NCBI RefSeq assembly: GCF_002953935.1
Contig: NZ_CP026514.1
Coordinates: 62,001 to 126,000 of the forward strand
Direction: 5' to 3'
Source of the DNA: Arthrobacter sp. PGP41
GTDB lineage: Bacteria > Actinomycetota > Actinomycetes > Actinomycetales > Micrococcaceae
DNA: 64,000 nucleotides
The notes beneath the pieces are model-generated. The model was not told the DNA's origin and did no database searches. It saw only the letters and a program-made list of their open reading frames with translations. Position 1 is the first letter of the stretch, and each line of letters begins with the position of its first letter. The position numbers were made by a program, and so were the translations under genes. Shown here piece after piece: positions 1 to 64,000 of this stretch.

Positions 1-69
1 CAATACCGCGTTCTGGGCGACTGATCGTTTTCAAGCCCAAGCAGTCCTTCCAGTTTCCGAAAGTTGAAC

Positions 70-1708
70 ATGAACACCGCGCCACGACTTGAGCACCACG
101 ACGCCCACACGCGACTGATCGTTGACGGAAAACCATTCCTCTGTATGGGCGGGGAGCTACACAACTCCAGTTCCTCCGATCGCCAATACATGGCCGAAGT
201 GTGGGAAAAGATTTCCGGATCAGGGGCAAATACTGTGATTGCCACAGTGGCCTGGGACCAGGTGGAGCCTCAGGAAGGGACCTTCGACTTCTCCGTTGTC
301 GATGGGATTCTCGAAGATGCCCGTGCAGCCGGCCTGAGACTGACCCTCATCTGGTTCGGGGCCTTCAAGAACGCGTCATCCACTTACGCACCCACCTGGG
401 TTCGGGCCGACAGGACACGCTTCCCTCGCGCGGACCGCGGACCGGAGCCCATGGAAACACCCTTCTCATACAAGGGCTCTATGCCTCGACCGACACTTTC
501 CGTGTTCTCCGACCAGCTCTTCAACGCCGATAGAACGGCCTACTGCCGATTCATGGCACATCTTGCCGAAGTCGACCAGCAGCACACAGTGATCATGGTC
601 CAAGTCGAAAACGAGGTCGGGCTTCTCGGAGCTGGCAGGGACCGATCGGCAGCAGCCCAGGCAGCCTGGGAATCGCCGGTTCCGGTGCCACTTCGCAAGG
701 CCCTGGCGAACAATGCCGACGTGTTCGATCCGACAGTGGCAACAGTCCTGCAACCAGTCATCGCTTCGGAGGCAAGTTGGGCTCACCATTTTGGTGACGG
801 CAACCCCGTTGCTGACGAAAACTTTCATGGCTTGGGCCTTCGCGACCTACGTCGGTGGACTCGCTGCCGCTGGAAAGGAAATTCTGGAGCTTCCCGCTTT
901 CGCCAATGCCTGGCTCGGGCCGCAACACGGGCAGGAACTTCCCGGAAACTACCCAAGCGGCGGGCCGACCGCGAAGATGATTCCGGTATGGCGGACGGCA
1001 GCGCCAGCCATCGATTTCCTCGCCCCGGATATTTACGTTCCGAACTCAGCCGAAGTCATGGCCCAGTACGCGTCGTCCGAAAATCCCTTGTTCATTCCCG
1101 AAGCCCGGTTCCGAGCCGGGGACGCCTTTCTTGCTGTCGGGCGCTTCGGTGCTCTGGGCTATCAGGTCTTTGGCCTTGAAGATGGCCGTCAGGTGAACCA
1201 GTACGGCCTAGCCTGTCGGGCAATCCTGGCACTTGCCGGCCAGATTGTTGACGCCCAGCGAGATGAACGGATCTTCGGATTCGCTTTGGAACAAGACGAA
1301 GATCTTGTCTCGACGACGCTCGGTGGCATCTCTATTACCGTCCGAAATTCAGCAAAGCTCTACAGGTCCATGCTCCTTGACGCCGGTGTAGTTTTGCCGC
1401 CGCCTGCAGAGCTCCCGGGTGAGACCGAGGGCGCGGCCCACGGGCACACTCCCGGGGATGGCCGTCCCTTCGGGCTCATCCTTGAAACGGGACCATTGGA
1501 GTTCCTTGTGGTGGGGCAGGGCGCGCTGTTCGATTTCTATAAAGAGGACTCAGAGCTCGAAGTTGATTCCGTGCGTGAGCTGCGGTTGACCCAGGACGGC
1601 TGGCGGGACGGCCGCCTCTTGAACGGCGACGAGCGGCTTCAGATTTTGAAGAATGACATGATCAGCGCTTCCAGGATCAAGCTGCTCGAGCTTTCCAAGT
1701 CCACTTAA
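70..1708 (+). pseudogene. GH35/GH42-like beta-galactosidase with DUF5597-type C-terminus, frameshifted
   Basis: The N-terminal part (70 to about 825) and the C-terminal part (827 to 1708) lie in different frames but together form one TIM-barrel glycosidase. It has the opening VDGKPFLCMGGELHNSS, a WDQVEPQEG strand, the acid/base motif VQVENEVG and a later PLFIPEARF segment that should hold the nucleophile Glu. The break is at AAC TTT C ATG GCT TGG: removing one base near 826 restores the family-like junction ENF-MAWAFATYVGGLAAAGK. Either the gene is inactive or this is a one-base sequencing error. An ATG at 70 is preferred over TTG at 64. Related enzymes release galactose or similar residues from oligosaccharides. 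The following dehydrogenase suggests a sugar catabolism locus that begins left of the window. Confidence 0.72.
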
Positions 1709-1741
1709 GACGCGAGGGTGCATGTAGAAGGAGGGAAAGCT

Positions 1742-1834
1742 ATGCACCAAAGTGAAAGCGTTTCCGACGGCTACGGGGGCAACGACATAAGCGCCACGGG
1801 AACCCCGCCCCGGCTGCTGCCGGCGCTGGAATGA
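1742..1834 (+). CDS. 30-codon leader-like small ORF overlapping the dehydrogenase start
   Basis: A strong ribosome binding site (AGAAGGAGGGAAAGCT) sits directly before ATG at 1742, whereas the larger downstream gene has no good site of its own. The ORF encodes 30 residues with no recognised domain. Its TGA overlaps the downstream ATG as ATGA at 1831-1834. This looks like a leader peptide that couples translation. The alternative is the remnant of a longer N-terminus separated from the dehydrogenase by a frameshift. No function can be assigned. Confidence 0.35.
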   Translation: MHQSESVSDGYGGNDISATGTPPRLLPALE

Positions 1835-2847
1835 GCACGGGCTTGAGACCTAACGCATCTAGCACGACACCCTCTCTGCCGTCCCCAAAGAAGCTGCGAT
1901 GGGGCATCGCCGGTACGGGAGGGATATCCCAGCAGATCACCGCCGACCTCACTCTCGTGGACAATGCGGACATCGTCGCCGTATCCAGCCGCCAGGCATC
2001 GTCCGCCGAAAAATTCGCACGAACTTTCAGCATCCCGACTTGCTTTGATGACTACCAAAGCATGCTTGCTGCCGACATCGACGCTGTATACATCGGGACG
2101 CCCCAAGTCACGCACTTCGAGTACGCGCGTGAGGCGCTCACCCGAGGCCGCCACGTCCTCTGCGAGAAACCGATTGGCTTGAATGCTGGTGAGGTGAGGG
2201 AACTTGCCTCCATCGCCTCGAAATTCGACGTTTTTTTGATGGAGGCGATGTGGATGAAGTTCAACCCTCTGTACCTCCGCTTGAAGAAGGTCATCGAAAG
2301 CGGAGCGATCGGGGAGATCCGCAGTATCAGATCCTCCTTCGGCGCCCCATTCCCGGAAGACGACTCAAGCCGCTGGAGGCCTGGCGGCAGCGCCTTACTG
2401 GACCAGGGCATCTATCCCGTGACCCTCAGCCACATGTTCCTGGGCCAGCCCTCGAGCATCACCGCGGCGGGCATCACGCGGGAAAACGGAATTGACGTGA
2501 GTGAGAACTTCACGCTCAACTATCGCGACGGATGCTTTGCCCAAGGCTCCAGCTCCATGATCAACTTCCTGGACCAGTCCGCATCACTATCGGGAACCCG
2601 GGGCTGGATCACCATAGACACGGGCTTCTGGTTCGCGTCGCAGTTCCAAGTCCACCGTTTCAGCATCGAAAAGGGCGAGACAACCGAGACTTATGAGACG
2701 AAGCGGGAGGGCAACGGGTACGTCCCAATGCTCCGCGAGGTCACTGCCGCGATTTTGAATGGAGAAAGGGAACATCCGTCCCACACCATGGACGAGACCG
2801 CACGGACCTTTGACACCCTGGACGAAATACGTCGACAGATCAGATAA
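1831..2847 (+). CDS. Gfo/Idh/MocA family NAD(P)-dependent oxidoreductase
   Basis: This 338-aa protein has an N-terminal Rossmann domain (WGIAGTGGISQQIT, GxGxxx dinucleotide motif near residue 26) and the family signature HVLCEKPIGLNAGE, whose EKP lysine is the usual catalytic or structural residue. A C-terminal alpha/beta substrate domain follows. Such enzymes oxidise or reduce sugars, inositols or their derivatives in the cytoplasm, and the exact substrate cannot be read from the sequence. It follows the broken glycosidase by about 120 bp in the same direction, suggesting a shared sugar catabolic role. The start overlaps the stop of a 30-codon ORF (ATGA). About 25 residues precede the Rossmann fold, more than usual, so a later start is possible. 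Confidence 0.85.
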   Translation: MSTGLRPNASSTTPSLPSPKKLRWGIAGTGGISQQITADLTLVDNADIVAVSSRQASSAEKFARTFSIPTCFDDYQSMLAADIDAVYIGTPQVTHFEYAREALTRGRHVLCEKPIGLNAGEVRELASIASKFDVFLMEAMWMKFNPLYLRLKKVIESGAIGEIRSIRSSFGAPFPEDDSSRWRPGGSALLDQGIYPVTLSHMFLGQPSSITAAGITRENGIDVSENFTLNYRDGCFAQGSSSMINFLDQSASLSGTRGWITIDTGFWFASQFQVHRFSIEKGETTETYETKREGNGYVPMLREVTAAILNGEREHPSHTMDETARTFDTLDEIRRQIR

Positions 2848-3893
2848 ATGCACAACCACGAAGGGCCCGCTAGGAAAGTACGGCTAAGCGCAGCAACCCT
2901 TCCGAGGCCAGGAGCAGGAATGCTTCAGGGATAGGAGTGGGCGAAGTTCCGCTGATCCCATCTGCTCTAATGCACGCCTAGTTTTGCCTTTTTGAGCTGC
3001 TTCCCCGCCCTACCTTTAAAGGCCGATAACGGATATTCCGTCACCCTGCCACCGCCCGGGCAAACCACGACTTGGTGATCACGTGGCCGGAACTGGTGGC
3101 GACTTCGTGCCGTCCAGGGCGCTGGAGTCAATTCAGGTTATCCACGGCTTCAAGTAGGAGCCGTTGGGGTAGCTCCCTGGTACGTTGGCGAGCCTCGCGA
3201 CCTCCGCACTGGTGATTTTTGTCTGCACCGTTGCAGGCCGCTCGTGCGAAAATGCAAGTTGCTGAAGCTTATACTTGCCAGTAGTTTTGCTTCTCGGTTG
3301 TTTCGCACATCCCCCAAATTGTGAAGCGACCAGGAAGGCCCCGCGGCGTCCCCCATGTTGCGGGGCCTTTCGTTAGGTGATGCCTGGCCAGCGGATGGGT
3401 TCCAAGGCCCCGTCCCCGTAGCCCACACACTCGCCAGTGTTTTCGAAAGCCCAACAGCGTGAATTTACGTTCTTGCACGCCTCCCTTGGGTACGAAGCCG
3501 CAGAACGTTCAAATTGACCGCGGCCGGCAGTTCTTGCAGTTGCTGCCAATCCCCCTGACGAAACGCCGATAATAAAGAGCATGTAAAGCAGAACTCTGCG
3601 TATCTCATCAGATGAATCAATAGGCTCGCTCCCCCGATCCGTAATGAGTGCTCCACATCATTGAGACTCCGTCGGTTTTGGCGGCCTGACGGCATCACAG
3701 AGTTGTGAGAGGTCTCATAGCCCATACGGATTCCGGGCCGCTCAGGGCGTCGCGGCGAGAGAATGCCGCATCCAGTCAGGAAAATGGCAGCCGCTGACCG
3801 GCCATCCGGACAGGTCAGCCGTGGCTGGAATCGGTCTCTCGCCAAATCCACTGGCATGCACGGGTATTAGTGAGCCAAGGCACGACGCCAGGG
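2848..3893. other. Long intergenic region without a recognisable gene
   Basis: About 1 kb between the dehydrogenase and the 618-aa gene. Open frames here (for example 3465-3857 on the minus strand) show neither family features nor the expected codon bias. GC content is lower than in most of the window. The only supported element is a hairpin at 3335-3370. The region may be the decayed edge of an inserted segment, but no transposase, integrase or direct repeat was recognised. Confidence 0.5.
3335..3370 (+). terminator. Putative rho-independent terminator hairpin
   Basis: AAGGCCCCGC (3335-3344) pairs with GCGGGGCCTT (3360-3369) across a short loop and is followed by TTTCGTT on the plus strand. 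No gene ends immediately upstream, so the transcript it terminates is unknown. It could end read-through from the dehydrogenase 490 bp upstream or an unannotated RNA. Confidence 0.5.
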
Positions 3894-5750
3894 TCAGGAT
3901 GTGCCGATGAGCAATCGCGCTAGATCCGCCGAGCAGTGGAGATCAAAGTGGCTCTGAGTCGTGGCAAGCAGCTTTGCGTTTGCCGTTCCGACGGCCTCGT
4001 CGAGTTTTTCTCCTTCAGATTCTAGGAATTGTGATACCCCCATTAGGAACTCGTGGGAGAGTGCCTCACCCGGATCGCGGGCGAGAAAGTGCGCGACCAT
4101 GCCGCTGCCCTTATCAACAACACCAAATTGGTTTGAAAGAGAAGACACGATAGCGCTTTGGCACGCTGCTTCGAAGTGTGCATCTATTCGGGACAACACT
4201 TCACGACTAAGGTGGTCGGTCGTTGACGCTCCAGGAATGCTAGATGGTATCGCCGACGCGAGTACGCAGTTCTCCCATATCCACTCTTTAACATCTTCAG
4301 GCAACTCATCTCCGCTGAGTTGGATATCAAGATGTTGTCTGAAGTTCCTGCGGAATCGTTCTGATAGACGGCGCGAGTCCAGCATCTCGTCAACAAAGAG
4401 CATTAGCTCCGGTACGGTGTGGATGACGGCCGCCGGGCGAGGAGAACCCTGCGTCCAATGACTGATCTCCTGCCGGACTCCCCCTGAAATGCGGGGGCCA
4501 AGCGCGGTAGGTCGAAAAACTAGAAGGGCCTGGTTGCAGCTCACCAGGAGGTGGTCTCTGAATGCGATTTCATCGTAGATAGTTGCCTGCAAAAGTCCTA
4601 TCACGCCCCGGTCCCGAGACGTGAGCTCGGTTCCATTGCTGAGGGCGTCAGTGAAATGTGGAGCGTCCTCGTTCGGGCGAGAATACAGAGCACGTTTTGG
4701 GACGGGCCATCGATCGGCGAGTTGAGCTGAATAGCGTTCTAGGTTGTCACCATCGGAGCTGCGTCTGAATCTAAGTTCATCGATTGCCGTTGGTTGGATC
4801 GCGACAACGCCAACAGAATCGCGCTGGGTTGCGGCGACGCGAGCGTCGAAGGTGCGGCGTAAACCTCCGGATAGGCGGTTTACGTCAAATGCAAATTGTC
4901 CCCAGCGGTCGTATTCGTTATGACCGTCCGATTTGAGGTTTTCCCCGCGGGGTTCTGTGATCTTGTGCGAGATGTAGGCCGACTTGATGTCCGGCCATCG
5001 GCACAGCGCTACGAGACTGTCCACTTCATGCTTAACGGACAAGACTGTCAGGGGAACGTCAAATGCCTTGGCAATCCCCTCCGCCGCCACCATTTCTGAG
5101 CGTCGCCAAGCTATCAATCGGAGTAGATTCTTGACATCCATGTCGAGAATCACCGATCTCGTTTGCTCGGCAGTGAAGCCGACCGGCAATAGTCCACCTG
5201 TAGCTAACTTCCAAGCGTGCGGCGTGTAGTCCTCGATAGCCCTGTCGCGCTGATAGAGGCCATCCGCCTTCTGCAGACGTGCGTACATGTCATAGATGTC
5301 ATCAATCAGAACTATGACTCGCCTAAGCTGCAGCCGCCGGGTGCCATCGGAATCAGTCGAGTCCTTCCCCACTGCTGGTCGCTCCACCAGTCTTCTGAGG
5401 CGTGCTTCGAATGGCGGGGTGTAAATCTCGAGCCGTCGCCCGGAAAAAAGTGTCAGGTGACCGGCCAAGACTGTTGCAGGGGCGGCAGATGATTCAAGTT
5501 CGTGGGAAGCGGAGCCGAAAGCCCGATCCCAGTAATCCAAGACGGTCTGCCTACTGTTGTTTGAGCAGACGTCTAGCATCGAAGCATCGCTTCTTCGGGT
5601 TTCAGAACGATAGAGACCCTTGAGATGCTCCTCAAGGTCACACACAGCCAATTCGGGGTGGCCACTCAGCGTGGCTGCTGTTTCACTTAGACCCGTTCCT
5701 GTCGCTGAGCAAACTAGAACTAGCGGCGCAGGATTTTCCGCGTCCTTCAA
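3894..5750 (-). CDS. Unrecognised 618-aa protein: P-loop-kinase-like N-terminus and deoxyribosyltransferase/SLOG-like segment
   Basis: No confident family. Residues 10-30 (VLVCSATGTGLSETAATL) resemble the strand-loop-helix of a P-loop kinase, but the Walker A lysine is absent (GTGLSE). Residues 145-155 (VIVLIDDIYDM) form a Walker B-like hydrophobic strand ending in acidic residues. Residues 390-430 (IYDEIAFRDHLLV, then VFRP and SGGVRQEI) resemble the nucleotide-binding segment of N-deoxyribosyltransferase or SLOG-like Rossmann folds. These are impressions from motifs, not domain hits. The start is TTG at 5750, overlapping the upstream gene's stop as TTGA, so translation is probably coupled. 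No signal peptide or membrane segment is visible, so it is probably cytosolic. Base composition is clearly less GC-rich than the surroundings, which suggests transfer. A defence or nucleotide-signalling role is speculation. Confidence 0.75.
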   Translation of the reverse strand: MKDAENPAPLVLVCSATGTGLSETAATLSGHPELAVCDLEEHLKGLYRSETRRSDASMLDVCSNNSRQTVLDYWDRAFGSASHELESSAAPATVLAGHLTLFSGRRLEIYTPPFEARLRRLVERPAVGKDSTDSDGTRRLQLRRVIVLIDDIYDMYARLQKADGLYQRDRAIEDYTPHAWKLATGGLLPVGFTAEQTRSVILDMDVKNLLRLIAWRRSEMVAAEGIAKAFDVPLTVLSVKHEVDSLVALCRWPDIKSAYISHKITEPRGENLKSDGHNEYDRWGQFAFDVNRLSGGLRRTFDARVAATQRDSVGVVAIQPTAIDELRFRRSSDGDNLERYSAQLADRWPVPKRALYSRPNEDAPHFTDALSNGTELTSRDRGVIGLLQATIYDEIAFRDHLLVSCNQALLVFRPTALGPRISGGVRQEISHWTQGSPRPAAVIHTVPELMLFVDEMLDSRRLSERFRRNFRQHLDIQLSGDELPEDVKEWIWENCVLASAIPSSIPGASTTDHLSREVLSRIDAHFEAACQSAIVSSLSNQFGVVDKGSGMVAHFLARDPGEALSHEFLMGVSQFLESEGEKLDEAVGTANAKLLATTQSHFDLHCSADLARLLIGTS

Positions 5751-5992
5751 CGCTTGAAGTAACTCTGGATGGCCACATGCCCCACGATCACATCTGTAGA
5801 CGTGATCACCGTCGGGGAGGTGAAGGCATCGCCAGCGTCCTCAATACTGCAAAAGGCAAGCCGTGGACCGGATCCCTTGGTGAGACTGTCGAAGAACTCA
5901 ACTTCTGATGGGTCTTCATCATCGACAAACATCGTGCCGTCAAGAAGCATTGGCGTTTCCAAAATTCTAGGTGTCACTTTGTCCCCATCCAT
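5747..5992 (-). CDS. Unrecognised 81-aa protein coupled to the 618-aa gene
   Basis: A small acidic protein beginning MDGDKVTPRILETPMLLDG, with a DDEDPSEVEFFDSL acidic stretch and a C-terminal hydrophobic strand (TSTDVIVGHVAIQSYFKR). There is no signal peptide or transmembrane helix. Its stop overlaps the TTG start of the next gene by three bases, so the two are almost certainly one operon whose products act together. The Shine-Dalgarno region is weak (GGCAGG, 9 nt upstream). It could be an immunity, sensor or adaptor partner, but nothing in the sequence decides this. Its composition matches its lower-GC partner. Confidence 0.6.
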   Translation of the reverse strand: MDGDKVTPRILETPMLLDGTMFVDDEDPSEVEFFDSLTKGSGPRLAFCSIEDAGDAFTSPTVITSTDVIVGHVAIQSYFKR

Positions 5993-7191
5993 CTAGTTGT
6001 ACCTGCCACTTGCCGAAACACTAGCTCTCTCGGTGCACCTTCTTCAATCAACAACTCGACTCATGCTTTGGTATATCACCTGGGGTGCCAGCGTAGCGGT
6101 CATTGACGCGCCATGGGTTTCAAAAACAGAACGGTCATTCCCTTCAAAGCGCCCTTCTGATGTCAGACGGAACCGAGGGTCGCTATTTCAAGTCAAAGCA
6201 GCAGGAAACCAAACCCCGGCCAGGGGTACGTGGTCCAGGTTATCGACGTTGGCCGGGGCTGTGACCGGCGGCCAATAGTTTCCCGGATCACCTAGCCGCG
6301 TTACAACCGTAAGTAGCCTCCGGGCGGATCAGCCAGGGCCGCAACTCACCCGACATATTGCTTTATGCTTCGACGGCCAGAGGCCCTCGCTGTGTGCCTC
6401 ATGCAAAAATGGCCCAACCCTCGGTGGCCTTCGTGCCGCGGTTGCCGGCCACGCGCGGGTCCTCGAAGAAATGCAGCCTCCAATGCAGGTGGAGAATTAC
6501 TCGTAGGCCGACTCCCGCGCCGTTGACGGAATCTCCATTATCGGTCCTCATGCGCCGGGAACGTGGTTCGAGAACCCCATTTGGAGCCATCCCGAAGAGA
6601 GGTGGCCGACGCCTCGTTTGAGGCGGAGAGTTCGCCATAGAAGTCGATTAAAAGTTCACCACGTAGGCCGTTTTGCGCAGTACGACGTGAGCAGCGAGCA
6701 CCTGGTTATACACACTACTTCCCTGATCTGGGGGCGAGGCCGGAGGCAGGCACCTACGCGCATGATCGTGGCCGAATCAGGCCGTAACTATCGCGGTCCG
6801 AACGGCCAAGGACTGACCATCATCCCTGGCGAGGAGGGCATCCGGTTAAACGGCCCTAAGGCTGCCGGCGAATCATTCGAAACATTCCATCTGTGGGAGC
6901 GCCAAGAAGCTCGGATATCCAAGGACGGCTGAGTCTTGTAAGGCCGGGAACCTGCCTTAGGGCGAGGTTGTTACAGCGATCTTGATTGCCGCCGCCGTCC
7001 GGGCGCTGAGATCGACAATGGGCGTCCTCGTGAGCGACGCACTGTGGGACAACTGGGCCGTTGGTCTCCATCTGTTCGAGAGAGTGGTGCGGCCACTGGC
7101 GGACGGGGAAAAGATCGGACGGGAGCTCAAGATCGAGTGGTTGCGGCCGGATACTTTCCACATGGCTGACTGCTCAGCCTCACCGCAGCTC
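5993..7191. other. Region without a recognisable gene
   Basis: About 1.2 kb between the accessory pair and the TetR gene. It should hold the promoter of the 81-aa/618-aa operon (minus strand). Open frames at 6618-6932 and from 6982 on the plus strand translate into fragments such as LWDNWAVGLHLFERVVRPLADGEKIGRELKIEW that look somewhat protein-like but match no family I recognise. They may be gene remnants. An imperfectly spaced inverted repeat, CCCCGGCCA/TGGCCGGGG, lies at 6214-6258. Nothing else stands out. Confidence 0.45.
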
Positions 7192-7896
7192 CTACCCCCG
7201 CAGGGCCCCCAGCCCGGAAATCAGCGCCTCCAGCCCCAGGCTGAAGGCCGCATCGGCCGGGGACCCGCCGCCATTCGCGGCACTCCGCACGGCGGCGGTG
7301 AAATGAGGCGTCGAGCCAGCCATCGTGCCCGAATCGAAGATGTCCGCCGGCGCTGTCACGTCGTACGCAGAGCCGAAGATAAAGGACTCCAGCGCCACGA
7401 TCGAGGACACCACCCGATCCTGTGGAAAGCCGGCGTCGAGGAATCCCTTGCTCACGGTCTCGTACATCGCCAGCGTCTGCGGCGCGTCCGTCACCGGAAG
7501 CACGGCAATGACCGGAATGAGCGGCGTATGCCGGGCGAAGACGTTCCGGTAGCTCCACGCCCAGCTCCGTACCGCCTCTTCCCAAGGAGCCGAGCCAAAA
7601 TCGGACACATCCACCAGTGAGGTCAAGTGGTCCTCCACCAGGAGCAGGACGTCCCGTTTCGAGGTGACGTGGTTGTAAAGGGCCGACGGCGCCACGTCCA
7701 GTTCCTTGGCCAGGCCCGCCATCGTGAGCCCGTCATAGCCCTTGCGGTTGATGAGCTCCAGCGCAGCCGCCGTGATCCCCGCCTTGTCCAGCAGTGCGGC
7801 GGACGGTCGTCCCGCGCGCCTCTTGGCCCCCGCAGCTCCAGCGGGGGTTCCGGGATTCTTCGCGGAGCGTCCCTGTACAGCTGGTCCTGCCGGCAT
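7192..7896 (-). CDS. TetR family transcriptional regulator, probable repressor of polyamine genes
   Basis: After a basic, alanine/proline-rich N-terminus (RRAGRPSAALLDKAGI) comes a canonical TetR helix-turn-helix: ITAAALELINRKGYDGLTMAGLAKELDVAPSALYNHVTSKRDVLLLVE. An all-helical ligand-binding domain ends in GLEALISGLGALRG. The start at 7896 is preferred because GAAAGG lies 6 nt upstream. ATGs at 7926 and 7989 are in frame, but 7989 lies inside the operator. The gene is divergent from putrescine oxidase, with a TetR-type palindrome in the shared intergenic region. The same palindrome covers the agmatine deiminase promoter, so this protein probably controls both. The inducer may be putrescine or a related amine (inference). 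Confidence 0.88.
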   Translation of the reverse strand: MPAGPAVQGRSAKNPGTPAGAAGAKRRAGRPSAALLDKAGITAAALELINRKGYDGLTMAGLAKELDVAPSALYNHVTSKRDVLLLVEDHLTSLVDVSDFGSAPWEEAVRSWAWSYRNVFARHTPLIPVIAVLPVTDAPQTLAMYETVSKGFLDAGFPQDRVVSSIVALESFIFGSAYDVTAPADIFDSGTMAGSTPHFTAAVRSAANGGGSPADAAFSLGLEALISGLGALRG

Positions 7897-7974
7897 CACT
7901 GGCCTTTCGTTGGTGGTCTCCAGCATTATTCCATCCGGCACTTCCGGTCCCGGCGCCAAACAGCTATAGTTCTC

Positions 7975-7997
7975 ATAAATGAACGTCATTCATTTAT
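7975..7997. promoter_or_regulatory. TetR-type operator between tetR and putrescine oxidase
   Basis: Arms ATAAATGAA and TTCATTTAT form an inverted repeat around CGTCA. Read as 10-bp half-sites around one central base, they are TAAATGAACG and CATTCATTTA, with one mismatch from perfect symmetry. A TATAGT box at 7965-7970 would be the -10 element of the putrescine oxidase gene, placing its transcription start inside the operator. The same palindrome, perfect, recurs at 26672-26692. Confidence 0.75.
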
Positions 7998-8031
7998 TGG
8001 TTCCCGGCAAAGGAACCCAAGAGAGGACACC

Positions 8032-9417
8032 ATGCTGAACCTGAACCGCGACGTCGTGGTCGTCGGAGCCGGACCCTCGGGACTCACCGCAGCCCGTGAA
8101 CTGAAGAAGGCCGGCCTGAGCGTCGCCGTACTGGAGGCACGCGACCGCGTGGGCGGCCGCACCTGGACCGACACCGTGGACGGCGCCATGCTGGAAATCG
8201 GCGGCCAGTGGGTCTCGCCGGACCAGACCGTGCTCCTCGACCTCCTCCAGGAACTCGGCCTCCAGACCTATCCCCGCTACCGCGAGGGCGATTCGATGTA
8301 TATCGGCAAGGACGGCATCCCCGTCCGCTACGCAGGCGACACCTTCCCCGTAGGCCCGGATACCGAAGCCGAGATGAACAAACTCATCAACCTGCTGGAC
8401 AGCCTCGCCGCCGAGATCGGCCCGGCCGAGCCCTGGGCCCACCCCAGGGCTCGGGAACTGGACACCGTCTCCTTCCACCATTGGCTCCGCCGGCACTCCG
8501 GCAATGAAGAGGCCTGCAACAACATCGGCCTCTTCATTGCCGGCGGCATGCTCACCAAGCCCGCGCACGCGTTCTCCGCCCTGCAGGCCGTGCTGATGGC
8601 CGCCTCGGCGGGGTCCTTCACCCATCTCACCGACGAGGACTTCATCCTGGACCGGCGTGTTGTGGGCGGCATGCAGCAGGTCTCCCTGCTGCTCGCGCGG
8701 GACCTGGGGGACGACGTCGTCCTTAATTCCCCGGTGCGTACCATCAACTGGGAGCCGGACCCCGACGGCGGCCACCGCGTCACCGTCGAATCGGACCGTG
8801 CCACCGTCAAGGCCCGGTTCGTGATCATGGCTGTGCCGCCCAACCTCTACTCCCGCGTCTCGTTCAACCCGCCGCTGCCACGCCGCCAGCACCAGATGCA
8901 CCAGCACCAGTCGCTGGGCCTGGTGATCAAGGTGCACGCCGTCTACAGTCGCCCGTTCTGGCGCAGCTCCGGTCTGTCCGGCACCTGCTTCGGCGCCGGC
9001 TCCCTGGTGCAGGAGGTCTACGACAACACCAACTTCGGCGATACCAGGGGCACCCTGGTGGGCTTCGTCTCCGATGAAAAGGCCGACGCCGTCTTCGAGT
9101 TGGGTGCCGACGAACGCAAGCGCGCCATTCTGGAGTCCATCGCCGGCTTCCTCGGCGCCGAAGCGCTCGAGCCCGAGGTCTACTACGAGTCCGACTGGGG
9201 CTCTGAGGAATGGACCCGCGGCGCCTACGCGTCCAGCTACGACCTCGGCGGACTCCACCGCTACGGCAAGGACCAGCATGCCCCAGTCGGGCCTATCTAC
9301 TGGTCCTCCTCCGACCTTGCCGCCGAAGGGTACCAGCACGTCGATGGTGCCATCCGGATGGGCCAGCGGACTGCTGCCAGCATCTGCAAGGCAGCCCGCT
9401 TGGCCGTTCCCGCCTGA
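8032..9417 (+). CDS. puo: Putrescine oxidase, flavin monoamine oxidase family
   Basis: A 461-aa flavoprotein. Residues 10-45 hold the FAD dinucleotide motif (VVGAGPSGLTAAREL, then LEARDRVGGRTWTD). The C-terminus has GYQHVDGAIRMGQRTAA, the flavin-binding end of the monoamine oxidase fold. Segments such as DTVSFHHWL, NIGLFIAGGMLTKPAHAFSALQAVLMAASAGSF and VYYESDWGSEEWTRGAY read like the characterised Rhodococcus and Micrococcus putrescine oxidases (from memory). The reaction converts putrescine, O2 and water to 4-aminobutanal, ammonia and H2O2. The start is ATG at 8032 after GAGAGGACACC. The promoter carries the TetR palindrome shared with the agmatine deiminase gene, supporting a polyamine role. 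A broader monoamine substrate range remains possible. Confidence 0.9.
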   Translation: MLNLNRDVVVVGAGPSGLTAARELKKAGLSVAVLEARDRVGGRTWTDTVDGAMLEIGGQWVSPDQTVLLDLLQELGLQTYPRYREGDSMYIGKDGIPVRYAGDTFPVGPDTEAEMNKLINLLDSLAAEIGPAEPWAHPRARELDTVSFHHWLRRHSGNEEACNNIGLFIAGGMLTKPAHAFSALQAVLMAASAGSFTHLTDEDFILDRRVVGGMQQVSLLLARDLGDDVVLNSPVRTINWEPDPDGGHRVTVESDRATVKARFVIMAVPPNLYSRVSFNPPLPRRQHQMHQHQSLGLVIKVHAVYSRPFWRSSGLSGTCFGAGSLVQEVYDNTNFGDTRGTLVGFVSDEKADAVFELGADERKRAILESIAGFLGAEALEPEVYYESDWGSEEWTRGAYASSYDLGGLHRYGKDQHAPVGPIYWSSSDLAAEGYQHVDGAIRMGQRTAASICKAARLAVPA

Positions 9418-9430
9418 GTCCGGGCGCCCC

Positions 9431-11398
9431 TCACGCAGTGGCTGGTTCCAGCGGTATGCCTGGGAGGGTGCTGCCGGATGCCTTCGAATCCAGGTATCCC
9501 AGCGCCTGGGCCACCGGGACGGCTGAAGCCGCAGCCCAGGCCTGGGGACGGCAGGAGGCAGGGTACGGAACCGGGGGCCACGTGTCCGCGGCGCCGTGGC
9601 CGGCAAACAACTCCGGAAGGCGCCAGTTGAACCCCTGTGCCGCCCTGAGTAGACCGCCGGCGAGCCGCCGTGCTTCGTTCACGTACCCGTCGGAGAGCAG
9701 GCCGCCCAGGATCATGGCGCTGTCGTGCGTCCATACCGATCCCGCATGGTACCTGGTGGGCCAGTAGGCGGCGTTGGTGGTGGAGATGGTCCGGATGCCG
9801 TAGCCGGAGTACATGGCGGGGTCCATCAGCCGCCGGACTACGGTTTCCGTTTCCTCGGCATTCAGGATTCCGGTGCCGAGGAGGTGCCCCATGTTGCTTG
9901 CCACGCCATCCACGGGGTTCTTCGCGGCATCCAGGGCGATCGCCGGATACCGCCCGGTTTCGTCTTCGCACCAGAACGTGGCCCGAAAGCGCTCGCTCAT
10001 TTCCGCCGCATATGCGCGCCATTCCGCCGCCTCGGCAATGGCCTCCCCTTCCCCGAAGGCCTCCAGCAGGTCGGCGCCGGCGAGGGCAGCCGCGTATGCG
10101 TACCCCTGCACTTCACACAGTGCGATGGAGCCCTCCGCCAGGCTGCCGTTGTGCCAGCGGATGGAGTCGCCACTGTCCTTCCAGCCCTGGTTGGCCAGTC
10201 CGTGGCCCGATGTATCCAGGTATTCCAGGAAGCCGTCGCCGTCCGGGTCGGCGTGGTCCCGGAGCCAGCCAAGCGCGCGCGCCAGGTGCGGCATCAGGTC
10301 ACGCACCTCGTCGTCCGGCATGCCTGCCTGCCACGCCTCGTGCAGCAGCATGATCCACAGCGGGGTGGCATCGATCGTCCCGTAATAGACCGGCGGGAGG
10401 GAAACTTTCCCGTCCAAAGTGACGGTGTTGGTGACGCGCCGGACCTCATGGAGGATTTTGCCCGGCTGCTCCGCGGTGGCCGTATCCTCCTGGACACCCT
10501 GGCGCTTGGCCAATGCCCGAAGGGTGCCGGCCGCAAGGGTCGTGTCGATGGGGAGCAGCATCCGGGCCGCAATCAGGGAGTCACGGCCGAACATCGTGAA
10601 GAACCAGGGCGCGCCCGCAGCCAGGAAAGTGTCATCCGGGGAGTTCCGGTCAGCCATCCGCAGGCCGTTGATGTCGCTGAGGGCATGGTGCAGCAACCGG
10701 GCGATGTCCGCTGTGCCGTGTTCCCGGGGCGCGTCCGCCCCCGCCGCGGACTGCACAGGAATTGCCAGTCCCTGAGTGCGTGGCGCCATCATGGGGGCAG
10801 CGGAATCACGCGCAGTCAGGCGCCAGGAAAACCCTGTGCTGCCGCCGGCGGGCACCGTCACCAGCCAGGTTGCGGTCACGACGGCTCCGCCGGCGCTGAG
10901 AGTTGGCGATCCGGTGAAAGAGAGCTGCAGGTTGGTGTGATCATCCCGCCACTGCCATCCTTCCGGACGGACCTGTGGCGGGTGTGCCGAGGACTGCCCC
11001 TGCTTGATCCGTTCCAGGGGAGTGTTGTCAGCGGTCATACGGAGTTCCACGGCAAACGTGGCCGGGCTGTCCTGGGCGGAGACGATCTCAAACGATTCGC
11101 TGACCCCGGATCCATCCGCCGCACGCGTCCGGCGCAGGGACACGAGCGGGTCCGCAACGGCGGGGTCCGTTCGGATGAAGCTCAGGTAGCTCACGCTGTC
11201 CGCCCCGTGCGTCTGGGTTGAAACCCACCGGGGTTCCACGCCGTCCACGGAAAGCACCGCGACGGAAACAACCCGCTCGTCAGAGCAGTAGATGCCCTGG
11301 GCTTCGGCACCCCTGATCTGGCCGTCCGGTTCGGACCAGGCCTGCACGGGTGCGGCAAAGACTCCGGACAAGTCATGCATAAAAGGCTGATGGGTCAC
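9431..11398 (-). CDS. Amylo-alpha-1,6-glucosidase / glycogen debranching-like glycoside hydrolase
   Basis: A 655-aa protein starting at GTG 11398 with CAGGAG 7 nt upstream. The first ~220 residues match the beta-rich N-terminal domain of debranching-type enzymes (GAEAQGIYCSDERVVSVAVLSVDG). The rest is an (alpha/alpha)6 barrel with the characteristic APWFFTMFGRDSLIAARM, IDATPLWIMLLHEAW, DGFLEYLDTSGHGLANQGWKDSGDSIR and HAGSVWTHDSAMILGGL segments. No signal peptide is present, so it is cytosolic. It would hydrolyse alpha-linked oligosaccharides, but the substrate is uncertain because many of these proteins act on imported sugars rather than glycogen. It is divergent from a LacI regulator and sugar ABC transporter and shares their operator motif, so it probably acts on the imported sugar. 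Confidence 0.85.
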   Translation of the reverse strand: MTHQPFMHDLSGVFAAPVQAWSEPDGQIRGAEAQGIYCSDERVVSVAVLSVDGVEPRWVSTQTHGADSVSYLSFIRTDPAVADPLVSLRRTRAADGSGVSESFEIVSAQDSPATFAVELRMTADNTPLERIKQGQSSAHPPQVRPEGWQWRDDHTNLQLSFTGSPTLSAGGAVVTATWLVTVPAGGSTGFSWRLTARDSAAPMMAPRTQGLAIPVQSAAGADAPREHGTADIARLLHHALSDINGLRMADRNSPDDTFLAAGAPWFFTMFGRDSLIAARMLLPIDTTLAAGTLRALAKRQGVQEDTATAEQPGKILHEVRRVTNTVTLDGKVSLPPVYYGTIDATPLWIMLLHEAWQAGMPDDEVRDLMPHLARALGWLRDHADPDGDGFLEYLDTSGHGLANQGWKDSGDSIRWHNGSLAEGSIALCEVQGYAYAAALAGADLLEAFGEGEAIAEAAEWRAYAAEMSERFRATFWCEDETGRYPAIALDAAKNPVDGVASNMGHLLGTGILNAEETETVVRRLMDPAMYSGYGIRTISTTNAAYWPTRYHAGSVWTHDSAMILGGLLSDGYVNEARRLAGGLLRAAQGFNWRLPELFAGHGAADTWPPVPYPASCRPQAWAAASAVPVAQALGYLDSKASGSTLPGIPLEPATA

Positions 11399-11434
11399 GT
11401 GGAAACTCCTGGGGCATGAGGAGCGGCCTGATTA

Positions 11435-11448
11435 TTTGATCGTTCAAA
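11435..11448. promoter_or_regulatory. LacI-type operator half of the divergent promoter (debranching side)
   Basis: TTTGATCGTTCAAA is a near-perfect palindrome 37 bp upstream of the debranching enzyme start. It matches the second site at 11489-11502 (TTTGAACGTTCATA). A central CG flanked by an inverted repeat is typical of LacI-family operators. The divergent LacI gene is the likely regulator. Confidence 0.6.
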
Positions 11449-11477
11449 ACTTTTTACCGGCAGGCGCGCTCAAAGGA

Positions 11478-11506
11478 TTGACAGGGGATTTGAACGTTCA
11501 TATTGT
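11478..11506 (+). promoter_or_regulatory. Promoter of the LacI-ABC transporter genes with embedded operator
   Basis: TTGACA (11478-11483), a 17-bp spacer and TATTGT (11501-11506) form a good sigma-70-type promoter. The perfect palindrome TGAACGTTCA (11491-11500) fills the spacer, so bound LacI protein would block RNA polymerase directly. This implies autorepression of the regulator together with the downstream transporter. Confidence 0.6.
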
Positions 11507-11594
11507 TTATGACATCAGCAGGGATTGCAACATCCCCGGCAGGGCTTCCCCATAAGGGCGAGCAAGCCGGGGATCGAACCAAAGGAGACGGGCG

Positions 11595-12623
11595 ATGGCG
11601 TCACGGGTGACTATTGTGGACCTCGCCGAGCAGCTCGGAGTATCCCGGCAAACGATCTCCAATGTTTTGAACGCGCCACACCGGGTCAAGGAAGAGACTC
11701 GCATCCGGGTGGCCAGGGCAATCGAAGAAAGCGGCTATCGGCCCAACGCGGCCGCCCGGCAGTTGCGCAACCATGTGTCACGGAACATCGGCATGCGGCT
11801 GCAGCCGGCCGGCAACGGAATCAGCGGGACGGTACTCACGGATTTCCTGTACGGGCTTACGGAGGCTGCACACGGCCACGGATACCGCGTGACGCTCTAC
11901 TGCGCGGACTCGGACGAGGAGGAAATCAGCCGGTACGAGGAGCTGGTCACGGAGGCTGACCTTGACGGCTTCATCCTCACGGCAACCCACCATGACGATC
12001 AGCGGGCCGCCTGGCTCGTTCAACGCGGGATTCCGTTCGTAGCCTTCGGCCGGCCCTGGAACGCGGGGAGCGACGTGCGCGAAGCCAGCCATTCGTGGGT
12101 GGACGTCGACGGCCGTATCGGGACACGCGAAGCCACCGAACACCTCATCGCGGCAGGGCACCGGAAGGTCGGCTACATCGGCTGGCCGGACGGTTCCGGT
12201 GTCGGCGGGGACCGGCGGGCCGGGTGGCAGGAGGCGATGGCGGAACATTTCGGGACGGAAGACCCTGCACCGCTCAACTACTCCGGCGAAGACACCGCTG
12301 CCAGCGGCTCCTCGGGCGCGGCCTACCTGCTGGCCAAGGGAGCCACCGCCTTCGTCTGCGCCAGTGACAGCCTCGCCCTCGGCGCCAGCGCGTACCTGCG
12401 GCAGTCCGACCAGCCCGGCCTGGCCTCAGCCGTCGTCGGCTTCGACAACACCCCGGTGGCGGCCGCCGTCGGCCTTTCCAGCGTGTCACAGCCCGTGGAA
12501 TCCGCGGCCGGCGAGGTCATGCGGCTCCTGCTCGGCCATTTGAACAGCCCGACGGCGGAACCGCAGCACGTGCTGCTGCGTCCCAGGCTTGAGCTTCGGG
12601 ACCTCCAGCCGTTCAGCCACTAG
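11595..12623 (+). CDS. LacI family transcriptional regulator
   Basis: A 342-aa protein with the N-terminal LacI helix-turn-helix and hinge (VTIVDLAEQLGVSRQTISNVLNAPHRVKEETRIRVARAIEESGYRPNAAARQLR). The periplasmic-binding-protein-like sensor domain includes DLDGFILTATHHDDQ, GHRKVGYIGWPDGSGVGGDRRAGW and AFVCASDSLALGASAYLR. ATG at 11595 follows AAAGGAGACGGGCG. It is the first gene before a solute-binding protein and two permeases and is divergent from a debranching-type hydrolase. Two matching palindromes in the 196-bp divergent region make it the likely local repressor, relieved by the imported sugar or its breakdown product. Confidence 0.92.
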   Translation: MASRVTIVDLAEQLGVSRQTISNVLNAPHRVKEETRIRVARAIEESGYRPNAAARQLRNHVSRNIGMRLQPAGNGISGTVLTDFLYGLTEAAHGHGYRVTLYCADSDEEEISRYEELVTEADLDGFILTATHHDDQRAAWLVQRGIPFVAFGRPWNAGSDVREASHSWVDVDGRIGTREATEHLIAAGHRKVGYIGWPDGSGVGGDRRAGWQEAMAEHFGTEDPAPLNYSGEDTAASGSSGAAYLLAKGATAFVCASDSLALGASAYLRQSDQPGLASAVVGFDNTPVAAAVGLSSVSQPVESAAGEVMRLLLGHLNSPTAEPQHVLLRPRLELRDLQPFSH

Positions 12624-12662
12624 CTTTTACAGCCACAACAAACCCCAACTAAGGATCAGACA

Positions 12663-13934
12663 ATGATGACTGCACTACACCCTGCCCAAAAACAGAAAGC
12701 ATCCCGCGTGCTGGCCGGCGCCGTCACTGCCCTCGCCACCCTCGCCCTGGTTGGCTGCGGCTCCGGTTTCAGCGGCGGTGGCGCGGGCGGCTCGGAAACC
12801 CCTGGCGCCGGCGGCCCGCTGAACGTTCTCATCGCGTCCTCGGGGGAAGCGGAATCCACCGCAGTGAAAACGGCTGTGGCTGACTGGTCCGCCGGCGCCG
12901 GAACGGAAGCCACCGTCAACGTCGCCTCGGACCTGCCGCAACAGCTGAGCCAGGGCTTCGCCTCCGGCAAGCCAGCCGATGTCTTCTATGTCTCGGCCGA
13001 CCAGCTGGCCAACTACGCGGGCAACGGCTCACTCGAGCCGTATGGAGATGCGCTGGCCAATAAGGATGACTTCTATCCAGCCCTGACCGAAGCCTTCACC
13101 TATGACGGGAAGCTCTACTGCGCACCCAAGGACTTCTCCACGCTGGGGCTGGTCATCAACCGGGACCTGTGGAGCCAGGCAGGGCTAACCGAAGCCGATG
13201 TTCCCCGGACCTGGGAGCAGCTCGAGGCCGCAGCCGCCAAGCTGACCCGGGACGGCACCGTGGGCCTGGCATTCGGCCCCGAGTACCAGCGCGTGGGAGC
13301 CTTCTTCGCGCAGGCCGGAGGCGGCCTGGCGAAGGATGGCAAGGCCAGTGCCAACAGCGGAGAGAATGTTGAGGCGTTGGGCTTCGTCAAGAAGATGATG
13401 AACGACGGCGTGGCCAAGTTCAGCTCCGAGCTTGGCGCAGGCTGGGGCGGCGAGGCCTTCGGCAAGGGCCAGGCCGCCATGGTGATCGAGGGCAACTGGA
13501 TCCAGGGTGCCCTGGACAAGGACTACCCTGCCATCAACTACCAGGTGGCCGAACTGCCGGAGGGGCCGGGCGGCAAGGGGACCCTGACCTTCACCAACTG
13601 CTGGGGCATCGCGGCGGACAGCAAGAACAAGGACGCCGCCCGGAAGCTGGTGGAGCAGCTGACCAGCAAGGAAAGCCAGCTGGCCTTCTCAGCGGCCTTC
13701 GGCGTGATGCCGTCCATCAAGTCCGCCCGTGAGGAGTGGACCGCAGCCTTCCCGGCCCTGGCACCCTTCATGGCAGGTGCAGATTACGCCCAGACGACCC
13801 CCTTGCAGCAGGGCGCGGCTGACGTCCTGGCGGATTTCAACGCCCAGCTGGAGCAGCTGAAAGACAAGGAGCCCAAGGCCATCCTCGATTCCACCCAGGA
13901 TTCACTGGAACCGGTCCTTGAGGGGGCAAAGTAG
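12663..13934 (+). CDS. Sugar ABC transporter substrate-binding lipoprotein
   Basis: A 423-aa protein with a lipoprotein signal: basic N-terminus, hydrophobic core and lipobox LVGC at about residues 30-33, followed by a Gly/Ser-rich linker. The mature part is a family 1 extracellular solute-binding protein, with the GKPADVFYVSADQLANYAGNGSLEPY hinge segment, LYCAPKDFSTLGLVINRDLW and GQAAMVIEGNWIQGAL. It captures a sugar or oligosaccharide outside the membrane and hands it to the two permeases encoded immediately downstream. No ATPase gene is in the cluster, so a shared MsiK-like ATPase encoded elsewhere is probably used. ATG codons at 12663 and 12666 are equally possible starts. Confidence 0.9.
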   Translation: MMTALHPAQKQKASRVLAGAVTALATLALVGCGSGFSGGGAGGSETPGAGGPLNVLIASSGEAESTAVKTAVADWSAGAGTEATVNVASDLPQQLSQGFASGKPADVFYVSADQLANYAGNGSLEPYGDALANKDDFYPALTEAFTYDGKLYCAPKDFSTLGLVINRDLWSQAGLTEADVPRTWEQLEAAAAKLTRDGTVGLAFGPEYQRVGAFFAQAGGGLAKDGKASANSGENVEALGFVKKMMNDGVAKFSSELGAGWGGEAFGKGQAAMVIEGNWIQGALDKDYPAINYQVAELPEGPGGKGTLTFTNCWGIAADSKNKDAARKLVEQLTSKESQLAFSAAFGVMPSIKSAREEWTAAFPALAPFMAGADYAQTTPLQQGAADVLADFNAQLEQLKDKEPKAILDSTQDSLEPVLEGAK

Positions 13935-13936
13935 CG

Positions 13937-14962
13937 GTGGCAGCGCGAGCAGCAGGAATCCACGGCAGGCAGGCGCTGGCCGGCTGGATCTTTGTGGCGC
14001 CCGTCGTGCTGATCCTTGGACTGTTCCTCCTGGTTCCCGTGGTGATGGCCGCCTGGGTCAGCGTCTCGGACTGGACCGGGCGGGGCAGCCCCTTCGGCCC
14101 GGGGGTGGGGTTCGTGGGAACCGAGAACTACCAGGCAATCGTTGCCGGCGGCGGGCTGGCGGAAAAGGATTTCGGAACGGCACTGCGGAACAACGCCTAT
14201 TACGTCCTGCTGGTGGTACCCCTGCAGACGGCCATGAGCCTGTTCCTGGCCGTGCTGGTCAACAGGGAGGTGCTGCGGGGCCGCGGACTGTTCCGGACGG
14301 CCTTCTACTTCCCTTCCGTTACCAGTTCGGTGGCCATCACGGTGCTGTGGCTGTTCCTCTTCAGTGCAACGGGCGTGGTCAACAAGGTGCTCAGCTTCGT
14401 GGGCGTCCAGGGGCCCAACTGGTTCCAGGATCCACGCGGGGTGCTGCACCTGCTGCTCTCCGCCGTCGGTATTGCGGGGCCCGCCGCCACCGGCGGCCAG
14501 TTCCTGGGCGTCGGCTGGTGGGAGTGGCTGTCCGGGCCGTCCGTCGCGATGTCGGCCTTCATCCTCATGGCGGTTTTCACCACGTCCGGAACCTTCATGC
14601 TGCTGTTCATTGCGGCGCTGCAGGGGCTTGGATCTGAAGTCCAGGAAGCGGCACTGGTGGACGGAGCGTCCGGCTGGCAGCGGTTCTGGTTCGTCACCCT
14701 GCCCATGCTCAAGCCCACGCTGTTCACGGTCCTTACTCTGGGCCTGATTGGATGCTGGCAGGTTTTCGACCAGATCTATGTGGGAACCCAGGGCGGCCCG
14801 TCCAAAACGACACTCACCCCCGCGTACCTCAGCTTCAACTCCGCCTTCAACAACCAACAGTGGGGCCAGGGCGCGGCCATCAGCTTCATTCTCTTTGGCA
14901 TCATCGTTGTCTTCGCGATGGTCCAGCGCTGGCTGCTGCGGGATAAGGACAGTGCACGATGA
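13937..14962 (+). CDS. Sugar ABC transporter permease (MalF/UgpA type)
   Basis: A 341-aa integral membrane protein with about six transmembrane helices, starting at GTG two bases after the binding-protein stop. It carries the EAA loop that contacts the ATPase (VQEAALVDGASGWQRFWFVTLPMLKPTLFTV). The first helix is WIFVAPVVLILGLFLLVPVVMAAW. The central periplasmic loop is longer than usual, with a GPAATGGQFLGVGWWEWLSGP segment. The last four bases overlap the next permease start as ATGA. It forms one half of the transmembrane channel with the next gene product. Confidence 0.9.
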   Translation: MAARAAGIHGRQALAGWIFVAPVVLILGLFLLVPVVMAAWVSVSDWTGRGSPFGPGVGFVGTENYQAIVAGGGLAEKDFGTALRNNAYYVLLVVPLQTAMSLFLAVLVNREVLRGRGLFRTAFYFPSVTSSVAITVLWLFLFSATGVVNKVLSFVGVQGPNWFQDPRGVLHLLLSAVGIAGPAATGGQFLGVGWWEWLSGPSVAMSAFILMAVFTTSGTFMLLFIAALQGLGSEVQEAALVDGASGWQRFWFVTLPMLKPTLFTVLTLGLIGCWQVFDQIYVGTQGGPSKTTLTPAYLSFNSAFNNQQWGQGAAISFILFGIIVVFAMVQRWLLRDKDSAR

Positions 14963-15849
14963 CCATCCAGACCCGGCCCAGGCCGGACTTACACACGACG
15001 CCGGTACCGGCCGCTGGTGCCCGCCGCCGCTTCACTGGAGGCTGGCTGGCCTACGGGCTGCTCACGGCCCTGGCCTTGGCCTACTCCTTTCCGTTCCTGG
15101 TACAGCTGGCCACCAGCTTCAAGACCGAGCCGGAGGCTGCGGCAAACCCGCTTGGCCTGCTGCCCTCCACCTGGTCCGGGGCCGCATACACCGCACTGTT
15201 CGCCAATTCCGACTTCCCGTCGTGGACCGTGAACTCGCTGATCGTCACCGTCCTGGTCACCGCCGGCCGGGTGTTCTTCGACTCCCTGGCCGGCTATGCC
15301 CTTGCCCGGCTGCAGTTCCGGGGGCGCGCCACCGTGTTCGCCATCCTGGTGGGCGTCATGGCGGTGCCGGGGGTGGTCCTGCTGATCCCCAAGTTCCTGG
15401 TGCTCAACCAGTTGGGCATGTATGACTCCTATTCAGGCATGGTCCTGCCCCTCCTGGCGGACGCCGCGGGGGTGTTCATCATGAAGAACTTCTTTGAGTC
15501 CGTTCCGGCGTCCATCGAGGAACAGGCCCGGATCGACGGCGCGGGAGTCTTCCGGACGTTTTGGTCGATTGTGCTGCCCATGTCCATGCCCGCCCTGATG
15601 ACCATCGTGATCCTGAGCTTCCAGGGTTCCTGGAACGAGCTGAACCACTTCATCGTTTCCACCCAAAGCCCGGAGCTGACCACCCTGACCAAAGGCGTGG
15701 CACAGCTCGCATCCGGGCAGCTGAGCCAGGGAACCCAGTATCCGCTCAAACTGGCTGCCGCCCTGTTGATGACCGTGCCTGTGGCGATTGTGTTTTTCAT
15801 CTTCCAGAAGCGGATCATGAACAGCAGCGCCGGAGCGGTGAAGGAATAG
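14959..15849 (+). CDS. Sugar ABC transporter permease (MalG/UgpE type)
   Basis: A 296-aa membrane protein with the MalG-type architecture: N-terminal helix LAYGLLTALALAYSFPFLVQL, then the conserved FDSLAGYALARLQFRGR region and the EAA motif EEQARIDGAGVFRTFWSIVLPMSMPALMTI. Its start overlaps the previous permease by four bases, so the two subunits are coupled. It is the last gene of the LacI-binding protein-permease operon. The substrate is unknown but is probably that of the divergent debranching-type hydrolase. Confidence 0.9.
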   Translation: MTIQTRPRPDLHTTPVPAAGARRRFTGGWLAYGLLTALALAYSFPFLVQLATSFKTEPEAAANPLGLLPSTWSGAAYTALFANSDFPSWTVNSLIVTVLVTAGRVFFDSLAGYALARLQFRGRATVFAILVGVMAVPGVVLLIPKFLVLNQLGMYDSYSGMVLPLLADAAGVFIMKNFFESVPASIEEQARIDGAGVFRTFWSIVLPMSMPALMTIVILSFQGSWNELNHFIVSTQSPELTTLTKGVAQLASGQLSQGTQYPLKLAAALLMTVPVAIVFFIFQKRIMNSSAGAVKE

Positions 15850-15881
15850 CCCGTGGCATCCCGGAGCAGGCCGGCTGAAAT

Positions 15882-15895
15882 ATAGGCATGCCTAT
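15882..15895. repeat. 14-bp perfect palindrome
   Basis: ATAGGCATGCCTAT reads identically on both strands and lies 33 bp after the last ABC permease, directly before the truncated flavoprotein fragment. It may be an operator left over from a lost gene. No partner copy was found in the window. Confidence 0.35.
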
Positions 15896-16089
15896 CAATA
15901 GGCTGGCGGTGGGGAGCGTCCCCCGACGGACCGGACACCCCCGAGGTGTGCCTGCTCCGGGTCGATTCCGACTCCGCCGAATACTGGACGAGCCCCGGCG
16001 GAACGGCCGCCACGGTGTTCCAGTGGGTGAAGTCCAAGGTCACCAACAGCCGGATGAGCGTCGGCGAGAGCGGCACGGTGGAGCTTTAG
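15886..16089 (+). pseudogene. 3' remnant of a pyridoxamine 5'-phosphate oxidase-fold general stress protein
   Basis: The frame ending at TAG 16087-16089 encodes TPEVCLLRVDSDSAEYWTSPGG, then ATVFQWVKSKVTNSR and SVGESGTVEL. This is the typical C-terminus of the general stress protein 26 type of flavin-binding proteins. Everything upstream is missing: an in-frame stop lies at 15883-15885 and only about 50 residues align with the family. There is no start signal. Its last bases overlap the stop of the convergent 202-aa gene. It is a relic of a deletion that joined it to the end of the ABC operon. Confidence 0.65.
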
Positions 16090-16694
16090 TCCAGCTCCAC
16101 CCTTTGCAACGCTGCGAGGACCTCCGGCAGCAGGAGATCGTTCCGTCCCCAGGCGGGATCGAAGACCTCCACGTACCAGGAGTCGGACAGCAGCAGGGCC
16201 AGGGCATCGTTGGTTTCGTCCGCCCAGTCCTGGACCTGCTCCTCCTTCACCGGATTTTCGCTTGACCCGAGGACCGTGGTCACTTCTGTCCCGGCCAGGG
16301 TCACCGGTATCGCTGCGCTGCTGGCCTCACCGGGAGCATGGGCCACCGTCACCAGTTCCGTGCGCGTGGACAGGGCCAGCAGGGCAGTGGCCGCGGCGGC
16401 GGAGCAGAACCCTGTCACGTACTGCCGCTGCGCAGCCGATTCGGTTCTGATGCCGGGCTGGGACTCCTTGGTGAACATCCCGTTTCGGTTCAGCTCGGCG
16501 AGGGCAGCGGCAAGCGGCCGGGTTTCGTCGTCGAAGCCGGGCGCAAACGTGCCCGGCTGGTACTGGCTTGCCCCTTCCAGCCACCGGGCGGTCAGCTCGC
16601 CGGCGGCCGCGAGCGTCGTGGCCTGCCGCCAGACCCCGCGGTCTTCCAGCAGCCGGCCGAACTGGTCACGGGTTGGTAATTCCTGAGGATCCAT
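16086..16694 (-). CDS. Hypothetical protein, possibly DUF6919 family
   Basis: A 202-aa soluble protein with segments ARWLEGASQYQPGTFAPGFDDETRPLAAALAELNRNGMFTKESQPG and WADETNDALALLLSDSWYVEVFDPAWGRNDLLLPEVLAAL. The middle third resembles actinobacterial proteins grouped as DUF6919, from memory and not confirmed. There is no signal peptide or membrane helix. No catalytic motif is evident. It ends convergently against the flavoprotein remnant. Function unknown. Confidence 0.72.
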   Translation of the reverse strand: MDPQELPTRDQFGRLLEDRGVWRQATTLAAAGELTARWLEGASQYQPGTFAPGFDDETRPLAAALAELNRNGMFTKESQPGIRTESAAQRQYVTGFCSAAAATALLALSTRTELVTVAHAPGEASSAAIPVTLAGTEVTTVLGSSENPVKEEQVQDWADETNDALALLLSDSWYVEVFDPAWGRNDLLLPEVLAALQRVELD

Positions 16695-16759
16695 CTTCGG
16701 ATGCTATCGCCGCTGCTTACTGCGTTCCATGGCAGCGACACAACGGGTAACGTCCGGGC

Positions 16760-17371
16760 CTACGCCTGCTCGGCCGGAATGCCTGCTGCCCTCTCGGCAG
16801 CGGCGAGCGTTGCACCGAGGCTGGTGACGGCGTCGGGATACCCCTGGTGGGGGACCGCACGCAGCGCCTCAGCCTGCCGCATGGCCTTGATGAGGGCGGA
16901 AGTTTCCGGTGTCCGGACGTCCGTCAAAGCCGGGTAATCGATCATGCAGGCCGGATCCAGCTCATATCGGCGCCATCGCGCGATCAGTTCGTCGTGGCGC
17001 GCCTGCGCTTCCCGGTGCGCCGCTACCTGCTGCAGGGATTCCCGGCGGCCGCTGCGCCACGCCAGGTACCGCGGGCTGCCCACGTACGCAGCCACTCCGG
17101 CCGCCACCCCCGCGCCGCCAAGGAACAGTCCCGCCCACGGGGATATGAACGCCGGGATCAGCAAGGCGGGAACAGCCACGGATGAGCCCAGGAACAGATC
17201 CCAGAAGAGCTGGTCCTGCCGTTCTGCCGTGTCCTCCCGTGCGAGGAGGGAGCGGCGCCGGATGACAAAGACCGTGGCCGCAACGCTGGCCACCAGCACC
17301 ATGCCGCACAAAACCACCGCACCTGCCCCCTGCAGCAGGCCCTGCACTGCGGCTTCGGCCATGTCTGACAC
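16760..17371 (-). CDS. Hypothetical membrane protein, two to three transmembrane helices
   Basis: The GTG start at 17371 has GGAGG six bases upstream; an ATG nine bases further in is less well placed. The 203-aa protein has an N-terminal helix (GAVVLCGMVLVASVAATVFVI), a central hydrophobic pair (SSVAVPALLIPAFISPWAGLFLGGAGVAAGVAAYVG) and a C-terminal charged, probably coiled-coil cytoplasmic domain (RRESLQQVAAHREAQARHDELIARWRRYELDP). No family was recognised. It stands alone, upstream of and divergent from a VOC protein. Confidence 0.72.
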   Translation of the reverse strand: MSDMAEAAVQGLLQGAGAVVLCGMVLVASVAATVFVIRRRSLLAREDTAERQDQLFWDLFLGSSVAVPALLIPAFISPWAGLFLGGAGVAAGVAAYVGSPRYLAWRSGRRESLQQVAAHREAQARHDELIARWRRYELDPACMIDYPALTDVRTPETSALIKAMRQAEALRAVPHQGYPDAVTSLGATLAAAERAAGIPAEQA

Positions 17372-17516
17372 CTTGCACCTCCGGCATTGAAGGCCCGGAC
17401 AAACAGCCCGGGTGGTCCTTCCATTGCAACGTTTTCCGGCCGCCCGGTCAATGGCCGGGACTCCGGGTTCGGTGCATGCCCTTCTGCCCGGGGACAAGGC
17501 ACCGTACCTTGGGACC

Positions 17517-17897
17517 ATGAGACTCAAAATGTGCAGCATCCACGTCAAGGACCCGGCCGCCGCCCACGATTTCTACACAGGAACCCTGGGCTTTGAGACG
17601 CTGATGGCCATGCCGGAGTACAACCTGTACATCATCAAGGACCCCGGCGCGGACAACGGATCTGTCGGGCTGCTGCTGGAGCCCAGCGACAACCCCATCG
17701 GCTCCACGTACATGAACGCGGTGCACGACGCCGGGCTCCCCGCCATAGTGTTCGGCGTCCCGGATGTGAAGGCTGAGTACGAGCGCCTGCTGGCAGCCGG
17801 GGTCAGCTTCAAGAGCGGCCCCACGGAAGATCCTTCCGGGATCAGCGCCGTGTTCGACGACGGCTGCGGGAACTTCGTCCAGCTGCACCAGGACTGA
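17517..17897 (+). CDS. VOC (glyoxalase/bleomycin resistance fold) family protein
   Basis: A 126-aa single VOC unit of two beta-alpha-beta-beta-beta modules: MRLKMCSIHVKDPAAAHDFYTGTLGFETLM, and later PAIVFGVPDVKAEYERLLAAGVSFKSGPTEDPSGISAVFDDGCGNFVQLHQD. The metal-ligand pattern (His in module 1, Glu/Gln near the end) is consistent with a small metalloenzyme or binding protein. The exact reaction cannot be inferred. It is monocistronic and followed by a strong terminator. Confidence 0.85.
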   Translation: MRLKMCSIHVKDPAAAHDFYTGTLGFETLMAMPEYNLYIIKDPGADNGSVGLLLEPSDNPIGSTYMNAVHDAGLPAIVFGVPDVKAEYERLLAAGVSFKSGPTEDPSGISAVFDDGCGNFVQLHQD

Positions 17898-17945
17898 AAC
17901 GACCTGGCTGAGGAGCCGCGACACAGACCTGCCCTGACATAACAG

Positions 17946-17996
17946 AGGCTTGTCCGCGGATCCGGACCTTCAAGGTCAGGATCCGCGAACAAGCCT
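17946..17996. terminator. Bidirectional terminator hairpin
   Basis: AGGCTTGTCCGCGGATCC pairs with GGATCCGCGAACAAGCCT, with one mismatch across an 18-bp stem and a loop of about 15 nt. It lies between the convergent VOC gene and the DUF5997 gene and can serve both. Confidence 0.75.
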
Positions 17997-18016
17997 AGGT
18001 TTCGAGGGCTAAGCGG

Positions 18017-18412
18017 CTACGCGCGCGCCTTCTTGGCTTCCTTCTTGGCCGCCTCTTCCTTGACACGCTGGGCCTCGGCCCGGACGGCGGCGTGCGTGGC
18101 GCGCTCGGTAACCAGCCACTGCGGCGGAGCCTGGAGCAGCGCGGTGATTTCCGCCGTCGTCAGCGCTTCCTCAACGCCGCCACGCGCCAGCCCGCTGATG
18201 GAAACGTTCAACTTCTGCGCCACCACCGGGCGCGGGTGCGGGCCGTTGCGGCGCAACTCGGCGAGCCACTCCGGCGGGTTGGCCTGGAGCTCGGCGAACT
18301 CGGCGCGCGTGATGGTTGAATCCTGGAACTCCTGCGGTGTTGCGGGCAGATAGATGCCAAGTTTCTTGGCAACGGTGGCCGGCTTCATGGACTGGGAGTT
18401 TGCAGAGGTCAT
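18017..18412 (-). CDS. DUF5997 family protein
   Basis: A 131-aa protein starting MTSANSQSMKPATVAKKLGIYLPATPQEFQDSTITRAEFAELQANPPEWLAELRRNGPHPRPVVAQKLNV in outline, with a lysine/alanine-rich C-terminal tail (KKEAKKARA). The repeated NPPEWL and APPQWLV blocks suggest two related helical modules. It matches the uncharacterised actinobacterial DUF5997 family (recognised from memory). It is divergent from the LysR-like substrate-binding gene, a pairing often seen in Arthrobacter. It is probably a nucleic-acid- or protein-binding regulator; its role is unknown. Confidence 0.8.
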   Translation of the reverse strand: MTSANSQSMKPATVAKKLGIYLPATPQEFQDSTITRAEFAELQANPPEWLAELRRNGPHPRPVVAQKLNVSISGLARGGVEEALTTAEITALLQAPPQWLVTERATHAAVRAEAQRVKEEAAKKEAKKARA

Positions 18413-18449
18413 GCTTCAAGGGTATCCGGGCGGACGGTACTGTGAAGAC

Positions 18450-19199
18450 GTGCCCTCCGAGAACATCCCCCAAAGCCCTGCCCCCGACGAATCCCCGGAG
18501 CAGGAGGCACCCCGCGTGCTCCGGTTCGCCTACGTGGCCGGCGTGACGCCCGGTAAGTGGATCCGCCGCTGGGAAGAGCGCGTGCTTGATGTCCCGCTGG
18601 AGTCCTTTATGGCCGACGACGGCGCGCAGGTTGAGGTGCTGCGCAACGGTTCCGCCGAGCTCAGCTTTGCCCGGCTTCCGGTGGAGCGCGAGGGCCTGAA
18701 CGTCATTCCGCTCTACGAGGAACAGCCTGTGGTGGTAGCGCCCAAGGGCCACGAAATTTCGGTCTTTGAAGAGGTGGCCCTGGCGGACCTTGGCGAAGAA
18801 ACCTTCCTGGACGTCGCGGAAATGGGAGGGCCCGAGGCTGCCCTGCAGGTGGTGGCCTCAGGTGCCGGCCTGGTGATCCTGCCGATGTCCGTCGCCCGGC
18901 ATTTCAACGTTAAGGACACCGTGGCACGGCGCCTGACGGGCGCCCCGGGCACGGAGATCGCTTTGGTGTGGCCCGCGGATTCCACGGACGAAGTGATCGA
19001 GGAGTTCATTGGGATCGTGCGCGGCAGGACGGCGCAGAGCTCCCGCCAGCCCTCGGCGCAGCCGGCCAAGGTGAAGAAGGATCCCAAGCCGGACCGGCGC
19101 GGCACCGGAGCCAAAAAAGCGCCCAAGGTTGCCCAGCGGTACGCCCCGAACCCGGACAAGGGACGCGGCAAGGGCTCCCGGAAGAAGGGCAAGCGCTAG
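18450..19199 (+). CDS. LysR-type substrate-binding domain protein lacking a DNA-binding domain
   Basis: The 249-aa protein (GTG 18450; an upstream ATG at 18411 would overlap the divergent gene) contains only a LysR effector-binding fold: VLRFAYVAGVTPGKWIRRWEER, VEVLRNGSAELSFARLP, NVIPLYEEQPVVVAPKGHEI and VASGAGLVILPMSVARHF. The usual N-terminal winged helix is missing. Instead it ends in a long basic tail (KVKKDPKPDRRGTGAKKAPK, then GRGKGSRKKGKR), which could itself contact nucleic acid. The neighbouring DUF5997 gene is a plausible partner. It may sense a small molecule and act through another protein (inference). Confidence 0.8.
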   Translation: MPSENIPQSPAPDESPEQEAPRVLRFAYVAGVTPGKWIRRWEERVLDVPLESFMADDGAQVEVLRNGSAELSFARLPVEREGLNVIPLYEEQPVVVAPKGHEISVFEEVALADLGEETFLDVAEMGGPEAALQVVASGAGLVILPMSVARHFNVKDTVARRLTGAPGTEIALVWPADSTDEVIEEFIGIVRGRTAQSSRQPSAQPAKVKKDPKPDRRGTGAKKAPKVAQRYAPNPDKGRGKGSRKKGKR

Positions 19200-19225
19200 C
19201 CGGAAGGGATCAGTTCTTAACGCCG

Positions 19226-19260
19226 CGAAGGCCAGCTCCGAGGCGGAGCCGGCCTTCGTT
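19226..19260. terminator. Terminator hairpin between convergent genes
   Basis: CGAAGGCC-a-GCTCC pairs with GGAGC-c-GGCCTTCG followed by TT. It lies between the LysR-like gene and the convergent DUF3618 gene, and works in either orientation. Confidence 0.65.
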
Positions 19261-19289
19261 GACCTAAGGGTTCCTAGGTGTTGTGGAAT

Positions 19290-19952
19290 CTAGGTGTTTT
19301 TGACGTGGTCTGCGGCGTCGGTGGCGCGGTCTTTGACGTCGGTGGCGGCGTGTTGGCCTTCGGCTTTGACGTTTTGGGCGGCGTCGGTGGCGGTGGCTTT
19401 GACGTTTTCCATGGCTTCCTGGGCGGGTTCCTTGAGGTCCTGGGCCATGTCCTTGGCGGCGTCGGTGACCTGGGTGGCCAGGGGCTCGGCGGCGGTCTTG
19501 AGCTGCTGGGCTGCCTCGCGTTCCGTCTGGCTGGCCGGGATCAGGGAGGAGATGAGCATTCCGGCGCCGAACGCGATCAGGCCGGCGGCCAGGGGGTTGC
19601 CCTGGGTTTTGGCTTTGATCTGGTCCGGGGTGTGGGAGATCGCGGTGCCGGCGTCGGAAAGCGTGGAGGCCACGTTGTCCTTGGCTCCGTGCAGGGTGTC
19701 TCCGGTGGAGTGCAGGGCGTCGGTGGTGTGCCCGGCGCCGGAGTGCATCCGGTCCTGGACCCGGGTGGTGGTGTTGTCTGCTGCTCCCATGATTTTCTCC
19801 TTCACGCCGGTGACCGCGTCTTTTACTTTGTCGGTTTGGCGGTGGACGATGTTGGACGGGGTGACTTTGTCGGCCACGGCGTCAACGTTGGTGCCCAGGC
19901 GTGCGCGGGTGGCTTCTATGTCTGAACGGATTGCGTCCGGGTTATCGCTCAT
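19290..19952 (-). CDS. DUF3618 domain-containing envelope protein
   Basis: A 220-aa protein with the DUF3618 opening (MSDNPDAIRSDIEATRARLGTNVDAVADKVTPSNIVHR), a central hydrophobic helix (NPLAAGLIAFGAGMLISSLIP) and long alanine/lysine-rich amphipathic repeats (DAAKDMAQDLKEPAQEAMENVKATATDAAQNVKAEGQ) resembling LEA-like or apolipoprotein-like helices. It is probably membrane-anchored. It is the last gene of a three-gene overlapping operon with a holin-X protein and a related 285-aa protein. Such operons are linked to envelope stress or cell-surface physiology, but the molecular job is unknown. Confidence 0.85.
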   Translation of the reverse strand: MSDNPDAIRSDIEATRARLGTNVDAVADKVTPSNIVHRQTDKVKDAVTGVKEKIMGAADNTTTRVQDRMHSGAGHTTDALHSTGDTLHGAKDNVASTLSDAGTAISHTPDQIKAKTQGNPLAAGLIAFGAGMLISSLIPASQTEREAAQQLKTAAEPLATQVTDAAKDMAQDLKEPAQEAMENVKATATDAAQNVKAEGQHAATDVKDRATDAADHVKNT

Positions 19953-20380
19953 CGGTTTACCTCACCTGGTTTTAGGGTTGGGGGAATTTCGGACAGGGTC
20001 TCGCCTGTCTGGGGCAGGCCCTTGATCTGTTTGAGTTCCTTGCGCCCGATCGAGGCCAGGACGGCTGCGATGATGCCCCAGATCACGGCGACGATCAGGG
20101 CGGCCCAGCCCAGGGGCATCAGGGCGCCCAGGGCGAACATCAGGGCCAGGGACAGGAAGACGAGCACGAAGTGCCCTGCCATGCCTGCCCCGCCGAGCAT
20201 CCCGGCGCCCTTGCCTGCTTTCGTGGCTGACTGCTTGGCTTCTGCCTTGGCGAGTTCGAGTTCCTGGCGCATCAGGGTGGACAGGTCGCGGGTCACGTCC
20301 CCGAGCAGCTCGCCCAGCGAAGCGTTGTCAGCCTTCTGATGCGCCGCACTCGGCGCAGGATCCGGAATAGAACTACTCAC
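19949..20380 (-). CDS. Phage holin family protein (actinobacterial holin-X type)
   Basis: A 143-aa protein with an N-terminal charged amphipathic region (SLGELLGDVTRDLSTLMRQELELAKAEAKQSATKAGKG) and two strong transmembrane helices (MAGHFVLVFLSLALMFALGALMPLGWAALIVAVIWGIIAAVLASIG). This matches the Holin-X/DUF1469 group, which despite its name is usually a chromosomal membrane protein and not a lysis protein. It overlaps both neighbours by four bases and so is translationally coupled. Probably a membrane scaffold component of this operon. Confidence 0.85.
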   Translation of the reverse strand: MSSSIPDPAPSAAHQKADNASLGELLGDVTRDLSTLMRQELELAKAEAKQSATKAGKGAGMLGGAGMAGHFVLVFLSLALMFALGALMPLGWAALIVAVIWGIIAAVLASIGRKELKQIKGLPQTGETLSEIPPTLKPGEVNR

Positions 20381-21234
20381 AGCTGGCGTCCTTCCGTTGA
20401 CCGATAAGTGCCGTCCGCGGCGTGGTAGCTGCCATCTTCATCGCGGTAGGGGTCATCCTCGTACCGCAGGGGGGTGTCGTCTGCAGTTCCCCCGGGGAGG
20501 GTTGAGGTGGACACAGGTGCCCTCGTGCCGACTACCGGCTCGTCGAAGAGGTCGTCAGTGCCAGCGGCATAGACGGTCTCCGGATGAAGGGGCGCAACCG
20601 GCTGGGGCTGCACCGACCGCTGCGAGGACACGCCCTGGACTGCACCCTGTGCCTCCGGTGCCCCCGCGGTGAGGCCACGCGTGAGCCGTCCGGCCAGGAC
20701 GCCGGCGCCGGCCGCGATCAGCAGGAACGTGCCGGGACGGTTCCGGGCAAACCTCTGGACTTCGCCGAGCAGGTCTCCCGGCTGCTTGTTCTCAAGCCAT
20801 GAGGCGACCGTTTCGGTGGAGCTGGCTGCCTGCCGGATCAGGTCACTGGCGACGCCCTGCTGGTCGGGTGCGTCGGCCATGCTCTGCAGCTGGCTTGAGA
20901 TGGTGCGGATGCCCTCCGCAGCCTTCTGCTGCTGGGTCCCGGCCTGGCTTGTCAGGCCCGACTTTGCCTGGTGCAAAAGATCCTGCGCATTGGACTTCGC
21001 CTCAGAGGCCACATGTGCGGCTTCCTCCTTGGCGGCCTGGGCAACCCCCTGGGCTGCGGAGGTGGCCTGGCCGGCAACCTGCGAAGCTTCTTCCTTTGCC
21101 GCCTGGCTCTTGGAGCCCCCGGCGGAACCGGCAGCGGGGGACGTGCCATAGCGTTCGTCAGCGCCTGAGTCCGGTGCACCGAAAGGATCGGTGGTAGCAG
21201 GGGTGGATGTCTGGGGCCATTGGTTCTCTGTCAT
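20377..21234 (-). CDS. Hypothetical envelope/stress protein with alanine-rich helical repeats
   Basis: The 285-aa protein begins MTENQWPQTSTPATTDPFGAPDSG at ATG 21234 (an ATG at 21249 lacks a ribosome site). It has long Ala/Gln/Glu-rich helices (KEEASQVAGQATSAAQGVAQ, KEEAAHVASEAKSNAQDLLH), a single membrane-embedded stretch (PGTFLLIAAGAGVLAGRLTRGL) and an acidic disordered C-terminus ending DGTYRSTEGRQL. It resembles LEA-like or nutrient-deprivation-induced proteins. It is the first gene of the operon and faces the MarR gene across a region with two palindromic boxes. Confidence 0.75.
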   Translation of the reverse strand: MTENQWPQTSTPATTDPFGAPDSGADERYGTSPAAGSAGGSKSQAAKEEASQVAGQATSAAQGVAQAAKEEAAHVASEAKSNAQDLLHQAKSGLTSQAGTQQQKAAEGIRTISSQLQSMADAPDQQGVASDLIRQAASSTETVASWLENKQPGDLLGEVQRFARNRPGTFLLIAAGAGVLAGRLTRGLTAGAPEAQGAVQGVSSQRSVQPQPVAPLHPETVYAAGTDDLFDEPVVGTRAPVSTSTLPGGTADDTPLRYEDDPYRDEDGSYHAADGTYRSTEGRQL

Positions 21235-21290
21235 CGGGCTCTCTTTCATGAAGGGTCAGCTGGCGATCAAGAACCAGCAGTGCTGGCTAG

Positions 21291-21308
21291 TAGTAAGCAT
21301 GGTTACTA
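21291..21308. promoter_or_regulatory. MarR-type operator box 1
   Basis: TAGTAAGCATGGTTACTA is an inverted repeat with arms TAGTAA and TTACTA, lying 57 bp upstream of the envelope operon start. A related half-site, TAGTAAGCCTACTT, is seen at 21393-21406. The divergent MarR regulator is the likely binder. Confidence 0.55.
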
Positions 21309-21419
21309 ATTAGATACTAAGCACACTTCCCTTTTGGAACGCAAGGGGGCGGCCCAATAAGCGGCCGCCGGGCGCGGACTTTGGCTCACCGATAGTAAGC
21401 CTACTTGCGAATATGATGC

Positions 21420-21431
21420 TAAGCATGCTTA
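21420..21431. promoter_or_regulatory. MarR-type operator box 2
   Basis: TAAGCATGCTTA is a perfect 12-bp palindrome 75 bp upstream of the marR start. Its AAGCATG core matches box 1, suggesting autoregulation together with control of the divergent operon. Confidence 0.5.
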
Positions 21432-21505
21432 TTGTAGAGACTGTAGCGACGCAAAAGAGGTGATCACACCCTGCATTTCGCCACCCACAGGAAGGCCACG
21501 GCCCG

Positions 21506-22036
21506 ATGACCAGCAATCTTGATCCAGATGCCCGGAGCAGCTACCGCCTCATTTCGGTGGCAGCCCGGCTGGTGCAAAGGCGGCAGGACGATGCCCTGGC
21601 CCACTTGGGCCTGACGCGGGCCGCCGTCATAGCGCTGGAAGGCCTCGCGGCCGGGCCCCTTAACCAGGAGCGGCTCGCAGAGTCCATTCGCGTCCAGAGC
21701 CAGACTTTGGGACGCGTACTGATCCGGCTGGAAGGAGCCGGGCATATCACCAGGACCCGCCAGTCCACCGACCGCAGGCAGTTCAAGGTCGAATTAACAG
21801 AATCAGGCGTAGCGGCCCTTGAGGCTGCCCGCAGGGCCGAAATCAGCGCGTATCCGGATGATCCCAGCATTGACTGGAAGGTCCTCAGTGAGGAATTGGC
21901 TAAGTTTGTGAGCGCCTTGCCTGCGGAGCGGGAGCATGACGTAGTCCCGTTTGCCGCGCCTGAACACCGCCCGGTAAGGCGGCCCAAGGGCGGCCGCGGC
22001 ACCGGCCTCCGCGGCGTGGACCAGCCCCGCCTTTGA
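21506..22036 (+). CDS. MarR family transcriptional regulator
   Basis: A 176-aa winged-helix protein: RLVQRRQDDALAHLGLTRAAVIALEGLAAGPLNQERLAESIRVQSQTLGRVLIRLEGAGHITRTRQSTDRRQFKVELTESG contains the recognition helix (RVQSQTLGRVLIRLE) and the DRR wing motif. The C-terminal ~25 residues (RPVRRPKGGRGTGLRG) are basic and unusual for the family. It is divergent from the DUF3618/holin-X operon, with palindromic boxes between the genes, so it most likely represses that operon and itself. Confidence 0.9.
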   Translation: MTSNLDPDARSSYRLISVAARLVQRRQDDALAHLGLTRAAVIALEGLAAGPLNQERLAESIRVQSQTLGRVLIRLEGAGHITRTRQSTDRRQFKVELTESGVAALEAARRAEISAYPDDPSIDWKVLSEELAKFVSALPAEREHDVVPFAAPEHRPVRRPKGGRGTGLRGVDQPRL

Positions 22037-22098
22037 GCCGCGGCAGCCGACCGACGCCGGGTGCTGGTGTCTGGCCGGCTGGGCAGATAGGTGTATAG

Positions 22099-22434
22099 CT
22101 AAGCCGAGCAGGCGTCCTTGAGTGCCTGGACGGATTCGCCCGGCACTTCGTCTCCAGCCGCGGCGATCTGGCCCAACGGCGTCGTAATCTCTGCGGGGAC
22201 TCCGGCCGTGCGGGCGGCGGAGACCAGGCCGGCCAGCACCTGCTTGTCTTCCACGCTGACCAGGCCGTCCTGCACTACGGCGCAGATCTGCCGTTTCACT
22301 TCCGCGGCGCCTGCGGCAGCCACCTTCGAAGCGGCGTCGCTGGCAGCATTGCCGGCAGCCTCCTCAGCGGCACCACAGCCGGCGAGGAGCAGGAACAGGG
22401 GAACGGCGGACAGGGCGGCAAGGCGGTGTTTCAT
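22099..22434 (-). CDS. Small lipoprotein, hypothetical
   Basis: A 111-aa protein with a lipoprotein signal (MKHRLAALSAVPLFLLLAGC, lipobox LAGC at about residues 17-20) and an Ala-rich linker, then a helical domain (VKRQICAVVQDGLVSVEDKQVLAGLVSAARTAGVPAEITTPLGQI) with two cysteines that could form a disulfide. Exported and lipid-anchored. It resembles small actinobacterial secreted proteins of unknown function. It follows the alditol oxidase gene on the same strand by 83 bp but need not share its transcript. Confidence 0.72.
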   Translation of the reverse strand: MKHRLAALSAVPLFLLLAGCGAAEEAAGNAASDAASKVAAAGAAEVKRQICAVVQDGLVSVEDKQVLAGLVSAARTAGVPAEITTPLGQIAAAGDEVPGESVQALKDACSA

Positions 22435-22517
22435 CAACCCAGCCTATCGGCCCCGTGCAAACGCGTCCGGGGAACAGGGCTCCCCGGCAGGACCCCCTGC
22501 CGAAGCGCGCCTGATGA

Positions 22518-23774
22518 TCAGCGCGCGCTGGCCGCCGGAACGCCGAGGATGCTGTCCAGCAACCCGTTCCGGAACTTCCCGTCAGGATCGTGGGCCGATG
22601 CCAGGGAACGGAAGTCGGCGAAACGCGGGTAGAGCGCCTCCCAATCATGGCCGGCCGGGGAGAACAGCTTGCCCCAGTGCGGGCGGGCCCCGAAGGGCCG
22701 CAGGGCATCCTCGAGTTCCGGAAGGACCGCCTCCACCTCAGGCTGCAGCGGCTTCCACGTGAAGTGGAGGGCCACGCTCTGCTGCCGGTAGAAGGGGCTA
22801 AGCCAAAATTCATCGGCGGCACCGGTGCGGATCTCGGAAACAAACAGCAGTGGCGCGAGCTTGTCCGCAAGGCCCCGCACCTCCTCGATGGCGGCCGGGG
22901 CGTGCTCCAGGGGCAGGATGAACTCGCTTTGGAGCTCCTCGCCGTTGCTGGGTGTGAACTCATGGCGGAAATGGGGCAGGCGGTCCAGCCACCGGCCCGG
23001 CTGGTCCATCTGGAGCGTGCAGTTTTCGGCGGACATGTCCGGCAGCGGGTGCCTGGCGGTGCGGGCGGCCGAGGCACCGAACAGCTCACCCAGCGGCCGC
23101 TCCGAATCCAGTGCCTTGAGCCACACCTGGCTGATGGAATCCCCGGCATAGTCCGTGAAAAGACTGACGCTGTAGGCGCTGGAGACGATCTCGCGGAAGC
23201 TGCCCAGTGCCTGGTGCCACGGCAGGTTCTCCAAAACGCGCTGGCGCATCCGGAAGCTCGGCCGGACGCTGAGTTCCAGTCCGGTGATGATGCCCAGGGC
23301 GCCGAGACCCACCACGCTGGCCAGGAATTCATCGCCGTCCGCGCGGGAAAGCGTCACCTGTTCACCGGAGGGCCGGACCAGGTGGATGGATTCGACGGCG
23401 CCGGCCAAGGACTGGTTGTCCACGCCGGATCCATGCGTTCCCGTCTGGACTGCACCAGCCACGGAGATGTGCGGAAGGGATGCCAGGTTGTGGATGGCTA
23501 CGCCGGACTGTTCGAGCGAGCGGCACAGCGTTCCGTAGCTGACCCCTGCACTGACGCGGACGGTCCGGCGCTCCGGATCCAGGTCGATCGTCCGGGGCAG
23601 GCCGTCCAGGAGCACGTGGACGCCGTCGGTGTCGCCCACCCGGTTGAACGAGTGGCGGGATCCCAAGGCTTTGACCCGGCGGGCCCCGGCCACGATGCCG
23701 GCAAGTTCTTCCACTGACGACGGCTGCCGGACCTCCGCTGAGGCGTACTCGAGGTTTCCTGCCCAGTTCTTCAT
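22518..23774 (-). CDS. Alditol oxidase-like FAD-linked oxidase
   Basis: With the start at ATG 23774 the protein is 418 aa, the same length as Streptomyces AldO, and begins MKNWAGNLEYASAEV, a close match to that enzyme's start as I recall it. GSRHSFN (His41) corresponds to the histidine that carries covalent FAD. LASLPHISVAGAVQTGTHGSG and GLGALGIITGLELSV complete the PCMH FAD domain, and the C-terminal ALO domain has RPHWGKLFSP. AldO enzymes oxidise xylitol, sorbitol and related polyols with O2, giving aldoses and H2O2. A TTG start at 23843, overlapping the amidase stop, is possible but less likely. It may be co-transcribed with the amidase. Confidence 0.85.
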   Translation of the reverse strand: MKNWAGNLEYASAEVRQPSSVEELAGIVAGARRVKALGSRHSFNRVGDTDGVHVLLDGLPRTIDLDPERRTVRVSAGVSYGTLCRSLEQSGVAIHNLASLPHISVAGAVQTGTHGSGVDNQSLAGAVESIHLVRPSGEQVTLSRADGDEFLASVVGLGALGIITGLELSVRPSFRMRQRVLENLPWHQALGSFREIVSSAYSVSLFTDYAGDSISQVWLKALDSERPLGELFGASAARTARHPLPDMSAENCTLQMDQPGRWLDRLPHFRHEFTPSNGEELQSEFILPLEHAPAAIEEVRGLADKLAPLLFVSEIRTGAADEFWLSPFYRQQSVALHFTWKPLQPEVEAVLPELEDALRPFGARPHWGKLFSPAGHDWEALYPRFADFRSLASAHDPDGKFRNGLLDSILGVPAASAR

Positions 23775-23839
23775 TAAGTCGGCTTTCCGGTCGGAGGTGA
23801 AATTGGCTTTCTCCACTGTCAGCGCTAACAATCGGGCTG

Positions 23840-25585
23840 TCAAGGCACGTCCGTTCCCTTCCCGCCGGGTTTGGAACTGGTGCGGGGCGGCGGAACCCGC
23901 CTGCTGCCGGTGGCTTCGAAAGCGGCCGCAAGGTGCAACAGTCCCGTGTCGCTGTAGGCCCTGCCGGCAAAGGTCAGCCCCACCGGCATGGCGATGTCCG
24001 CAGCCAGACCCATCGGGACCGTCACCGTGGGAATGCCCAGATGCCGGGGGACCAGGTTGCCGTTGGACACCCAGACGCCATTGCGCCAGGCCAGCTCTGC
24101 CGAGTGCTCGTTGCGGTCGGCGTCGGCAGGGCCAACATCAGCGGCGGCCGGGAACACCACCGCATCAAGGTCCAGGCAGTCCATCCACTCCTCCAGGTCA
24201 ACCCGGCGTGTCTCCTCCAGGCCGCGCAGCCCCTCGGCCAGGTGGGGTATCCCGGACAGCACTGGCACTCCGTTGTCCCGTATCCACCCCGGGTAGTCGC
24301 TGATGTCGTCCCCAAACCCGTGGTACCGGTCCGGCAGCGAACCGTCCGGCGCGGGGAAGATGCTGGCGCCGTCGACGTCGGACAGCCGGGAGAGGTTTGG
24401 GTCCCCGTTGGCATCCAGGAAGTCGTGCCAGGCCCAGGCCGAGAGGTCCACGATTTCCCTCCGGAGGTATTCGGGGGACACCAGGCCCCTCGTGGCAATG
24501 GTGGATGCGCCTGGCCGGTCCCCTTCATAGTTGGATACCACCGGGAAATCCACCTCCACGACTTCCGCCCCGGCTGCCTCCAGCGCGCGGCGGGCGGCAT
24601 CCCACAGATCCATGATGGAAGCCCTGGTCTGGATGCGCTGCCCGGTGGGCCCGCCAATCCCCGGGGCGGGAGCCGTCCCGGCCTTCGCATCGGCGTTGAT
24701 GTACATCCGCGGCACGCCCAGGCGCTTGCCGGCCAGGACGTTTGCCGCAGCCGCAGGGCCCGGGATGGCCAGATCCAGGTAGGAGGCTGGGCGCACCGCG
24801 GACGCTTTCGGCACCTCAACCCAGGGCTGCATCCGCCAGAAATCGCCGCGGGTTTCGGTATCGTCAGCCACCACCACGTCCAGCACTTCCAGGAGGTCAT
24901 CCATGGTGCGGGCATGCGGGACCACCACGTCCATGGTGGGAACCAGCGGCCAGTTGCCGCGGACCGAGATCACGCCGCGTGAGGGGGTGTAGGCGCAGAG
25001 AGCGTTGTTCGACGCCGGCGCCCGCCCCGAGGACCAGGTTTCCTCTGCGAGGCCGAAGGCGGCGAAGCTGGCAGCCGTGGCGGTTCCGGAGCCGTTCGAG
25101 GATCCGGAGGCAAACGCCGCGGTCAGGTAGTCCGCGTTATAGGGGCTTTCCGCCCGGCCGTACACCCCGCGCTGCATCCCGCCGTTGGCCATGGGCGGCA
25201 TGTTGGTGAGGCCGATCAGGACCGCCCCGCCGGACCGCAGCCGCTCGATGGTGAAGGCATCACGCCGGGCCACGAGGTCCTTGAAGGCCGGGGAGCCGGC
25301 AGCCACCGTCAGTCCCGCCACCTGGTAACTGTCCTTGGCGGTGTAGGGAATGCCGTCCAGGGGGCCGAGGGTGGAGTTCCTCGCGCGCCGTTCGTCGGAG
25401 GCCCTTGCCTCCGCCACGGCCCCGGGGTTCAGGACCACCACCGAGTTCAGGCGGATGCCGGACCTGTCGTATGCCTCGATCCGCTGCAGGTACTCGCGGA
25501 CCAGTTCCTCGCTGGAGACCCGCCCCGCTTCCAGTGCTTCGCGGAGCTGCCTGATACCTGCTTCCACCACGTTGAACGGGCTCAC
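23840..25585 (-). CDS. Amidase signature family enzyme
   Basis: A 581-aa protein from GTG 25585, which overlaps the agmatine deiminase stop as GTGA. The amidase-signature triad is visible: Lys84 in YTAKDSYQV, the cis-Ser in GSSNGSG (about 162-163) and nucleophile Ser186 in EETWSSGRAPAS. The C-terminal half contains a family-typical GIPTVTVPMG segment. Enzymes of this fold hydrolyse amides in the cytoplasm. Translational coupling to agmatine deiminase suggests that its substrate is N-carbamoylputrescine or a related product, which would make it an analogue of the nitrilase-type AguB. That role is inference; an unrelated amide substrate is possible. Confidence 0.85.
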   Translation of the reverse strand: MSPFNVVEAGIRQLREALEAGRVSSEELVREYLQRIEAYDRSGIRLNSVVVLNPGAVAEARASDERRARNSTLGPLDGIPYTAKDSYQVAGLTVAAGSPAFKDLVARRDAFTIERLRSGGAVLIGLTNMPPMANGGMQRGVYGRAESPYNADYLTAAFASGSSNGSGTATAASFAAFGLAEETWSSGRAPASNNALCAYTPSRGVISVRGNWPLVPTMDVVVPHARTMDDLLEVLDVVVADDTETRGDFWRMQPWVEVPKASAVRPASYLDLAIPGPAAAANVLAGKRLGVPRMYINADAKAGTAPAPGIGGPTGQRIQTRASIMDLWDAARRALEAAGAEVVEVDFPVVSNYEGDRPGASTIATRGLVSPEYLRREIVDLSAWAWHDFLDANGDPNLSRLSDVDGASIFPAPDGSLPDRYHGFGDDISDYPGWIRDNGVPVLSGIPHLAEGLRGLEETRRVDLEEWMDCLDLDAVVFPAAADVGPADADRNEHSAELAWRNGVWVSNGNLVPRHLGIPTVTVPMGLAADIAMPVGLTFAGRAYSDTGLLHLAAAFEATGSRRVPPPRTSSKPGGKGTDVP

Positions 25586-26685
25586 GCTGCGGCGTCCTGT
25601 CGCCCGGCCGGCACCGGCTGCTGCTGGGTGATGCAATGGATGCCGCCGCCAAAGGCGAAGATGTCCCGCGCGTCCACCAGTTCTACGGTGCGGCCCGGAT
25701 AGGCGCGTTCGAGGATTGCGGCGGCAACGGCGTCGTTCGGGTCACCGAAGCTGCAGAGGACTACTACGTTGTTGGCCACGTAATGGTTGATGTAGGACCA
25801 GTCCACGAACCCCTCGTCGTCTTCAAGGGCGGCAGGGGCGGGCACGTCGATGATGCGCAGCGGCCGGCCCTGGGCGTCGGCCTGCCCTGCCAGGACGGCA
25901 TGGAGGTCCTGGCAGACCTCATAGTCAGGGTGGTCCGGATTGTCCTGGCGGTGCAGCAGGACAGTGCCCGGGCCGGCGAAGGCAGCCACGATGTCCACGT
26001 GCCCGCGGGTGCCGAATTCACCGTAGTCGCGGGTGAGCCCGCGGGGCAGCCAGATGGCCTTGGTGGTTCCCAGTGCGGCGTGGATCGCGGCTTCCACCGA
26101 TGCCTTGGTGGCGCCCGGATTTCGCTGCGGATCCAGCTGCACCGTTTCGGTGAGCAGGACTGTCCCCTCGCCGTCCACGTGGAAGCCGCCGCCCTCGTTG
26201 ACCAGGGAACTCGGATGGACCGGCACCCCTGCGTGCGCCGCGAGAATGCGGCCCACGTTCTGGTCCTCGCCCCATTGAGCCCACTGCTGGGCGCCCCAGC
26301 CATTGAACACCCAGTCGACGGCGGCCACGGTACCGTCCGGACGGCGCGTGAAGGTGGGCCCGCTGTCGCGCAGCCAGGCGTCATCGAGCGGAACGCCAAG
26401 GACAGTAATCCCCTCGCCGAGCCACTCCCTGGCGGTCGTCGCGTCACGGGGATCCGCCAGCACGGTCACCGGTTCATAGCGGCTGATGGTGCGCGCAACG
26501 CGTGACCAGGCCGCACGCGCGCGGTCCAGGGTAGGGCTCCCGGCTGGGCCGAAAGTTTCGTTGGGCGGCGGAAAGGCCATCCAGGTGCGCTGGTGGGTTT
26601 CCCATTCGGCGGGCATGCGGGCGGGAGCTGCGTCCGGCGTCGGTGCAGGAGCGGCAGCCCCGGAAGGCGAGTAAATGAATGGCAT
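25582..26685 (-). CDS. aguA: Agmatine deiminase
   Basis: A 367-aa porphyromonas-type peptidyl-arginine-deiminase-fold protein. Family landmarks are MPAEWETHQRTWMAFPPPNETF, DDAWLRDSGPTF, DWVFNGWG, NEGGGFHVDGEGTVLLTE, RGHVDIVAAF, SYINHYV and the catalytic cysteine in GGGIHCITQQQP (about Cys351). It converts agmatine to N-carbamoylputrescine and ammonia. The ATG at 26685 lies inside the TetR-type operator, and a -35/-10 pair upstream places transcription start at or next to this ATG, so the mRNA is probably leaderless. An internal ATG at 26616 (MPAEWE) is the alternative. The amidase gene overlaps its 3' end. Confidence 0.9.
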   Translation of the reverse strand: MPFIYSPSGAAAPAPTPDAAPARMPAEWETHQRTWMAFPPPNETFGPAGSPTLDRARAAWSRVARTISRYEPVTVLADPRDATTAREWLGEGITVLGVPLDDAWLRDSGPTFTRRPDGTVAAVDWVFNGWGAQQWAQWGEDQNVGRILAAHAGVPVHPSSLVNEGGGFHVDGEGTVLLTETVQLDPQRNPGATKASVEAAIHAALGTTKAIWLPRGLTRDYGEFGTRGHVDIVAAFAGPGTVLLHRQDNPDHPDYEVCQDLHAVLAGQADAQGRPLRIIDVPAPAALEDDEGFVDWSYINHYVANNVVVLCSFGDPNDAVAAAILERAYPGRTVELVDARDIFAFGGGIHCITQQQPVPAGRQDAAA

Positions 26686-26692
26686 TCATTTA
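26672..26692. promoter_or_regulatory. TetR-type operator over the agmatine deiminase start
   Basis: Ten-base arms TAAATGAATG and CATTCATTTA form a perfect palindrome around a central G. The site between tetR and putrescine oxidase differs at two positions, including the centre. It covers the predicted transcription and translation start of agmatine deiminase, so binding would block initiation. The TetR protein at 7192-7896 is the likely regulator. Confidence 0.75.
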
Positions 26693-26720
26693 TTATGGAG
26701 ACGGCGATGCTTCCGCGCAA
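26692..26720 (-). promoter_or_regulatory. Promoter of the agmatine deiminase operon, probably leaderless
   Basis: On the minus strand, TTGCGC (26720-26715), a 17-bp spacer and CATAAT (26697-26692) form a plausible promoter. Six bases separate the -10 box from ATG 26685, which fits a transcript starting at the A of the start codon. Confidence 0.5.
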
Positions 26721-26768
26721 GGGGTTGGGAAAAACCTTCTGGGTGGTTGGTACGCGGAGGTGCAGCCC

Positions 26769-27485
26769 TTACTCGGCGGGCTGGCCCTTCCGGTCAACTG
26801 CCGCGAGGATCGCCCGTGCCAGTTCCGCCGGCTTGGTGAACTGGGGCCAGTGCCCGGTGGGAAGGTCCACGAACTCCACATCGCGGACCCGCGCCAGCTC
26901 GGCAACAAAGGGGTGGCCGGCGTCGATCCATTCGCGGAGCAGCGAGGAGGGGAATTGGCACGCAATTACCGTGGCCGGGACGTCATAGCGGCGGGTATCG
27001 TGCAGGTGCTGCTTGCTGTAGGCCACTCCCTTGGGTTGCGGGATGGCACGTGCGCGGAATGCTTGCCGCAGCCCGTCGTCCAGGTCAACGAGGTCGGCAT
27101 TGTCGAAGCCTTCCCACGGCGGCAGCGGAATGTCGTCGCCGTCGGCCTTCAATTCGTTGTTGATCACGTCCCCTTCACCCAACGGGCCGCTGTCCACGTA
27201 GATGGCGCGTTCCACCCGCTCCGGGCGCGCGTCCAGCGCGCCGTGGATGACGGCGCCGCCCCCGGAGTGGCCCACCAGGACCACTTTGCCCTCGAGCGCG
27301 TCAATGGCGGCAACCACAAAGTCGATGTGGTCCTGCAGGCTGATGCCCGCCCGGTCCGCGTCAACGGATTCAAGGCCGGGCAACGTGAGCGGATGCGGCC
27401 GGTGTCCCGCGGCCTCGAGCGCCGGGACCACCTCCTGCCACGAGGAGGCATCCAACCAGAAACCGGGTACCAGGATGATGTCCAT
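26769..27485 (-). CDS. Alpha/beta hydrolase
   Basis: A 238-aa alpha/beta-hydrolase-fold protein. MDIILVPGFWLDASSWQEVVPALEAAGH holds the oxyanion strand-loop, VVLVGHSGGGAV the nucleophile elbow (Ser in GHSGG), and DLPTGHWPQFTKP the catalytic His near the C-terminus. There is no signal peptide. The substrate, probably an ester or lactone, is unknown. It lies upstream of and in the same direction as the agmatine deiminase operon, but the operator and promoter between them argue for separate transcription. Confidence 0.88.
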   Translation of the reverse strand: MDIILVPGFWLDASSWQEVVPALEAAGHRPHPLTLPGLESVDADRAGISLQDHIDFVVAAIDALEGKVVLVGHSGGGAVIHGALDARPERVERAIYVDSGPLGEGDVINNELKADGDDIPLPPWEGFDNADLVDLDDGLRQAFRARAIPQPKGVAYSKQHLHDTRRYDVPATVIACQFPSSLLREWIDAGHPFVAELARVRDVEFVDLPTGHWPQFTKPAELARAILAAVDRKGQPAE

Positions 27486-27548
27486 GCTGGAACCCTAACT
27501 TGTTGCGGCAGGCCTTGGTAGCGTCAGGAGCGCTTGTGCAGCGGGATA

Positions 27549-29492
27549 TCAGCGGGCCGGGGACAGCGGCGTGTAGTCCAGGGTTTTGAGGGGGAGCGGC
27601 CCCTTGTCCATGGCCATTGTGATGGCGTGCTGCTCCGAGCGGGGGAGGACGAGCGACGTCAGTGTTTGCCCGCCCTCGTCGGGGAATACTTCGACGGAAG
27701 AGTGGTCAACGAAGACAGTAAGCTTCACCACGCCGCCCTTCGCTGGGGCTGCTGCAGTCCGCCGCTGGGTGAAGATCGGGCCCAGGTCGGTATCCGTGGG
27801 CTGTTGCCGGTCCAGGAACACGGTTCCGTCCTGGAAGTTGTAACCGATGGTGGCGAATGGAGAGCCTTCGCTTTCCATGCGAATCCGCGCCTCAGGCCCG
27901 TCGTGGGGTCCGGGCCGTTCAAGCGTCACGTCCAGCCGGTACGCCCCTCCCTGGGAGGACGGAAGGGCCCTCGTGCCGTCGGGTGTGGACCCTTTGAGAT
28001 CCAGGGTCTGGCCCCCAAGCCGGCTCAACGATTTTGCAGGAGTGGAGACAAGGGTTGGGCGGTCCTGGACGGTTTTGAGGCGGATGTCCCGAATGAGGGT
28101 GTCCATTCCGCCGTGCCAGTCCCCGGTGGGGAGTTTCCGGGCGTAGTCCCAGTTGTTCATCCACCCGATTGCCTGCCGGGACTGCTTTTTCTGGCCCTCG
28201 GTGAGCCGGGGGTCGTCCCAGGTCACGGCTGCGTAGAAGTCGGACCCGGCGTCCAGCCACTGATGGTCCCCGTCCCGGGGCGTGAAGCGGGTTCCGTCCC
28301 AGTTTCCGGTCCAATAGGCGACACCAGTGGTTCTTCCCTCTTCTGTTCCGTTGGCGCTTGCCGCGAGGACCCAGGTTCTCTTGCCGGGATCGCCGTCCAG
28401 GTCCAGCTGGAACAGGTCGGGGCACTCCAGTGTCCCCAGGCCGGTCCGTTCGAAACCTGAAACGTAGCGCCAATCCTTCAGGTTGGAGGAGGTATACATG
28501 CCGATCTTGTGACCCTCGGCAAGGACCATGAGCCACTGCCTGCGTTCCCCGTCCCAGACGATTTTCGGGTCCCGCCAGTGCTCTGCGCCGGGGTTGTCCA
28601 TCACGGGATTGCCCCCGTACGGGGTGAAGGTGAATCCGCCGTCGGTTGAATAGAACAGGGACTGGCGCTGGACACCCTGGTCCTGCTGCGTCAGGACTGA
28701 GATGACCGCGCCGTGCCCAAAACCGGCAGTGTTTTCGTAGTCCACCACCGCGCTGCCGGTTTCAATGTCCCCCAGCCCGTTTTTGTACTTCTCAATGGCC
28801 ACCCCTTCGTCCTTCCAGGTCAACAGGTCTTCACTGGTGAGGTGGTACCACTCGGTTCCGTTGCCGTCCGGATAGTCGGAGTTGTACAGGTAGTAGTAAT
28901 GCCAGAGCCCATTGAGGAAAAAGGGCCGTTGCGGGTCATTCATCCAGTTGCGTTCGGGCGTGATGTGGTAGTCCGGGCGGTACTTCGATGAGTTTTGCGG
29001 CCGGTCAGTGATTGGCCCTGGCCTGGTTGGCTGTTCCTGCAGGCCAACGTCGGAGAGCATCTGCCGGAGGGCTTCATCGGTGACGCAGCCCGGCCGGCGG
29101 ATTTCCCCGGCTCCGGCCGGCACAGCGTCTTCCTCGAGGTTTGAGCGTACGTAGATTTCGCCGTCAACCCTGGCTGCCGCCACCCAGCCGTCGGCGCAAC
29201 TGATGCTCCTGAGGTCCGCTACCCCTTCCGCTTTGACCGGATGGGCTGCAGAGAGGCTGTGGTCACCGCCGGCCAGCCAATAGGAGGCATAAGCGCCCGC
29301 TGAATCCTTGGATGCGGACTGGGCCGCCGCAACGTTCTGAAGCGCCTCTTCTGCCCGGACTTTGGCGTTCGATCCCTCGATCGGAACAACGGTGGTGAGA
29401 AGGGCGGCCAGGATTGCGAGGGCTGCTGCTGTCCAGGCAATGCGCCGGCTGGTGGCAGTGCGGAGATCGGGTTTTTCCAGCATGGTGACCAT
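27549..29492 (-). CDS. Glycoside hydrolase family 32 levanase/fructanase, membrane-anchored with pilin-like N-terminus
   Basis: From ATG 29492 the protein has 647 aa. Residues 15-37 form a signal anchor (RRIAWTAAALAILAALLTTVV). Residues 45-155 (AEEALQNVAAAQSASKDSAGAYASYW and the following beta strands with two cysteines) resemble a type IV pilin or pseudopilin head. The GH32 five-bladed domain starts at about 170: nucleophile Asp186 in WMNDPQ, the WRDPK stabiliser near 307-309 and acid/base Glu356 in ECPDLF. It would release fructose from levan, inulin or sucrose outside the cell. It is downstream of levansucrase in the same direction. An ATG at 29483 is nearly as good a start, and neither has a clear ribosome site. 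Confidence 0.88.
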   Translation of the reverse strand: MVTMLEKPDLRTATSRRIAWTAAALAILAALLTTVVPIEGSNAKVRAEEALQNVAAAQSASKDSAGAYASYWLAGGDHSLSAAHPVKAEGVADLRSISCADGWVAAARVDGEIYVRSNLEEDAVPAGAGEIRRPGCVTDEALRQMLSDVGLQEQPTRPGPITDRPQNSSKYRPDYHITPERNWMNDPQRPFFLNGLWHYYYLYNSDYPDGNGTEWYHLTSEDLLTWKDEGVAIEKYKNGLGDIETGSAVVDYENTAGFGHGAVISVLTQQDQGVQRQSLFYSTDGGFTFTPYGGNPVMDNPGAEHWRDPKIVWDGERRQWLMVLAEGHKIGMYTSSNLKDWRYVSGFERTGLGTLECPDLFQLDLDGDPGKRTWVLAASANGTEEGRTTGVAYWTGNWDGTRFTPRDGDHQWLDAGSDFYAAVTWDDPRLTEGQKKQSRQAIGWMNNWDYARKLPTGDWHGGMDTLIRDIRLKTVQDRPTLVSTPAKSLSRLGGQTLDLKGSTPDGTRALPSSQGGAYRLDVTLERPGPHDGPEARIRMESEGSPFATIGYNFQDGTVFLDRQQPTDTDLGPIFTQRRTAAAPAKGGVVKLTVFVDHSSVEVFPDEGGQTLTSLVLPRSEQHAITMAMDKGPLPLKTLDYTPLSPAR

Positions 29493-29536
29493 TTCGGTTG
29501 GGACTGCTCGTCTGCGCACGGGTGCGCCACGGCAAC

Positions 29537-29571
29537 GGAGCGGGACGCCTGGGTTGATGGCGCCCCGCTCC
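29537..29571 (-). terminator. Intercistronic hairpin between levansucrase and levanase
   Basis: A 13-nt arm (29537-29549) pairs with 29559-29571 except for one A/C mismatch, giving a very stable GC-rich stem with a 9-nt loop. No U-tract follows on the minus strand. It could be a partial terminator or an mRNA-stabilising element that sets the ratio of levansucrase to levanase. Confidence 0.5.
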
Positions 29572-29657
29572 GCATTGGTGTCAGCTTGCGCACAGGCAGC
29601 GAACCTGCGCATGCGCTGCCTGCAGGCAGGATGTTGTCGAGGTGGCCTCGAGGGTGG

Positions 29658-31256
29658 TTACTTGTAGTGTCCCTCGCCGCCGACACGGACGTTGGTGGGC
29701 AGGTAGCCGAACGGGCCCAGCCCGTTCTCGCCGAAGCTGCGGTCAACCTGCGTGACGCCGTTCTTGAAGTTGATCTTCACGGTCGGGGACAGGGAGCCGC
29801 CGCGGACGCCATTGACGTTGTCGATGAACGACTGCACGAGTCCATTGGGCTGCACGTAGTGCGAGTAGGCCTGGAACTGCCGGCCGTTCTGCTGGCCGGA
29901 GATGGTGCCGCTCGGGTTGTTGGCCGGCAGGTTCAGGTCGGTGGGCGAACCGAGTGCCAGGCCGGAGTTGTTGACGGGCTGGTAGTCGGAGCGCACGCCG
30001 TCGCCCACGAAGCCGTAGACGCCGTCGGGGCCGCGCATTCCGGCCGCGTACGTGAACTGGTGGCTGATCGTGTACAGGTAGTACTTGTTCTTGCCGTCCT
30101 CGTTCTGGATGAAGATCTGGGGACGTTCAGTCTGGTCGTTGACGCAGTTCGCGGAGAGGATCGGAGGCAAGAAGGACCACTTGGTCAGGTCCTTGTTGTC
30201 CGCCACGGCGAGGCCCACATTGCCGGTCTGGTAGAAGGCGCCGCTGCTGTTCACCTCGTCGAGGGATTCTGCGTTGGCATCACCCTCACGGTAGCCGAGG
30301 TCTTCCTCGGTGCACTGGTACTCGCCGCGGTTGCCGCCCGTGTTGCCTTCGAAGACCATGAACGTCTTGCCGGGGTGCGCCGGGTCGGCGAAGGTGAACG
30401 GGTCGCGGAACGCGAAGCCCGGGTTCTGCTCCTTGGTCTGGTACATCTTGCCGTCCGGCTCCAGCAGCTTGGTGTGCTCGAAGCCGTCGAACCAGACGCG
30501 TTCCTCGTTGGCGTGGATGTTGCCGAGGGCCTTGGCGATGGCCGCGTCCGGGGCGATGCCGCCGCCGCCCGCGTTGCGCTCGGCCACATCGTGGAAAGTG
30601 GTGGCCGTGTAGAACACGTTCACGTGGTTGCCCTGCATCAGGCGGGTGGAGCCGGACCACTCGGTGTTGCCGATGGAGGAACCGTCCACGAAGAGGTGTC
30701 CGCCGTAGTTCCACTTGTCCTTGGCCGGGTCCGCATTGGTCTTGCGGAAGAAGAAGCCGATGCGGGCGTTCCAGTGGCGCTGGTCGAAGTTGTAGCCGGC
30801 GTGGCGGTCAGCTACGAGCGAGAAGATGACGTCGTAGCCCTTGTAGCTGATCTGGTTGGCATTCTCGTCGGTCAGGGACCAGGTGTCCCAGACCCAGACG
30901 TCCTCATTCATGGTGGGGAAATCCGCGGGGATTTCCGGCATGGTGACGTCCGGGCTCATCGAGTTCTGTCCGGGAGCCACCGTGGTGTCGCTCTGCGCCA
31001 TGATCTGGCTGGCATCGGCGCGGGTCCACTTGGAGGTGAAGTCCGACGCCGGGTCGAAGGCTTCCTGGGTGTGTTCCGTGGGGAGCGGGAAACCGGGGGT
31101 CGGCGCCGGCATCTGCTCTGCGGCCGGCGGATCGGCAGGCTCGTTGGCCTGCGCCGACGGTACGGCAAGGAAGGCCGAGGCAGCCACGGCTGTTGCCAGT
31201 GCCGCGGCGGCGGACCGCCACCGCGGCATCCGGGGGGTTTGGGGGTGCTTGTGCAT
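29658..31256 (-). CDS. sacB: Levansucrase, glycoside hydrolase family 68
   Basis: A 532-aa secreted enzyme with a signal peptide (RSAAAALATAVAASAFLAVPSAQA, cleavage at about 37/38) starting at ATG 31256 after GAGAAGAG. The GH68 catalytic residues are visible: nucleophile Asp124 in VWVWDTW, the FRDPF transition-state stabiliser and acid/base Glu in NDQTERPQIF. Other family segments are GYDVIFSLVADR, WSGSTRLMQGNHVNVFYTATT and FEGNTGGNRG. It transfers fructose from sucrose to build levan; inulosucrase specificity cannot be excluded. Levanase is encoded downstream and a LacI-type operator lies about 250 bp upstream. Confidence 0.9.
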   Translation of the reverse strand: MHKHPQTPRMPRWRSAAAALATAVAASAFLAVPSAQANEPADPPAAEQMPAPTPGFPLPTEHTQEAFDPASDFTSKWTRADASQIMAQSDTTVAPGQNSMSPDVTMPEIPADFPTMNEDVWVWDTWSLTDENANQISYKGYDVIFSLVADRHAGYNFDQRHWNARIGFFFRKTNADPAKDKWNYGGHLFVDGSSIGNTEWSGSTRLMQGNHVNVFYTATTFHDVAERNAGGGGIAPDAAIAKALGNIHANEERVWFDGFEHTKLLEPDGKMYQTKEQNPGFAFRDPFTFADPAHPGKTFMVFEGNTGGNRGEYQCTEEDLGYREGDANAESLDEVNSSGAFYQTGNVGLAVADNKDLTKWSFLPPILSANCVNDQTERPQIFIQNEDGKNKYYLYTISHQFTYAAGMRGPDGVYGFVGDGVRSDYQPVNNSGLALGSPTDLNLPANNPSGTISGQQNGRQFQAYSHYVQPNGLVQSFIDNVNGVRGGSLSPTVKINFKNGVTQVDRSFGENGLGPFGYLPTNVRVGGEGHYK

Positions 31257-31506
31257 TATTGCTCTTCTCGCGGAGTTGTAACTGTTCGTGGAAGACGGGC
31301 ATCTGCCCTCATTTCCCGATACTCCGGCGGCCCCGATTCCGCAGGCGTCATCAGGGACGCCGTTGTTCGGGGGCGAACCGGCGTAGGACCGCCGGTTCAA
31401 AGGCCAGGAGACTTTGTGGGCTCCGGGCCGCACCCACCGTAGGGAGAGGTGGGAACCAGGTGCAAGTATGTTTCCAGGCACCCAAATGCCAGTTTCCCGC
31501 TGATCA

Positions 31507-31520
31507 TGTAAGCGCTTGCA
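31507..31520. promoter_or_regulatory. LacI-family operator (cre-like) upstream of levansucrase
   Basis: TGTAAGCGCTTGCA has the perfectly symmetric core AAGCGCTT with central CG, the hallmark of LacI/GalR-family sites. It lies in the 360-bp gap between levansucrase and the rsgA remnant. The cognate regulator is not obviously in this window: the LacI gene at 11595 uses a different core, GAACGTTC. Confidence 0.55.
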
Positions 31521-31614
31521 TCTGAAGTTGCGCGCGCGTAATCGGTCTGGCTATCCAAGTCAAATGTTTCTTCCGGAGTTCGTGATCCCGCAAAGCAGCG
31601 TCCATCCGGCACTA

Positions 31615-31996
31615 TCACCGCCGCCTCCGTCCGGCCAGGACGGCAAGTTCCCGCTGCAGCTTCAGGTAGTCCGCGAGCGGCACCAGTTCCCGGGAGGTGG
31701 TGACCACGTCCACTCCTGCAGCCTGCAGGATGACTTTCCGACGACGTCGTCCGCCACGTCCGCGAGGTCCGCCTTGGTGATAGGAGAGTGGCCCCCGGGT
31801 CCCACGCCGCCACAAGGGTGCGTTCCAACCGATTGTGCGTCAGGGGCCGGTCGACCGGGACCACCACGCCAACAGTGTCCATGTTGGCGGCCAGGGCCTG
31901 TGCCTCGGAGGAGGCTTTGAACGCGCGCCTGCCGCTCAGTTCCGAACTGCGCGGCAGGACGCTGAGGATCCTGCCCGTTGTAGCCACGGCGGGCAC
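31615..31996 (-). pseudogene. Remnant of a ribosome-small-subunit-dependent GTPase A (RsgA/YjeQ) paralogue
   Basis: Three frames together give a decayed RsgA N-terminal region: GRILSVLPRSSELSGRRAFKASSEAQALAANMDTVGVVVPVDRPLTHNRLERTLVAAWDPGAT, then a frameshift to TKADLADVADDVVGK, then another to VILQAAGVDVVTTSRELVPL. These match the OB-domain to G-domain junction of the family (AANxDxVxVVxxLD, NRLER, TKADL). The GTPase P-loop and zinc domain are missing. An intact copy is expected elsewhere. The remnant is not functional. Confidence 0.6.
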
Positions 31997-32041
31997 AACC
32001 GTCCATGGTTTTCTGCTTTTTGTTCCGGGCGGTTCCGTTGC

Positions 32042-32278
32042 CTAGCGCTGCAGTTCCAGTGCCCGCCGCTGCCGCGCGGAAATGCTTGAGACGTACCCGC
32101 AATTGGTGCACGTGATCTGGTAGGAACGCGACGTGGTGAACACCGGAATGAAGAAGAGCGTGAACTTGGTAGCCCGCTCCTCAAGGTGGTGGTGGGCGAA
32201 CGCCCGGCAGTACTGGCACGTGGCCGGTTTCCCGGGCAAGGCCTTGAGCACTGTCTTGAAACCAAAAAGAAGGAGCAT
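32042..32278 (-). CDS. Zinc-ribbon domain protein
   Basis: A 78-aa protein from ATG 32278 (GGAAGG upstream). Two CxxC pairs, CQYCRAFAHHHLEERATKF and CTNCGYVSSIS, frame a short hydrophobic strand (TLFFIPVFTTSRSYQI). This is the small zinc-ribbon family widely seen in actinobacteria, in which four cysteines hold one zinc. Function is unknown; it may be a nucleic-acid or protein interaction module. It is divergent from the diguanylate cyclase. Confidence 0.78.
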   Translation of the reverse strand: MLLLFGFKTVLKALPGKPATCQYCRAFAHHHLEERATKFTLFFIPVFTTSRSYQITCTNCGYVSSISARQRRALELQR

Positions 32279-32422
32279 GGGGGTTGCCTTCCGGAATAGT
32301 CCTGCTGGCGGTCCCCCAAGAGTAGTCCCTGCACCAGCCCATCGTCCCATCCTGACAACCTCCCGGACCGGTGCGATACTTGGGGTCGGCACGGTATTCG
32401 GCAGCGGGGGGACTTCGGCAAC

Positions 32423-33574
32423 ATGGCTCTGGATACCGTAACCCTCCGGTCCGCCTTTGGCCTGATGGCGCTGGTGCTGATGCTGCTCTTCTACTTTTCC
32501 GCCTACCGGACCACGCGCTCGCCCTACAGCGGCTGGTGGTGCCTGGCGCTCTTGTTCTTCCTGTCAGGATCCAGCTGTTTCCTCCTGGACGGGACAGCCC
32601 ACCAGGTCTGGGCCAACCCCATGGGCAACGTGCTCCTAGTGCTCGGCGGAGTGGCCGTCTGGTCTGGCGCCCGATCGCTCCGGACCGTGCCGCCGCCAAA
32701 GTGGGCGTTTGCCGGCATCCCCCTGGTGACCCTGGTGGCCTCGGTCCTGGACAGCCCGGCCACCAACACCTGGTCCGGGGGCCCCGTGTTCCTGGCAGCC
32801 ATGAGCCTTACCGTAGGCTTGGCGTCGCGCGAACTCTGGCGGTTGGAACCGGGATACTCGCGCGTGAGGATCCCCATGGCAGCGGCGGCAGGCGGGCTCT
32901 CCGTGTTCTACCTGCTGCGCTGGGCGGCGTTCGTCCTTGAGGGGCAGGACGGCCCCATCTTCGTTACGGTTTTTGGCTCTGCGGTCACCACGCTCGTGAC
33001 CATGGTCCTCCTGGTGGTGGTCTCCTTCAGCATGGCGGCCCTCAGCAACGAACAGCAGACCAGGGCGCTCCGCATGGTGGCCTCCCGCGATGACCTGACC
33101 GGGCTCCTCAACCGCAAGGCATTCCTGAACCTGGCGGCAGAACAGTTGGCTGACCTGTCCATAACCAGGGGCACCGGCGCCCTGGTCCTGGCAGACCTGG
33201 ACCACTTCAAGGCGGTCAACGACACCTTTGGCCATGCTGCCGGGGACGCGGCCCTCCAGACCTTCGCGGACGCCTGCACCGCCACGGTGCGGACCACTGA
33301 CCTGGTGGGACGCTACGGCGGGGAGGAATTTGTCATCCTTATCCCCGGAGCCAGCGCTGAACGGGCAGAAAATATTGCTGCGGCGATCAGCCGGCGCCTG
33401 GCCGCGGCAAGCACCGTGGACGGGATGGAGATGCCCACAGCCAGTTACGGAATTTCCACGTACGACGGCGCCACAACGGACGTGGACCGCCTCATCGCCT
33501 CCGCGGACGCCGCCCTCTACCGGGCAAAGTCGCTCGGCCGGAACCAGACGGCGCGCAGCGATCGGATGCTCTAG
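32423..33574 (+). CDS. Membrane-bound diguanylate cyclase (GGDEF domain)
   Basis: A 383-aa protein. Residues 1-215 have about six transmembrane helices and no recognised sensor domain. Residues 220-375 form a GGDEF domain: RDDLTGLLNRKAF, the metal-binding DLDHFKAVNDTFGHAAGD and the active-site loop YGGEEF. The GGEEF signature is active in known cyclases. RTTD five residues before GGEEF is a proper inhibitory I-site, so product feedback is expected. It makes cyclic di-GMP from two GTP at the inner face of the membrane. Monocistronic. Confidence 0.93.
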   Translation: MALDTVTLRSAFGLMALVLMLLFYFSAYRTTRSPYSGWWCLALLFFLSGSSCFLLDGTAHQVWANPMGNVLLVLGGVAVWSGARSLRTVPPPKWAFAGIPLVTLVASVLDSPATNTWSGGPVFLAAMSLTVGLASRELWRLEPGYSRVRIPMAAAAGGLSVFYLLRWAAFVLEGQDGPIFVTVFGSAVTTLVTMVLLVVVSFSMAALSNEQQTRALRMVASRDDLTGLLNRKAFLNLAAEQLADLSITRGTGALVLADLDHFKAVNDTFGHAAGDAALQTFADACTATVRTTDLVGRYGGEEFVILIPGASAERAENIAAAISRRLAAASTVDGMEMPTASYGISTYDGATTDVDRLIASADAALYRAKSLGRNQTARSDRML

Positions 33575-33678
33575 CCTCGAAGGGCAGCCGTAAGCCCGGC
33601 TGATAAAATAGCGGCGTTGCAGGGCGGCCTTATTGCTGGTCCAACCAGCGCCGTAACCAAGTAAGGGACCAGACACAC

Positions 33679-35277
33679 ATGACGGCAGGCGGGTCACACC
33701 TCGGGACTTCGGAGACGCAGCCGGCAGCGCCGGCCAAAGCCTCCGGCCCGGCCACGGGCCGCGCCTACCTAGCTACCATCGAGGGCTTCGTCGGGGCCCT
33801 GATGATGTTCATCGGTTCCATCGGGACAGGGTGGATCGCCAACGGCTCACCCATGATCCGCCAGCCGGTGGTAATCGCCCTTCGCACGGAGGGCTGGGGA
33901 GTGACAGTGTCCACCGTGCTCCTAACGGTGGGCGCCATGGTGCTGATTCGGTCCTGGCTCCGGCTGGGCCAGCGCTTGGCGGACTGGGGCAAGTCGTCGC
34001 TGCGGTCCGTCGTCATCGCCATCTCCGCCTGGTCCCTGCCGCTGCTTTTCTGCGTTCCCGTATTTTCCCGCGACGTCTATGCCTACACTGGCCAGGGCAG
34101 GCTGGTGATGGAGGGCCAGAACCCTTACCAAGTGGGCATTTCCACCCTCAGTAACTGGTTCTCGCTGGGCGCCGATCCTGCCTGGGCGGAAGCCAGGACC
34201 CCCTACGGCCCGTACTTCCTCTGGCTGGCGCGCGGGGTGGTGGGGCTGACCGGTGCGCAACCGGACGTGTCGGTCCTCCTGTTCCGCCTCCTCGCCGGCG
34301 TCGGAGTCCTGCTCTGCGTCATCTACGTGCCCAGGCTGGCGGAACTGCACGGCATCAACGGGGCGCGCGCACTGTGGATCTCCGTGGCCAACCCGCTGTT
34401 CCTGATCAGTTTCATTGCCAGCGCGCACAATGACGCCCTCATGGTGGGCCTCGCCGTCGCAGGCGTCTACCTCGCGGCCACCCGACGCTACGTGCTCGGC
34501 GTGCTGCTGGTGACGGCCTCGATCGGAATCAAGCCGATCACTGTCCTCCTGCTTCCCTTTGTTGGCCTGATGTGGGCGGGCCCGTCCGCTTCCTGGCCCC
34601 GCAAGTTCCTGCTGTGGGCCGCGACGGCAGGCATCAGCTTCGGCGTGCTGGCCCTCAGTGGCATCCCGTACAACCTGGGGATGGGGTGGGTGTGGGCCAT
34701 CATGGACCCCACTCCGGGCTATACCGGCTACTCGCCATCGGGCTTCCTGGGCCAGCAGGTGGAGTTCCTGGGCAACGTGCTGGGGCTCCCCGGCGGCACG
34801 TTCGCCACCCTCCTGCGGACGGGAATGAAATGGGCGGCGATCGCGCTGGTCCTGGTCCTGATGTTCCGCGGTGACTACTCCCGCGCGGTGCGCCGGATGG
34901 CGCTGGCGTTTACCGCCGTCGTGATGCTTTCGCCCATCATCCAGCCCTGGTACATCCTCTGGTTCCTGCCCTTCCTGGCCGTTACCGGCATCCGGGACGA
35001 CTGGCAGATCAGGTCGCTGTACGTGGGCGTAACGTTCTTCGTGGTGTTCGGCGCGCAGGACCAGCTCTCCGTATGGTCCTTCGTGGAGCTTCCCATCGAC
35101 GCATCCTCGCTGGCGTTCGTCACGGCCCTTGCCTTCACGTTCTACCTTCTATTCCTCGATTTGCATACACGGCGGCTACTCATAGAGGCCAGGCCGCTTG
35201 ACCTGGTAAAACGCGGGTGGAACAGGGCTGGGGCCGTGGTTGAGGCGAGACGCGGGGCTGCCCGGCATCAGCCGTGA
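33679..35277 (+). CDS. Polyprenol-phosphomannose-dependent alpha-1,6-mannosyltransferase, MptB-like
   Basis: A 532-aa polytopic membrane protein with about 13 hydrophobic helices. The GT-C signature is in FSRDVYAYTGQGRLVMEGQNPYQVGI, where the conserved acidic residue after the first helices is catalytic in the superfamily, with TPYGPYFLWLARG, SFIASAHNDALMVGLAVAG and QPWYILWFLPFLA as further family landmarks. In Mycobacterium and Corynebacterium the homologues extend the lipomannan/lipoarabinomannan core. In Arthrobacter relatives a lipomannan-type glycolipid is the plausible product. ATG at 33679; the gene is not tightly coupled to its neighbours. Confidence 0.87.
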   Translation: MTAGGSHLGTSETQPAAPAKASGPATGRAYLATIEGFVGALMMFIGSIGTGWIANGSPMIRQPVVIALRTEGWGVTVSTVLLTVGAMVLIRSWLRLGQRLADWGKSSLRSVVIAISAWSLPLLFCVPVFSRDVYAYTGQGRLVMEGQNPYQVGISTLSNWFSLGADPAWAEARTPYGPYFLWLARGVVGLTGAQPDVSVLLFRLLAGVGVLLCVIYVPRLAELHGINGARALWISVANPLFLISFIASAHNDALMVGLAVAGVYLAATRRYVLGVLLVTASIGIKPITVLLLPFVGLMWAGPSASWPRKFLLWAATAGISFGVLALSGIPYNLGMGWVWAIMDPTPGYTGYSPSGFLGQQVEFLGNVLGLPGGTFATLLRTGMKWAAIALVLVLMFRGDYSRAVRRMALAFTAVVMLSPIIQPWYILWFLPFLAVTGIRDDWQIRSLYVGVTFFVVFGAQDQLSVWSFVELPIDASSLAFVTALAFTFYLLFLDLHTRRLLIEARPLDLVKRGWNRAGAVVEARRGAARHQP

Positions 35278-35579
35278 CCGGCGATGTACGCTATCTGACC
35301 TCCCACCGTTGCCACCTGCGTATAGTCGCTTTCCAAAATATTTATGCCCGTTGCGGCATCTACCGTTTCGGCGCGGCGCCGGAAGCCGGGTGAATCGAGC
35401 TCAAGGCCGTGCCGCAGCCGCGTCTTCCGCTTGGCCGGGCCTTTCGGCACTATTGGCTGTGCTCCGCGCAGGTATCTACTGGAAACGCACCGGGACCACA
35501 ACTGTCCTCGCTCCCGGAGGGGAGGGCCCGCCGGAGCGGATGTCTGGCAGATGACTGGTCTCATGCGGAGGGGTGCCTG
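35278..35579. other. Intergenic region, nothing recognised
   Basis: About 300 bp between the mannosyltransferase and the phosphoribosyltransferase fusion. Open frames cross it, but none shows a start signal or family features. The promoter of the downstream gene must lie here. The AT-rich stretch CTTTCCAAAATATTTATG near 35329-35346 is a possible promoter area. Confidence 0.4.
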
Positions 35580-36896
35580 ATGTATGAATTCCTGGGCAGG
35601 GTTGACGCCGGCCGGAAGCTGGGGCTCGTGTTGGAACGTTTCCGCGCGGAAGACGTCCTGGTCCTGGGGCTGCCCCGCGGAGGGGTTCCGGTGGCGGCGG
35701 AAGTTGCGAAGGCCCTGAATGCTCCGCTGGACGTCATCGTGGTCCGGAAACTCGGCCTCCCGTTCCAGCCGGAAGTAGCAATGGGAGCCATTGGTGAAGG
35801 CGATGCGCGGGTCCTCAACCAGCGCGTCATCTCGCTCGCCGGAGTAACGGAGGATGATATCGAGGCCGTTGAGCGGCGCGAGCGCGTGCGGCTGGAATCC
35901 AGGCTGGAACGCTACCGCCAGGGGAGGCCCCGGAAGGACCTCGCAGGGCGCACCGCCATCATTGTGGATGACGGCATCGCAACGGGGTCCACGGCGCGTG
36001 TTGCCTGCCAGGTTGCACGCCACCTGGGCGCAGCAAAGGTGATCCTGGCAGTTCCAGTGGCCCCGGCGGATGCGATGGCATCACTGTCCGAGCCGGACCA
36101 GGTCTATTCCCTGATCAGCGCCCGGAACTTCCAGGCCGTGGGGTACTACTACCGCGACTTCTCGCCCACCACCGACGAGGAAGTGGTGCAGCTGCTCGAT
36201 GCCGCCGCGCTGCGGGAACGCCTTGCCGGGGCGGGGGCTGCGGGCATCGACCAGGATGTGCAGATCGCAGTGGACGGGGTTGCGCTCCACGGCGATCTGC
36301 ACGTTCCGGAACCGTGCAGTGCGGTGGTGGTCTTCGCCCACGGCAGCGGGAGCAGCCGGCACAGCCCCCGCAACCGCTACGTTGCCTCAGTCCTGCAGGG
36401 TGCGGGCCTGGGCACACTGCTGCTGGACCTGCTCACCCCGGCAGAGGAAGTGGACCGCGCGAATGTCTTCGACATCGCCTTGCTGGCTGAGCGGCTGGGC
36501 GCGGCAACCCGCTGGCTGAGCGGCAGGAGTGACACCGCAAGATGCAGGGTGGGATATTTTGGCGCCAGCACCGGCGCCGGTGCCGCCTTGTGGGCGGCAG
36601 CCGGCCCTGACACGGAAGTGGACGCCGTCGTTTCCCGGGGCGGCCGCCCGGACCTCGCCGGACCGCGGCTGTCGGCGGTGCGCGCACCCACCCTGCTGGT
36701 GGTAGGGGGCGCCGACACCCAGGTCCTGGCCCTGAACCGCCAGGCAATGGACCGGATGCGGGCGCCGGTCCGGCTGGAGGTGGTCCCGGGGGCAACCCAC
36801 CTGTTCGAGGAGCCCGGAACGCTCACCCAGGCCGCAAACCTCGCGCGGGAATGGTTTGCGCGCTACCTGCTGCCGGGAAGCCAGGCCCGGAACTAG
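35580..36896 (+). CDS. Phosphoribosyltransferase / dienelactone-hydrolase-like fusion protein
   Basis: A 438-aa two-domain protein. Residues 1-215 form a type I phosphoribosyltransferase: LPRGGVPVAAEVAKAL, VRKLGLPFQPEVAMGAIGEGD and the PRPP-binding loop TAIIVDDGIATGSTARVA. Residues 225-438 form an alpha/beta hydrolase of the dienelactone hydrolase type: VVVFAHGSGSSRHSPRNRYVA, GYFGASTGAGAAL with nucleophile Ser, APTLLVVGGADTQV with Asp and GATHLFEEPG with His. Both active sites look intact. Such fusions occur in actinobacteria and proteobacteria, but the substrate is unknown. ATG at 35580 follows GGAGGGGTGCCTG. The last four bases overlap the convergent GT87 gene. Confidence 0.88.
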   Translation: MYEFLGRVDAGRKLGLVLERFRAEDVLVLGLPRGGVPVAAEVAKALNAPLDVIVVRKLGLPFQPEVAMGAIGEGDARVLNQRVISLAGVTEDDIEAVERRERVRLESRLERYRQGRPRKDLAGRTAIIVDDGIATGSTARVACQVARHLGAAKVILAVPVAPADAMASLSEPDQVYSLISARNFQAVGYYYRDFSPTTDEEVVQLLDAAALRERLAGAGAAGIDQDVQIAVDGVALHGDLHVPEPCSAVVVFAHGSGSSRHSPRNRYVASVLQGAGLGTLLLDLLTPAEEVDRANVFDIALLAERLGAATRWLSGRSDTARCRVGYFGASTGAGAALWAAAGPDTEVDAVVSRGGRPDLAGPRLSAVRAPTLLVVGGADTQVLALNRQAMDRMRAPVRLEVVPGATHLFEEPGTLTQAANLAREWFARYLLPGSQARN

Positions 36897-38149
36897 GCGC
36901 CTGCAGGCACCGCGGCAGGGGATTTACGCCCCAACTCGGCAGTCCGTTTCACCGACCACCACAGCAGCACCACCAAGAGCACATTGCGTGTGGTGAGGAT
37001 CGCCGCCATCACCGGATGGGCGTGGATCAGCGGGGTGTAGAACAGGGGATAGATCACGAACGTGGTCATGGCGATGCCCATGAGCAGCGCTGCGGGGACC
37101 TTCCACCGGTTCCAGTCGTGGGCAAGCCCGGCAATGATCACCGGTGCCAGCCAGATGATGAACTGCGGTGAACCCACCTTGTTGAACACTATGAACGCCG
37201 TAACCATCATGAGCGAACCCTCAAGGAACAGCTCCTCCCGTTCGGCGCCGCGGTTCAGGGCCCGCACCAGCAGGACGGCGGCCACCACCGCGGCCAGGAT
37301 CAGCAGCGGTTGCATCAGGAAAGCAGCTGTTCCGGCACCCGGGCCGTAGACCTCGGTGGAATTGATGGCGGTGTTGTCCGCCATCCTGGAACCGGCAATG
37401 TTGAACACGCTCAGCCACACCCACGGGGTGGAGAAGGTGGCTTCAAGCTGCATGCCGCGCTCGCCCTGGTTCAGGAGGAAGTCCATGATGTGCGGCAGGC
37501 CGCCGGAAATCCACGTTCCCAGCGCAACGACGGCGGTCACGGCAGCGCCTGAGAGGACCACATGGATCCGCTTCCGGCTGGCTATCACGATGGGTACCAG
37601 CACAGCCGCGGGCCACACCTTGATCCAGGTGGCGATGCTGAGCAGGATGCCGGCCACCACCGGCCGCTGGGCCGCGTACAGCAGCGCGATCAGCACGATC
37701 GGCGCGGTGATGCCTTCCACCCGCGCGAAGCTGAGGTAGCCCATGAAGACGGTGAAGAACAGCCACCACCAGGCGGGCGCAATGCCGCTCACCTTCCGCG
37801 GTCCGCGGGTGAGGAAGGCCAGCCCGACGGCGTTAAGGGCCGTGATGATCAGGAACCAGGCCAGGAGGTACAGGTCCGGTCCCGCGATATTGGCGAGGAA
37901 GATGGGGAGCTGCGCCAGCACCGGGTAGACCCAGGGGCTGATCTTCCCGTCCAGGTCCTGCGGGTTGTAGCCGTCCATTGCCCACTGGCGGTACTGCTCA
38001 GTGTCGCTGAAGGTGTCGCCATGCAGGAAGAAGGACGCCATCCAGCCCAGGAAGTAGAGATGCACGACGGCGAAGCCCCACCACACGGAGGACGGGCGGG
38101 CGAACCAGTCCACTACCTTGGCGGGGAGCACTTTGGTGCGGACGGTCAC
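36893..38149 (-). CDS. GT87-family-like membrane glycosyltransferase
   Basis: A 418-aa polytopic protein with about 10 hydrophobic helices. The first extracytoplasmic loop has FLHGDTFSDTEQYRQWAMDGYNP, with acidic residues typical of GT-C mannosyl- or arabinosyltransferases using lipid-phosphate sugars. Other features are LLYAAQRPVVAGILLSIATWIKVWPAAV, GERGMQLEATFSTPWVW and NKVGSPQFIIWLAP. It probably adds a sugar to a cell-envelope glycolipid or polymer outside the membrane. It is a tandem paralogue of the next gene on the same strand and lies near the MptB-like gene, forming a glycan-assembly neighbourhood. Confidence 0.85.
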   Translation of the reverse strand: MTVRTKVLPAKVVDWFARPSSVWWGFAVVHLYFLGWMASFFLHGDTFSDTEQYRQWAMDGYNPQDLDGKISPWVYPVLAQLPIFLANIAGPDLYLLAWFLIITALNAVGLAFLTRGPRKVSGIAPAWWWLFFTVFMGYLSFARVEGITAPIVLIALLYAAQRPVVAGILLSIATWIKVWPAAVLVPIVIASRKRIHVVLSGAAVTAVVALGTWISGGLPHIMDFLLNQGERGMQLEATFSTPWVWLSVFNIAGSRMADNTAINSTEVYGPGAGTAAFLMQPLLILAAVVAAVLLVRALNRGAEREELFLEGSLMMVTAFIVFNKVGSPQFIIWLAPVIIAGLAHDWNRWKVPAALLMGIAMTTFVIYPLFYTPLIHAHPVMAAILTTRNVLLVVLLWWSVKRTAELGRKSPAAVPAGA

Positions 38150-38177
38150 CAGCCGGTCAAAGAACTTCGTGGAAATT

Positions 38178-39485
38178 TCAGGACTCCTTCAGTACGGGAG
38201 CCGCTGCGGGCGTCTTCTTGCCCAGCAGGTAGAGGCGGCGGACGCTCCACAGGAACAGGACCACCAGCAGGACGTTGCGGATGGTCAGCACCAGCGCCAT
38301 CCACGGGTTGTTGTGGCTCAGGGCGTCGTAGAAGAGCGGATAGATGAAGTACGTGGCCACGGCGATAACGATCAGCATGGTGGCCGGAACGCGCCATTCC
38401 CGCCAGCTGTGGGCAAGTCCGACGGCGACGGCCGGGGCGAGCCACACCATGAACTGCGGGGAGCCCACCTTGTTGAAGACAACGAACGCGGTGGCCAGCG
38501 TAAGGGCGCCGGCCAGGAGCAGCTCGGTGCGGTCCACGCCGCCGCTGATTTTCCCGTTATGGAGCGCCCAGAACGTCAGGCCGGCCACCAGCAGTGCCGC
38601 CAGCACCAGGAGGGGCTGCATCAGCACTGACATCAGCGCCGTGCCGGGGCCGTCCACCTGCATGGAGTTGATGTCCGTGTTCATGTACATGCGGGAACCG
38701 CCCACATCCAGGACGGACAGCCAGAGCCAGGGCGTGGTGAAGGTGGCCTCAAGCTGCATGCCGCGGTCACCCTGCTGGGTGAGGAAGTTCAAAAGCTTGG
38801 GAACGCTGCCCACCGCAGCGGCCAGCGCAACCACGCCCGCCGTCGTCGTAATTCCTGCCAGGACCACCAGCATCCGGTTCCGGACGACGGCGAACAGGGC
38901 CAGCATGACCGCTGCCGGCCAGACCTTCACCCAGGTGCCGATGGCCAGGAGGACGGAGGCGATGAACGGCCGGCCCACGCCGTAAGCGAGGGCGACGAGG
39001 ACCAGCGGGGCGGTGAGCCCATCCACGCGGGCGAAGCCGAGCCAGCCCATCAGGAACGTGAAGACCAGCCACCACCAGGCGGCGGGGATCGCGTTGCGGT
39101 CGCGGCCGCGGCTGGTGAGCTTCAGCAGGGCCCAGCCGTTGAGCAGCGTGGTCATCAGCACCCACAGGAAAAAGAACGGTCCGGGACCGGCGACGCCCGC
39201 GATGGCAATGGGGATCAGCGCCAGGATGGGGTAGACCCACGGACTGGGGCCGCCGGTCAGGTTGGCGTCGTTGAACCCTGCCATGGCCCAGTCGCGGTAA
39301 ATGAAAGTGTCGCTGAAGGCCTCGCCTCGAAGGGACACCGAGGCGGCGAAGACCAGGAAGACCAGGTGCACCACGATGAACCCGCCCAGCAGTCCGCGCC
39401 CGGTATTCAGGCGCGCCCGGGCGGGCGCGGGAAGGATGACGTTGCGGATCCGGGTGAGTCTGCCGAAGAAAGCGTCGGTTGAAAT
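38178..39485 (-). CDS. GT87-family-like membrane glycosyltransferase, probable ATT start
   Basis: Paralogue of the downstream gene: it shares RGEAFSDTFIYRDWAMAGFN, GDRGMQLEATFTTPWLWLSVL and FNKVGSPQFMVWLAP. The first GTG or ATG (39374/39377) would cut into the first membrane helix (GGFIVVHLVFLVFAASV). Extending upstream gives no ATG, GTG or TTG before the in-frame stop near 39561. ATT at 39485 has AAGGA seven bases upstream and yields a 435-aa protein beginning MSTDAFFGRLTRIRNVILPAP, comparable to the 418-aa paralogue. If ATT is not used, the protein is 398 aa. Likely an extracytoplasmic sugar transferase. Confidence 0.8.
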   Translation of the reverse strand: MSTDAFFGRLTRIRNVILPAPARARLNTGRGLLGGFIVVHLVFLVFAASVSLRGEAFSDTFIYRDWAMAGFNDANLTGGPSPWVYPILALIPIAIAGVAGPGPFFFLWVLMTTLLNGWALLKLTSRGRDRNAIPAAWWWLVFTFLMGWLGFARVDGLTAPLVLVALAYGVGRPFIASVLLAIGTWVKVWPAAVMLALFAVVRNRMLVVLAGITTTAGVVALAAAVGSVPKLLNFLTQQGDRGMQLEATFTTPWLWLSVLDVGGSRMYMNTDINSMQVDGPGTALMSVLMQPLLVLAALLVAGLTFWALHNGKISGGVDRTELLLAGALTLATAFVVFNKVGSPQFMVWLAPAVAVGLAHSWREWRVPATMLIVIAVATYFIYPLFYDALSHNNPWMALVLTIRNVLLVVLFLWSVRRLYLLGKKTPAAAPVLKES

Positions 39486-39726
39486 GGCGGAATCCTTGTC
39501 AGATTGTGGCGCGCGAATGGTGCTGCGCTGGTTGCTTGGGTACTGCCGCCTGGCGGTGGTTCAGGGGCATGGGAGCCGTCCGGAAACAGCGCCCACTCCT
39601 GTCCAACTCTAATTCACGCGCTTGGCGCCCGATAACTGTTGCCGTCACAAGGAAAGCGGTATCCCGCGCTGACCTGCGGCTTTTATCTAAAGTTGCTGGC
39701 TGTTGAACGTTAGGGAAGCATGGAGC

Positions 39727-39744
39727 GGGGCACAACGGTGCCCC
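39727..39744 (+). promoter_or_regulatory. Stable hairpin in the upstream region of a 67-aa gene
   Basis: GGGGCAC and GTGCCCC form a perfect seven-base-pair stem with an AACG loop, 74 bp before the ATG at 39818. It lies between two divergent genes and could be a 5'-UTR structure or a terminator. No known riboswitch was recognised. Confidence 0.35.
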
Positions 39745-39817
39745 CACTTCGTCTGCAGCCTTGGGGAGCGCAGGTGTCTGCCCGCCCCCTTTCCCTCAAC
39801 CTACAAAGGCTAGGCCC

Positions 39818-40021
39818 ATGAACTTCCCCCTCACCCTGACCGTCGCCGACCGCCACAGCATGGACGCTGAGCTCGACGCCGCCGTTACGGCGGCCAAGGC
39901 CCATGCCCTCGCCGGGAAGCGCCACGGCATCCTGGTCACGCGCCTCGGCGTCGACAAGTTCACCGTGGCCCTCAGCGAGGCAGTCCCCTTCGGCCTCACC
40001 CGCGAACACCAGGCCTGGTAA
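39818..40021 (+). CDS. Hypothetical 67-aa protein
   Basis: ATG 39818 preceded by AAAGG. The protein starts MNFPLTLTVADRHSMDAELDAAV, has a basic middle (KAHALAGKRHGILVTRLGVDKFTVAL) and ends VPFGLTREHQAW. No signal or membrane segment. Codon use is typical of the genome, with G/C in most third positions, so it is likely real. Function unknown. It is followed by a 36-bp perfect palindrome. Confidence 0.65.
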   Translation: MNFPLTLTVADRHSMDAELDAAVTAAKAHALAGKRHGILVTRLGVDKFTVALSEAVPFGLTREHQAW

Positions 40022-40096
40022 GCCAGGCGGCCGTCCGCGTTGCCGGCGCCCAGCTTTCCCCGGTGCCGCGTTTTCCGGACCCCACTCCCCTCTCCC

Positions 40097-40132
40097 AACC
40101 CTTCTGATGCACAGCTGTGCATCAGAAGGGTT
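40097..40132. repeat. 36-bp perfect palindrome
   Basis: The 18-base arm AACCCTTCTGATGCACAG is followed immediately by its exact reverse complement. As RNA this folds into a 16-bp stem with a 4-base loop; as DNA it could extrude a cruciform or bind a dimeric protein. It lies 76 bp after the 67-aa gene and 89 bp before the next gene, so a terminator without a U-tract is the simplest reading. Confidence 0.7.
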
Positions 40133-40220
40133 AGCCAACCGTGACCTTCTAATCGTTCCGTCCCGACGCATGGCCCGTTACTGTCGACAGCACCATCCGG
40201 GACAACGGAGAAGAGGCACG

Positions 40221-40511
40221 ATGAGCATCGACATCGAGATTGGTACAAGCCTCAGCAATGAGGACGCAGCGCACTTTGCGGCCAAGACGGAAGCAATTAC
40301 CTCAGCGATGCAGAGGGTGCGGGAAAGCCACGCGGCATACAGCTGGGCGTGGACGGACGAGATCCGTTGCCGGGGCTGCAACGCCAGCCTGGACATACCG
40401 CCGCTGGCCAGCACGAACGTGACCGCGGACAAGATCTTCCAGGCGCATCAGTCCGCCCAGCTTGATGCCCTCCTGGCTGCTTACGGACATCAGCACGGCG
40501 CGTCCAGTTAG
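40221..40511 (+). CDS. Hypothetical 96-aa protein with a CxxC motif
   Basis: ATG 40221 follows GGAGAAGAGGCACG. The protein has a helical N-terminal half (SNEDAAHFAAKTEAITSAMQRVRESHAAYSWAWTDE) and a single CRGCNASLD cysteine pair that could hold a metal only with another partner. It ends AYGHQHGASS. No family recognised. It overlaps the convergent 159-aa gene at the 3' end. Confidence 0.65.
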   Translation: MSIDIEIGTSLSNEDAAHFAAKTEAITSAMQRVRESHAAYSWAWTDEIRCRGCNASLDIPPLASTNVTADKIFQAHQSAQLDALLAAYGHQHGASS

Positions 40512-40987
40512 CGGTACCAGCCCACGGAACGGTCGTAACTGGACACCAAGGCTCCCGTGCCTGGTACGCCGCTTCCGCCCGCCGGAAAGTAGATGGCTCC
40601 GAACTCGGCACCTTGGGCTTCGATCCGTTTCCGCGCCCAGGCCTGGGCCTTCGCAATGTCCTTTTCCGGGATGCTTTCCCGGGTGTTGCTGCCCGCGCTG
40701 AGATGGATGTCCAGCTGGTACTCCCCGGGCTGGGAGGCGCCGGCATGATGGCCGGGATCCCGCTCGTCGCGCCTGCTGACCATCACCTGCGCCAAGGCAT
40801 GGAGGACGGACGGGTCCCTGGCCGTGCTGCCGTGCTGCTGTTGTTCCATCCGCAGCGCTGAAACCACGCTCTCCACGGTGTCCCCGTCGCTGACCACGTA
40901 CGACGCTCCGGCGACGTCCGCCTCCGAGCCCCCAACGCTTTCCAAATACTGCATAAATTGCTCGGAGCTGGACTGTCTGGAGTTCAT
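40508..40987 (-). CDS. Hypothetical 159-aa protein
   Basis: ATG 40987 has GGGAGGGTGC directly upstream, so the longer frame from 41044 is not used. The protein is soluble, with a helical start (SSSEQFMQYLESVGGSEADVAGASYVVSDGDTVESVVSALRMEQQ) and a beta strand near the end (AEFGAIYFPAGGSGVPGTGALVSSYDRSVGWYR). The N-terminal SDGDTVESVVSAL stretch slightly recalls LysM-like sequences but is too weak to call. Function unknown. Confidence 0.65.
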   Translation of the reverse strand: MNSRQSSSEQFMQYLESVGGSEADVAGASYVVSDGDTVESVVSALRMEQQQHGSTARDPSVLHALAQVMVSRRDERDPGHHAGASQPGEYQLDIHLSAGSNTRESIPEKDIAKAQAWARKRIEAQGAEFGAIYFPAGGSGVPGTGALVSSYDRSVGWYR

Positions 40988-41074
40988 GCACCCTCCCTGA
41001 GGGCTATTCGCGGCAAATGCCGACCCGCCCAACACTAGACCCATATGGGTCCCCTAAACGGGTGCGCCCGGGAC

Positions 41075-41526
41075 TGATTGATTGCGGGCGGCGGCACGCC
41101 GGGGTTAATGCTGGCAGCGGAGTTGGCGCTGGCGCAGGTTGATGTGGCCATTGTGGGGCGGCGCCCCAACCAGCACTTCGCCGGAGCGCGGGCCGGCGGG
41201 CTTCATGTCAGCCACTTTCCCACCCGCAATCCCTACAGGCTGGGCCTGTGGCAGAACCACTCGAACGCATCCTCACCGGCTGGGTGGCGGAGCTGGCCGT
41301 CACGTTCTACCGCGGATGCGAGGTGACTGGCCTCGCGCAGGATGGCACCGGCGTCGGCCTCCACCTCAAGGACGGCAGGACGCTGCGGGGGGACCACGTT
41401 GTGGGGTGCGACGGCGGGCAGGAGCATGTGGCATGGGTGGGCGGCGGAAGCGACGCCGGTCTCAGGGAGGCGCTGGGCAGGTGGTTCGGACCAGCTGTGC
41501 CACGGGCTTCGGTGCCAAGCCCTTGA
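41075..41526 (+). pseudogene. Remnant of a PheA/TfdB-type FAD monooxygenase
   Basis: Frame 2 begins with a Rossmann FAD motif (LIAGGGTPGLMLAAELALAQVDVAIVGRRPNQHFAGARAGGLH), which breaks at about 41235. Frame 1 continues with LERILTGWVAELAVTFYRGCEVTGLAQDGTGVGLHLKDGRTLRGDHVVGCDGG, the second conserved FAD block. A segment between them and the entire C-terminal half are missing, and there is no start codon context. Intact relatives hydroxylate aromatic compounds or rifampicin. This copy is an internally deleted relic. Confidence 0.68.
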
Positions 41527-41657
41527 CCCCCCTTTCGTTACGCCATGCTTCGGGCCGTGACCCCGTATTGCCCAGGGAGTCAGCGCGTTTCACCCTCGAT
41601 TGAACAGCACGCTTACGGGTGGTTGGTTTGAACCACCGGCCCCGAAAGGAAAGAACA

Positions 41658-42176
41658 ATGACGGAACACTTTGACCTCGCCCCGCAGCGCCTGCGCCACG
41701 TCCTGGGCCACTTCGCCTCCGGACTGACCGTCATCACCGCCGTCGCGGACAACGGTCCCGCGGGCTTTACCTGCCAGTCCTTTTCCTCGCTCTCCCTGGA
41801 CCCGGCCCTTGTCACCTTCAGCCCTGCCCGCAGCTCCAGCACCTGGCCGCGGTTGCGCGACGCGGGCCGCTTCACCGTGAACATCCTGCCCGCGGAACAT
41901 CGGCACCTGGCAGCCCGGTTCGCCCGTTCCGGCACCGACAAATTCGCCGGCGTCGACTACTCAGCGTCACCCCTGGGCAATCCTTTACTGGACCAGGCAC
42001 TGGCCTGGGTGGATTGCGAACTGCAGGAGGAGTACGACGGCGGCGATCACACCATTGTGGTGGGTGCTGTCCGCGCCCTGGGGGCGCGGGAAGGCGCCGA
42101 GCCGCTCCTCTTCTTCAAGGGCAGCTACTTTGAAGGAGTGGAGTCCCGTGCCGGTCGGCTGGAAAAGGCGGCATGA
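41658..42176 (+). CDS. Flavin reductase family protein
   Basis: A 172-aa protein starting at ATG 41658 after AAGGAAAGAACA. It matches the HpaC-like flavin reductase fold: LRHVLGHFASGLTVITAVADNGPAGFTCQSFSSLSLDPALVTFSPARSSSTWPRLRDAGRFTVNILP, with GVDYSASPLGNPLL and HTIVVGAVRAL. It reduces FMN or FAD with NAD(P)H, usually to feed a partner monooxygenase. The only nearby monooxygenase is a remnant. An inverted repeat, GGTGGTT/AACCACC (41618-41637), precedes it and may be an operator. Confidence 0.88.
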   Translation: MTEHFDLAPQRLRHVLGHFASGLTVITAVADNGPAGFTCQSFSSLSLDPALVTFSPARSSSTWPRLRDAGRFTVNILPAEHRHLAARFARSGTDKFAGVDYSASPLGNPLLDQALAWVDCELQEEYDGGDHTIVVGAVRALGAREGAEPLLFFKGSYFEGVESRAGRLEKAA

Positions 42177-42366
42177 CGGGGCCATGTTCGCCCCTTCATG
42201 CTTTCCGTGGCCATGAATGGGCGGCTGCGCGGGGCAGATAGGGACAAAAGACCGTCCCGTCCGGAGGCTTCGCACACGGTCTGGATTGTTGCCCGGCGTG
42301 CCCCTTCAGCGTAGCTGATGGGGCTTCCCCTTCCTCAAGGCAACGAAGCCAGCAGAGCCTGGCCGC

Positions 42367-43251
42367 TCAGGAGGAATCCGCGGACCGGAAGGTGGCTCCG
42401 CCGTCGGTGGACACGACGAGCTTTTCGGCGCTCGCGGCCCAGATCCATGGCTTGCCATCAGCGCCTGTTACAGCTGTCATTGCCTGGACCTGGCCCTCGA
42501 TTTGGCCGGTACGGGTCCAGGTTCTTCCGGCGTCGGCGGAGTAATGCACGGTCCCGCCGGGTTCGACGCCGACTACCTCCGTGGCGCTGGCGAAGGCGAC
42601 GAACTGGACAACGGGGGCTGTGGCGTTTAGTTCCCAGGTTTTCCCGCCGTCGGTGGAGCGCTGGAGCCCTTCGCGGGTGGTGGCGAGAACAGTGTCGCCC
42701 GTCGGGGCGCCTGCCAGGACGGCCGGAACGAAGCCCGCCCTTGCCGGGGTCCAGGTTTTTCCGTCCGGGCTTGTTTGAAGCGTCCCATCGTAGGCGACGA
42801 TGCCGGACGTGGTGGCGGCGAGGGCGTGGAAATCAGATTCGCCCTGACGGGAGAGCTGTTCCCATGTCTTGCCGCCATCGACGGACCTGATCAGGCCCAT
42901 GGGGTTGGGCAGATCGGAGCCGGGGCCGGGATGTCCGGATGCGTAGAAGACACCTTGGCCAGCCGCTGCGGTAAAGCCCATCAGGTCGTTGGTGGCGCCA
43001 ATTTTGGTGCCCGGTGGTTTGGTGACGTCAAACAGGCCTTCATGGGTGGCAAGCAGCACCTGGTTCGTCTTGCGGTTCACGCTCAGTCCGTGGACGTGTG
43101 AGCTGGGCAGCCCGGAGGTGGGGGTTGCCGGGGCAGAGCCGGCGCCCGGACTACCGGATGTGGCGCTTGGAATGCAGGCGGAGAGGGTAAGCAGGAGAGC
43201 AGCGGCGGTGAACGCGGCCAGGGGCCTGCCGGTTCCAGGATGCAGGTGCAT
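42367..43251 (-). CDS. F510_1955-type BNR/Asp-box repeat lipoprotein
   Basis: A 294-aa protein with a lipoprotein signal (AFTAAALLLTLSAC, lipobox LSAC near residue 26) and a beta-propeller of Asp-box repeats: SVDGGKTWE, SPDGKTWT, STDGGKTWE, SADAGRTWT and STDGGATFR. The HVHGLSVNRKTNQVLLATHEGLF segment is typical of the F510_1955 group named as glycosyl hydrolases, but no catalytic residues are established. Exported and lipid-anchored. It is divergent from a small His-rich membrane protein; this neighbourhood is sometimes associated with copper handling (inference). Confidence 0.82.
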   Translation of the reverse strand: MHLHPGTGRPLAAFTAAALLLTLSACIPSATSGSPGAGSAPATPTSGLPSSHVHGLSVNRKTNQVLLATHEGLFDVTKPPGTKIGATNDLMGFTAAAGQGVFYASGHPGPGSDLPNPMGLIRSVDGGKTWEQLSRQGESDFHALAATTSGIVAYDGTLQTSPDGKTWTPARAGFVPAVLAGAPTGDTVLATTREGLQRSTDGGKTWELNATAPVVQFVAFASATEVVGVEPGGTVHYSADAGRTWTRTGQIEGQVQAMTAVTGADGKPWIWAASAEKLVVSTDGGATFRSADSS

Positions 43252-43497
43252 GGGTCCTCCTTCGCGGTCACCGTTGCGTGCTCAAGACTATCGGCCCAGC
43301 GGCAGGGCACTGTCCGGTACAACGAGCCTGGGGCGGGTTCCGTTTCACCATGGTCAGCGGACCTGGGGTTGGGAGGGCGTTCAGGCCCTTGCGGTGCACC
43401 AAAGGCGGGCATCACACTGGGGGCAACAATGGCGGCACCTCCTGAAAGGTATGGCTCATGGGGCGGCGATGGAGTGGTTCGGTGAGCAGGACAGCCC

Positions 43498-43938
43498 GTG
43501 ACCGCTGACCATTCCTCCCACCACATGCACCGGGGAGCGGTGGCGCGGGGCGGAGCGGTTCCCGCCGGACCGGGCATCCGGGGCAGGATCCAGGCGCTAT
43601 GGCACACTGTGGTCGGCGCCGTCGGTCTGATCATGGGGCTGTTGCCGCACGTTCTGCACCACATCGGCCTGCTCGCCGGGACTGCCCTGGCGGCAGGGTC
43701 TGGCGGCACGGCACTTTTCGGCGCCCTGGGGCTTCTGGCATCGGTTCCTCTGCTGGTCCGGCTTTACAGACGGTTTGGCAGCTGGATCGCACCGGTGCTG
43801 GGACTGCTGGTTTTCGCCGCCATGTTTTCCCTGTCCGCGTTTGTCATAGGTCCCGCGATCAGCGGCACCGGGAATGACATCACCCCCGGACCGGTGCCCA
43901 CCGTGGAACACACCGGAGGGCACACCGGCGGCCATTGA
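43498..43938 (+). CDS. Hypothetical small membrane protein with His-rich ends
   Basis: A 146-aa protein starting at GTG 43498 with AGGA six bases upstream. Three hydrophobic helices are visible (TVVGAVGLIMGLLPHVLHHIGLLAG, GTALFGALGLLASVPLLV and SWIAPVLGLLVFAAMFSLSAFVI). Both termini are histidine-rich (HSSHHMHRG and EHTGGHTGGH), suggesting metal binding. No family assigned. It is divergent from the Asp-box lipoprotein. Confidence 0.68.
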   Translation: MTADHSSHHMHRGAVARGGAVPAGPGIRGRIQALWHTVVGAVGLIMGLLPHVLHHIGLLAGTALAAGSGGTALFGALGLLASVPLLVRLYRRFGSWIAPVLGLLVFAAMFSLSAFVIGPAISGTGNDITPGPVPTVEHTGGHTGGH

Positions 43939-44126
43939 ACGCCCGCGTTCGTGTGAGCGCCAGGTCATGGAGCACCGGGGACATCTGTTTTCCTCGGGCC
44001 ATTTGACCCGCAGCTCCCCGTACCAGGCCCTCGCGGCCTTGGGCGCAGGGACTGCTGACGGTCCTTATCGCCGCCACCGCGGTGTACCTAGCCGCCCGGG
44101 CCAAGACCTTAGCCTCGTTACGCAGA

Positions 44127-44597
44127 CTATGCAGGCGGGCGCCCGCTGCCCCTCGCGAGGGCAGCCTGCTCCGCGGCGGCCAGCATGCCGGTAAAGGTCG
44201 CCGTCAGCATCTTGTCGATCAACGGCCCGGTGAACCGGCCAACGGGGCCACCGCGGGGTACGTACCGGTAGTCGAAGGTGGCCAACGTCCCGCCGCCATC
44301 GGGCTCGAGCGTCAGCGTGGACTCGGCCTGCTTGAACGGCACCAATGCGCTTGGTTGATTCCGTGTATCCATCCTGCGGCCCTCCTCCCACACGGTGACG
44401 GTTTCATCCATGCTGCCCACCGGCTTCAGGCCGACGCGGCGCCGGGCACCCACGCCGCTGGTCTTGCCGTCAATGGCTCTGGTGGTCCTGACGCCGTTCC
44501 AATGGCTCGCGAGATTGGGGAAGTCTGCAAACAGGGCCCACACGGAACCCGTGGATGCAACCATGCGACGTTGCACCGTGATGTGACGTTCAGGCAT
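44127..44597 (-). CDS. SRPBCC (polyketide cyclase/START fold) family protein
   Basis: A 156-aa protein starting at ATG 44597 with GGAG eight bases upstream. The fold is recognisable from MPERHITVQRRMVASTGSVWALFADFPNLASHWNGV, later GARRRVGLKPVGSMDETVTVWEEGRRM and a long C-terminal helix (FTGPLIDKMLTATFTGMLAAAEQAALARG). The helix-grip cavity binds hydrophobic ligands. Ligand and role are unknown. Its neighbour on the same strand is an NTF2-like protein. Confidence 0.82.
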   Translation of the reverse strand: MPERHITVQRRMVASTGSVWALFADFPNLASHWNGVRTTRAIDGKTSGVGARRRVGLKPVGSMDETVTVWEEGRRMDTRNQPSALVPFKQAESTLTLEPDGGGTLATFDYRYVPRGGPVGRFTGPLIDKMLTATFTGMLAAAEQAALARGSGRPPA

Positions 44598-44695
44598 GAG
44601 GACCACTCCAATGCTCAAAACCGAGGATAAGCCCCAGATTCCTCCCATGCGGCCGCGATTGCAACGGCCGAGGAATGGCCGCCCGGGCCAAGACC

Positions 44696-45094
44696 TCAGC
44701 CGGTTACTGTGTCGCCGTGCCGGTGGGCGACCTTCCATGCCCCGTCCTCGCGGCGGTAGATTTGCGTTGCCCGGAGCACGTAGCTGCGCGGTGCGCCGTC
44801 GACTGAGGCTGAAGTGTGTTCCAGTCCGGCCGTATATGCCATGTCGCCCACAACGTCGTACGCCAGCAACTCGAACCTGTACGCGGTGCAGTTGGAGAAC
44901 TGCCTGGCAAGGCCCGTGAACAAGTCGTCCAGTTCCTGCTGCCCGAAGGCGTTGCGCCATGCGCCCAAAACACTCACGGGTTCGTTGCGGGACCAGAGTG
45001 CCCTGCGCGGGGCGGCATCACCGTTGTGGATAGCAAGTTCCGCATCGTGCAGCTGGGTCCTCACCCAGTCCAAAAAATCGGTACGGTCGCTCAT
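44696..45094 (-). CDS. NTF2-like / SnoaL-fold protein
   Basis: A 132-aa cone-shaped-fold protein: FLDWVRTQLHDAELAIHNGDAAPRRALWSRNEPVSVLGAWRNAFGQQELDDLFTGLARQFSN, then ELLAYDVVGDMAYTAGLEHTSASVDGAPRSYVLRATQIYRREDGAWKVAHRHGDTV. The W[KR]VAHRH ending is typical of DUF4440/SnoaL-like stand-alone proteins. No signal peptide. Enzymatic activity is uncertain. Confidence 0.85.
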   Translation of the reverse strand: MSDRTDFLDWVRTQLHDAELAIHNGDAAPRRALWSRNEPVSVLGAWRNAFGQQELDDLFTGLARQFSNCTAYRFELLAYDVVGDMAYTAGLEHTSASVDGAPRSYVLRATQIYRREDGAWKVAHRHGDTVTG

Positions 45095-45166
45095 GCCACC
45101 AGTATGATCCCGGAACTCGGCCGCTGCGAGCTCTTTCTCCGGTCTGGCTGCGGTCCTCCCGCCACC

Positions 45167-46435
45167 TCAGCTGCTGAACGCCGCCGTCCTGGCAACGCCG
45201 TCGTAGCCGCCGGACGGTGCCTTGAGCCCGTAAAGGGCGCCGACGGTCGGAGCCACGTCCACCGTCCGCGCAGGATCAGAGGACGTCCGGCCGCGGAGCA
45301 CCCGGGGGCTGCCGCCGGAGATGAAGAACGGGATGGGTTCGGTGGCGGGATGCCCGTGGTTGCCGGGGATGGGGTTCGAGACAATGTAGGGGTCCGAGAA
45401 CCGCCAGCCGGCGCGGCAGAAGGCCACCAGGTCGCCGGCCTCTGCCCCCAGCCGCAGCTCGGCGGGAGAGTGCACCGACAGCACGCCGGGATGGGACTGG
45501 ACCAGGGAACGCACTGCCTGGAGGCCGGCTGCCTTCTGCTCGGCCGGTCCGGTCCAGTACAGCAGGTCCGCACCGCCGTTCTGGGCCACGGTGACGGAGG
45601 ACCGGAGTTCCGGCCGGGCCTGGAGGATCAGGTCCACCGAAACCACGTTGGTGGGCAGTGACCAGTCCATGGAGTGGTCCGCAAGCACCACCAGGACGCT
45701 GGACTCCCACTTGCCCGTATCAACCAGGTGGTCCACCAGCCGGCCCACCTGCAGGTCGGTGCCGGCGAGGGCTGTATTCCGTGCTGCCTGGAGCGTGGTC
45801 CCGGTCAGGTCCGAGTGCCCCATCCGGTCAACATCGCCGAGGTTGGTGAACGTGAAGTCCGGGTCGGGGCCGCTGACGATGGCCAGCAGCGCGTCCATGG
45901 TCGCGGCGTCCGGAGCGTGTCCTGTCACGGGCAGCAGGGGAGAGGGCTCCCAGCGGTAGCTTGCCCGTGTGCCGAAGATTCCGTAGAGGTACTCCTTGCT
46001 CAGGACGGAGGCGGTGGTGAAGCCGGAGTCGCGCAGGCGTTCAAGCAGCGTGGGAAAGCGGAGGTCGGTTTCGCGGTCCATGTCCCTGGCTGCCCCTTCG
46101 GCGGGATCGTAAACCGAGTTGGCGGGGACTCCGGACCTGTCCGGCCGGACGCCGGTCATCATCATGACGTGGTTCGGGATCGTCTCCATCACCGGCAGCG
46201 ACCTGGCGGCAGGGAAGTTGGTGCCCGCCGCCCGCAGCGCGGCGAGCCGCGGGGTCAGCTCAGGGGTGATCTCGTCCGGCCGGCAGCCGTCCACCACAAG
46301 GACATAGGTGCGCATCCGGGCGGTGCCGGGATTCGTCGCCGGGCCGGCCCATGCGGTGCCGGGCGCCGCTGAAAGGACGACGGCGGCGCTTCCGGCGCCG
46401 GCCAGGCGCAGGAACTGGCGGCGGTCCGGGTTCAC
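45167..46435 (-). CDS. Tat-exported alkaline-phosphatase-superfamily phosphodiesterase
   Basis: A 422-aa protein starting at GTG 46435, overlapping the PhoD stop as GTGA. A twin-arginine signal (NPDRRQFLRLAGAGSAAVVLSAAPGTAWA) is followed by a nucleotide pyrophosphatase/phosphodiesterase-like domain: VLVVDGCRPDEI, with MMMTGVRPDRSGVPANS, FTNLGDVDRMGHSD, VLVVLADHSMDW and NPIPGNHGHP supplying the two-metal Asp/His ligands. The nucleophile appears to be the Thr/Ser around ETIPNHVMMMTG. It would release phosphate from phosphodiesters outside the cell, together with the co-encoded PhoD enzyme. Confidence 0.85.
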   Translation of the reverse strand: MNPDRRQFLRLAGAGSAAVVLSAAPGTAWAGPATNPGTARMRTYVLVVDGCRPDEITPELTPRLAALRAAGTNFPAARSLPVMETIPNHVMMMTGVRPDRSGVPANSVYDPAEGAARDMDRETDLRFPTLLERLRDSGFTTASVLSKEYLYGIFGTRASYRWEPSPLLPVTGHAPDAATMDALLAIVSGPDPDFTFTNLGDVDRMGHSDLTGTTLQAARNTALAGTDLQVGRLVDHLVDTGKWESSVLVVLADHSMDWSLPTNVVSVDLILQARPELRSSVTVAQNGGADLLYWTGPAEQKAAGLQAVRSLVQSHPGVLSVHSPAELRLGAEAGDLVAFCRAGWRFSDPYIVSNPIPGNHGHPATEPIPFFISGGSPRVLRGRTSSDPARTVDVAPTVGALYGLKAPSGGYDGVARTAAFSS

Positions 46436-48093
46436 AGCGCGCCGCCGGTTGCCGCGACGACTTTGCCGGTGCCGGCACCGACCCTGAAGGAGGTGGACAG
46501 CGTGGCCGCCGAGGCCTGCGCAGTCCGGTCGGCAAGGACGTACCAGTCCATCCGGACTCCCGCAGGAGTGACGTCCAGGACGGAGTAGCCGTGCGAGTCG
46601 AAGTCGAGGTACTTCACGTGGGGATTGGCCGTCCTGATGGCCGCCTCCACCGCCAGGGAGGAGCTGCGGGGTGGGGCGTTCAGTATGTCGTCGAGGTTGT
46701 CGCTGGTCACCGACGTGCAGACCAGTTCCGCCGCCACCGAATCGCCGGTGGTGGGGTATGTCAGGGGGTCGGCGGGGAGGTCGCAGGCCCACCCGGAGTG
46801 GATGTCGCCGGTGAGGAAAACAGTGTCCTTGATTGCCTGGTCCCGCAGGTGCCGGACCACCCGGCTCCGGTCCGCCTCGTAGCCGTCCCACTGGTCCACG
46901 TTGTAGGGGACGCCATCGACGGTGGTGCCGCCCATGAGCTTCTGGACCCCCGCCAGTTCGGCCAGGCTGAGCGTGGAGGGAACCCGGACGGGCGCAATCA
47001 TCACCGGGTTGCCCACCAGCTTCCACTGCGGCCCGCCGGATGTAAGGTTGCCCAGCAGCCAGTCCATCTGCGCAGCTCCCGTGATGGTCCGGTCCGGGCT
47101 GTCCACCGCGGGGTCGAGCCCGTTGGCGGCCTGCTGGCTCCGGTAGGAACGAAGGTCCAGCATGGAGAGGCTGGCCAGGGCACCGAAATCAAGGCGGCGG
47201 TACAGCGGACCTCCGGGCTGGTAGCGCACGGGCATCCACTCCGCATAGGCCTGGTTTGCGGCCGCGCGGCGTTCGGCCCAGAGCCCTTCTGCGCCTTCGG
47301 TGTGGTTCTCCGCGCCACCGCTCCAGGCATCGTTGGCAGCTTCATGGTCGTCCCAGGTGACGATGAAGGGTGCAGCCGAATGCAGGGCCTGCAGGTCGGC
47401 GTCAGTCTTGTATTGGGCGTGCCGGCGCCGATAATGCGCGAGCGTGGTCATTTCGACGGCGGGCTCGTGCGGGCGGACGACGACGTCCCTCGCCTGGTAT
47501 TCCCCGGGCGCGTACTCGTAGAGGTAATCACCGAGGTGGAGCACGGCGTCGAGGTCCCCTCGCTGGGCGAGATGGCGGTAGGAGCTGAAGTAGCCGGCCT
47601 GGTAGTTGGCGCAGGAGACGACGCCGAAGCGGAGCTGCTCCACCTGGGCTCCGGCCGCCGGTGCCGTCTTGGTCCGGCCGACGGCGGACACCCCGCGGCC
47701 CATCGTGAACCGGTACCAGTACGGTGTGCCTGGCTGCAGGCGGCCGGCGACCACCTTCACGGTGTGGTCACGCTCCGGCCCGGTCTTCACCGAGCCCTTT
47801 GAGGCGATCCTGCTGAAGGCGGGATCTGCCGCCACTTCCCAATTCACCGTTGCGGCCGGGCCGAGTCCGGAGCCAGGTGTGGCTTCCGGGCTGGGGGTCA
47901 CCCGGGTCCAGAGCACCACGCTGTCCGGGTGCGGATCGCCGGAGGCAACCCCATGCGCGAACAGCGGATCAGCCGCCTGGGCGGGGCTCGAGACGAGGGG
48001 CGCCACTCCGGCGACGGCGGCGGCAAGGCCGCCTGCGCGGAGGACCTGGCGTCGAGTGGGCGATTGTCCGTACTGGCGGGTAACAAAAGGCAT
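46432..48093 (-). CDS. phoD: Alkaline phosphatase D (PhoD) family phosphodiesterase
   Basis: The 553-aa protein is taken from ATG 48093 (GGAG just upstream). A Tat signal (SPTRRQVLRAGGLAAAVAGVAPLVSSPAQA) leads to a PhoD N-terminal domain (ADPLFAHGVASGDPHPDSVVLWTRVTP) and the metallophosphatase core: RFGVVSCANYQAGYFSSYRHLAQRGDLDAVLHLGDYLYEY, IVTWDDHEAANDAW and FLTGDIHSGWACDLP. These hold the Cys/Asp/His ligands of the Fe/Ca centre. It hydrolyses phosphomono- and diesters outside the membrane after folded export. It is coupled to a second phosphatase gene. No Pho box was confirmed. Confidence 0.92.
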   Translation of the reverse strand: MPFVTRQYGQSPTRRQVLRAGGLAAAVAGVAPLVSSPAQAADPLFAHGVASGDPHPDSVVLWTRVTPSPEATPGSGLGPAATVNWEVAADPAFSRIASKGSVKTGPERDHTVKVVAGRLQPGTPYWYRFTMGRGVSAVGRTKTAPAAGAQVEQLRFGVVSCANYQAGYFSSYRHLAQRGDLDAVLHLGDYLYEYAPGEYQARDVVVRPHEPAVEMTTLAHYRRRHAQYKTDADLQALHSAAPFIVTWDDHEAANDAWSGGAENHTEGAEGLWAERRAAANQAYAEWMPVRYQPGGPLYRRLDFGALASLSMLDLRSYRSQQAANGLDPAVDSPDRTITGAAQMDWLLGNLTSGGPQWKLVGNPVMIAPVRVPSTLSLAELAGVQKLMGGTTVDGVPYNVDQWDGYEADRSRVVRHLRDQAIKDTVFLTGDIHSGWACDLPADPLTYPTTGDSVAAELVCTSVTSDNLDDILNAPPRSSSLAVEAAIRTANPHVKYLDFDSHGYSVLDVTPAGVRMDWYVLADRTAQASAATLSTSFRVGAGTGKVVAATGGAL

Positions 48094-48216
48094 GTACTCC
48101 AGTATCAACGCCCCGTGCGGCGCATACGGCGGATTTTGCCGGATGTTCACCGATTGTGCCACCAGGGTTCTCCCGAAGTTCCGCACGCTTCGGAGGGAAG
48201 ATTGTGTGCAGGTCCC

Positions 48217-49020
48217 CTAGTGGACAGAGCCCTCGAGCAGTTCCGACAGCCTGCGGGCGGCGCGTCGCAGCTCCGGGACATTGGCCTTGATTTTCTCTTC
48301 GGTCGTCGCCTCTGCCGGGCAGTTCAGCGCCATGGCCTCGTTGGCGCGGCCTGCCCTGTTGGTCAAGGCAACCCCGACGGAGAGCACTCCCACGACGCGC
48401 TCGTTCGCGGAGTACGCGTAGTCCAGGCCTGGCCCGGGCAGCCGTGACCGCAGCTCCTCAACCGTGAATCCCGGCTCCTCATGGCCAGCGGCGATCGCGG
48501 CCGCCACGACCTGTTCGAGCTCTGCGTCAGAGGCATCTGCAATCAGGATTTTCCCTGCTGCGCCGCGGGTTAGTGGCAGGCGTTTACCCAAGGGAAGGTC
48601 GTACTGCATGGGCGCCTCGCCTTGAACCCGCGCTACCAGGATCCGCTCGTTCCCGAGCCGGGTATGGAGAGACACGGACATACCGGTCTGCGTTGCCAGC
48701 TGTTGCAGGACCGGACGTCCCGCAACGGCCAAGGGATCGTTCTCAAGGAAGCTCTTTGCCGCCGGTAGCACGGCCGGCCCGATCCGGTAGGACTTGTCTG
48801 TCTGGCTCACCATGCCGAAATCCTGCAGCACCCGCAGGATCCGGAGCGTGGTGGGCAGGCTCATGCCGCAGTTCCTGGCCAGGTCGCTCAGCCGCTGGGG
48901 GCGCTCGGCGCGCTGCAGTTCCGCGAAGACCTCCATGGCGCGGGAGAGGGAACGCATGTTCGAGGCCTTGGGGCCCTCGTCTGCCGGGCTGCCCGCGGGC
49001 GTGGGTGTCGTCGTAGCCAT
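48217..49020 (-). CDS. IclR family transcriptional regulator
   Basis: A 267-aa protein with an N-terminal winged helix (SLSRAMEVFAELQRAERPQRLSDLARNCGMSLPTTLRILRVLQDFGMVSQTDKSYRIG) and an IclR effector domain (LATQTGMSVSLHTRLGNERILVARVQG, LGKRLPLTRGAAGKILIA and DYAYSANERVVGVLSVGVALTNRAG). It is divergent from the tctBAC cluster and is its probable regulator. Effectors are typically the imported acid or a downstream metabolite. Confidence 0.92.
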   Translation of the reverse strand: MATTTPTPAGSPADEGPKASNMRSLSRAMEVFAELQRAERPQRLSDLARNCGMSLPTTLRILRVLQDFGMVSQTDKSYRIGPAVLPAAKSFLENDPLAVAGRPVLQQLATQTGMSVSLHTRLGNERILVARVQGEAPMQYDLPLGKRLPLTRGAAGKILIADASDAELEQVVAAAIAAGHEEPGFTVEELRSRLPGPGLDYAYSANERVVGVLSVGVALTNRAGRANEAMALNCPAEATTEEKIKANVPELRRAARRLSELLEGSVH

Positions 49021-49022
49021 CC

Positions 49023-49108
49023 TTTCATTCTATGTAAGTTTCTTGCGCTTGACAGCGTGTGTGTCTGCTGTCACTATTTCTCTGTACGCAATATAGTTTC
49101 ATTCTGTG
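49023..49108. promoter_or_regulatory. Divergent IclR/tct promoter region with repeated element
   Basis: TTTCATTCTATG (49023-49034) and TTTCATTCTGTG (49097-49108) are 12-base direct repeats differing by one base, one beside the iclR start and one upstream of tctB. TTGACA at 49049-49054 and TATAGT at 49092-49097 are candidate promoter elements but are not correctly spaced with each other. The repeats are candidate IclR sites. Confidence 0.4.
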
Positions 49109-49155
49109 GAACGTAATGACGCAGTGTGAAAACGACGCACAGTAAGAAGGAACCA

Positions 49156-49659
49156 ATGACAACGGAGTCAGTGATGACCAAACCAACGAGCACCGGCCGG
49201 GTGGCTCCCTCCGTGCTCGTGGGGATCGGCGCTTTCGCCGCCGTCGGCGTCTACGTCCTAGTCAGCTCGCTCGGCCTCGGCCTCTGGACTTCCCTGGGAC
49301 CAGGCCCTGGCCTGTTCCCCTTCGCGATGGGCGCGGTCCTCGCCGCCATGGCCGCGGTGTGGCTGCTCCAGGAACTCCGCCGTCCCAGCGAAACGGCAGC
49401 AGGCGTTGACCGCGGACTTGTGGCCGCCGTCGTCCTGAGCCTGGTGGTCCTTGCGGCCGTCATGGACCTGCTCGGCTTCCAGCTCAGCATGTTCCTCTTC
49501 CTCCTGTACCACCTGAAGCTGCGCGGCTGCCGAGGCTGGGTCTCCTCCCTGGTCACGGCGCTCGCCGGCAGCGTGGGTGCGTTCTATGCCTTCAACTACG
49601 GACTGAACGTGTCATTGCCCGTCTCGGCCTTCCCCCTGCTGAACACGATCGGACTCTAG
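49156..49659 (+). CDS. tctB: Tripartite tricarboxylate transporter small membrane subunit TctB
   Basis: A 167-aa protein from ATG 49156, preceded by AAGAAGGAACCA, better than the GTG at 49126. Four hydrophobic helices: VAPSVLVGIGAFAAVGVYVLV, GLFPFAMGAVLAAMAAVWLL, GLVAAVVLSLVVLAAVMDLLGFQLSMFLFLLYHL and a final SLVTALAGSVGAFYAFNYGL segment. This matches TctB size and topology, including the GPGLFPF motif. It pairs with TctA, which begins two bases downstream, in a secondary transporter fed by the TctC binding protein. Confidence 0.9.
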   Translation: MTTESVMTKPTSTGRVAPSVLVGIGAFAAVGVYVLVSSLGLGLWTSLGPGPGLFPFAMGAVLAAMAAVWLLQELRRPSETAAGVDRGLVAAVVLSLVVLAAVMDLLGFQLSMFLFLLYHLKLRGCRGWVSSLVTALAGSVGAFYAFNYGLNVSLPVSAFPLLNTIGL

Positions 49660-49661
49660 GC

Positions 49662-51164
49662 ATGGATATCTTCAACGAACTTATGGGCGGTTTTGCCTCC
49701 GCCATGACATGGCAGAACCTGCTCTTCGCCTTCCTGGGCTGCCTCCTTGGCACCATCATCGGAGTCCTGCCCGGAATCGGTCCGGTCGCCGGCGTCGCAC
49801 TGCTCATCCCGCTCACCCTCAACCTGGATGCCACCGGCGCCATCATCATGCTGTGTGCCATCTTCTACGGCACCGCATACGGGGGAACCATCACCAGCGT
49901 GCTGCTGAACACTCCCGGCGAAGCCGCCTCCGCCATCACCACCATTGACGGCTACGCAATGACCAAGATCGGCAAGGCCGGAGCCGCCCTGACCATCGCC
50001 GCCGTCGGATCCTTTGTGGGCGGAACCGTAGCCACCATCGGGCTGGTGGCGGCAGCCAAGCCGCTCGGGGAACTGGGCCTGCTCGTGGGGCCGCCGGAAT
50101 TCTTCGCGCTGATGGTGGTGGGCATATCCCTGCTTGTTGCGCTCGCCGGCAAATCGATGGTCAAGGCGGTGATCTCGGGCGCCCTGGGCCTGCTGATCGC
50201 CATGGTGGGCATCGACCCCGTCGCCGGTGCCCCCCGGTTCACCTTCGGCATGGACCGGCTGCTGGACGGTGTCAGCTTTGTTGCCGTGATCGTGGGCGTC
50301 TTCGGCCTCTCCGAACTCCTGTCCTACCGCAAGGAAACGGCAACACCCACGGTGCACGCCCCGAACTTCCGATCGCTGCTTCCCACCGGCAAGGAGTGGC
50401 GCCGGAGCGCACCGGCCATGGCCCGCGGCACCGGGATCGGCTTCGGCCTGGGCCTCATCCCTGGGATGACCGGCTCCGTGTCGTCCCTGCTGGCCTACGG
50501 CGCGGAAAAGAAGTTCTCCCGCCACCGCCACGAGCTCGGCAAGGGCGCCATCGAAGGTGTTGCCGGTCCCGAAACGGCCAACAACTCCCATGCCAGCGCC
50601 GCCCTGATCCCGCTGTTCACCCTCGGCATTCCGGCGTCCCCCACCATCGCCGTCCTGATGGGTGCCTTCCTCCAGCAGGGCCTCACCCCTGGTCCCACCC
50701 TGTTCACCGAGCACTCCGAGATTGCTTGGGCCATCATCGCCAGCCTTTTCATCGGCAACCTCCTCCTGCTGGTCCTCAACGTTCCGCTGGTGGGTCTTTG
50801 GACCTCCATCCTGCGGGTCCCGTCGTCGATCCTGACTGCACTGATCCTGCTCTTTATGGTGATCGGCGCCTACACCATCAACTTCAGCGTCTTCGATGTC
50901 TTCGTGATGATCGGCTTCGGCCTCCTGGGCCTTGCCCTCCGGCACCTGGACATCCCGCTGGCACCCATGGTGCTGACCCTGGTCCTCGGCCCGCTGATGG
51001 AACGCTCCCTGCGCGAATCCCTGGAAATTTCGCAGGGTGACTTCAGCATCTTCACCAGCCGTCCTATTTCAGCAGTCCTGATCGGCCTGGGCCTGCTGAT
51101 CGTCTTCAGCCCGCTGCTAAAGCTCCGCAAGCCGAAGGCGCTCAACGAAGACCCCGAAACCTAG
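49662..51164 (+). CDS. tctA: Tripartite tricarboxylate transporter large permease TctA
   Basis: A 500-aa protein with about 11-12 hydrophobic helices and the two TctA signatures, GVLPGIGPVAGVALLIPLTLNLDATGAIIMLCAIFYGTAYGGTITSVLLNTPGEAASAIT and GPETANNSHASAALIPLFTLGIPASPTIAVLMGA. It forms the main channel of the TTT transporter for citrate, aromatic acids or other carboxylates. It lies in one transcript with tctB and tctC. The substrate cannot be read directly. Confidence 0.93.
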   Translation: MDIFNELMGGFASAMTWQNLLFAFLGCLLGTIIGVLPGIGPVAGVALLIPLTLNLDATGAIIMLCAIFYGTAYGGTITSVLLNTPGEAASAITTIDGYAMTKIGKAGAALTIAAVGSFVGGTVATIGLVAAAKPLGELGLLVGPPEFFALMVVGISLLVALAGKSMVKAVISGALGLLIAMVGIDPVAGAPRFTFGMDRLLDGVSFVAVIVGVFGLSELLSYRKETATPTVHAPNFRSLLPTGKEWRRSAPAMARGTGIGFGLGLIPGMTGSVSSLLAYGAEKKFSRHRHELGKGAIEGVAGPETANNSHASAALIPLFTLGIPASPTIAVLMGAFLQQGLTPGPTLFTEHSEIAWAIIASLFIGNLLLLVLNVPLVGLWTSILRVPSSILTALILLFMVIGAYTINFSVFDVFVMIGFGLLGLALRHLDIPLAPMVLTLVLGPLMERSLRESLEISQGDFSIFTSRPISAVLIGLGLLIVFSPLLKLRKPKALNEDPET

Positions 51165-51209
51165 ACCCTTTCCGTACTACCCCCACATCCGCTTCAAAGG
51201 AGAAGAACC

Positions 51210-52214
51210 ATGAAAACCCGTTCCCGTATCGCCGCAGCCCTCGCGGCAGCATCCCTTATTGCCCTCACCGGCTGCGGCGCCAACGCCGGAGCCACCAACG
51301 CCCCCGGCGGCGACTTTCCGAAGAAGGGCAAGACGATTGACCTCGTGGTCGCCTTCTCCTCGGGCGGCGCCGTGGACACCGCTGCCCGGCTCATCCAGCC
51401 CATCCTGGAAAAGGAACTCGGCACCAACGTCGAGGTCATCAACAAGCCCGGCGCCGGCGGGCAGATCGGCTACACGCAGCTGACCAGCGCCGCTCCGGAC
51501 GGCTACACCATCGGCGCCACCGGCTCCCCGTCCGTCGTCGTATCACCCCTGGATCCCGCCCGCGGCGCCAAGTACACCCGCGACAGCTTCCAGCCGCTGG
51601 GCCGGCAGGTCATTGACCCCGCCGTCATCGCGGTCCAGCCGGACAGCCCGTACCAGACGCTGAAGGATCTGCTGGACGCCGCCAAGGCGAACCCCAAGTC
51701 CATGACGGCGAGCACCACCGGCCTGCAGACCGGCGAACACTTCGCCCTGGCCCAGATCCAGGAAACCACCGGCGCCGAGTTCGCGCCGGTCCACTTCTCG
51801 GAGGGTGCCTCGCAGGCAACCACGGCGTTCCTCGGCAAGCATGTTGACATCCTCGTGGCCAACGTCAGCGACGTGACGGACCTGACCAAGCAGGGCAAGG
51901 CCCGCGTCCTGGGCGTCATGACGACCGAACGGTCCCCGTCGCTGCCGGATGTTCCCACGTTCAAGGAATCCGGCTACGAGGTTGAAGCGGGCACCGCACG
52001 CGGCTACTCCGCACCGGACGGGCTGCCCGCAGAGGTGGCCGAGAAGCTGGAAGCCGCCATCAAGACGGCCGTCGAAGACCCGTCCGTGGTGCAGAAGATG
52101 AACGACCTCGGCCTGCAGACCAGCTACCTCTCCGGCAACGACTACAAGCAGTTCTGGGCCGGGCAGGAAGAGGACTTCAAGAAGGCCCTCCCCCTGGTCC
52201 AGAAGACCGACTGA
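51210..52214 (+). CDS. tctC: Tripartite tricarboxylate transporter substrate-binding lipoprotein TctC (Bug family)
   Basis: A 334-aa protein with a lipoprotein signal (RIAAALAAASLIALTGC, lipobox LTGC at about 21) and a Bug-type binding fold: KKGKTIDLVVAFSSGGAVDTAARLIQPILEKELGTNVEVINKPGAGGQIGYTQL, and TEPSL-like variant segments such as TTERSPSLPDVPTFKESGYEVEAGTARGYSAPDGLPAEV. It binds a carboxylate and delivers it to TctAB. The gene order B-A-C differs from the common C-B-A order. ATG at 51210 after AAAGGAGAAGAACC. Confidence 0.92.
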   Translation: MKTRSRIAAALAAASLIALTGCGANAGATNAPGGDFPKKGKTIDLVVAFSSGGAVDTAARLIQPILEKELGTNVEVINKPGAGGQIGYTQLTSAAPDGYTIGATGSPSVVVSPLDPARGAKYTRDSFQPLGRQVIDPAVIAVQPDSPYQTLKDLLDAAKANPKSMTASTTGLQTGEHFALAQIQETTGAEFAPVHFSEGASQATTAFLGKHVDILVANVSDVTDLTKQGKARVLGVMTTERSPSLPDVPTFKESGYEVEAGTARGYSAPDGLPAEVAEKLEAAIKTAVEDPSVVQKMNDLGLQTSYLSGNDYKQFWAGQEEDFKKALPLVQKTD

Positions 52215-52248
52215 CCCTCCCGCAACCACCGGACGGAAGAAACCCATC

Positions 52249-52878
52249 ATGACAACCCCAGCAATTGACGCCATCGACGCTGACTTCCCCCGCCCCGACA
52301 GGGACGTAGTGGAACGCCTCGCCAAGCTGCCAGCGGCCAACATCGGCGATGCCGTGGACCGCCTGGGTGTCGCGGACTCCGCCATCCAGGCCGTCTGGCC
52401 GGGAGCCCGGCTGGCCGGGCCGGCCTTCACCGTATGGACGCGCCCCGGAGACAACCAGGGCATCCACAAGGCCCTGGAACTGGCCCGGCCCGGCGATGTC
52501 ATTGTGGTGGCCGGCGGCGGTGACTCCTCGCGCGCGCTGCTGGGCGAGCTCATCGGTGAACGTGCCATTAACCTTGGCATTGCGGGTTTCGCGCTGGACG
52601 GAGCAGCGCGCGACGCCGAGGCGCTGGGTGAGATTGGCATGCCCGTCTTCGCCCGGGCTACTTCCCCCGCCGGCCCCTACAAGAACGGTCCCTTCCGCTT
52701 GGGGACGCCGCTCGCCTTCGGCGGCGTCCCCGTCCTGCCCGGCGACGTGGTCATCGGTGACTCCGACGGCGTGGTGGTCATCCCCAGGGAGCAGGCAGCC
52801 GCCGTCGCCGAGGCCGCCGAAGCAGTGTTCGCCGATGAAACCAACCGCCGCCAGGCCATCGTCGCCGCCCGCGGTTAA
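52249..52878 (+). CDS. RraA-like / HMG-CHA aldolase family protein
   Basis: A 209-aa protein of the RraA/demethylmenaquinone methyltransferase-like fold: KLPAANIGDAVDRLG, GPAFTVWTRPGDN, GDVIVVAGGGDSSRALLGELIGERAINLGIAGFALDGAARDAEAL and PGDVVIGDSDGVVVIPRE. The GGGD...DG..RD pattern supplies the metal and pyruvate-binding residues of 4-hydroxy-4-methyl-2-oxoglutarate (HMG)/CHA aldolases. In this catabolic cluster an aldolase or decarboxylase on an imported carboxylate is more likely than RNase E inhibition. Confidence 0.85.
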   Translation: MTTPAIDAIDADFPRPDRDVVERLAKLPAANIGDAVDRLGVADSAIQAVWPGARLAGPAFTVWTRPGDNQGIHKALELARPGDVIVVAGGGDSSRALLGELIGERAINLGIAGFALDGAARDAEALGEIGMPVFARATSPAGPYKNGPFRLGTPLAFGGVPVLPGDVVIGDSDGVVVIPREQAAAVAEAAEAVFADETNRRQAIVAARG

Positions 52879-52898
52879 GCAAGAAAGACAGGAAAACC

Positions 52899-53678
52899 AT
52901 GACAGCGGTAACCGTTATTGGCCTCGGCGAAGCCGGGGCCACCTATGCCGCGGCGCTCCACGCCGCCGGCCACAAAGTCACCGGATTTGACCCCGTAGCA
53001 CCCACCACCCCTGCAGGTGTCACCCGCGCAGCCACTGCAGCCGAAGCCTGCGCAGGAGCGGACCTCGTCCTGGTGATGACGGGAGCAGCCGCCGCGCGCG
53101 GCGTCGCCGGGGAGTGCCTTCCGGTCCTCGAAGAAGGCAGCTGCTACGCGGACTTCACCTCCTCCTCGCCCGGAGTCATGCAGGAACTCGGACGGCTGCC
53201 AAGCAAAGCCGACTTCGCCGACGTCGCCATCCTCGGGCCGGTCTCCGCGCTGGGGGAGAAGACGCCCCTGATGGTCAGCGGACCCGGAGCCCGGGCGGTG
53301 GCGGACCTCCTCTCCCCGCTGGGGGTCGACGTCGAAATCGCCGCAGGTGAACCCGGCGCCGCCATGGCCCACAAGCTCCTCCGGAGCGTCCTGATGAAGG
53401 GGCTGGCCTCGGTGGTGGTGGAGGCCGTGGCCGCCGGCCGGGCAGCGGGCCTCGAAGAGTGGATCCGGGCCCAGATCGCAAGCCAGCTTGCCGGTGACGG
53501 GCAGGCCGTCATCGACCGGTTCCTCACCGGAACTGCAAAGCACGCCCTCCGGCGCTCAAAGGAAATGCAGGACACGGCCAGCTACCTTGGCGACCTTGGA
53601 GTGCCGGCCGAGATGACCGCCGCCTCAGCCGCCGCCCTTGGCCGCATCGCCCGGGAACCGGCGCCGGCCTTGCGCTGA
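52899..53678 (+). CDS. NAD(P)-dependent beta-hydroxyacid dehydrogenase-like protein with DUF1932 C-terminus
   Basis: A 259-aa protein. The N-terminal Rossmann domain (MTAVTVIGLGEAGATYAAALHAAGHKVTGFDP) is of the 6-phosphogluconate dehydrogenase/3-hydroxyisobutyrate dehydrogenase type. GSCYADFTSSSPGVMQEL and MAHKLLRSVLMKGLASVVVEA hold the usual substrate and catalytic lysine regions (K in AHKLLRS). The C-terminal helical part resembles DUF1932. It would oxidise a hydroxyacid delivered by the transporter or produced by the neighbouring aldolase. Start ATG 52899, 20 bp after rraA-like. Confidence 0.85.
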   Translation: MTAVTVIGLGEAGATYAAALHAAGHKVTGFDPVAPTTPAGVTRAATAAEACAGADLVLVMTGAAAARGVAGECLPVLEEGSCYADFTSSSPGVMQELGRLPSKADFADVAILGPVSALGEKTPLMVSGPGARAVADLLSPLGVDVEIAAGEPGAAMAHKLLRSVLMKGLASVVVEAVAAGRAAGLEEWIRAQIASQLAGDGQAVIDRFLTGTAKHALRRSKEMQDTASYLGDLGVPAEMTAASAAALGRIAREPAPALR

Positions 53679-53757
53679 GCGCAGAGTCGGGCAGAATCAG
53701 GAACAGATCTTAAGTGACCCACCACATCACCGGCGTCCCGCCGTCAGGAGCAGCAGC

Positions 53758-55094
53758 ATGACCGGCATCTGGGCACTCGGCGCCTACCTTGCCGTCATCC
53801 TGCTGTGGACAACCGTGCTCAAGCGCAGCGTGGGGGAGGCCATGATCCTCGGCTTCCTGGCGGTGCTGCCGTTCACGGGGGCGGCCGCGGCGCGGATCGG
53901 CTGGGATGCGCTGTACTCGGCCATTACAGACGAGATTGTCTACGCCACCATGGCCTTCGTTTTCATGGGCTACATGCTGGACAAAACCGGCGTGCTGGAC
54001 CGGCTGATCGACCTGCTGAATTCCCTGATCGGCGGGGTCAAGGGCGGTCCGGCCTGGGTCTCCACGGTGGCCTCGGCCGGACTGGGCAGCGTGGTGCACA
54101 ACCAGGCCGCCATTGCCGCCACCGTGGGGTCGGTGACCATCCCGTGGATGGAAAAATCCAAACTGGACAAGCCCTCCGCGGCCACGCTTGTTGCAGGGAA
54201 CGCTGGAATGGGCATCACGTTTCCGTTCAGTGCCTCGATGTTCGTGCTGGTCGGTTCCACCACGGTGGGGCCCCTTCTGGACATCAACGCGCTGATCCTC
54301 CCGTTGCTGTTCGGCGGGCTGTGGTGCTTCCTGCACCGGCTGATCGTCACTTGGCTGCTGGTCCGCAAGAGCGGCATGGCACCGCTGGACGCCGCGCACC
54401 GGCTGCCGGTCCCGGCCGCGTTCGGCCGCGGCTGGGCCACACTGCTGCTGTTTGTTATGGTGGCCATCCCGCTGCTCATCACGTCCGGGGCCATCGCCGC
54501 GGGGCTCTCGGACTGGACCGGGAGTGATGTCACCAAGGCCGTCAGCGTCATCATCTGGATCCCGGTGGTCCTGATCATCACAGGCCTGCTGCTGGGCCGG
54601 AAGAAGCTGCCCGCCGACGGCCGGGGGTGGTGGACGCTGCTGGAGAACTCCGCGCCGCGCTTCGGCATCGTGGGCGTCACCGTGGTGTTCGCGTTCGCCG
54701 GCGCCAATGCCCTCGCCGCCACCGGCCTGCCCAAGCAGATGACCGAACTGCTCAACGGGATGAACCTCCCGCTGTGGCTCCTGGCCATCCTGATCGGCCT
54801 GATTGTCATCGCGGTGGCAGCGCCCCTGTCCGCAACGGCCACCATGGCTGCCGTCGGCACCGTGGGCGTCGCCGCGCTGGTGGCAGCCGGTGTCCCGGCC
54901 ACCACGGCAGCCGTCGCCGTCCTGGTCTTCTCCTCCTGCGAGGCGGCGGTCCCGCCGGGAGGGCCCCGCTGTACGTGGCATGCGGCATCGCGGACGTGGA
55001 CCCGATCACTACGTTCCTCCGGCTGCTGACCCACTACGCCCTGCCGCTGCTGGGCATCGGCGTCCTGATCATCCTCGGCATCCTGCCCATCTAA
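53758..55094 (+). pseudogene. DctM-like TRAP-type large permease, single-base frameshift near the end
   Basis: From ATG 53758 about 400 residues read as a 10-12 helix permease (MTGIWALGAYLAVILLWTTVLKRSVGEAMILGFLAVLPFTG, VVHNQAAIAATVGSVTIPWMEKSKLD, NAGMGITFPFSASMFVLVGSTTVGPLLDINALILPLLFGG). The frame breaks in GGAGGGCCCCGCTG (about 54958-54971). Adding one G or C gives PPGGAPLYVACGIADVDPITTFLRLLTHYALPLLGIGVLIILGILPI ending at TAA 55094; without it translation ends at 55029 with an unrelated tail. The run of G and C makes a sequencing error plausible. It resembles TRAP DctM subunits, but no DctP binding protein is nearby. Confidence 0.65.
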
Positions 55095-55107
55095 AGGAAA
55101 CAGACAC

Positions 55108-55362
55108 ATGCACACCATCCGAAGGGCCATCGAAGTCCTCTTCGTCCTGACCCTGGCAGCGCTGCTGGCCGGCGGGGTCGTGTTCGTGGCCGGGCAGGCC
55201 ATCGCTCTGGCGGCCGGCCAGGGAGAGTGGCTCACACTGCTCAACGGCACCATCAAGGCGCCCATCTGCATCGCCGCCTCCATCTGTGCCGTCGCCGGGT
55301 TCCTGCTCAGCTACAAACGCCGCCAGGACCAGGATCAGCCGCAGGAAGCGGGGGCACGGTGA
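55108..55362 (+). CDS. Small two-helix membrane protein, partner of the DctM-like permease
   Basis: An 84-aa protein with two hydrophobic helices (AIEVLFVLTLAALLAGGVVFVAGQAIALA and GTIKAPICIAASICAVAGFLLSY) and a charged C-terminus (KRRQDQDQPQEAGAR). It starts 13 bp after the DctM-like gene (AAAGGAAACAGACAC) and overlaps the next gene as GTGA. It resembles a shortened DctQ, but half the usual length. A membrane subunit of the same transporter is likely. Confidence 0.72.
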   Translation: MHTIRRAIEVLFVLTLAALLAGGVVFVAGQAIALAAGQGEWLTLLNGTIKAPICIAASICAVAGFLLSYKRRQDQDQPQEAGAR

Positions 55363-56348
55363 GTCCGGCCGCCAAAGGCGGAAGCTACCCGACGTTCGCC
55401 GGACTCCTCCGCCGGGAGGGCGCATTGGCCGGGACCTCCTGGGGCCTGTTTCCGGACCCAACCCGGGGGACGCCGTCGTTCATCACTCCCCAAACGGTGC
55501 GGGACGCGCGGGACTGCATCCGGACCGGAACTGCCTTTGGCCTGGACTATCCGGCCGATGCCTTCGACCCGGGCATGTCCCTTAAGCGCAGCGCCCCCCG
55601 GCACACCATCTACTCCTCGCACCCGGCCCACCGCGACGATTATCTTGACGGGTACTACCTGCAGGGATCCAGCCAGATCGACGGGCTGCGCCACCGCCGG
55701 GCGGACGACGCCGGCTTCTACAACGGCACGCCCGATGACCGCATCAGCGAGGGCACGCCGGACCTCGGCATCCAGGAATGGGCGGACAGTCCCATTGTGG
55801 GGAGGGGAGTGCTGGTGGACCTGGCCGGGTACCGTGAGGGGAAGGCCGCTCCGATCGACCACGCCGCCGGTGAACCCTTGGGACTGGACTTGATCGAGGG
55901 GGTACTGGACGCCCAGGCCGTGAGCCTCCGGCAGGGCGACATCCTCATGCTGCATACGGGCTGGTGCGAATGGTTCCTTGGCCTGCAGCCGGAGGAGAAG
56001 CAGCGCATGCGGGACAGCAGGCGGGCCACGGGCGTTGCCCAGTCGAGGGAATTCGTCGCGTGGGCCTGGGACCAGCGGCTCGCGCTCCTGGCGGCGGACA
56101 ACTTTGCCCTCGAATGCCTGCCCGCCCTGCCGTCCAGTCCTTACCGCGATTCAGCACCGAACGACCACGGCATGATGCACCAGCAGCTGCTCGCCAAGCT
56201 GGGCATGCCGCTGGGGGAACTGTGGCGGCTGGGTCCGCTGGCCCGGCACATGCGGGCTGCCGGCCAGTGGGACGCCTTCATCAGCATCAAGCCGCTGAAC
56301 ATCATCGGGGGAACAGGTTCACCTGCCAACGCCATTGCGGTGATGTGA
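55359..56348 (+). CDS. Cyclase family protein (kynurenine formamidase-like fold)
   Basis: A 329-aa protein starting at GTG 55359, coupled by GTGA to the preceding gene. It belongs to the large cyclase/kynurenine-formamidase-like family in the longer subgroup that has SSQIDGLRHRR (Gln-x-Asp...His) in place of the classic HxGTHxDxPxH metal motif. GRGVLVDLAGYRE, QGDILMLHTGWCEWF and LAADNFALECLPA are further family segments. These enzymes hydrolyse cyclic amides, lactones or formamides using Mn or Zn. Likely the last step of the IclR-controlled pathway. Confidence 0.85.
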   Translation: MSPAAKGGSYPTFAGLLRREGALAGTSWGLFPDPTRGTPSFITPQTVRDARDCIRTGTAFGLDYPADAFDPGMSLKRSAPRHTIYSSHPAHRDDYLDGYYLQGSSQIDGLRHRRADDAGFYNGTPDDRISEGTPDLGIQEWADSPIVGRGVLVDLAGYREGKAAPIDHAAGEPLGLDLIEGVLDAQAVSLRQGDILMLHTGWCEWFLGLQPEEKQRMRDSRRATGVAQSREFVAWAWDQRLALLAADNFALECLPALPSSPYRDSAPNDHGMMHQQLLAKLGMPLGELWRLGPLARHMRAAGQWDAFISIKPLNIIGGTGSPANAIAVM

Positions 56349-56369
56349 TGCCGGGGCGGGCTTGTTGGG

Positions 56370-56615
56370 TCAGGCCAGCCGCCCGCCGCTGGTGAGGGCC
56401 TCCGGGTCGTGGCTGGTGGCCAGCCACTCCTGCGTCAGGTGGCCGAGCCGGAGATCGTCCGGGGACCCGGCGCCGCCCATCCTGGTGGGCACCCAGCCCG
56501 GATCCGACGGCATTGCTGCGGACGTCCGGCCACAATCGGCCGACGGCGGACGCCAGGGCCGTGAGGTAGAGCTTGCCGTCGGAATAGGGTGGCCCTGCCA
56601 GCACCCGTTGTGCAA
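56370..56615 (-). pseudogene. C-terminal remnant of a short-chain dehydrogenase, frameshifted
   Basis: On the minus strand one frame reads PPYSDGKLYLTALASAVGRLWPDVRSNAV (active-site Tyr/Lys region, YSxxK) and the next frame continues DPGWVPTRMGGAGSPDDLRLGHLTQEWLATSHDPEALTSGGRLA to the stop at 56370. The break is at GCCGTCGGATCCGGG, where one extra G has entered. The Rossmann half of the SDR is missing; only about 75 residues remain. It is a degraded fragment between the cyclase and MOSC genes. Confidence 0.65.
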
Positions 56616-56762
56616 TCAGGTGTGCTTGCGCTGGCCAGCTCTCAAGGCGTCACGCAAAACACGCTTTTGGGGAACGGCCGACGGCGGCGGCGCGGATTTC
56701 CGGGGGCCCGCGGCCGAAGGTGGGCCAAAAGCGTGCTGTATGTGACGCCGTCGGAAGTGGAG

Positions 56763-57335
56763 CTACGGCAGCCGGCCGGGCCGCAGCAGGGAGGGAACGC
56801 CCGCCTGCCCGGGATCCAGCGGAACAGGGCTGACCAGGACCGCCGGGCCCCGGTGCAGGACGCCACCCGATACAGCGCGGCAGCGGACCCCGCCCCTGCC
56901 GCGCATGGCGGCATGGCCCCCCGGAGCCAGCACCTCGTTCATCCAGGCGCAGGGATGCGCCGGGCGCCCGCCATGGAGCTGGACCCGGGACCCGCGCGAT
57001 TCCAGCACAAAATCCTGCCCCAGCAGCGGGGCCAGGTGCGCTCCCCGGAGGATAACGTTCCGCCGGGTGGCCAGAGGATCGAACGGCCCGGCGCCGAGTT
57101 CTGCCGCCATTGCTTCGAGGGCCTCGACGGCGAACAAAGTCACCGCGGCGTCCATGTGTGCGGCCTTGCCGAAGAAGCGGTCACCCACGATGCCCTTGCC
57201 CGCCACAACCTCCGCGCTCGCCGCGTCGGCGGTGGGGACATTGGCGGCACCGTCCCGTGCCCGCCCGAAGTAGGCGTGCCCCGGCGACACCAGCAGGTGC
57301 AGGATCTCGACGTCGTAGCTATAGGTTTCGCCCAT
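56763..57335 (-). CDS. MOSC domain-containing protein
   Basis: A 190-aa single MOSC domain: VEILHLLVSPGHAYFGR, GKGIVGDRFFGKAAHMDAAVTLFAVEALEAMAAEL, DPLATRRNVILRGAHLAPLLGQDFVL and the cysteine motif PAHPCAWMNEV, where the conserved Cys is thought to handle sulfur or bind molybdenum cofactor. The C-terminal ~25 residues (VSPVPLDPGQAGVPSLLRPGRLP) are unusual and may read into non-family sequence. Role probably in molybdenum cofactor- or sulfur-carrier chemistry. It lies just downstream of the UvrA-like gene. Confidence 0.85.
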   Translation of the reverse strand: MGETYSYDVEILHLLVSPGHAYFGRARDGAANVPTADAASAEVVAGKGIVGDRFFGKAAHMDAAVTLFAVEALEAMAAELGAGPFDPLATRRNVILRGAHLAPLLGQDFVLESRGSRVQLHGGRPAHPCAWMNEVLAPGGHAAMRGRGGVRCRAVSGGVLHRGPAVLVSPVPLDPGQAGVPSLLRPGRLP

Positions 57336-57341
57336 TCCAGC

Positions 57342-59732
<2,391 letters not shown>

Positions 59733-59756
59733 GCGTCTCCCTAGGCTTGCTGCGAC

Positions 59757-60166
<410 letters not shown>

Positions 60167-60170
<4 letters not shown>

Positions 60171-60625
60171 GGCAGCCATGCTAGTTGCGGCTCCGGCGCG
60201 GTTGCTTCTCGATTCCTGACCGGTCTGGTGACCTGTTTCGCCACGCACGCAGGGATGCCCGCCGTCGTCATCGCCGCCTCCTGTTTGTACACGCTGGGCG
60301 GCATCCCGACGAGTTCCGTGAAGCGGGTGCTGAACGTCCCCAGTGAGGAACAGCCGACGGCGAAGCATGCCTCCGTGACGGAAAGGTCGCCACGGCGAAG
60401 GAGCGCCATGGCCCGTTCGATGCGCCGGGTCATCAGGTAGCTGTAGGGGCTTTCCTGGTAGGCGAGCTTGAATTGCCGGCTCAGGTGCCCGGCCGACATG
60501 TGGACTCCGCGTGCCAGGGATTCGACGTCCAGCGGCTGCGCGTACTCCCGGTCGATCCGGTCCTTGACGCGGCGGAGGTCCCTGAGTTCGCGCAGGCGGG
60601 CATCGGAGACGGGGCTGGTGGTCAC
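60167..60625 (-). CDS. AraC family transcriptional regulator
   Basis: A 152-aa protein with only an AraC DNA-binding domain: VKDRIDREYAQPLDVESLARGVHMSAGHLSRQFKLAYQESPYSYLMTRRIERAMALLRRGDLSVTEACFAVGCSSLGTFSTRFTELVGMPPSVYK contains both helix-turn-helix units. No separate sensor domain is present, so the coupled VOC protein may provide the sensing function (inference). C-terminal tail of ~30 residues is unstructured. Confidence 0.92.
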
Positions 60626-60888
60626 CTTTCAGATGGTGCTACGGAGCTGGGGAGTTGTCCAGAGGGCGAAAGCCCGGGCTGCGGGCGACAAAGAGCAGGC
60701 TCCCCTGCAGAGTATGATTATCCCGCCGACCAACAAATGAGGTCCTCGCCCGCTTGCGGGCTCGAGTAAACGGTTTGTCCGGCAGCCTGATCCAGCCAGC
60801 AGTGGCCTCCGGCAAAAGACACCCCGAAAACCCCGTCAACAATCTTGCCCGGCCTCTGCCTGCCGGGCGCCACCCTTGAGAGGTCTCC

Positions 60889-61263
60889 ATGGAACTGCTG
60901 TGGGAAATCGCCGGCTGGGCCGGTGCGGTTGCTATCCTCAGTGCCTATCTTGCCGTTTCCATGGGCTGGATGAAGGCCGGCAAAGGCTTCCAGACTGCCA
61001 ATCTTTTTGGCGCCGTTGCCTTCATCATGAACGGCACGGTCCACGGGGCCTGGCCTTCCGTGGTGACGAACGTGGCCTGGTTCCTCATTTCCGCCGTCGC
61101 GCTTGTCCGCATGCGGCAGGCGGGCCAGCCGCCGGTGATGCCCGAAGACGCTCCGCAGGTCCAATTCCCGGGCGTCCCGGACACCACCGGCCAGCTCGCT
61201 GTTGTTGAAGTACTTACTGGTTCCGTCCACGGCGACGACGACGGGCGCCGCCCCCTTCGCTGA
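60889..61263 (+). CDS. CBU_0592 family membrane protein
   Basis: A 124-aa protein with three hydrophobic helices: EIAGWAGAVAILSAYLAVSMGWM, QTANLFGAVAFIMNGTVHGAWPSVVTNVAWFLISAVALV, then a cytoplasmic tail with a proline-rich end. The GxxxxxxAYxxxxxG...NxxGxxxxxxN pattern matches the CBU_0592 family. ATG 60889 follows GAGAGGTCTCC. Function unknown. Monocistronic. Confidence 0.8.
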   Translation: MELLWEIAGWAGAVAILSAYLAVSMGWMKAGKGFQTANLFGAVAFIMNGTVHGAWPSVVTNVAWFLISAVALVRMRQAGQPPVMPEDAPQVQFPGVPDTTGQLAVVEVLTGSVHGDDDGRRPLR

Positions 61264-61298
61264 CGGCACGGCACTCGCCGGATGAACAACGGAAAGGC

Positions 61299-62426
61299 CT
61301 AGGAAGCAGCTTCCTGGGCCTGGAGTGCGTCCACGTCATTGGCCAGGCCGGCCAGTTCCACGCTCGCCGGCCGCTCAACGGTGCTGTTGATGCGTACTGC
61401 CGTGCCGCTGTGCGCTGACTCGAGCACGGATTCCATGACGTCCAGGGCGTGGTAGGCCATGGCCCCGCCCGCCCGGGGCTCAGCGCCCTCAGGGGTGGAA
61501 GCCAGGTCTGCGATGCCGAAGCCTCTGCCGGAATCGACGTAGCCGGCGGACACCGGAAGGGTCTCCCAGTCCTCTGCCCCGAGCGAAAACAGCTGGACGT
61601 CGCCGTCGAAGTGGTTCGGGTCCGGCACCACCAGGGACCCCAGCTCCCCGTGGATCTCGATGTTGGGCGACTTGGACTTCACGGCGTCGAAGCTCATGAA
61701 CAGGGTGGAGAGCGCACCGGAGGCGTGGACCAGGACGCCGGTGACGTGGGAATCGATGTCAACGGGGACCTTCTCGCCCTGGCGGGGTCCGGAGCCGATG
61801 GTTCGTTCGTTCCGTGTGTGGCTGGCGGCGCCGATGACCGAGACGACGGGGCCCAGCAGGGTAACGAGGGCGGTCACGTAGTACGGGCCCATGTCCAGGA
61901 GCGGGCCGCCGCCGGGCTGGTAGTAGAAGTCCGGGTTGGGGTGCCAGCGCTCATGCCCCGGGGTGACCATCGTGGCGCTCGCCGAGATGGGTGCGCCGAT
62001 CAAGCCGTCGTCGATTGCCTTGCGCGCGGTCTGGATGCCGGTCCCCAGTACCGTGTCCGGCGCGCAGCCGACGGCGACGCCCGCCTCGCGTGCCGCGTCC
62101 AGCACCTGGCGTGCCTCGGCAGTGGTGGCGGCGAGGGGCTTCTCGCCGTACACGCTCTTGCCGGCGGCAATGGCCTTCAGCGCCACCTCGGCGTGGGCGG
62201 CGGGGATGGTCAGGTTCAGCACAAGTTCGACGTCGTCCGCGGCGAGGAGTTCGTCCACGGACATGGCGCGGACACCCTCGTACTCCTCCGCCACGGCCTG
62301 GGCGCGTGCGGGGTCCAGGTCCGCCACGGCCACCAGGTCGATCTGTCCGAGTTTGCGGAAGTTGGTGAGGTACTGCGCGATGATGGCTCCGCAGCCAATG
62401 ATTCCGACTTTCAACGGCTTGCCCAC
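61299..62426 (-). CDS. Gfo/Idh/MocA family oxidoreductase
   Basis: A 375-aa protein from GTG 62426, six bases after AAAGGGG and overlapping the ThuA stop. It has the N-terminal Rossmann motif KVGIIGCGAIIAQYLTNF, the signature SVYGEKPLAATTAEARQVLDAA and a C-terminal domain with GGGPLLDMGPYYVTALVTLLGPVVSVIGAASHTR. It oxidises a sugar or sugar derivative using NAD(P). It lies in an operon with ThuA and a sugar-epimerase-like gene, an arrangement resembling thuAB-like disaccharide catabolism, where the ThuB-type dehydrogenase makes 3-keto sugars. Confidence 0.9.
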   Translation of the reverse strand: MGKPLKVGIIGCGAIIAQYLTNFRKLGQIDLVAVADLDPARAQAVAEEYEGVRAMSVDELLAADDVELVLNLTIPAAHAEVALKAIAAGKSVYGEKPLAATTAEARQVLDAAREAGVAVGCAPDTVLGTGIQTARKAIDDGLIGAPISASATMVTPGHERWHPNPDFYYQPGGGPLLDMGPYYVTALVTLLGPVVSVIGAASHTRNERTIGSGPRQGEKVPVDIDSHVTGVLVHASGALSTLFMSFDAVKSKSPNIEIHGELGSLVVPDPNHFDGDVQLFSLGAEDWETLPVSAGYVDSGRGFGIADLASTPEGAEPRAGGAMAYHALDVMESVLESAHSGTAVRINSTVERPASVELAGLANDVDALQAQEAAS

Positions 62427-63109
62427 AGCAGGCCCCTTTCGATGATGGTGCGGACGTTGGCGTCCTGGAGGATTTCGACCCGGTGGCCGGGGGTGGCGAC
62501 AAAGATGCGGCCTTTGCCCCACTGGCGGGTCCAGATGGCCGGTGACGTGACTTCGCGGTTCCAGGGGTCCCACTCCCGGACCTTCTGGGTGGTGGTGGCC
62601 AGGACGTCGATGTAGTCGTCGGAGAGCACCCAGTACTGCTCGGTGACCAGGTCGAAATCGGAGATGCCCATGGTGATCGGGTGTTCCGCGGCGGCCGGGA
62701 GCATGTTGACCGTGTAGGGGACGTAGTTGTCCGACTGCTCGCCGACGCACTCGTCCGGGTGCTTGCCGGGATGGCAGGCGAACTGGCCGCCGATCAGGTG
62801 CAGGTAGTCAGAGTTGTTGCGGTATGAATCGGCGATGCCGCCGTGCCAGCCGGCCAGGCCGGTGCCGTTTTCGACGGCGGTCCGCAGCCCGGCGAACTCG
62901 TCCTTTTCGATGGTGGTCATGGTCATGCACTGCATGATCAGGTCCACCCCTGCCATGTATTCGGCGTCGGCATAGACCTTGGGGGATTCCTCGACGCGGA
63001 CGTCGTAGCCGTTGTCCTTGAGGTAGGGGATGAAGAGTTCCGTGGCCTCGTACGGCTGGTGGCCATCCCAGCCGCCGCGGACCACCAGGGCGTTCTTGCG
63101 TTCTGTCAT
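62411..63109 (-). CDS. ThuA domain-containing protein
   Basis: A 232-aa protein with the ThuA glutamine-amidotransferase-like fold: NALVVRGGWDGHQPYEATELFIPYLKDNGYDVRVEESPKVYADAEYMAGVDLIMQCMTMTTIEK, GLAGWHGGIADSYRNNSDYLHLIGGQF and ILVATPGHR-like FVATPGHRVEIL. In trehalose and other disaccharide utilisation ThuA works with ThuB, but its chemistry is poorly defined. The stop overlaps the dehydrogenase start, so the two are coupled. Cytosolic. Confidence 0.9.
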   Translation of the reverse strand: MTERKNALVVRGGWDGHQPYEATELFIPYLKDNGYDVRVEESPKVYADAEYMAGVDLIMQCMTMTTIEKDEFAGLRTAVENGTGLAGWHGGIADSYRNNSDYLHLIGGQFACHPGKHPDECVGEQSDNYVPYTVNMLPAAAEHPITMGISDFDLVTEQYWVLSDDYIDVLATTTQKVREWDPWNREVTSPAIWTRQWGKGRIFVATPGHRVEILQDANVRTIIERGLLWASR

Positions 63110-63163
63110 GTCGGGGTTTCCTTTTGTTTGGCTGCCGGCACCGGAGGGCCGGGGAAAAATGGG

Positions 63164-64000
63164 TCAGCGGCTGGCGAAGGCGGCGTCGAAAGCGGCTGCA
63201 GGAGGCGCGATCCGGGCGAGTTCCTTGACCATGGCCAGCGCCTGCGGTGCGCCGACGAGCCGGTCCATCCCGGCGTCCTCCCACTCGATGCTGGTGGGGC
63301 CGTCATAGCCGATGGCGTTAAGGGTCCGGAAGATCCGGTTCCACTGGACGTCCCCGTGCCCTGCGGTGACGAAGTCCCAGCCCCGCCGGGGATCAGCCCA
63401 GGCCAGGTGGGAGCCCAGGCGCCCGTTGCGGCCATCGAGCTGGCGGACCGATTCCTTGACGTGGACGTGGAGGATGTGTTCCGCGAAGTCCTGCAGGAAC
63501 ATCACCGGGTCCAGGTCCTGCCAGATGAAGTGGGACGGATCGAAGTTAAGCCCAAAGCTCTTGCGGTGCCCGATTGCCTCCAGGGTGCGCTGGGCGGTCC
63601 AGTAGTCGTAGGCAATTTCGGACGGGTGGACCTCCAGCGCGAAACGGACCCCCACCTCGTCGAAGACATCCAGGATGGGGTTCCACCGGTCAGCGAAGTC
63701 CTGGTAGCCGGCGTCGATCATTGCCTGGGAGGCGGGCGGGAACATGGCCACGGCCTTCCAAATGGAGGAGCCGGTGAACCCAGTCACGGTCTTGACGCCC
63801 AGGCGCGCGGCTGCCCGTGCTGTGTCCTTCATGGATTCTGCGGCCCTGCGGCGGACCCCTTCAGGATCTCCGTCGCCCCAGATTTCAGCGGACAGGATCC
63901 CCTGGTGCCGTTCGTCGATGGGGTCATCGCAGACGGCCTGGCCGGTGAGGTGGTTGGCGATGGCGAAGACCCTAAGGTGGTTCTTCTCAAGGATGTCCAG
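63164..64000 (-). CDS. Sugar phosphate isomerase/epimerase family protein (5' end outside window)
   Basis: The frame is open to the window edge, so the N-terminus is missing; 278 residues are visible. An ATG at 63832 is internal, because upstream codons continue family-like sequence ([41 protein letters not shown]). It is a xylose-isomerase-like TIM barrel, with [59 protein letters not shown] and HVHVKESV containing the Glu/Asp/His metal ligands. It is the upstream gene of the ThuA-dehydrogenase operon and probably isomerises the keto-sugar intermediate. Confidence 0.9.

Follow-up and report, generated by a model that had tools for sequence, protein, structure and literature searches.

A conserved two-gene unit in Arthrobacter sp. 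PGP41 joins a kinase-fold protein to a redoxin-like partner and may act on nucleotides

Nucleoside 2-deoxyribosyltransferases (PF05014) have relatives in the DNPH1/Rcl N-hydrolases, in which the Asp that opens the active-site motif is replaced by Ser. Archaeal-type adenylate kinases and the glutaredoxin/NrdH redoxins (PF00462) are the other described families to which the gene pair considered here can be compared. The AbiJ-NTD1-deoxyribosyltransferase abortive-infection proteins have been proposed to act in conflict through an effector that deglycosylates nucleotides or DNA, in an account that gives the role of the active-site Glu as a cited reference (PMC3710099). A deglycosylating effector is what they would share with the present pair; however, they have HEPN/AbiJ domains rather than a kinase fold, and passages on them in PMC3710099 mention no redoxin-like partner. 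The pair itself is undescribed within the reach of Pfam, PADLOC, PDB and the searched literature, which is no claim about print at large.

The pair lies near the left end of the window, which is the whole stretch of 64,000 nucleotides that was analyzed (NZ_CP026514.1, positions 62,001 to 126,000). Both genes are on the minus strand, and, as the original prediction had it, they are coupled: the large gene (3894–5750; 618 amino acids) starts at a TTG that overlaps the stop codon of the small partner gene (5747–5992; 81 amino acids from its ATG) in the four bases TTGA. The isolation claimed for the pair is likewise apparent, no convincing gene having been seen by eye in the flanks at 2848–3893 and 5993–7191 (about 1.0 and 1.2 kb). 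The claimed lower GC content holds against the right side (about 0.52–0.57 across the pair versus 0.59–0.69), whereas the contrast with the left side (0.56–0.61) is slight. For the small gene, the GTG at 5975–5977 (76 amino acids) is a likelier start than the ATG, since P0091, a close relative, begins with MTPK; P0092 has MTPK four residues further in, and the database entry of this small gene (P0084; 67 amino acids) has a still later start. Further to the left, a sugar-hydrolase-like gene (64–1708) is seemingly split over two overlapping frames (371 amino acids, 64–1179, and 331 amino acids, 713–1708), perhaps by a frameshift.

Does the small gene accompany the large one elsewhere? Small ORFs beside the large gene were first noticed by eye and then aligned, and the resulting profile was scored against all stop-to-stop segments of at least 40 amino acids (38–296 segments per locus, those of the window coming from its first 16 kb), the row of the locus itself being left out because of circularity. 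In all 18 loci (17 plus the window), the top score went to the segment adjacent to the large gene; the rows are partly dependent, L013 and L015 being close to each other, as are L010 and L011. E values were at most 3.5e-6 in 15 loci and 0.025, 0.022 and 0.17 in L005, L017 and the window, respectively; for L006 and L017, which were outside the profile altogether, the partner was nonetheless found. The survey thus places the partner next to the large gene throughout, and the two-gene unit is real and conserved. The small gene is upstream in L001–L011 and the window, and downstream in L012–L017; gene order follows ancestry, since L012–L016 form one clade, together with P0056 (100/99). P0091 shares 80% identity with the small protein, and P0002 shares 71% with the large one; the two are probably on one contig, since both are listed with a longest contig of 14,741 bases.

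Genes that overlap and are always adjacent, in either order, are also what one would expect of a toxin–antitoxin pair, with the large protein as a nucleotide-cleaving toxin and the small one as a plain antitoxin kept for addiction, and the mobile, low-GC setting would suit such a pair. Nevertheless, this is improbable: with 500–715 amino acids, most full-length rows of the large protein exceed the usual length of a classic toxin, and its conserved kinase fold suggests sensing.

That fold is the adenylate-kinase fold of P-loop NMP kinases, and it occupies residues 7–252 (4995–5732, minus strand). The 50 matches listed in the fold search lie within residues 5–255 only; the kinase domain takes up the list, so that its lack of SLOG, TIR and deoxyribosyltransferase structures carries no weight. 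Archaeal-type adenylate kinases (e.g., 6pjw, 6ln3 and 1kht) are included at about 10–14% identity. Unlike these enzymes, the large protein has a fused second domain and a small partner gene, and its family has mostly lost the Walker A lysine: in place of GxxxxGK[ST], the window protein has TGTGLS (residues 17–22; 5685–5702, minus strand), with Leu replacing the lysine, and the lysine is missing in 57 of the 61 rows with a full P-loop. The P-loop-like start without lysine that had been read from GTGLSE (residues 18–23) is thereby extended to most of the family, and the other motifs pointed out with it are located at residues 149–154 and 398–429. The lysine is kept in the divergent members L010, L011, L017 and P0050, and its loss in the other members may therefore be secondary. 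The IDDIYD strand also matches PDB terpene synthases at E values of 0.26–3.7, a chance match of a short acidic motif. Pfam matches to DUF1195, EAP30, AAA_33 and others were set aside as well; every one of them occurs in a single member out of 40, EAP30 being the best (E 0.0018), and both Pfam matches of the window proteins are under the curated cut-offs.

Does the N-terminal domain still work as a kinase, its phosphate-binding loop being unusual and the second domain only binding substrate? H98, E108, D150, D151, D154, R158, W215, R216, E219 and K240 are kept in 64–70 of 70 rows, above what would be expected of a dead domain, and the four rows that retain the lysine point the same way. On the other hand, the lysine is gone from the great majority, and the larger share of invariant residues is found in the deoxyribosyltransferase-like part, not in the kinase part, which makes a working kinase very unlikely.

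The second domain (residues 255–445; 4416–4988, minus strand) is followed by a mostly helical C-terminal part (446–618; 3897–4415, minus strand), and appears deoxyribosyltransferase-like from its strand and helix order and its conserved residues (Y259, S261, H262, I264, R268, P320, I323-D324-E325, R347-W348, R398-D399-H400 and R413-P414). A strand at 256–261 is followed by helices, a strand at 314–318, a long helix at 378–405, a strand at 408–412, a helix at 423–434 and a strand at 440–445; this is the order of deoxyribosyltransferases, and from 256 to 445 it agrees with that of the PF05014 enzymes. Y259 (kept in 70 of 70 rows) is on the first strand, D399 (69 of 70) is inside the long helix, and S422-x-G424-x3-E428 opens the next one, so that the first-strand Tyr, the upstream Asp and the [D/S]-x-G-x3-E motif of PF05014-like enzymes are all present. 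The motif, SGGVRQE in the window protein (residues 422–428; 4467–4487, minus strand), where it opens with Ser as in DNPH1, occurs as [S/D]-x-G-x3-E in 67 of 69 relatives, and its Glu428 is the proposed catalytic residue. Among 43 deoxyribosyltransferases, D-x-G-x3-E is found in 42, a count that is partly by construction, the set having been fetched mostly by motif; the spacing between Asp and Glu is 24–28 residues in 37 of them and 29 in the large protein.

There are clear differences, too. Compared with the deoxyribosyltransferases, the large protein is about 60 residues longer in the stretch from the second strand to the long helix, and its invariant SH, IDE, RW and RDH motifs are found in none of those compared. 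An hhalign comparison of residues 250–450 with the 43 enzymes gave a P of 0.14, against 0.16 for the reversed control and with one of eight shuffles as high; an earlier profile comparison with 8 deoxyribosyltransferases was likewise no better than its controls. PF05014 is not among the 20 Pfam families listed at E ≤ 1 for 40 members, and Pfam scans of the window proteins and these 40 members listed no SLOG family. Of the architecture originally predicted, kinase-like plus nucleotide-processing, the first half is borne out by the adenylate-kinase fold, while the deoxyribosyltransferase likeness read from RDH...RP...SGGVRQEI extends to the motif and the strand order but not to PF05014 or profile homology. 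It is plausible that residues 255–445 work like a deoxyribosyltransferase.

The small protein has a redoxin-like domain with conserved Leu37, Pro60 and Gly71. When its family was compared by hhalign with 30 NrdH/glutaredoxin pieces found by HMM, the score was 22.2 (E 7.6e-4), with 60 shuffles reaching at most 14.2 and the reversed control 12.2, in one pairwise test against a shallow, weak template set. The profile alignment with the PF00462 redoxins is collinear, and the redoxin proline and glycine align with the two most conserved positions of the family, P60 and G71, which relates it to glutaredoxin/thioredoxin at the level of sequence profiles. Unlike those redoxins, however, the family has a CxxC of any kind in only 1 of 49 rows, and the small protein and its database relatives match no Pfam domain. 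A PDB profile search with the small protein gave 13 weak matches, two of which are glutaredoxins (E 1.3 and 1.6).

The pair is rare and widely scattered, in bacteria and archaea. Sequence searches with the large protein, which scored the 8000 candidates sharing most words, yielded at least 26 and then at least 48 homologues, and among the 84,980 species genomes scanned there were 55 pattern matches, of which 17 are relatives. These belong to Acidimicrobiia, Planctomycetota, Hakubella, Microbacteriaceae, Arthrobacter, Hydrogenedentes, Terriglobia, Hippea, Flavobacterium, Chitinophagaceae and Brocadiaceae among the bacteria, and to Bathyarchaeota, Methanophagales and Altarchaeum among the archaea. 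When 395 family genomes were searched by profile, the large protein turned up in one, that of the window itself; a divergent copy is present in a second Micrococcaceae genome, Arthrobacter sp. ISL-48 (L005). No relative was found in viral contigs or, with a single query, in plasmids and phages. In a tree of 67 rows (L017 being too short to include), the L013 and L015 copies, from a bacterial Hippea MAG and an archaeal Altarchaeum MAG, are sisters at 100/100, with short branches. This could be a recent cross-domain transfer or, both being MAGs, a binning error.

In Arthrobacter sp. PGP41, the pair is part of a strain-specific insertion. Chromosome positions 32697–69196 (C1; 36.5 kb, the last part being window positions 1–7195) have no counterpart at this site in 10 of 10 relatives, in which the flanking blocks are 33 bp to 4.9 kb apart; in L054 and L055, the left block ends earlier, near 30.7 kb. 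This comparison used matches of at least 150 bp and 18–19 kb of each relative, the ten having been chosen from a list of matched genus genomes. The TetR/amine-oxidase block to the right of the insertion (window position 7192 onward) gave matches in all 61 genus genomes, and the oxidoreductase gene on the left (1831–2900) in 9 of the 61, several of these matches being short. Between the pair and the right end lie about 1.2 kb. Neither end has a tRNA, although a tRNA-Leu is located about 2 kb outside the left end, and no end repeats were found apart from one chance inverted 11-mer. One relative has about 11 kb of additional sequence (L053:3485–14606) close to the tRNA-Leu near the insertion site, and the region therefore looks like an insertion hotspot.

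Are the neighbors elsewhere informative? PADLOC was run on 148 of 152 neighboring ORFs of at least 110 amino acids, the first 10 picked by eye; the other four were the small partner at L001, an antisense ORF at L004 and, at both L014 and L017, the longest ORF. At L001, genes for a type III methyltransferase (E 1.5e-201) and for type III restriction (4.6e-195) are located about 1.3 kb upstream of the pair. At L003, a same-strand row leads from a type II methyltransferase gene (9.7e-120) and a restriction enzyme gene (4.2e-12) through a ThsB-like TIR gene (about 1e-16) and a 178-amino-acid gene to the pair, while the L004 neighbors include a PifA/KAP NTPase (1.1e-56) along with a methyltransferase (3.5e-44). 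Defense genes were thus traced at 3 of 17 loci, a raw count in which several contigs end close by. The 178-amino-acid gene (L003:9038–9571) matches nothing in Pfam or PADLOC and may belong to the same island as the pair. Conjugative coupling ATPases are near the pair at L016. A further 34 and 7 PADLOC families were matched among the neighbors at E ≤ 1e-5 (e.g., PDC-M05A, 2.1e-48, and PDC-M37B, 7.1e-23), not assigned to carrier loci; of ten ORFs tested further, one matched, and it is an ABC transporter by Pfam. At L015, the cassette is framed by two copies of one gene: a full one downstream (11765–12850) and a partial one upstream, a short ORF (9511–9777) that repeats the start of the larger gene.

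The window proteins themselves match no family of PADLOC-DB 2.0.0 at E ≤ 10, and the genes of the insertion are, by eye, mostly catabolic-looking. The pair might then be metabolic: the large protein would process or salvage an unusual nucleotide or nucleoside, with the small one as a structural subunit and no role in conflict. Besides the missing PADLOC match, the adjoining sugar-catabolism-like genes (by eye) fit this reading, as does the majority of loci at which no defense neighbor was traced. It is rather unlikely all the same: an accessory metabolic function would sit poorly with so rare and scattered an occurrence (17 loci; 1 of 395 family genomes), with cross-domain sister rows in the tree, or with loci that, by eye, have no metabolic neighbor in common.

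What, then, might the pair do? The explanation preferred here, tentatively and with somewhat less than even confidence, is a horizontally moving two-gene module that senses and cleaves nucleotides with a redox-dead redoxin as its subunit, most likely in defense or in a stress response. The two genes would be co-transcribed and move together. The lysine-less adenylate-kinase-fold domain would bind a nucleotide as a sensor, probably without phosphate transfer, and Tyr259, Asp399, Ser422 and Glu428 would cleave the base–sugar bond of a nucleotide or a nucleotide-derived signal. The small protein, presumably a regulatory or docking subunit, would restrain the enzyme until a trigger arrives. This explanation is weakened by the non-significant profile match, the lack of a PADLOC match and the catabolic-looking neighborhood, and also by the finding of no relative in viral contigs, plasmids or phages. 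Doubtful, in turn, is the more specific proposal of an immune module of bacteria and archaea in which the kinase-fold sensor switches on a fused N-glycosidase, with the redoxin as the switch subunit. Since E428, D399 and D150/D151 are invariant, the idea is directly testable. If true, it would mean a new protein architecture for destroying or sensing nucleotides in infection, made up of a lysine-less kinase sensor, a base-cleaving enzyme and a redox-dead redoxin, that spans bacteria and archaea and yet escapes Pfam and PADLOC.
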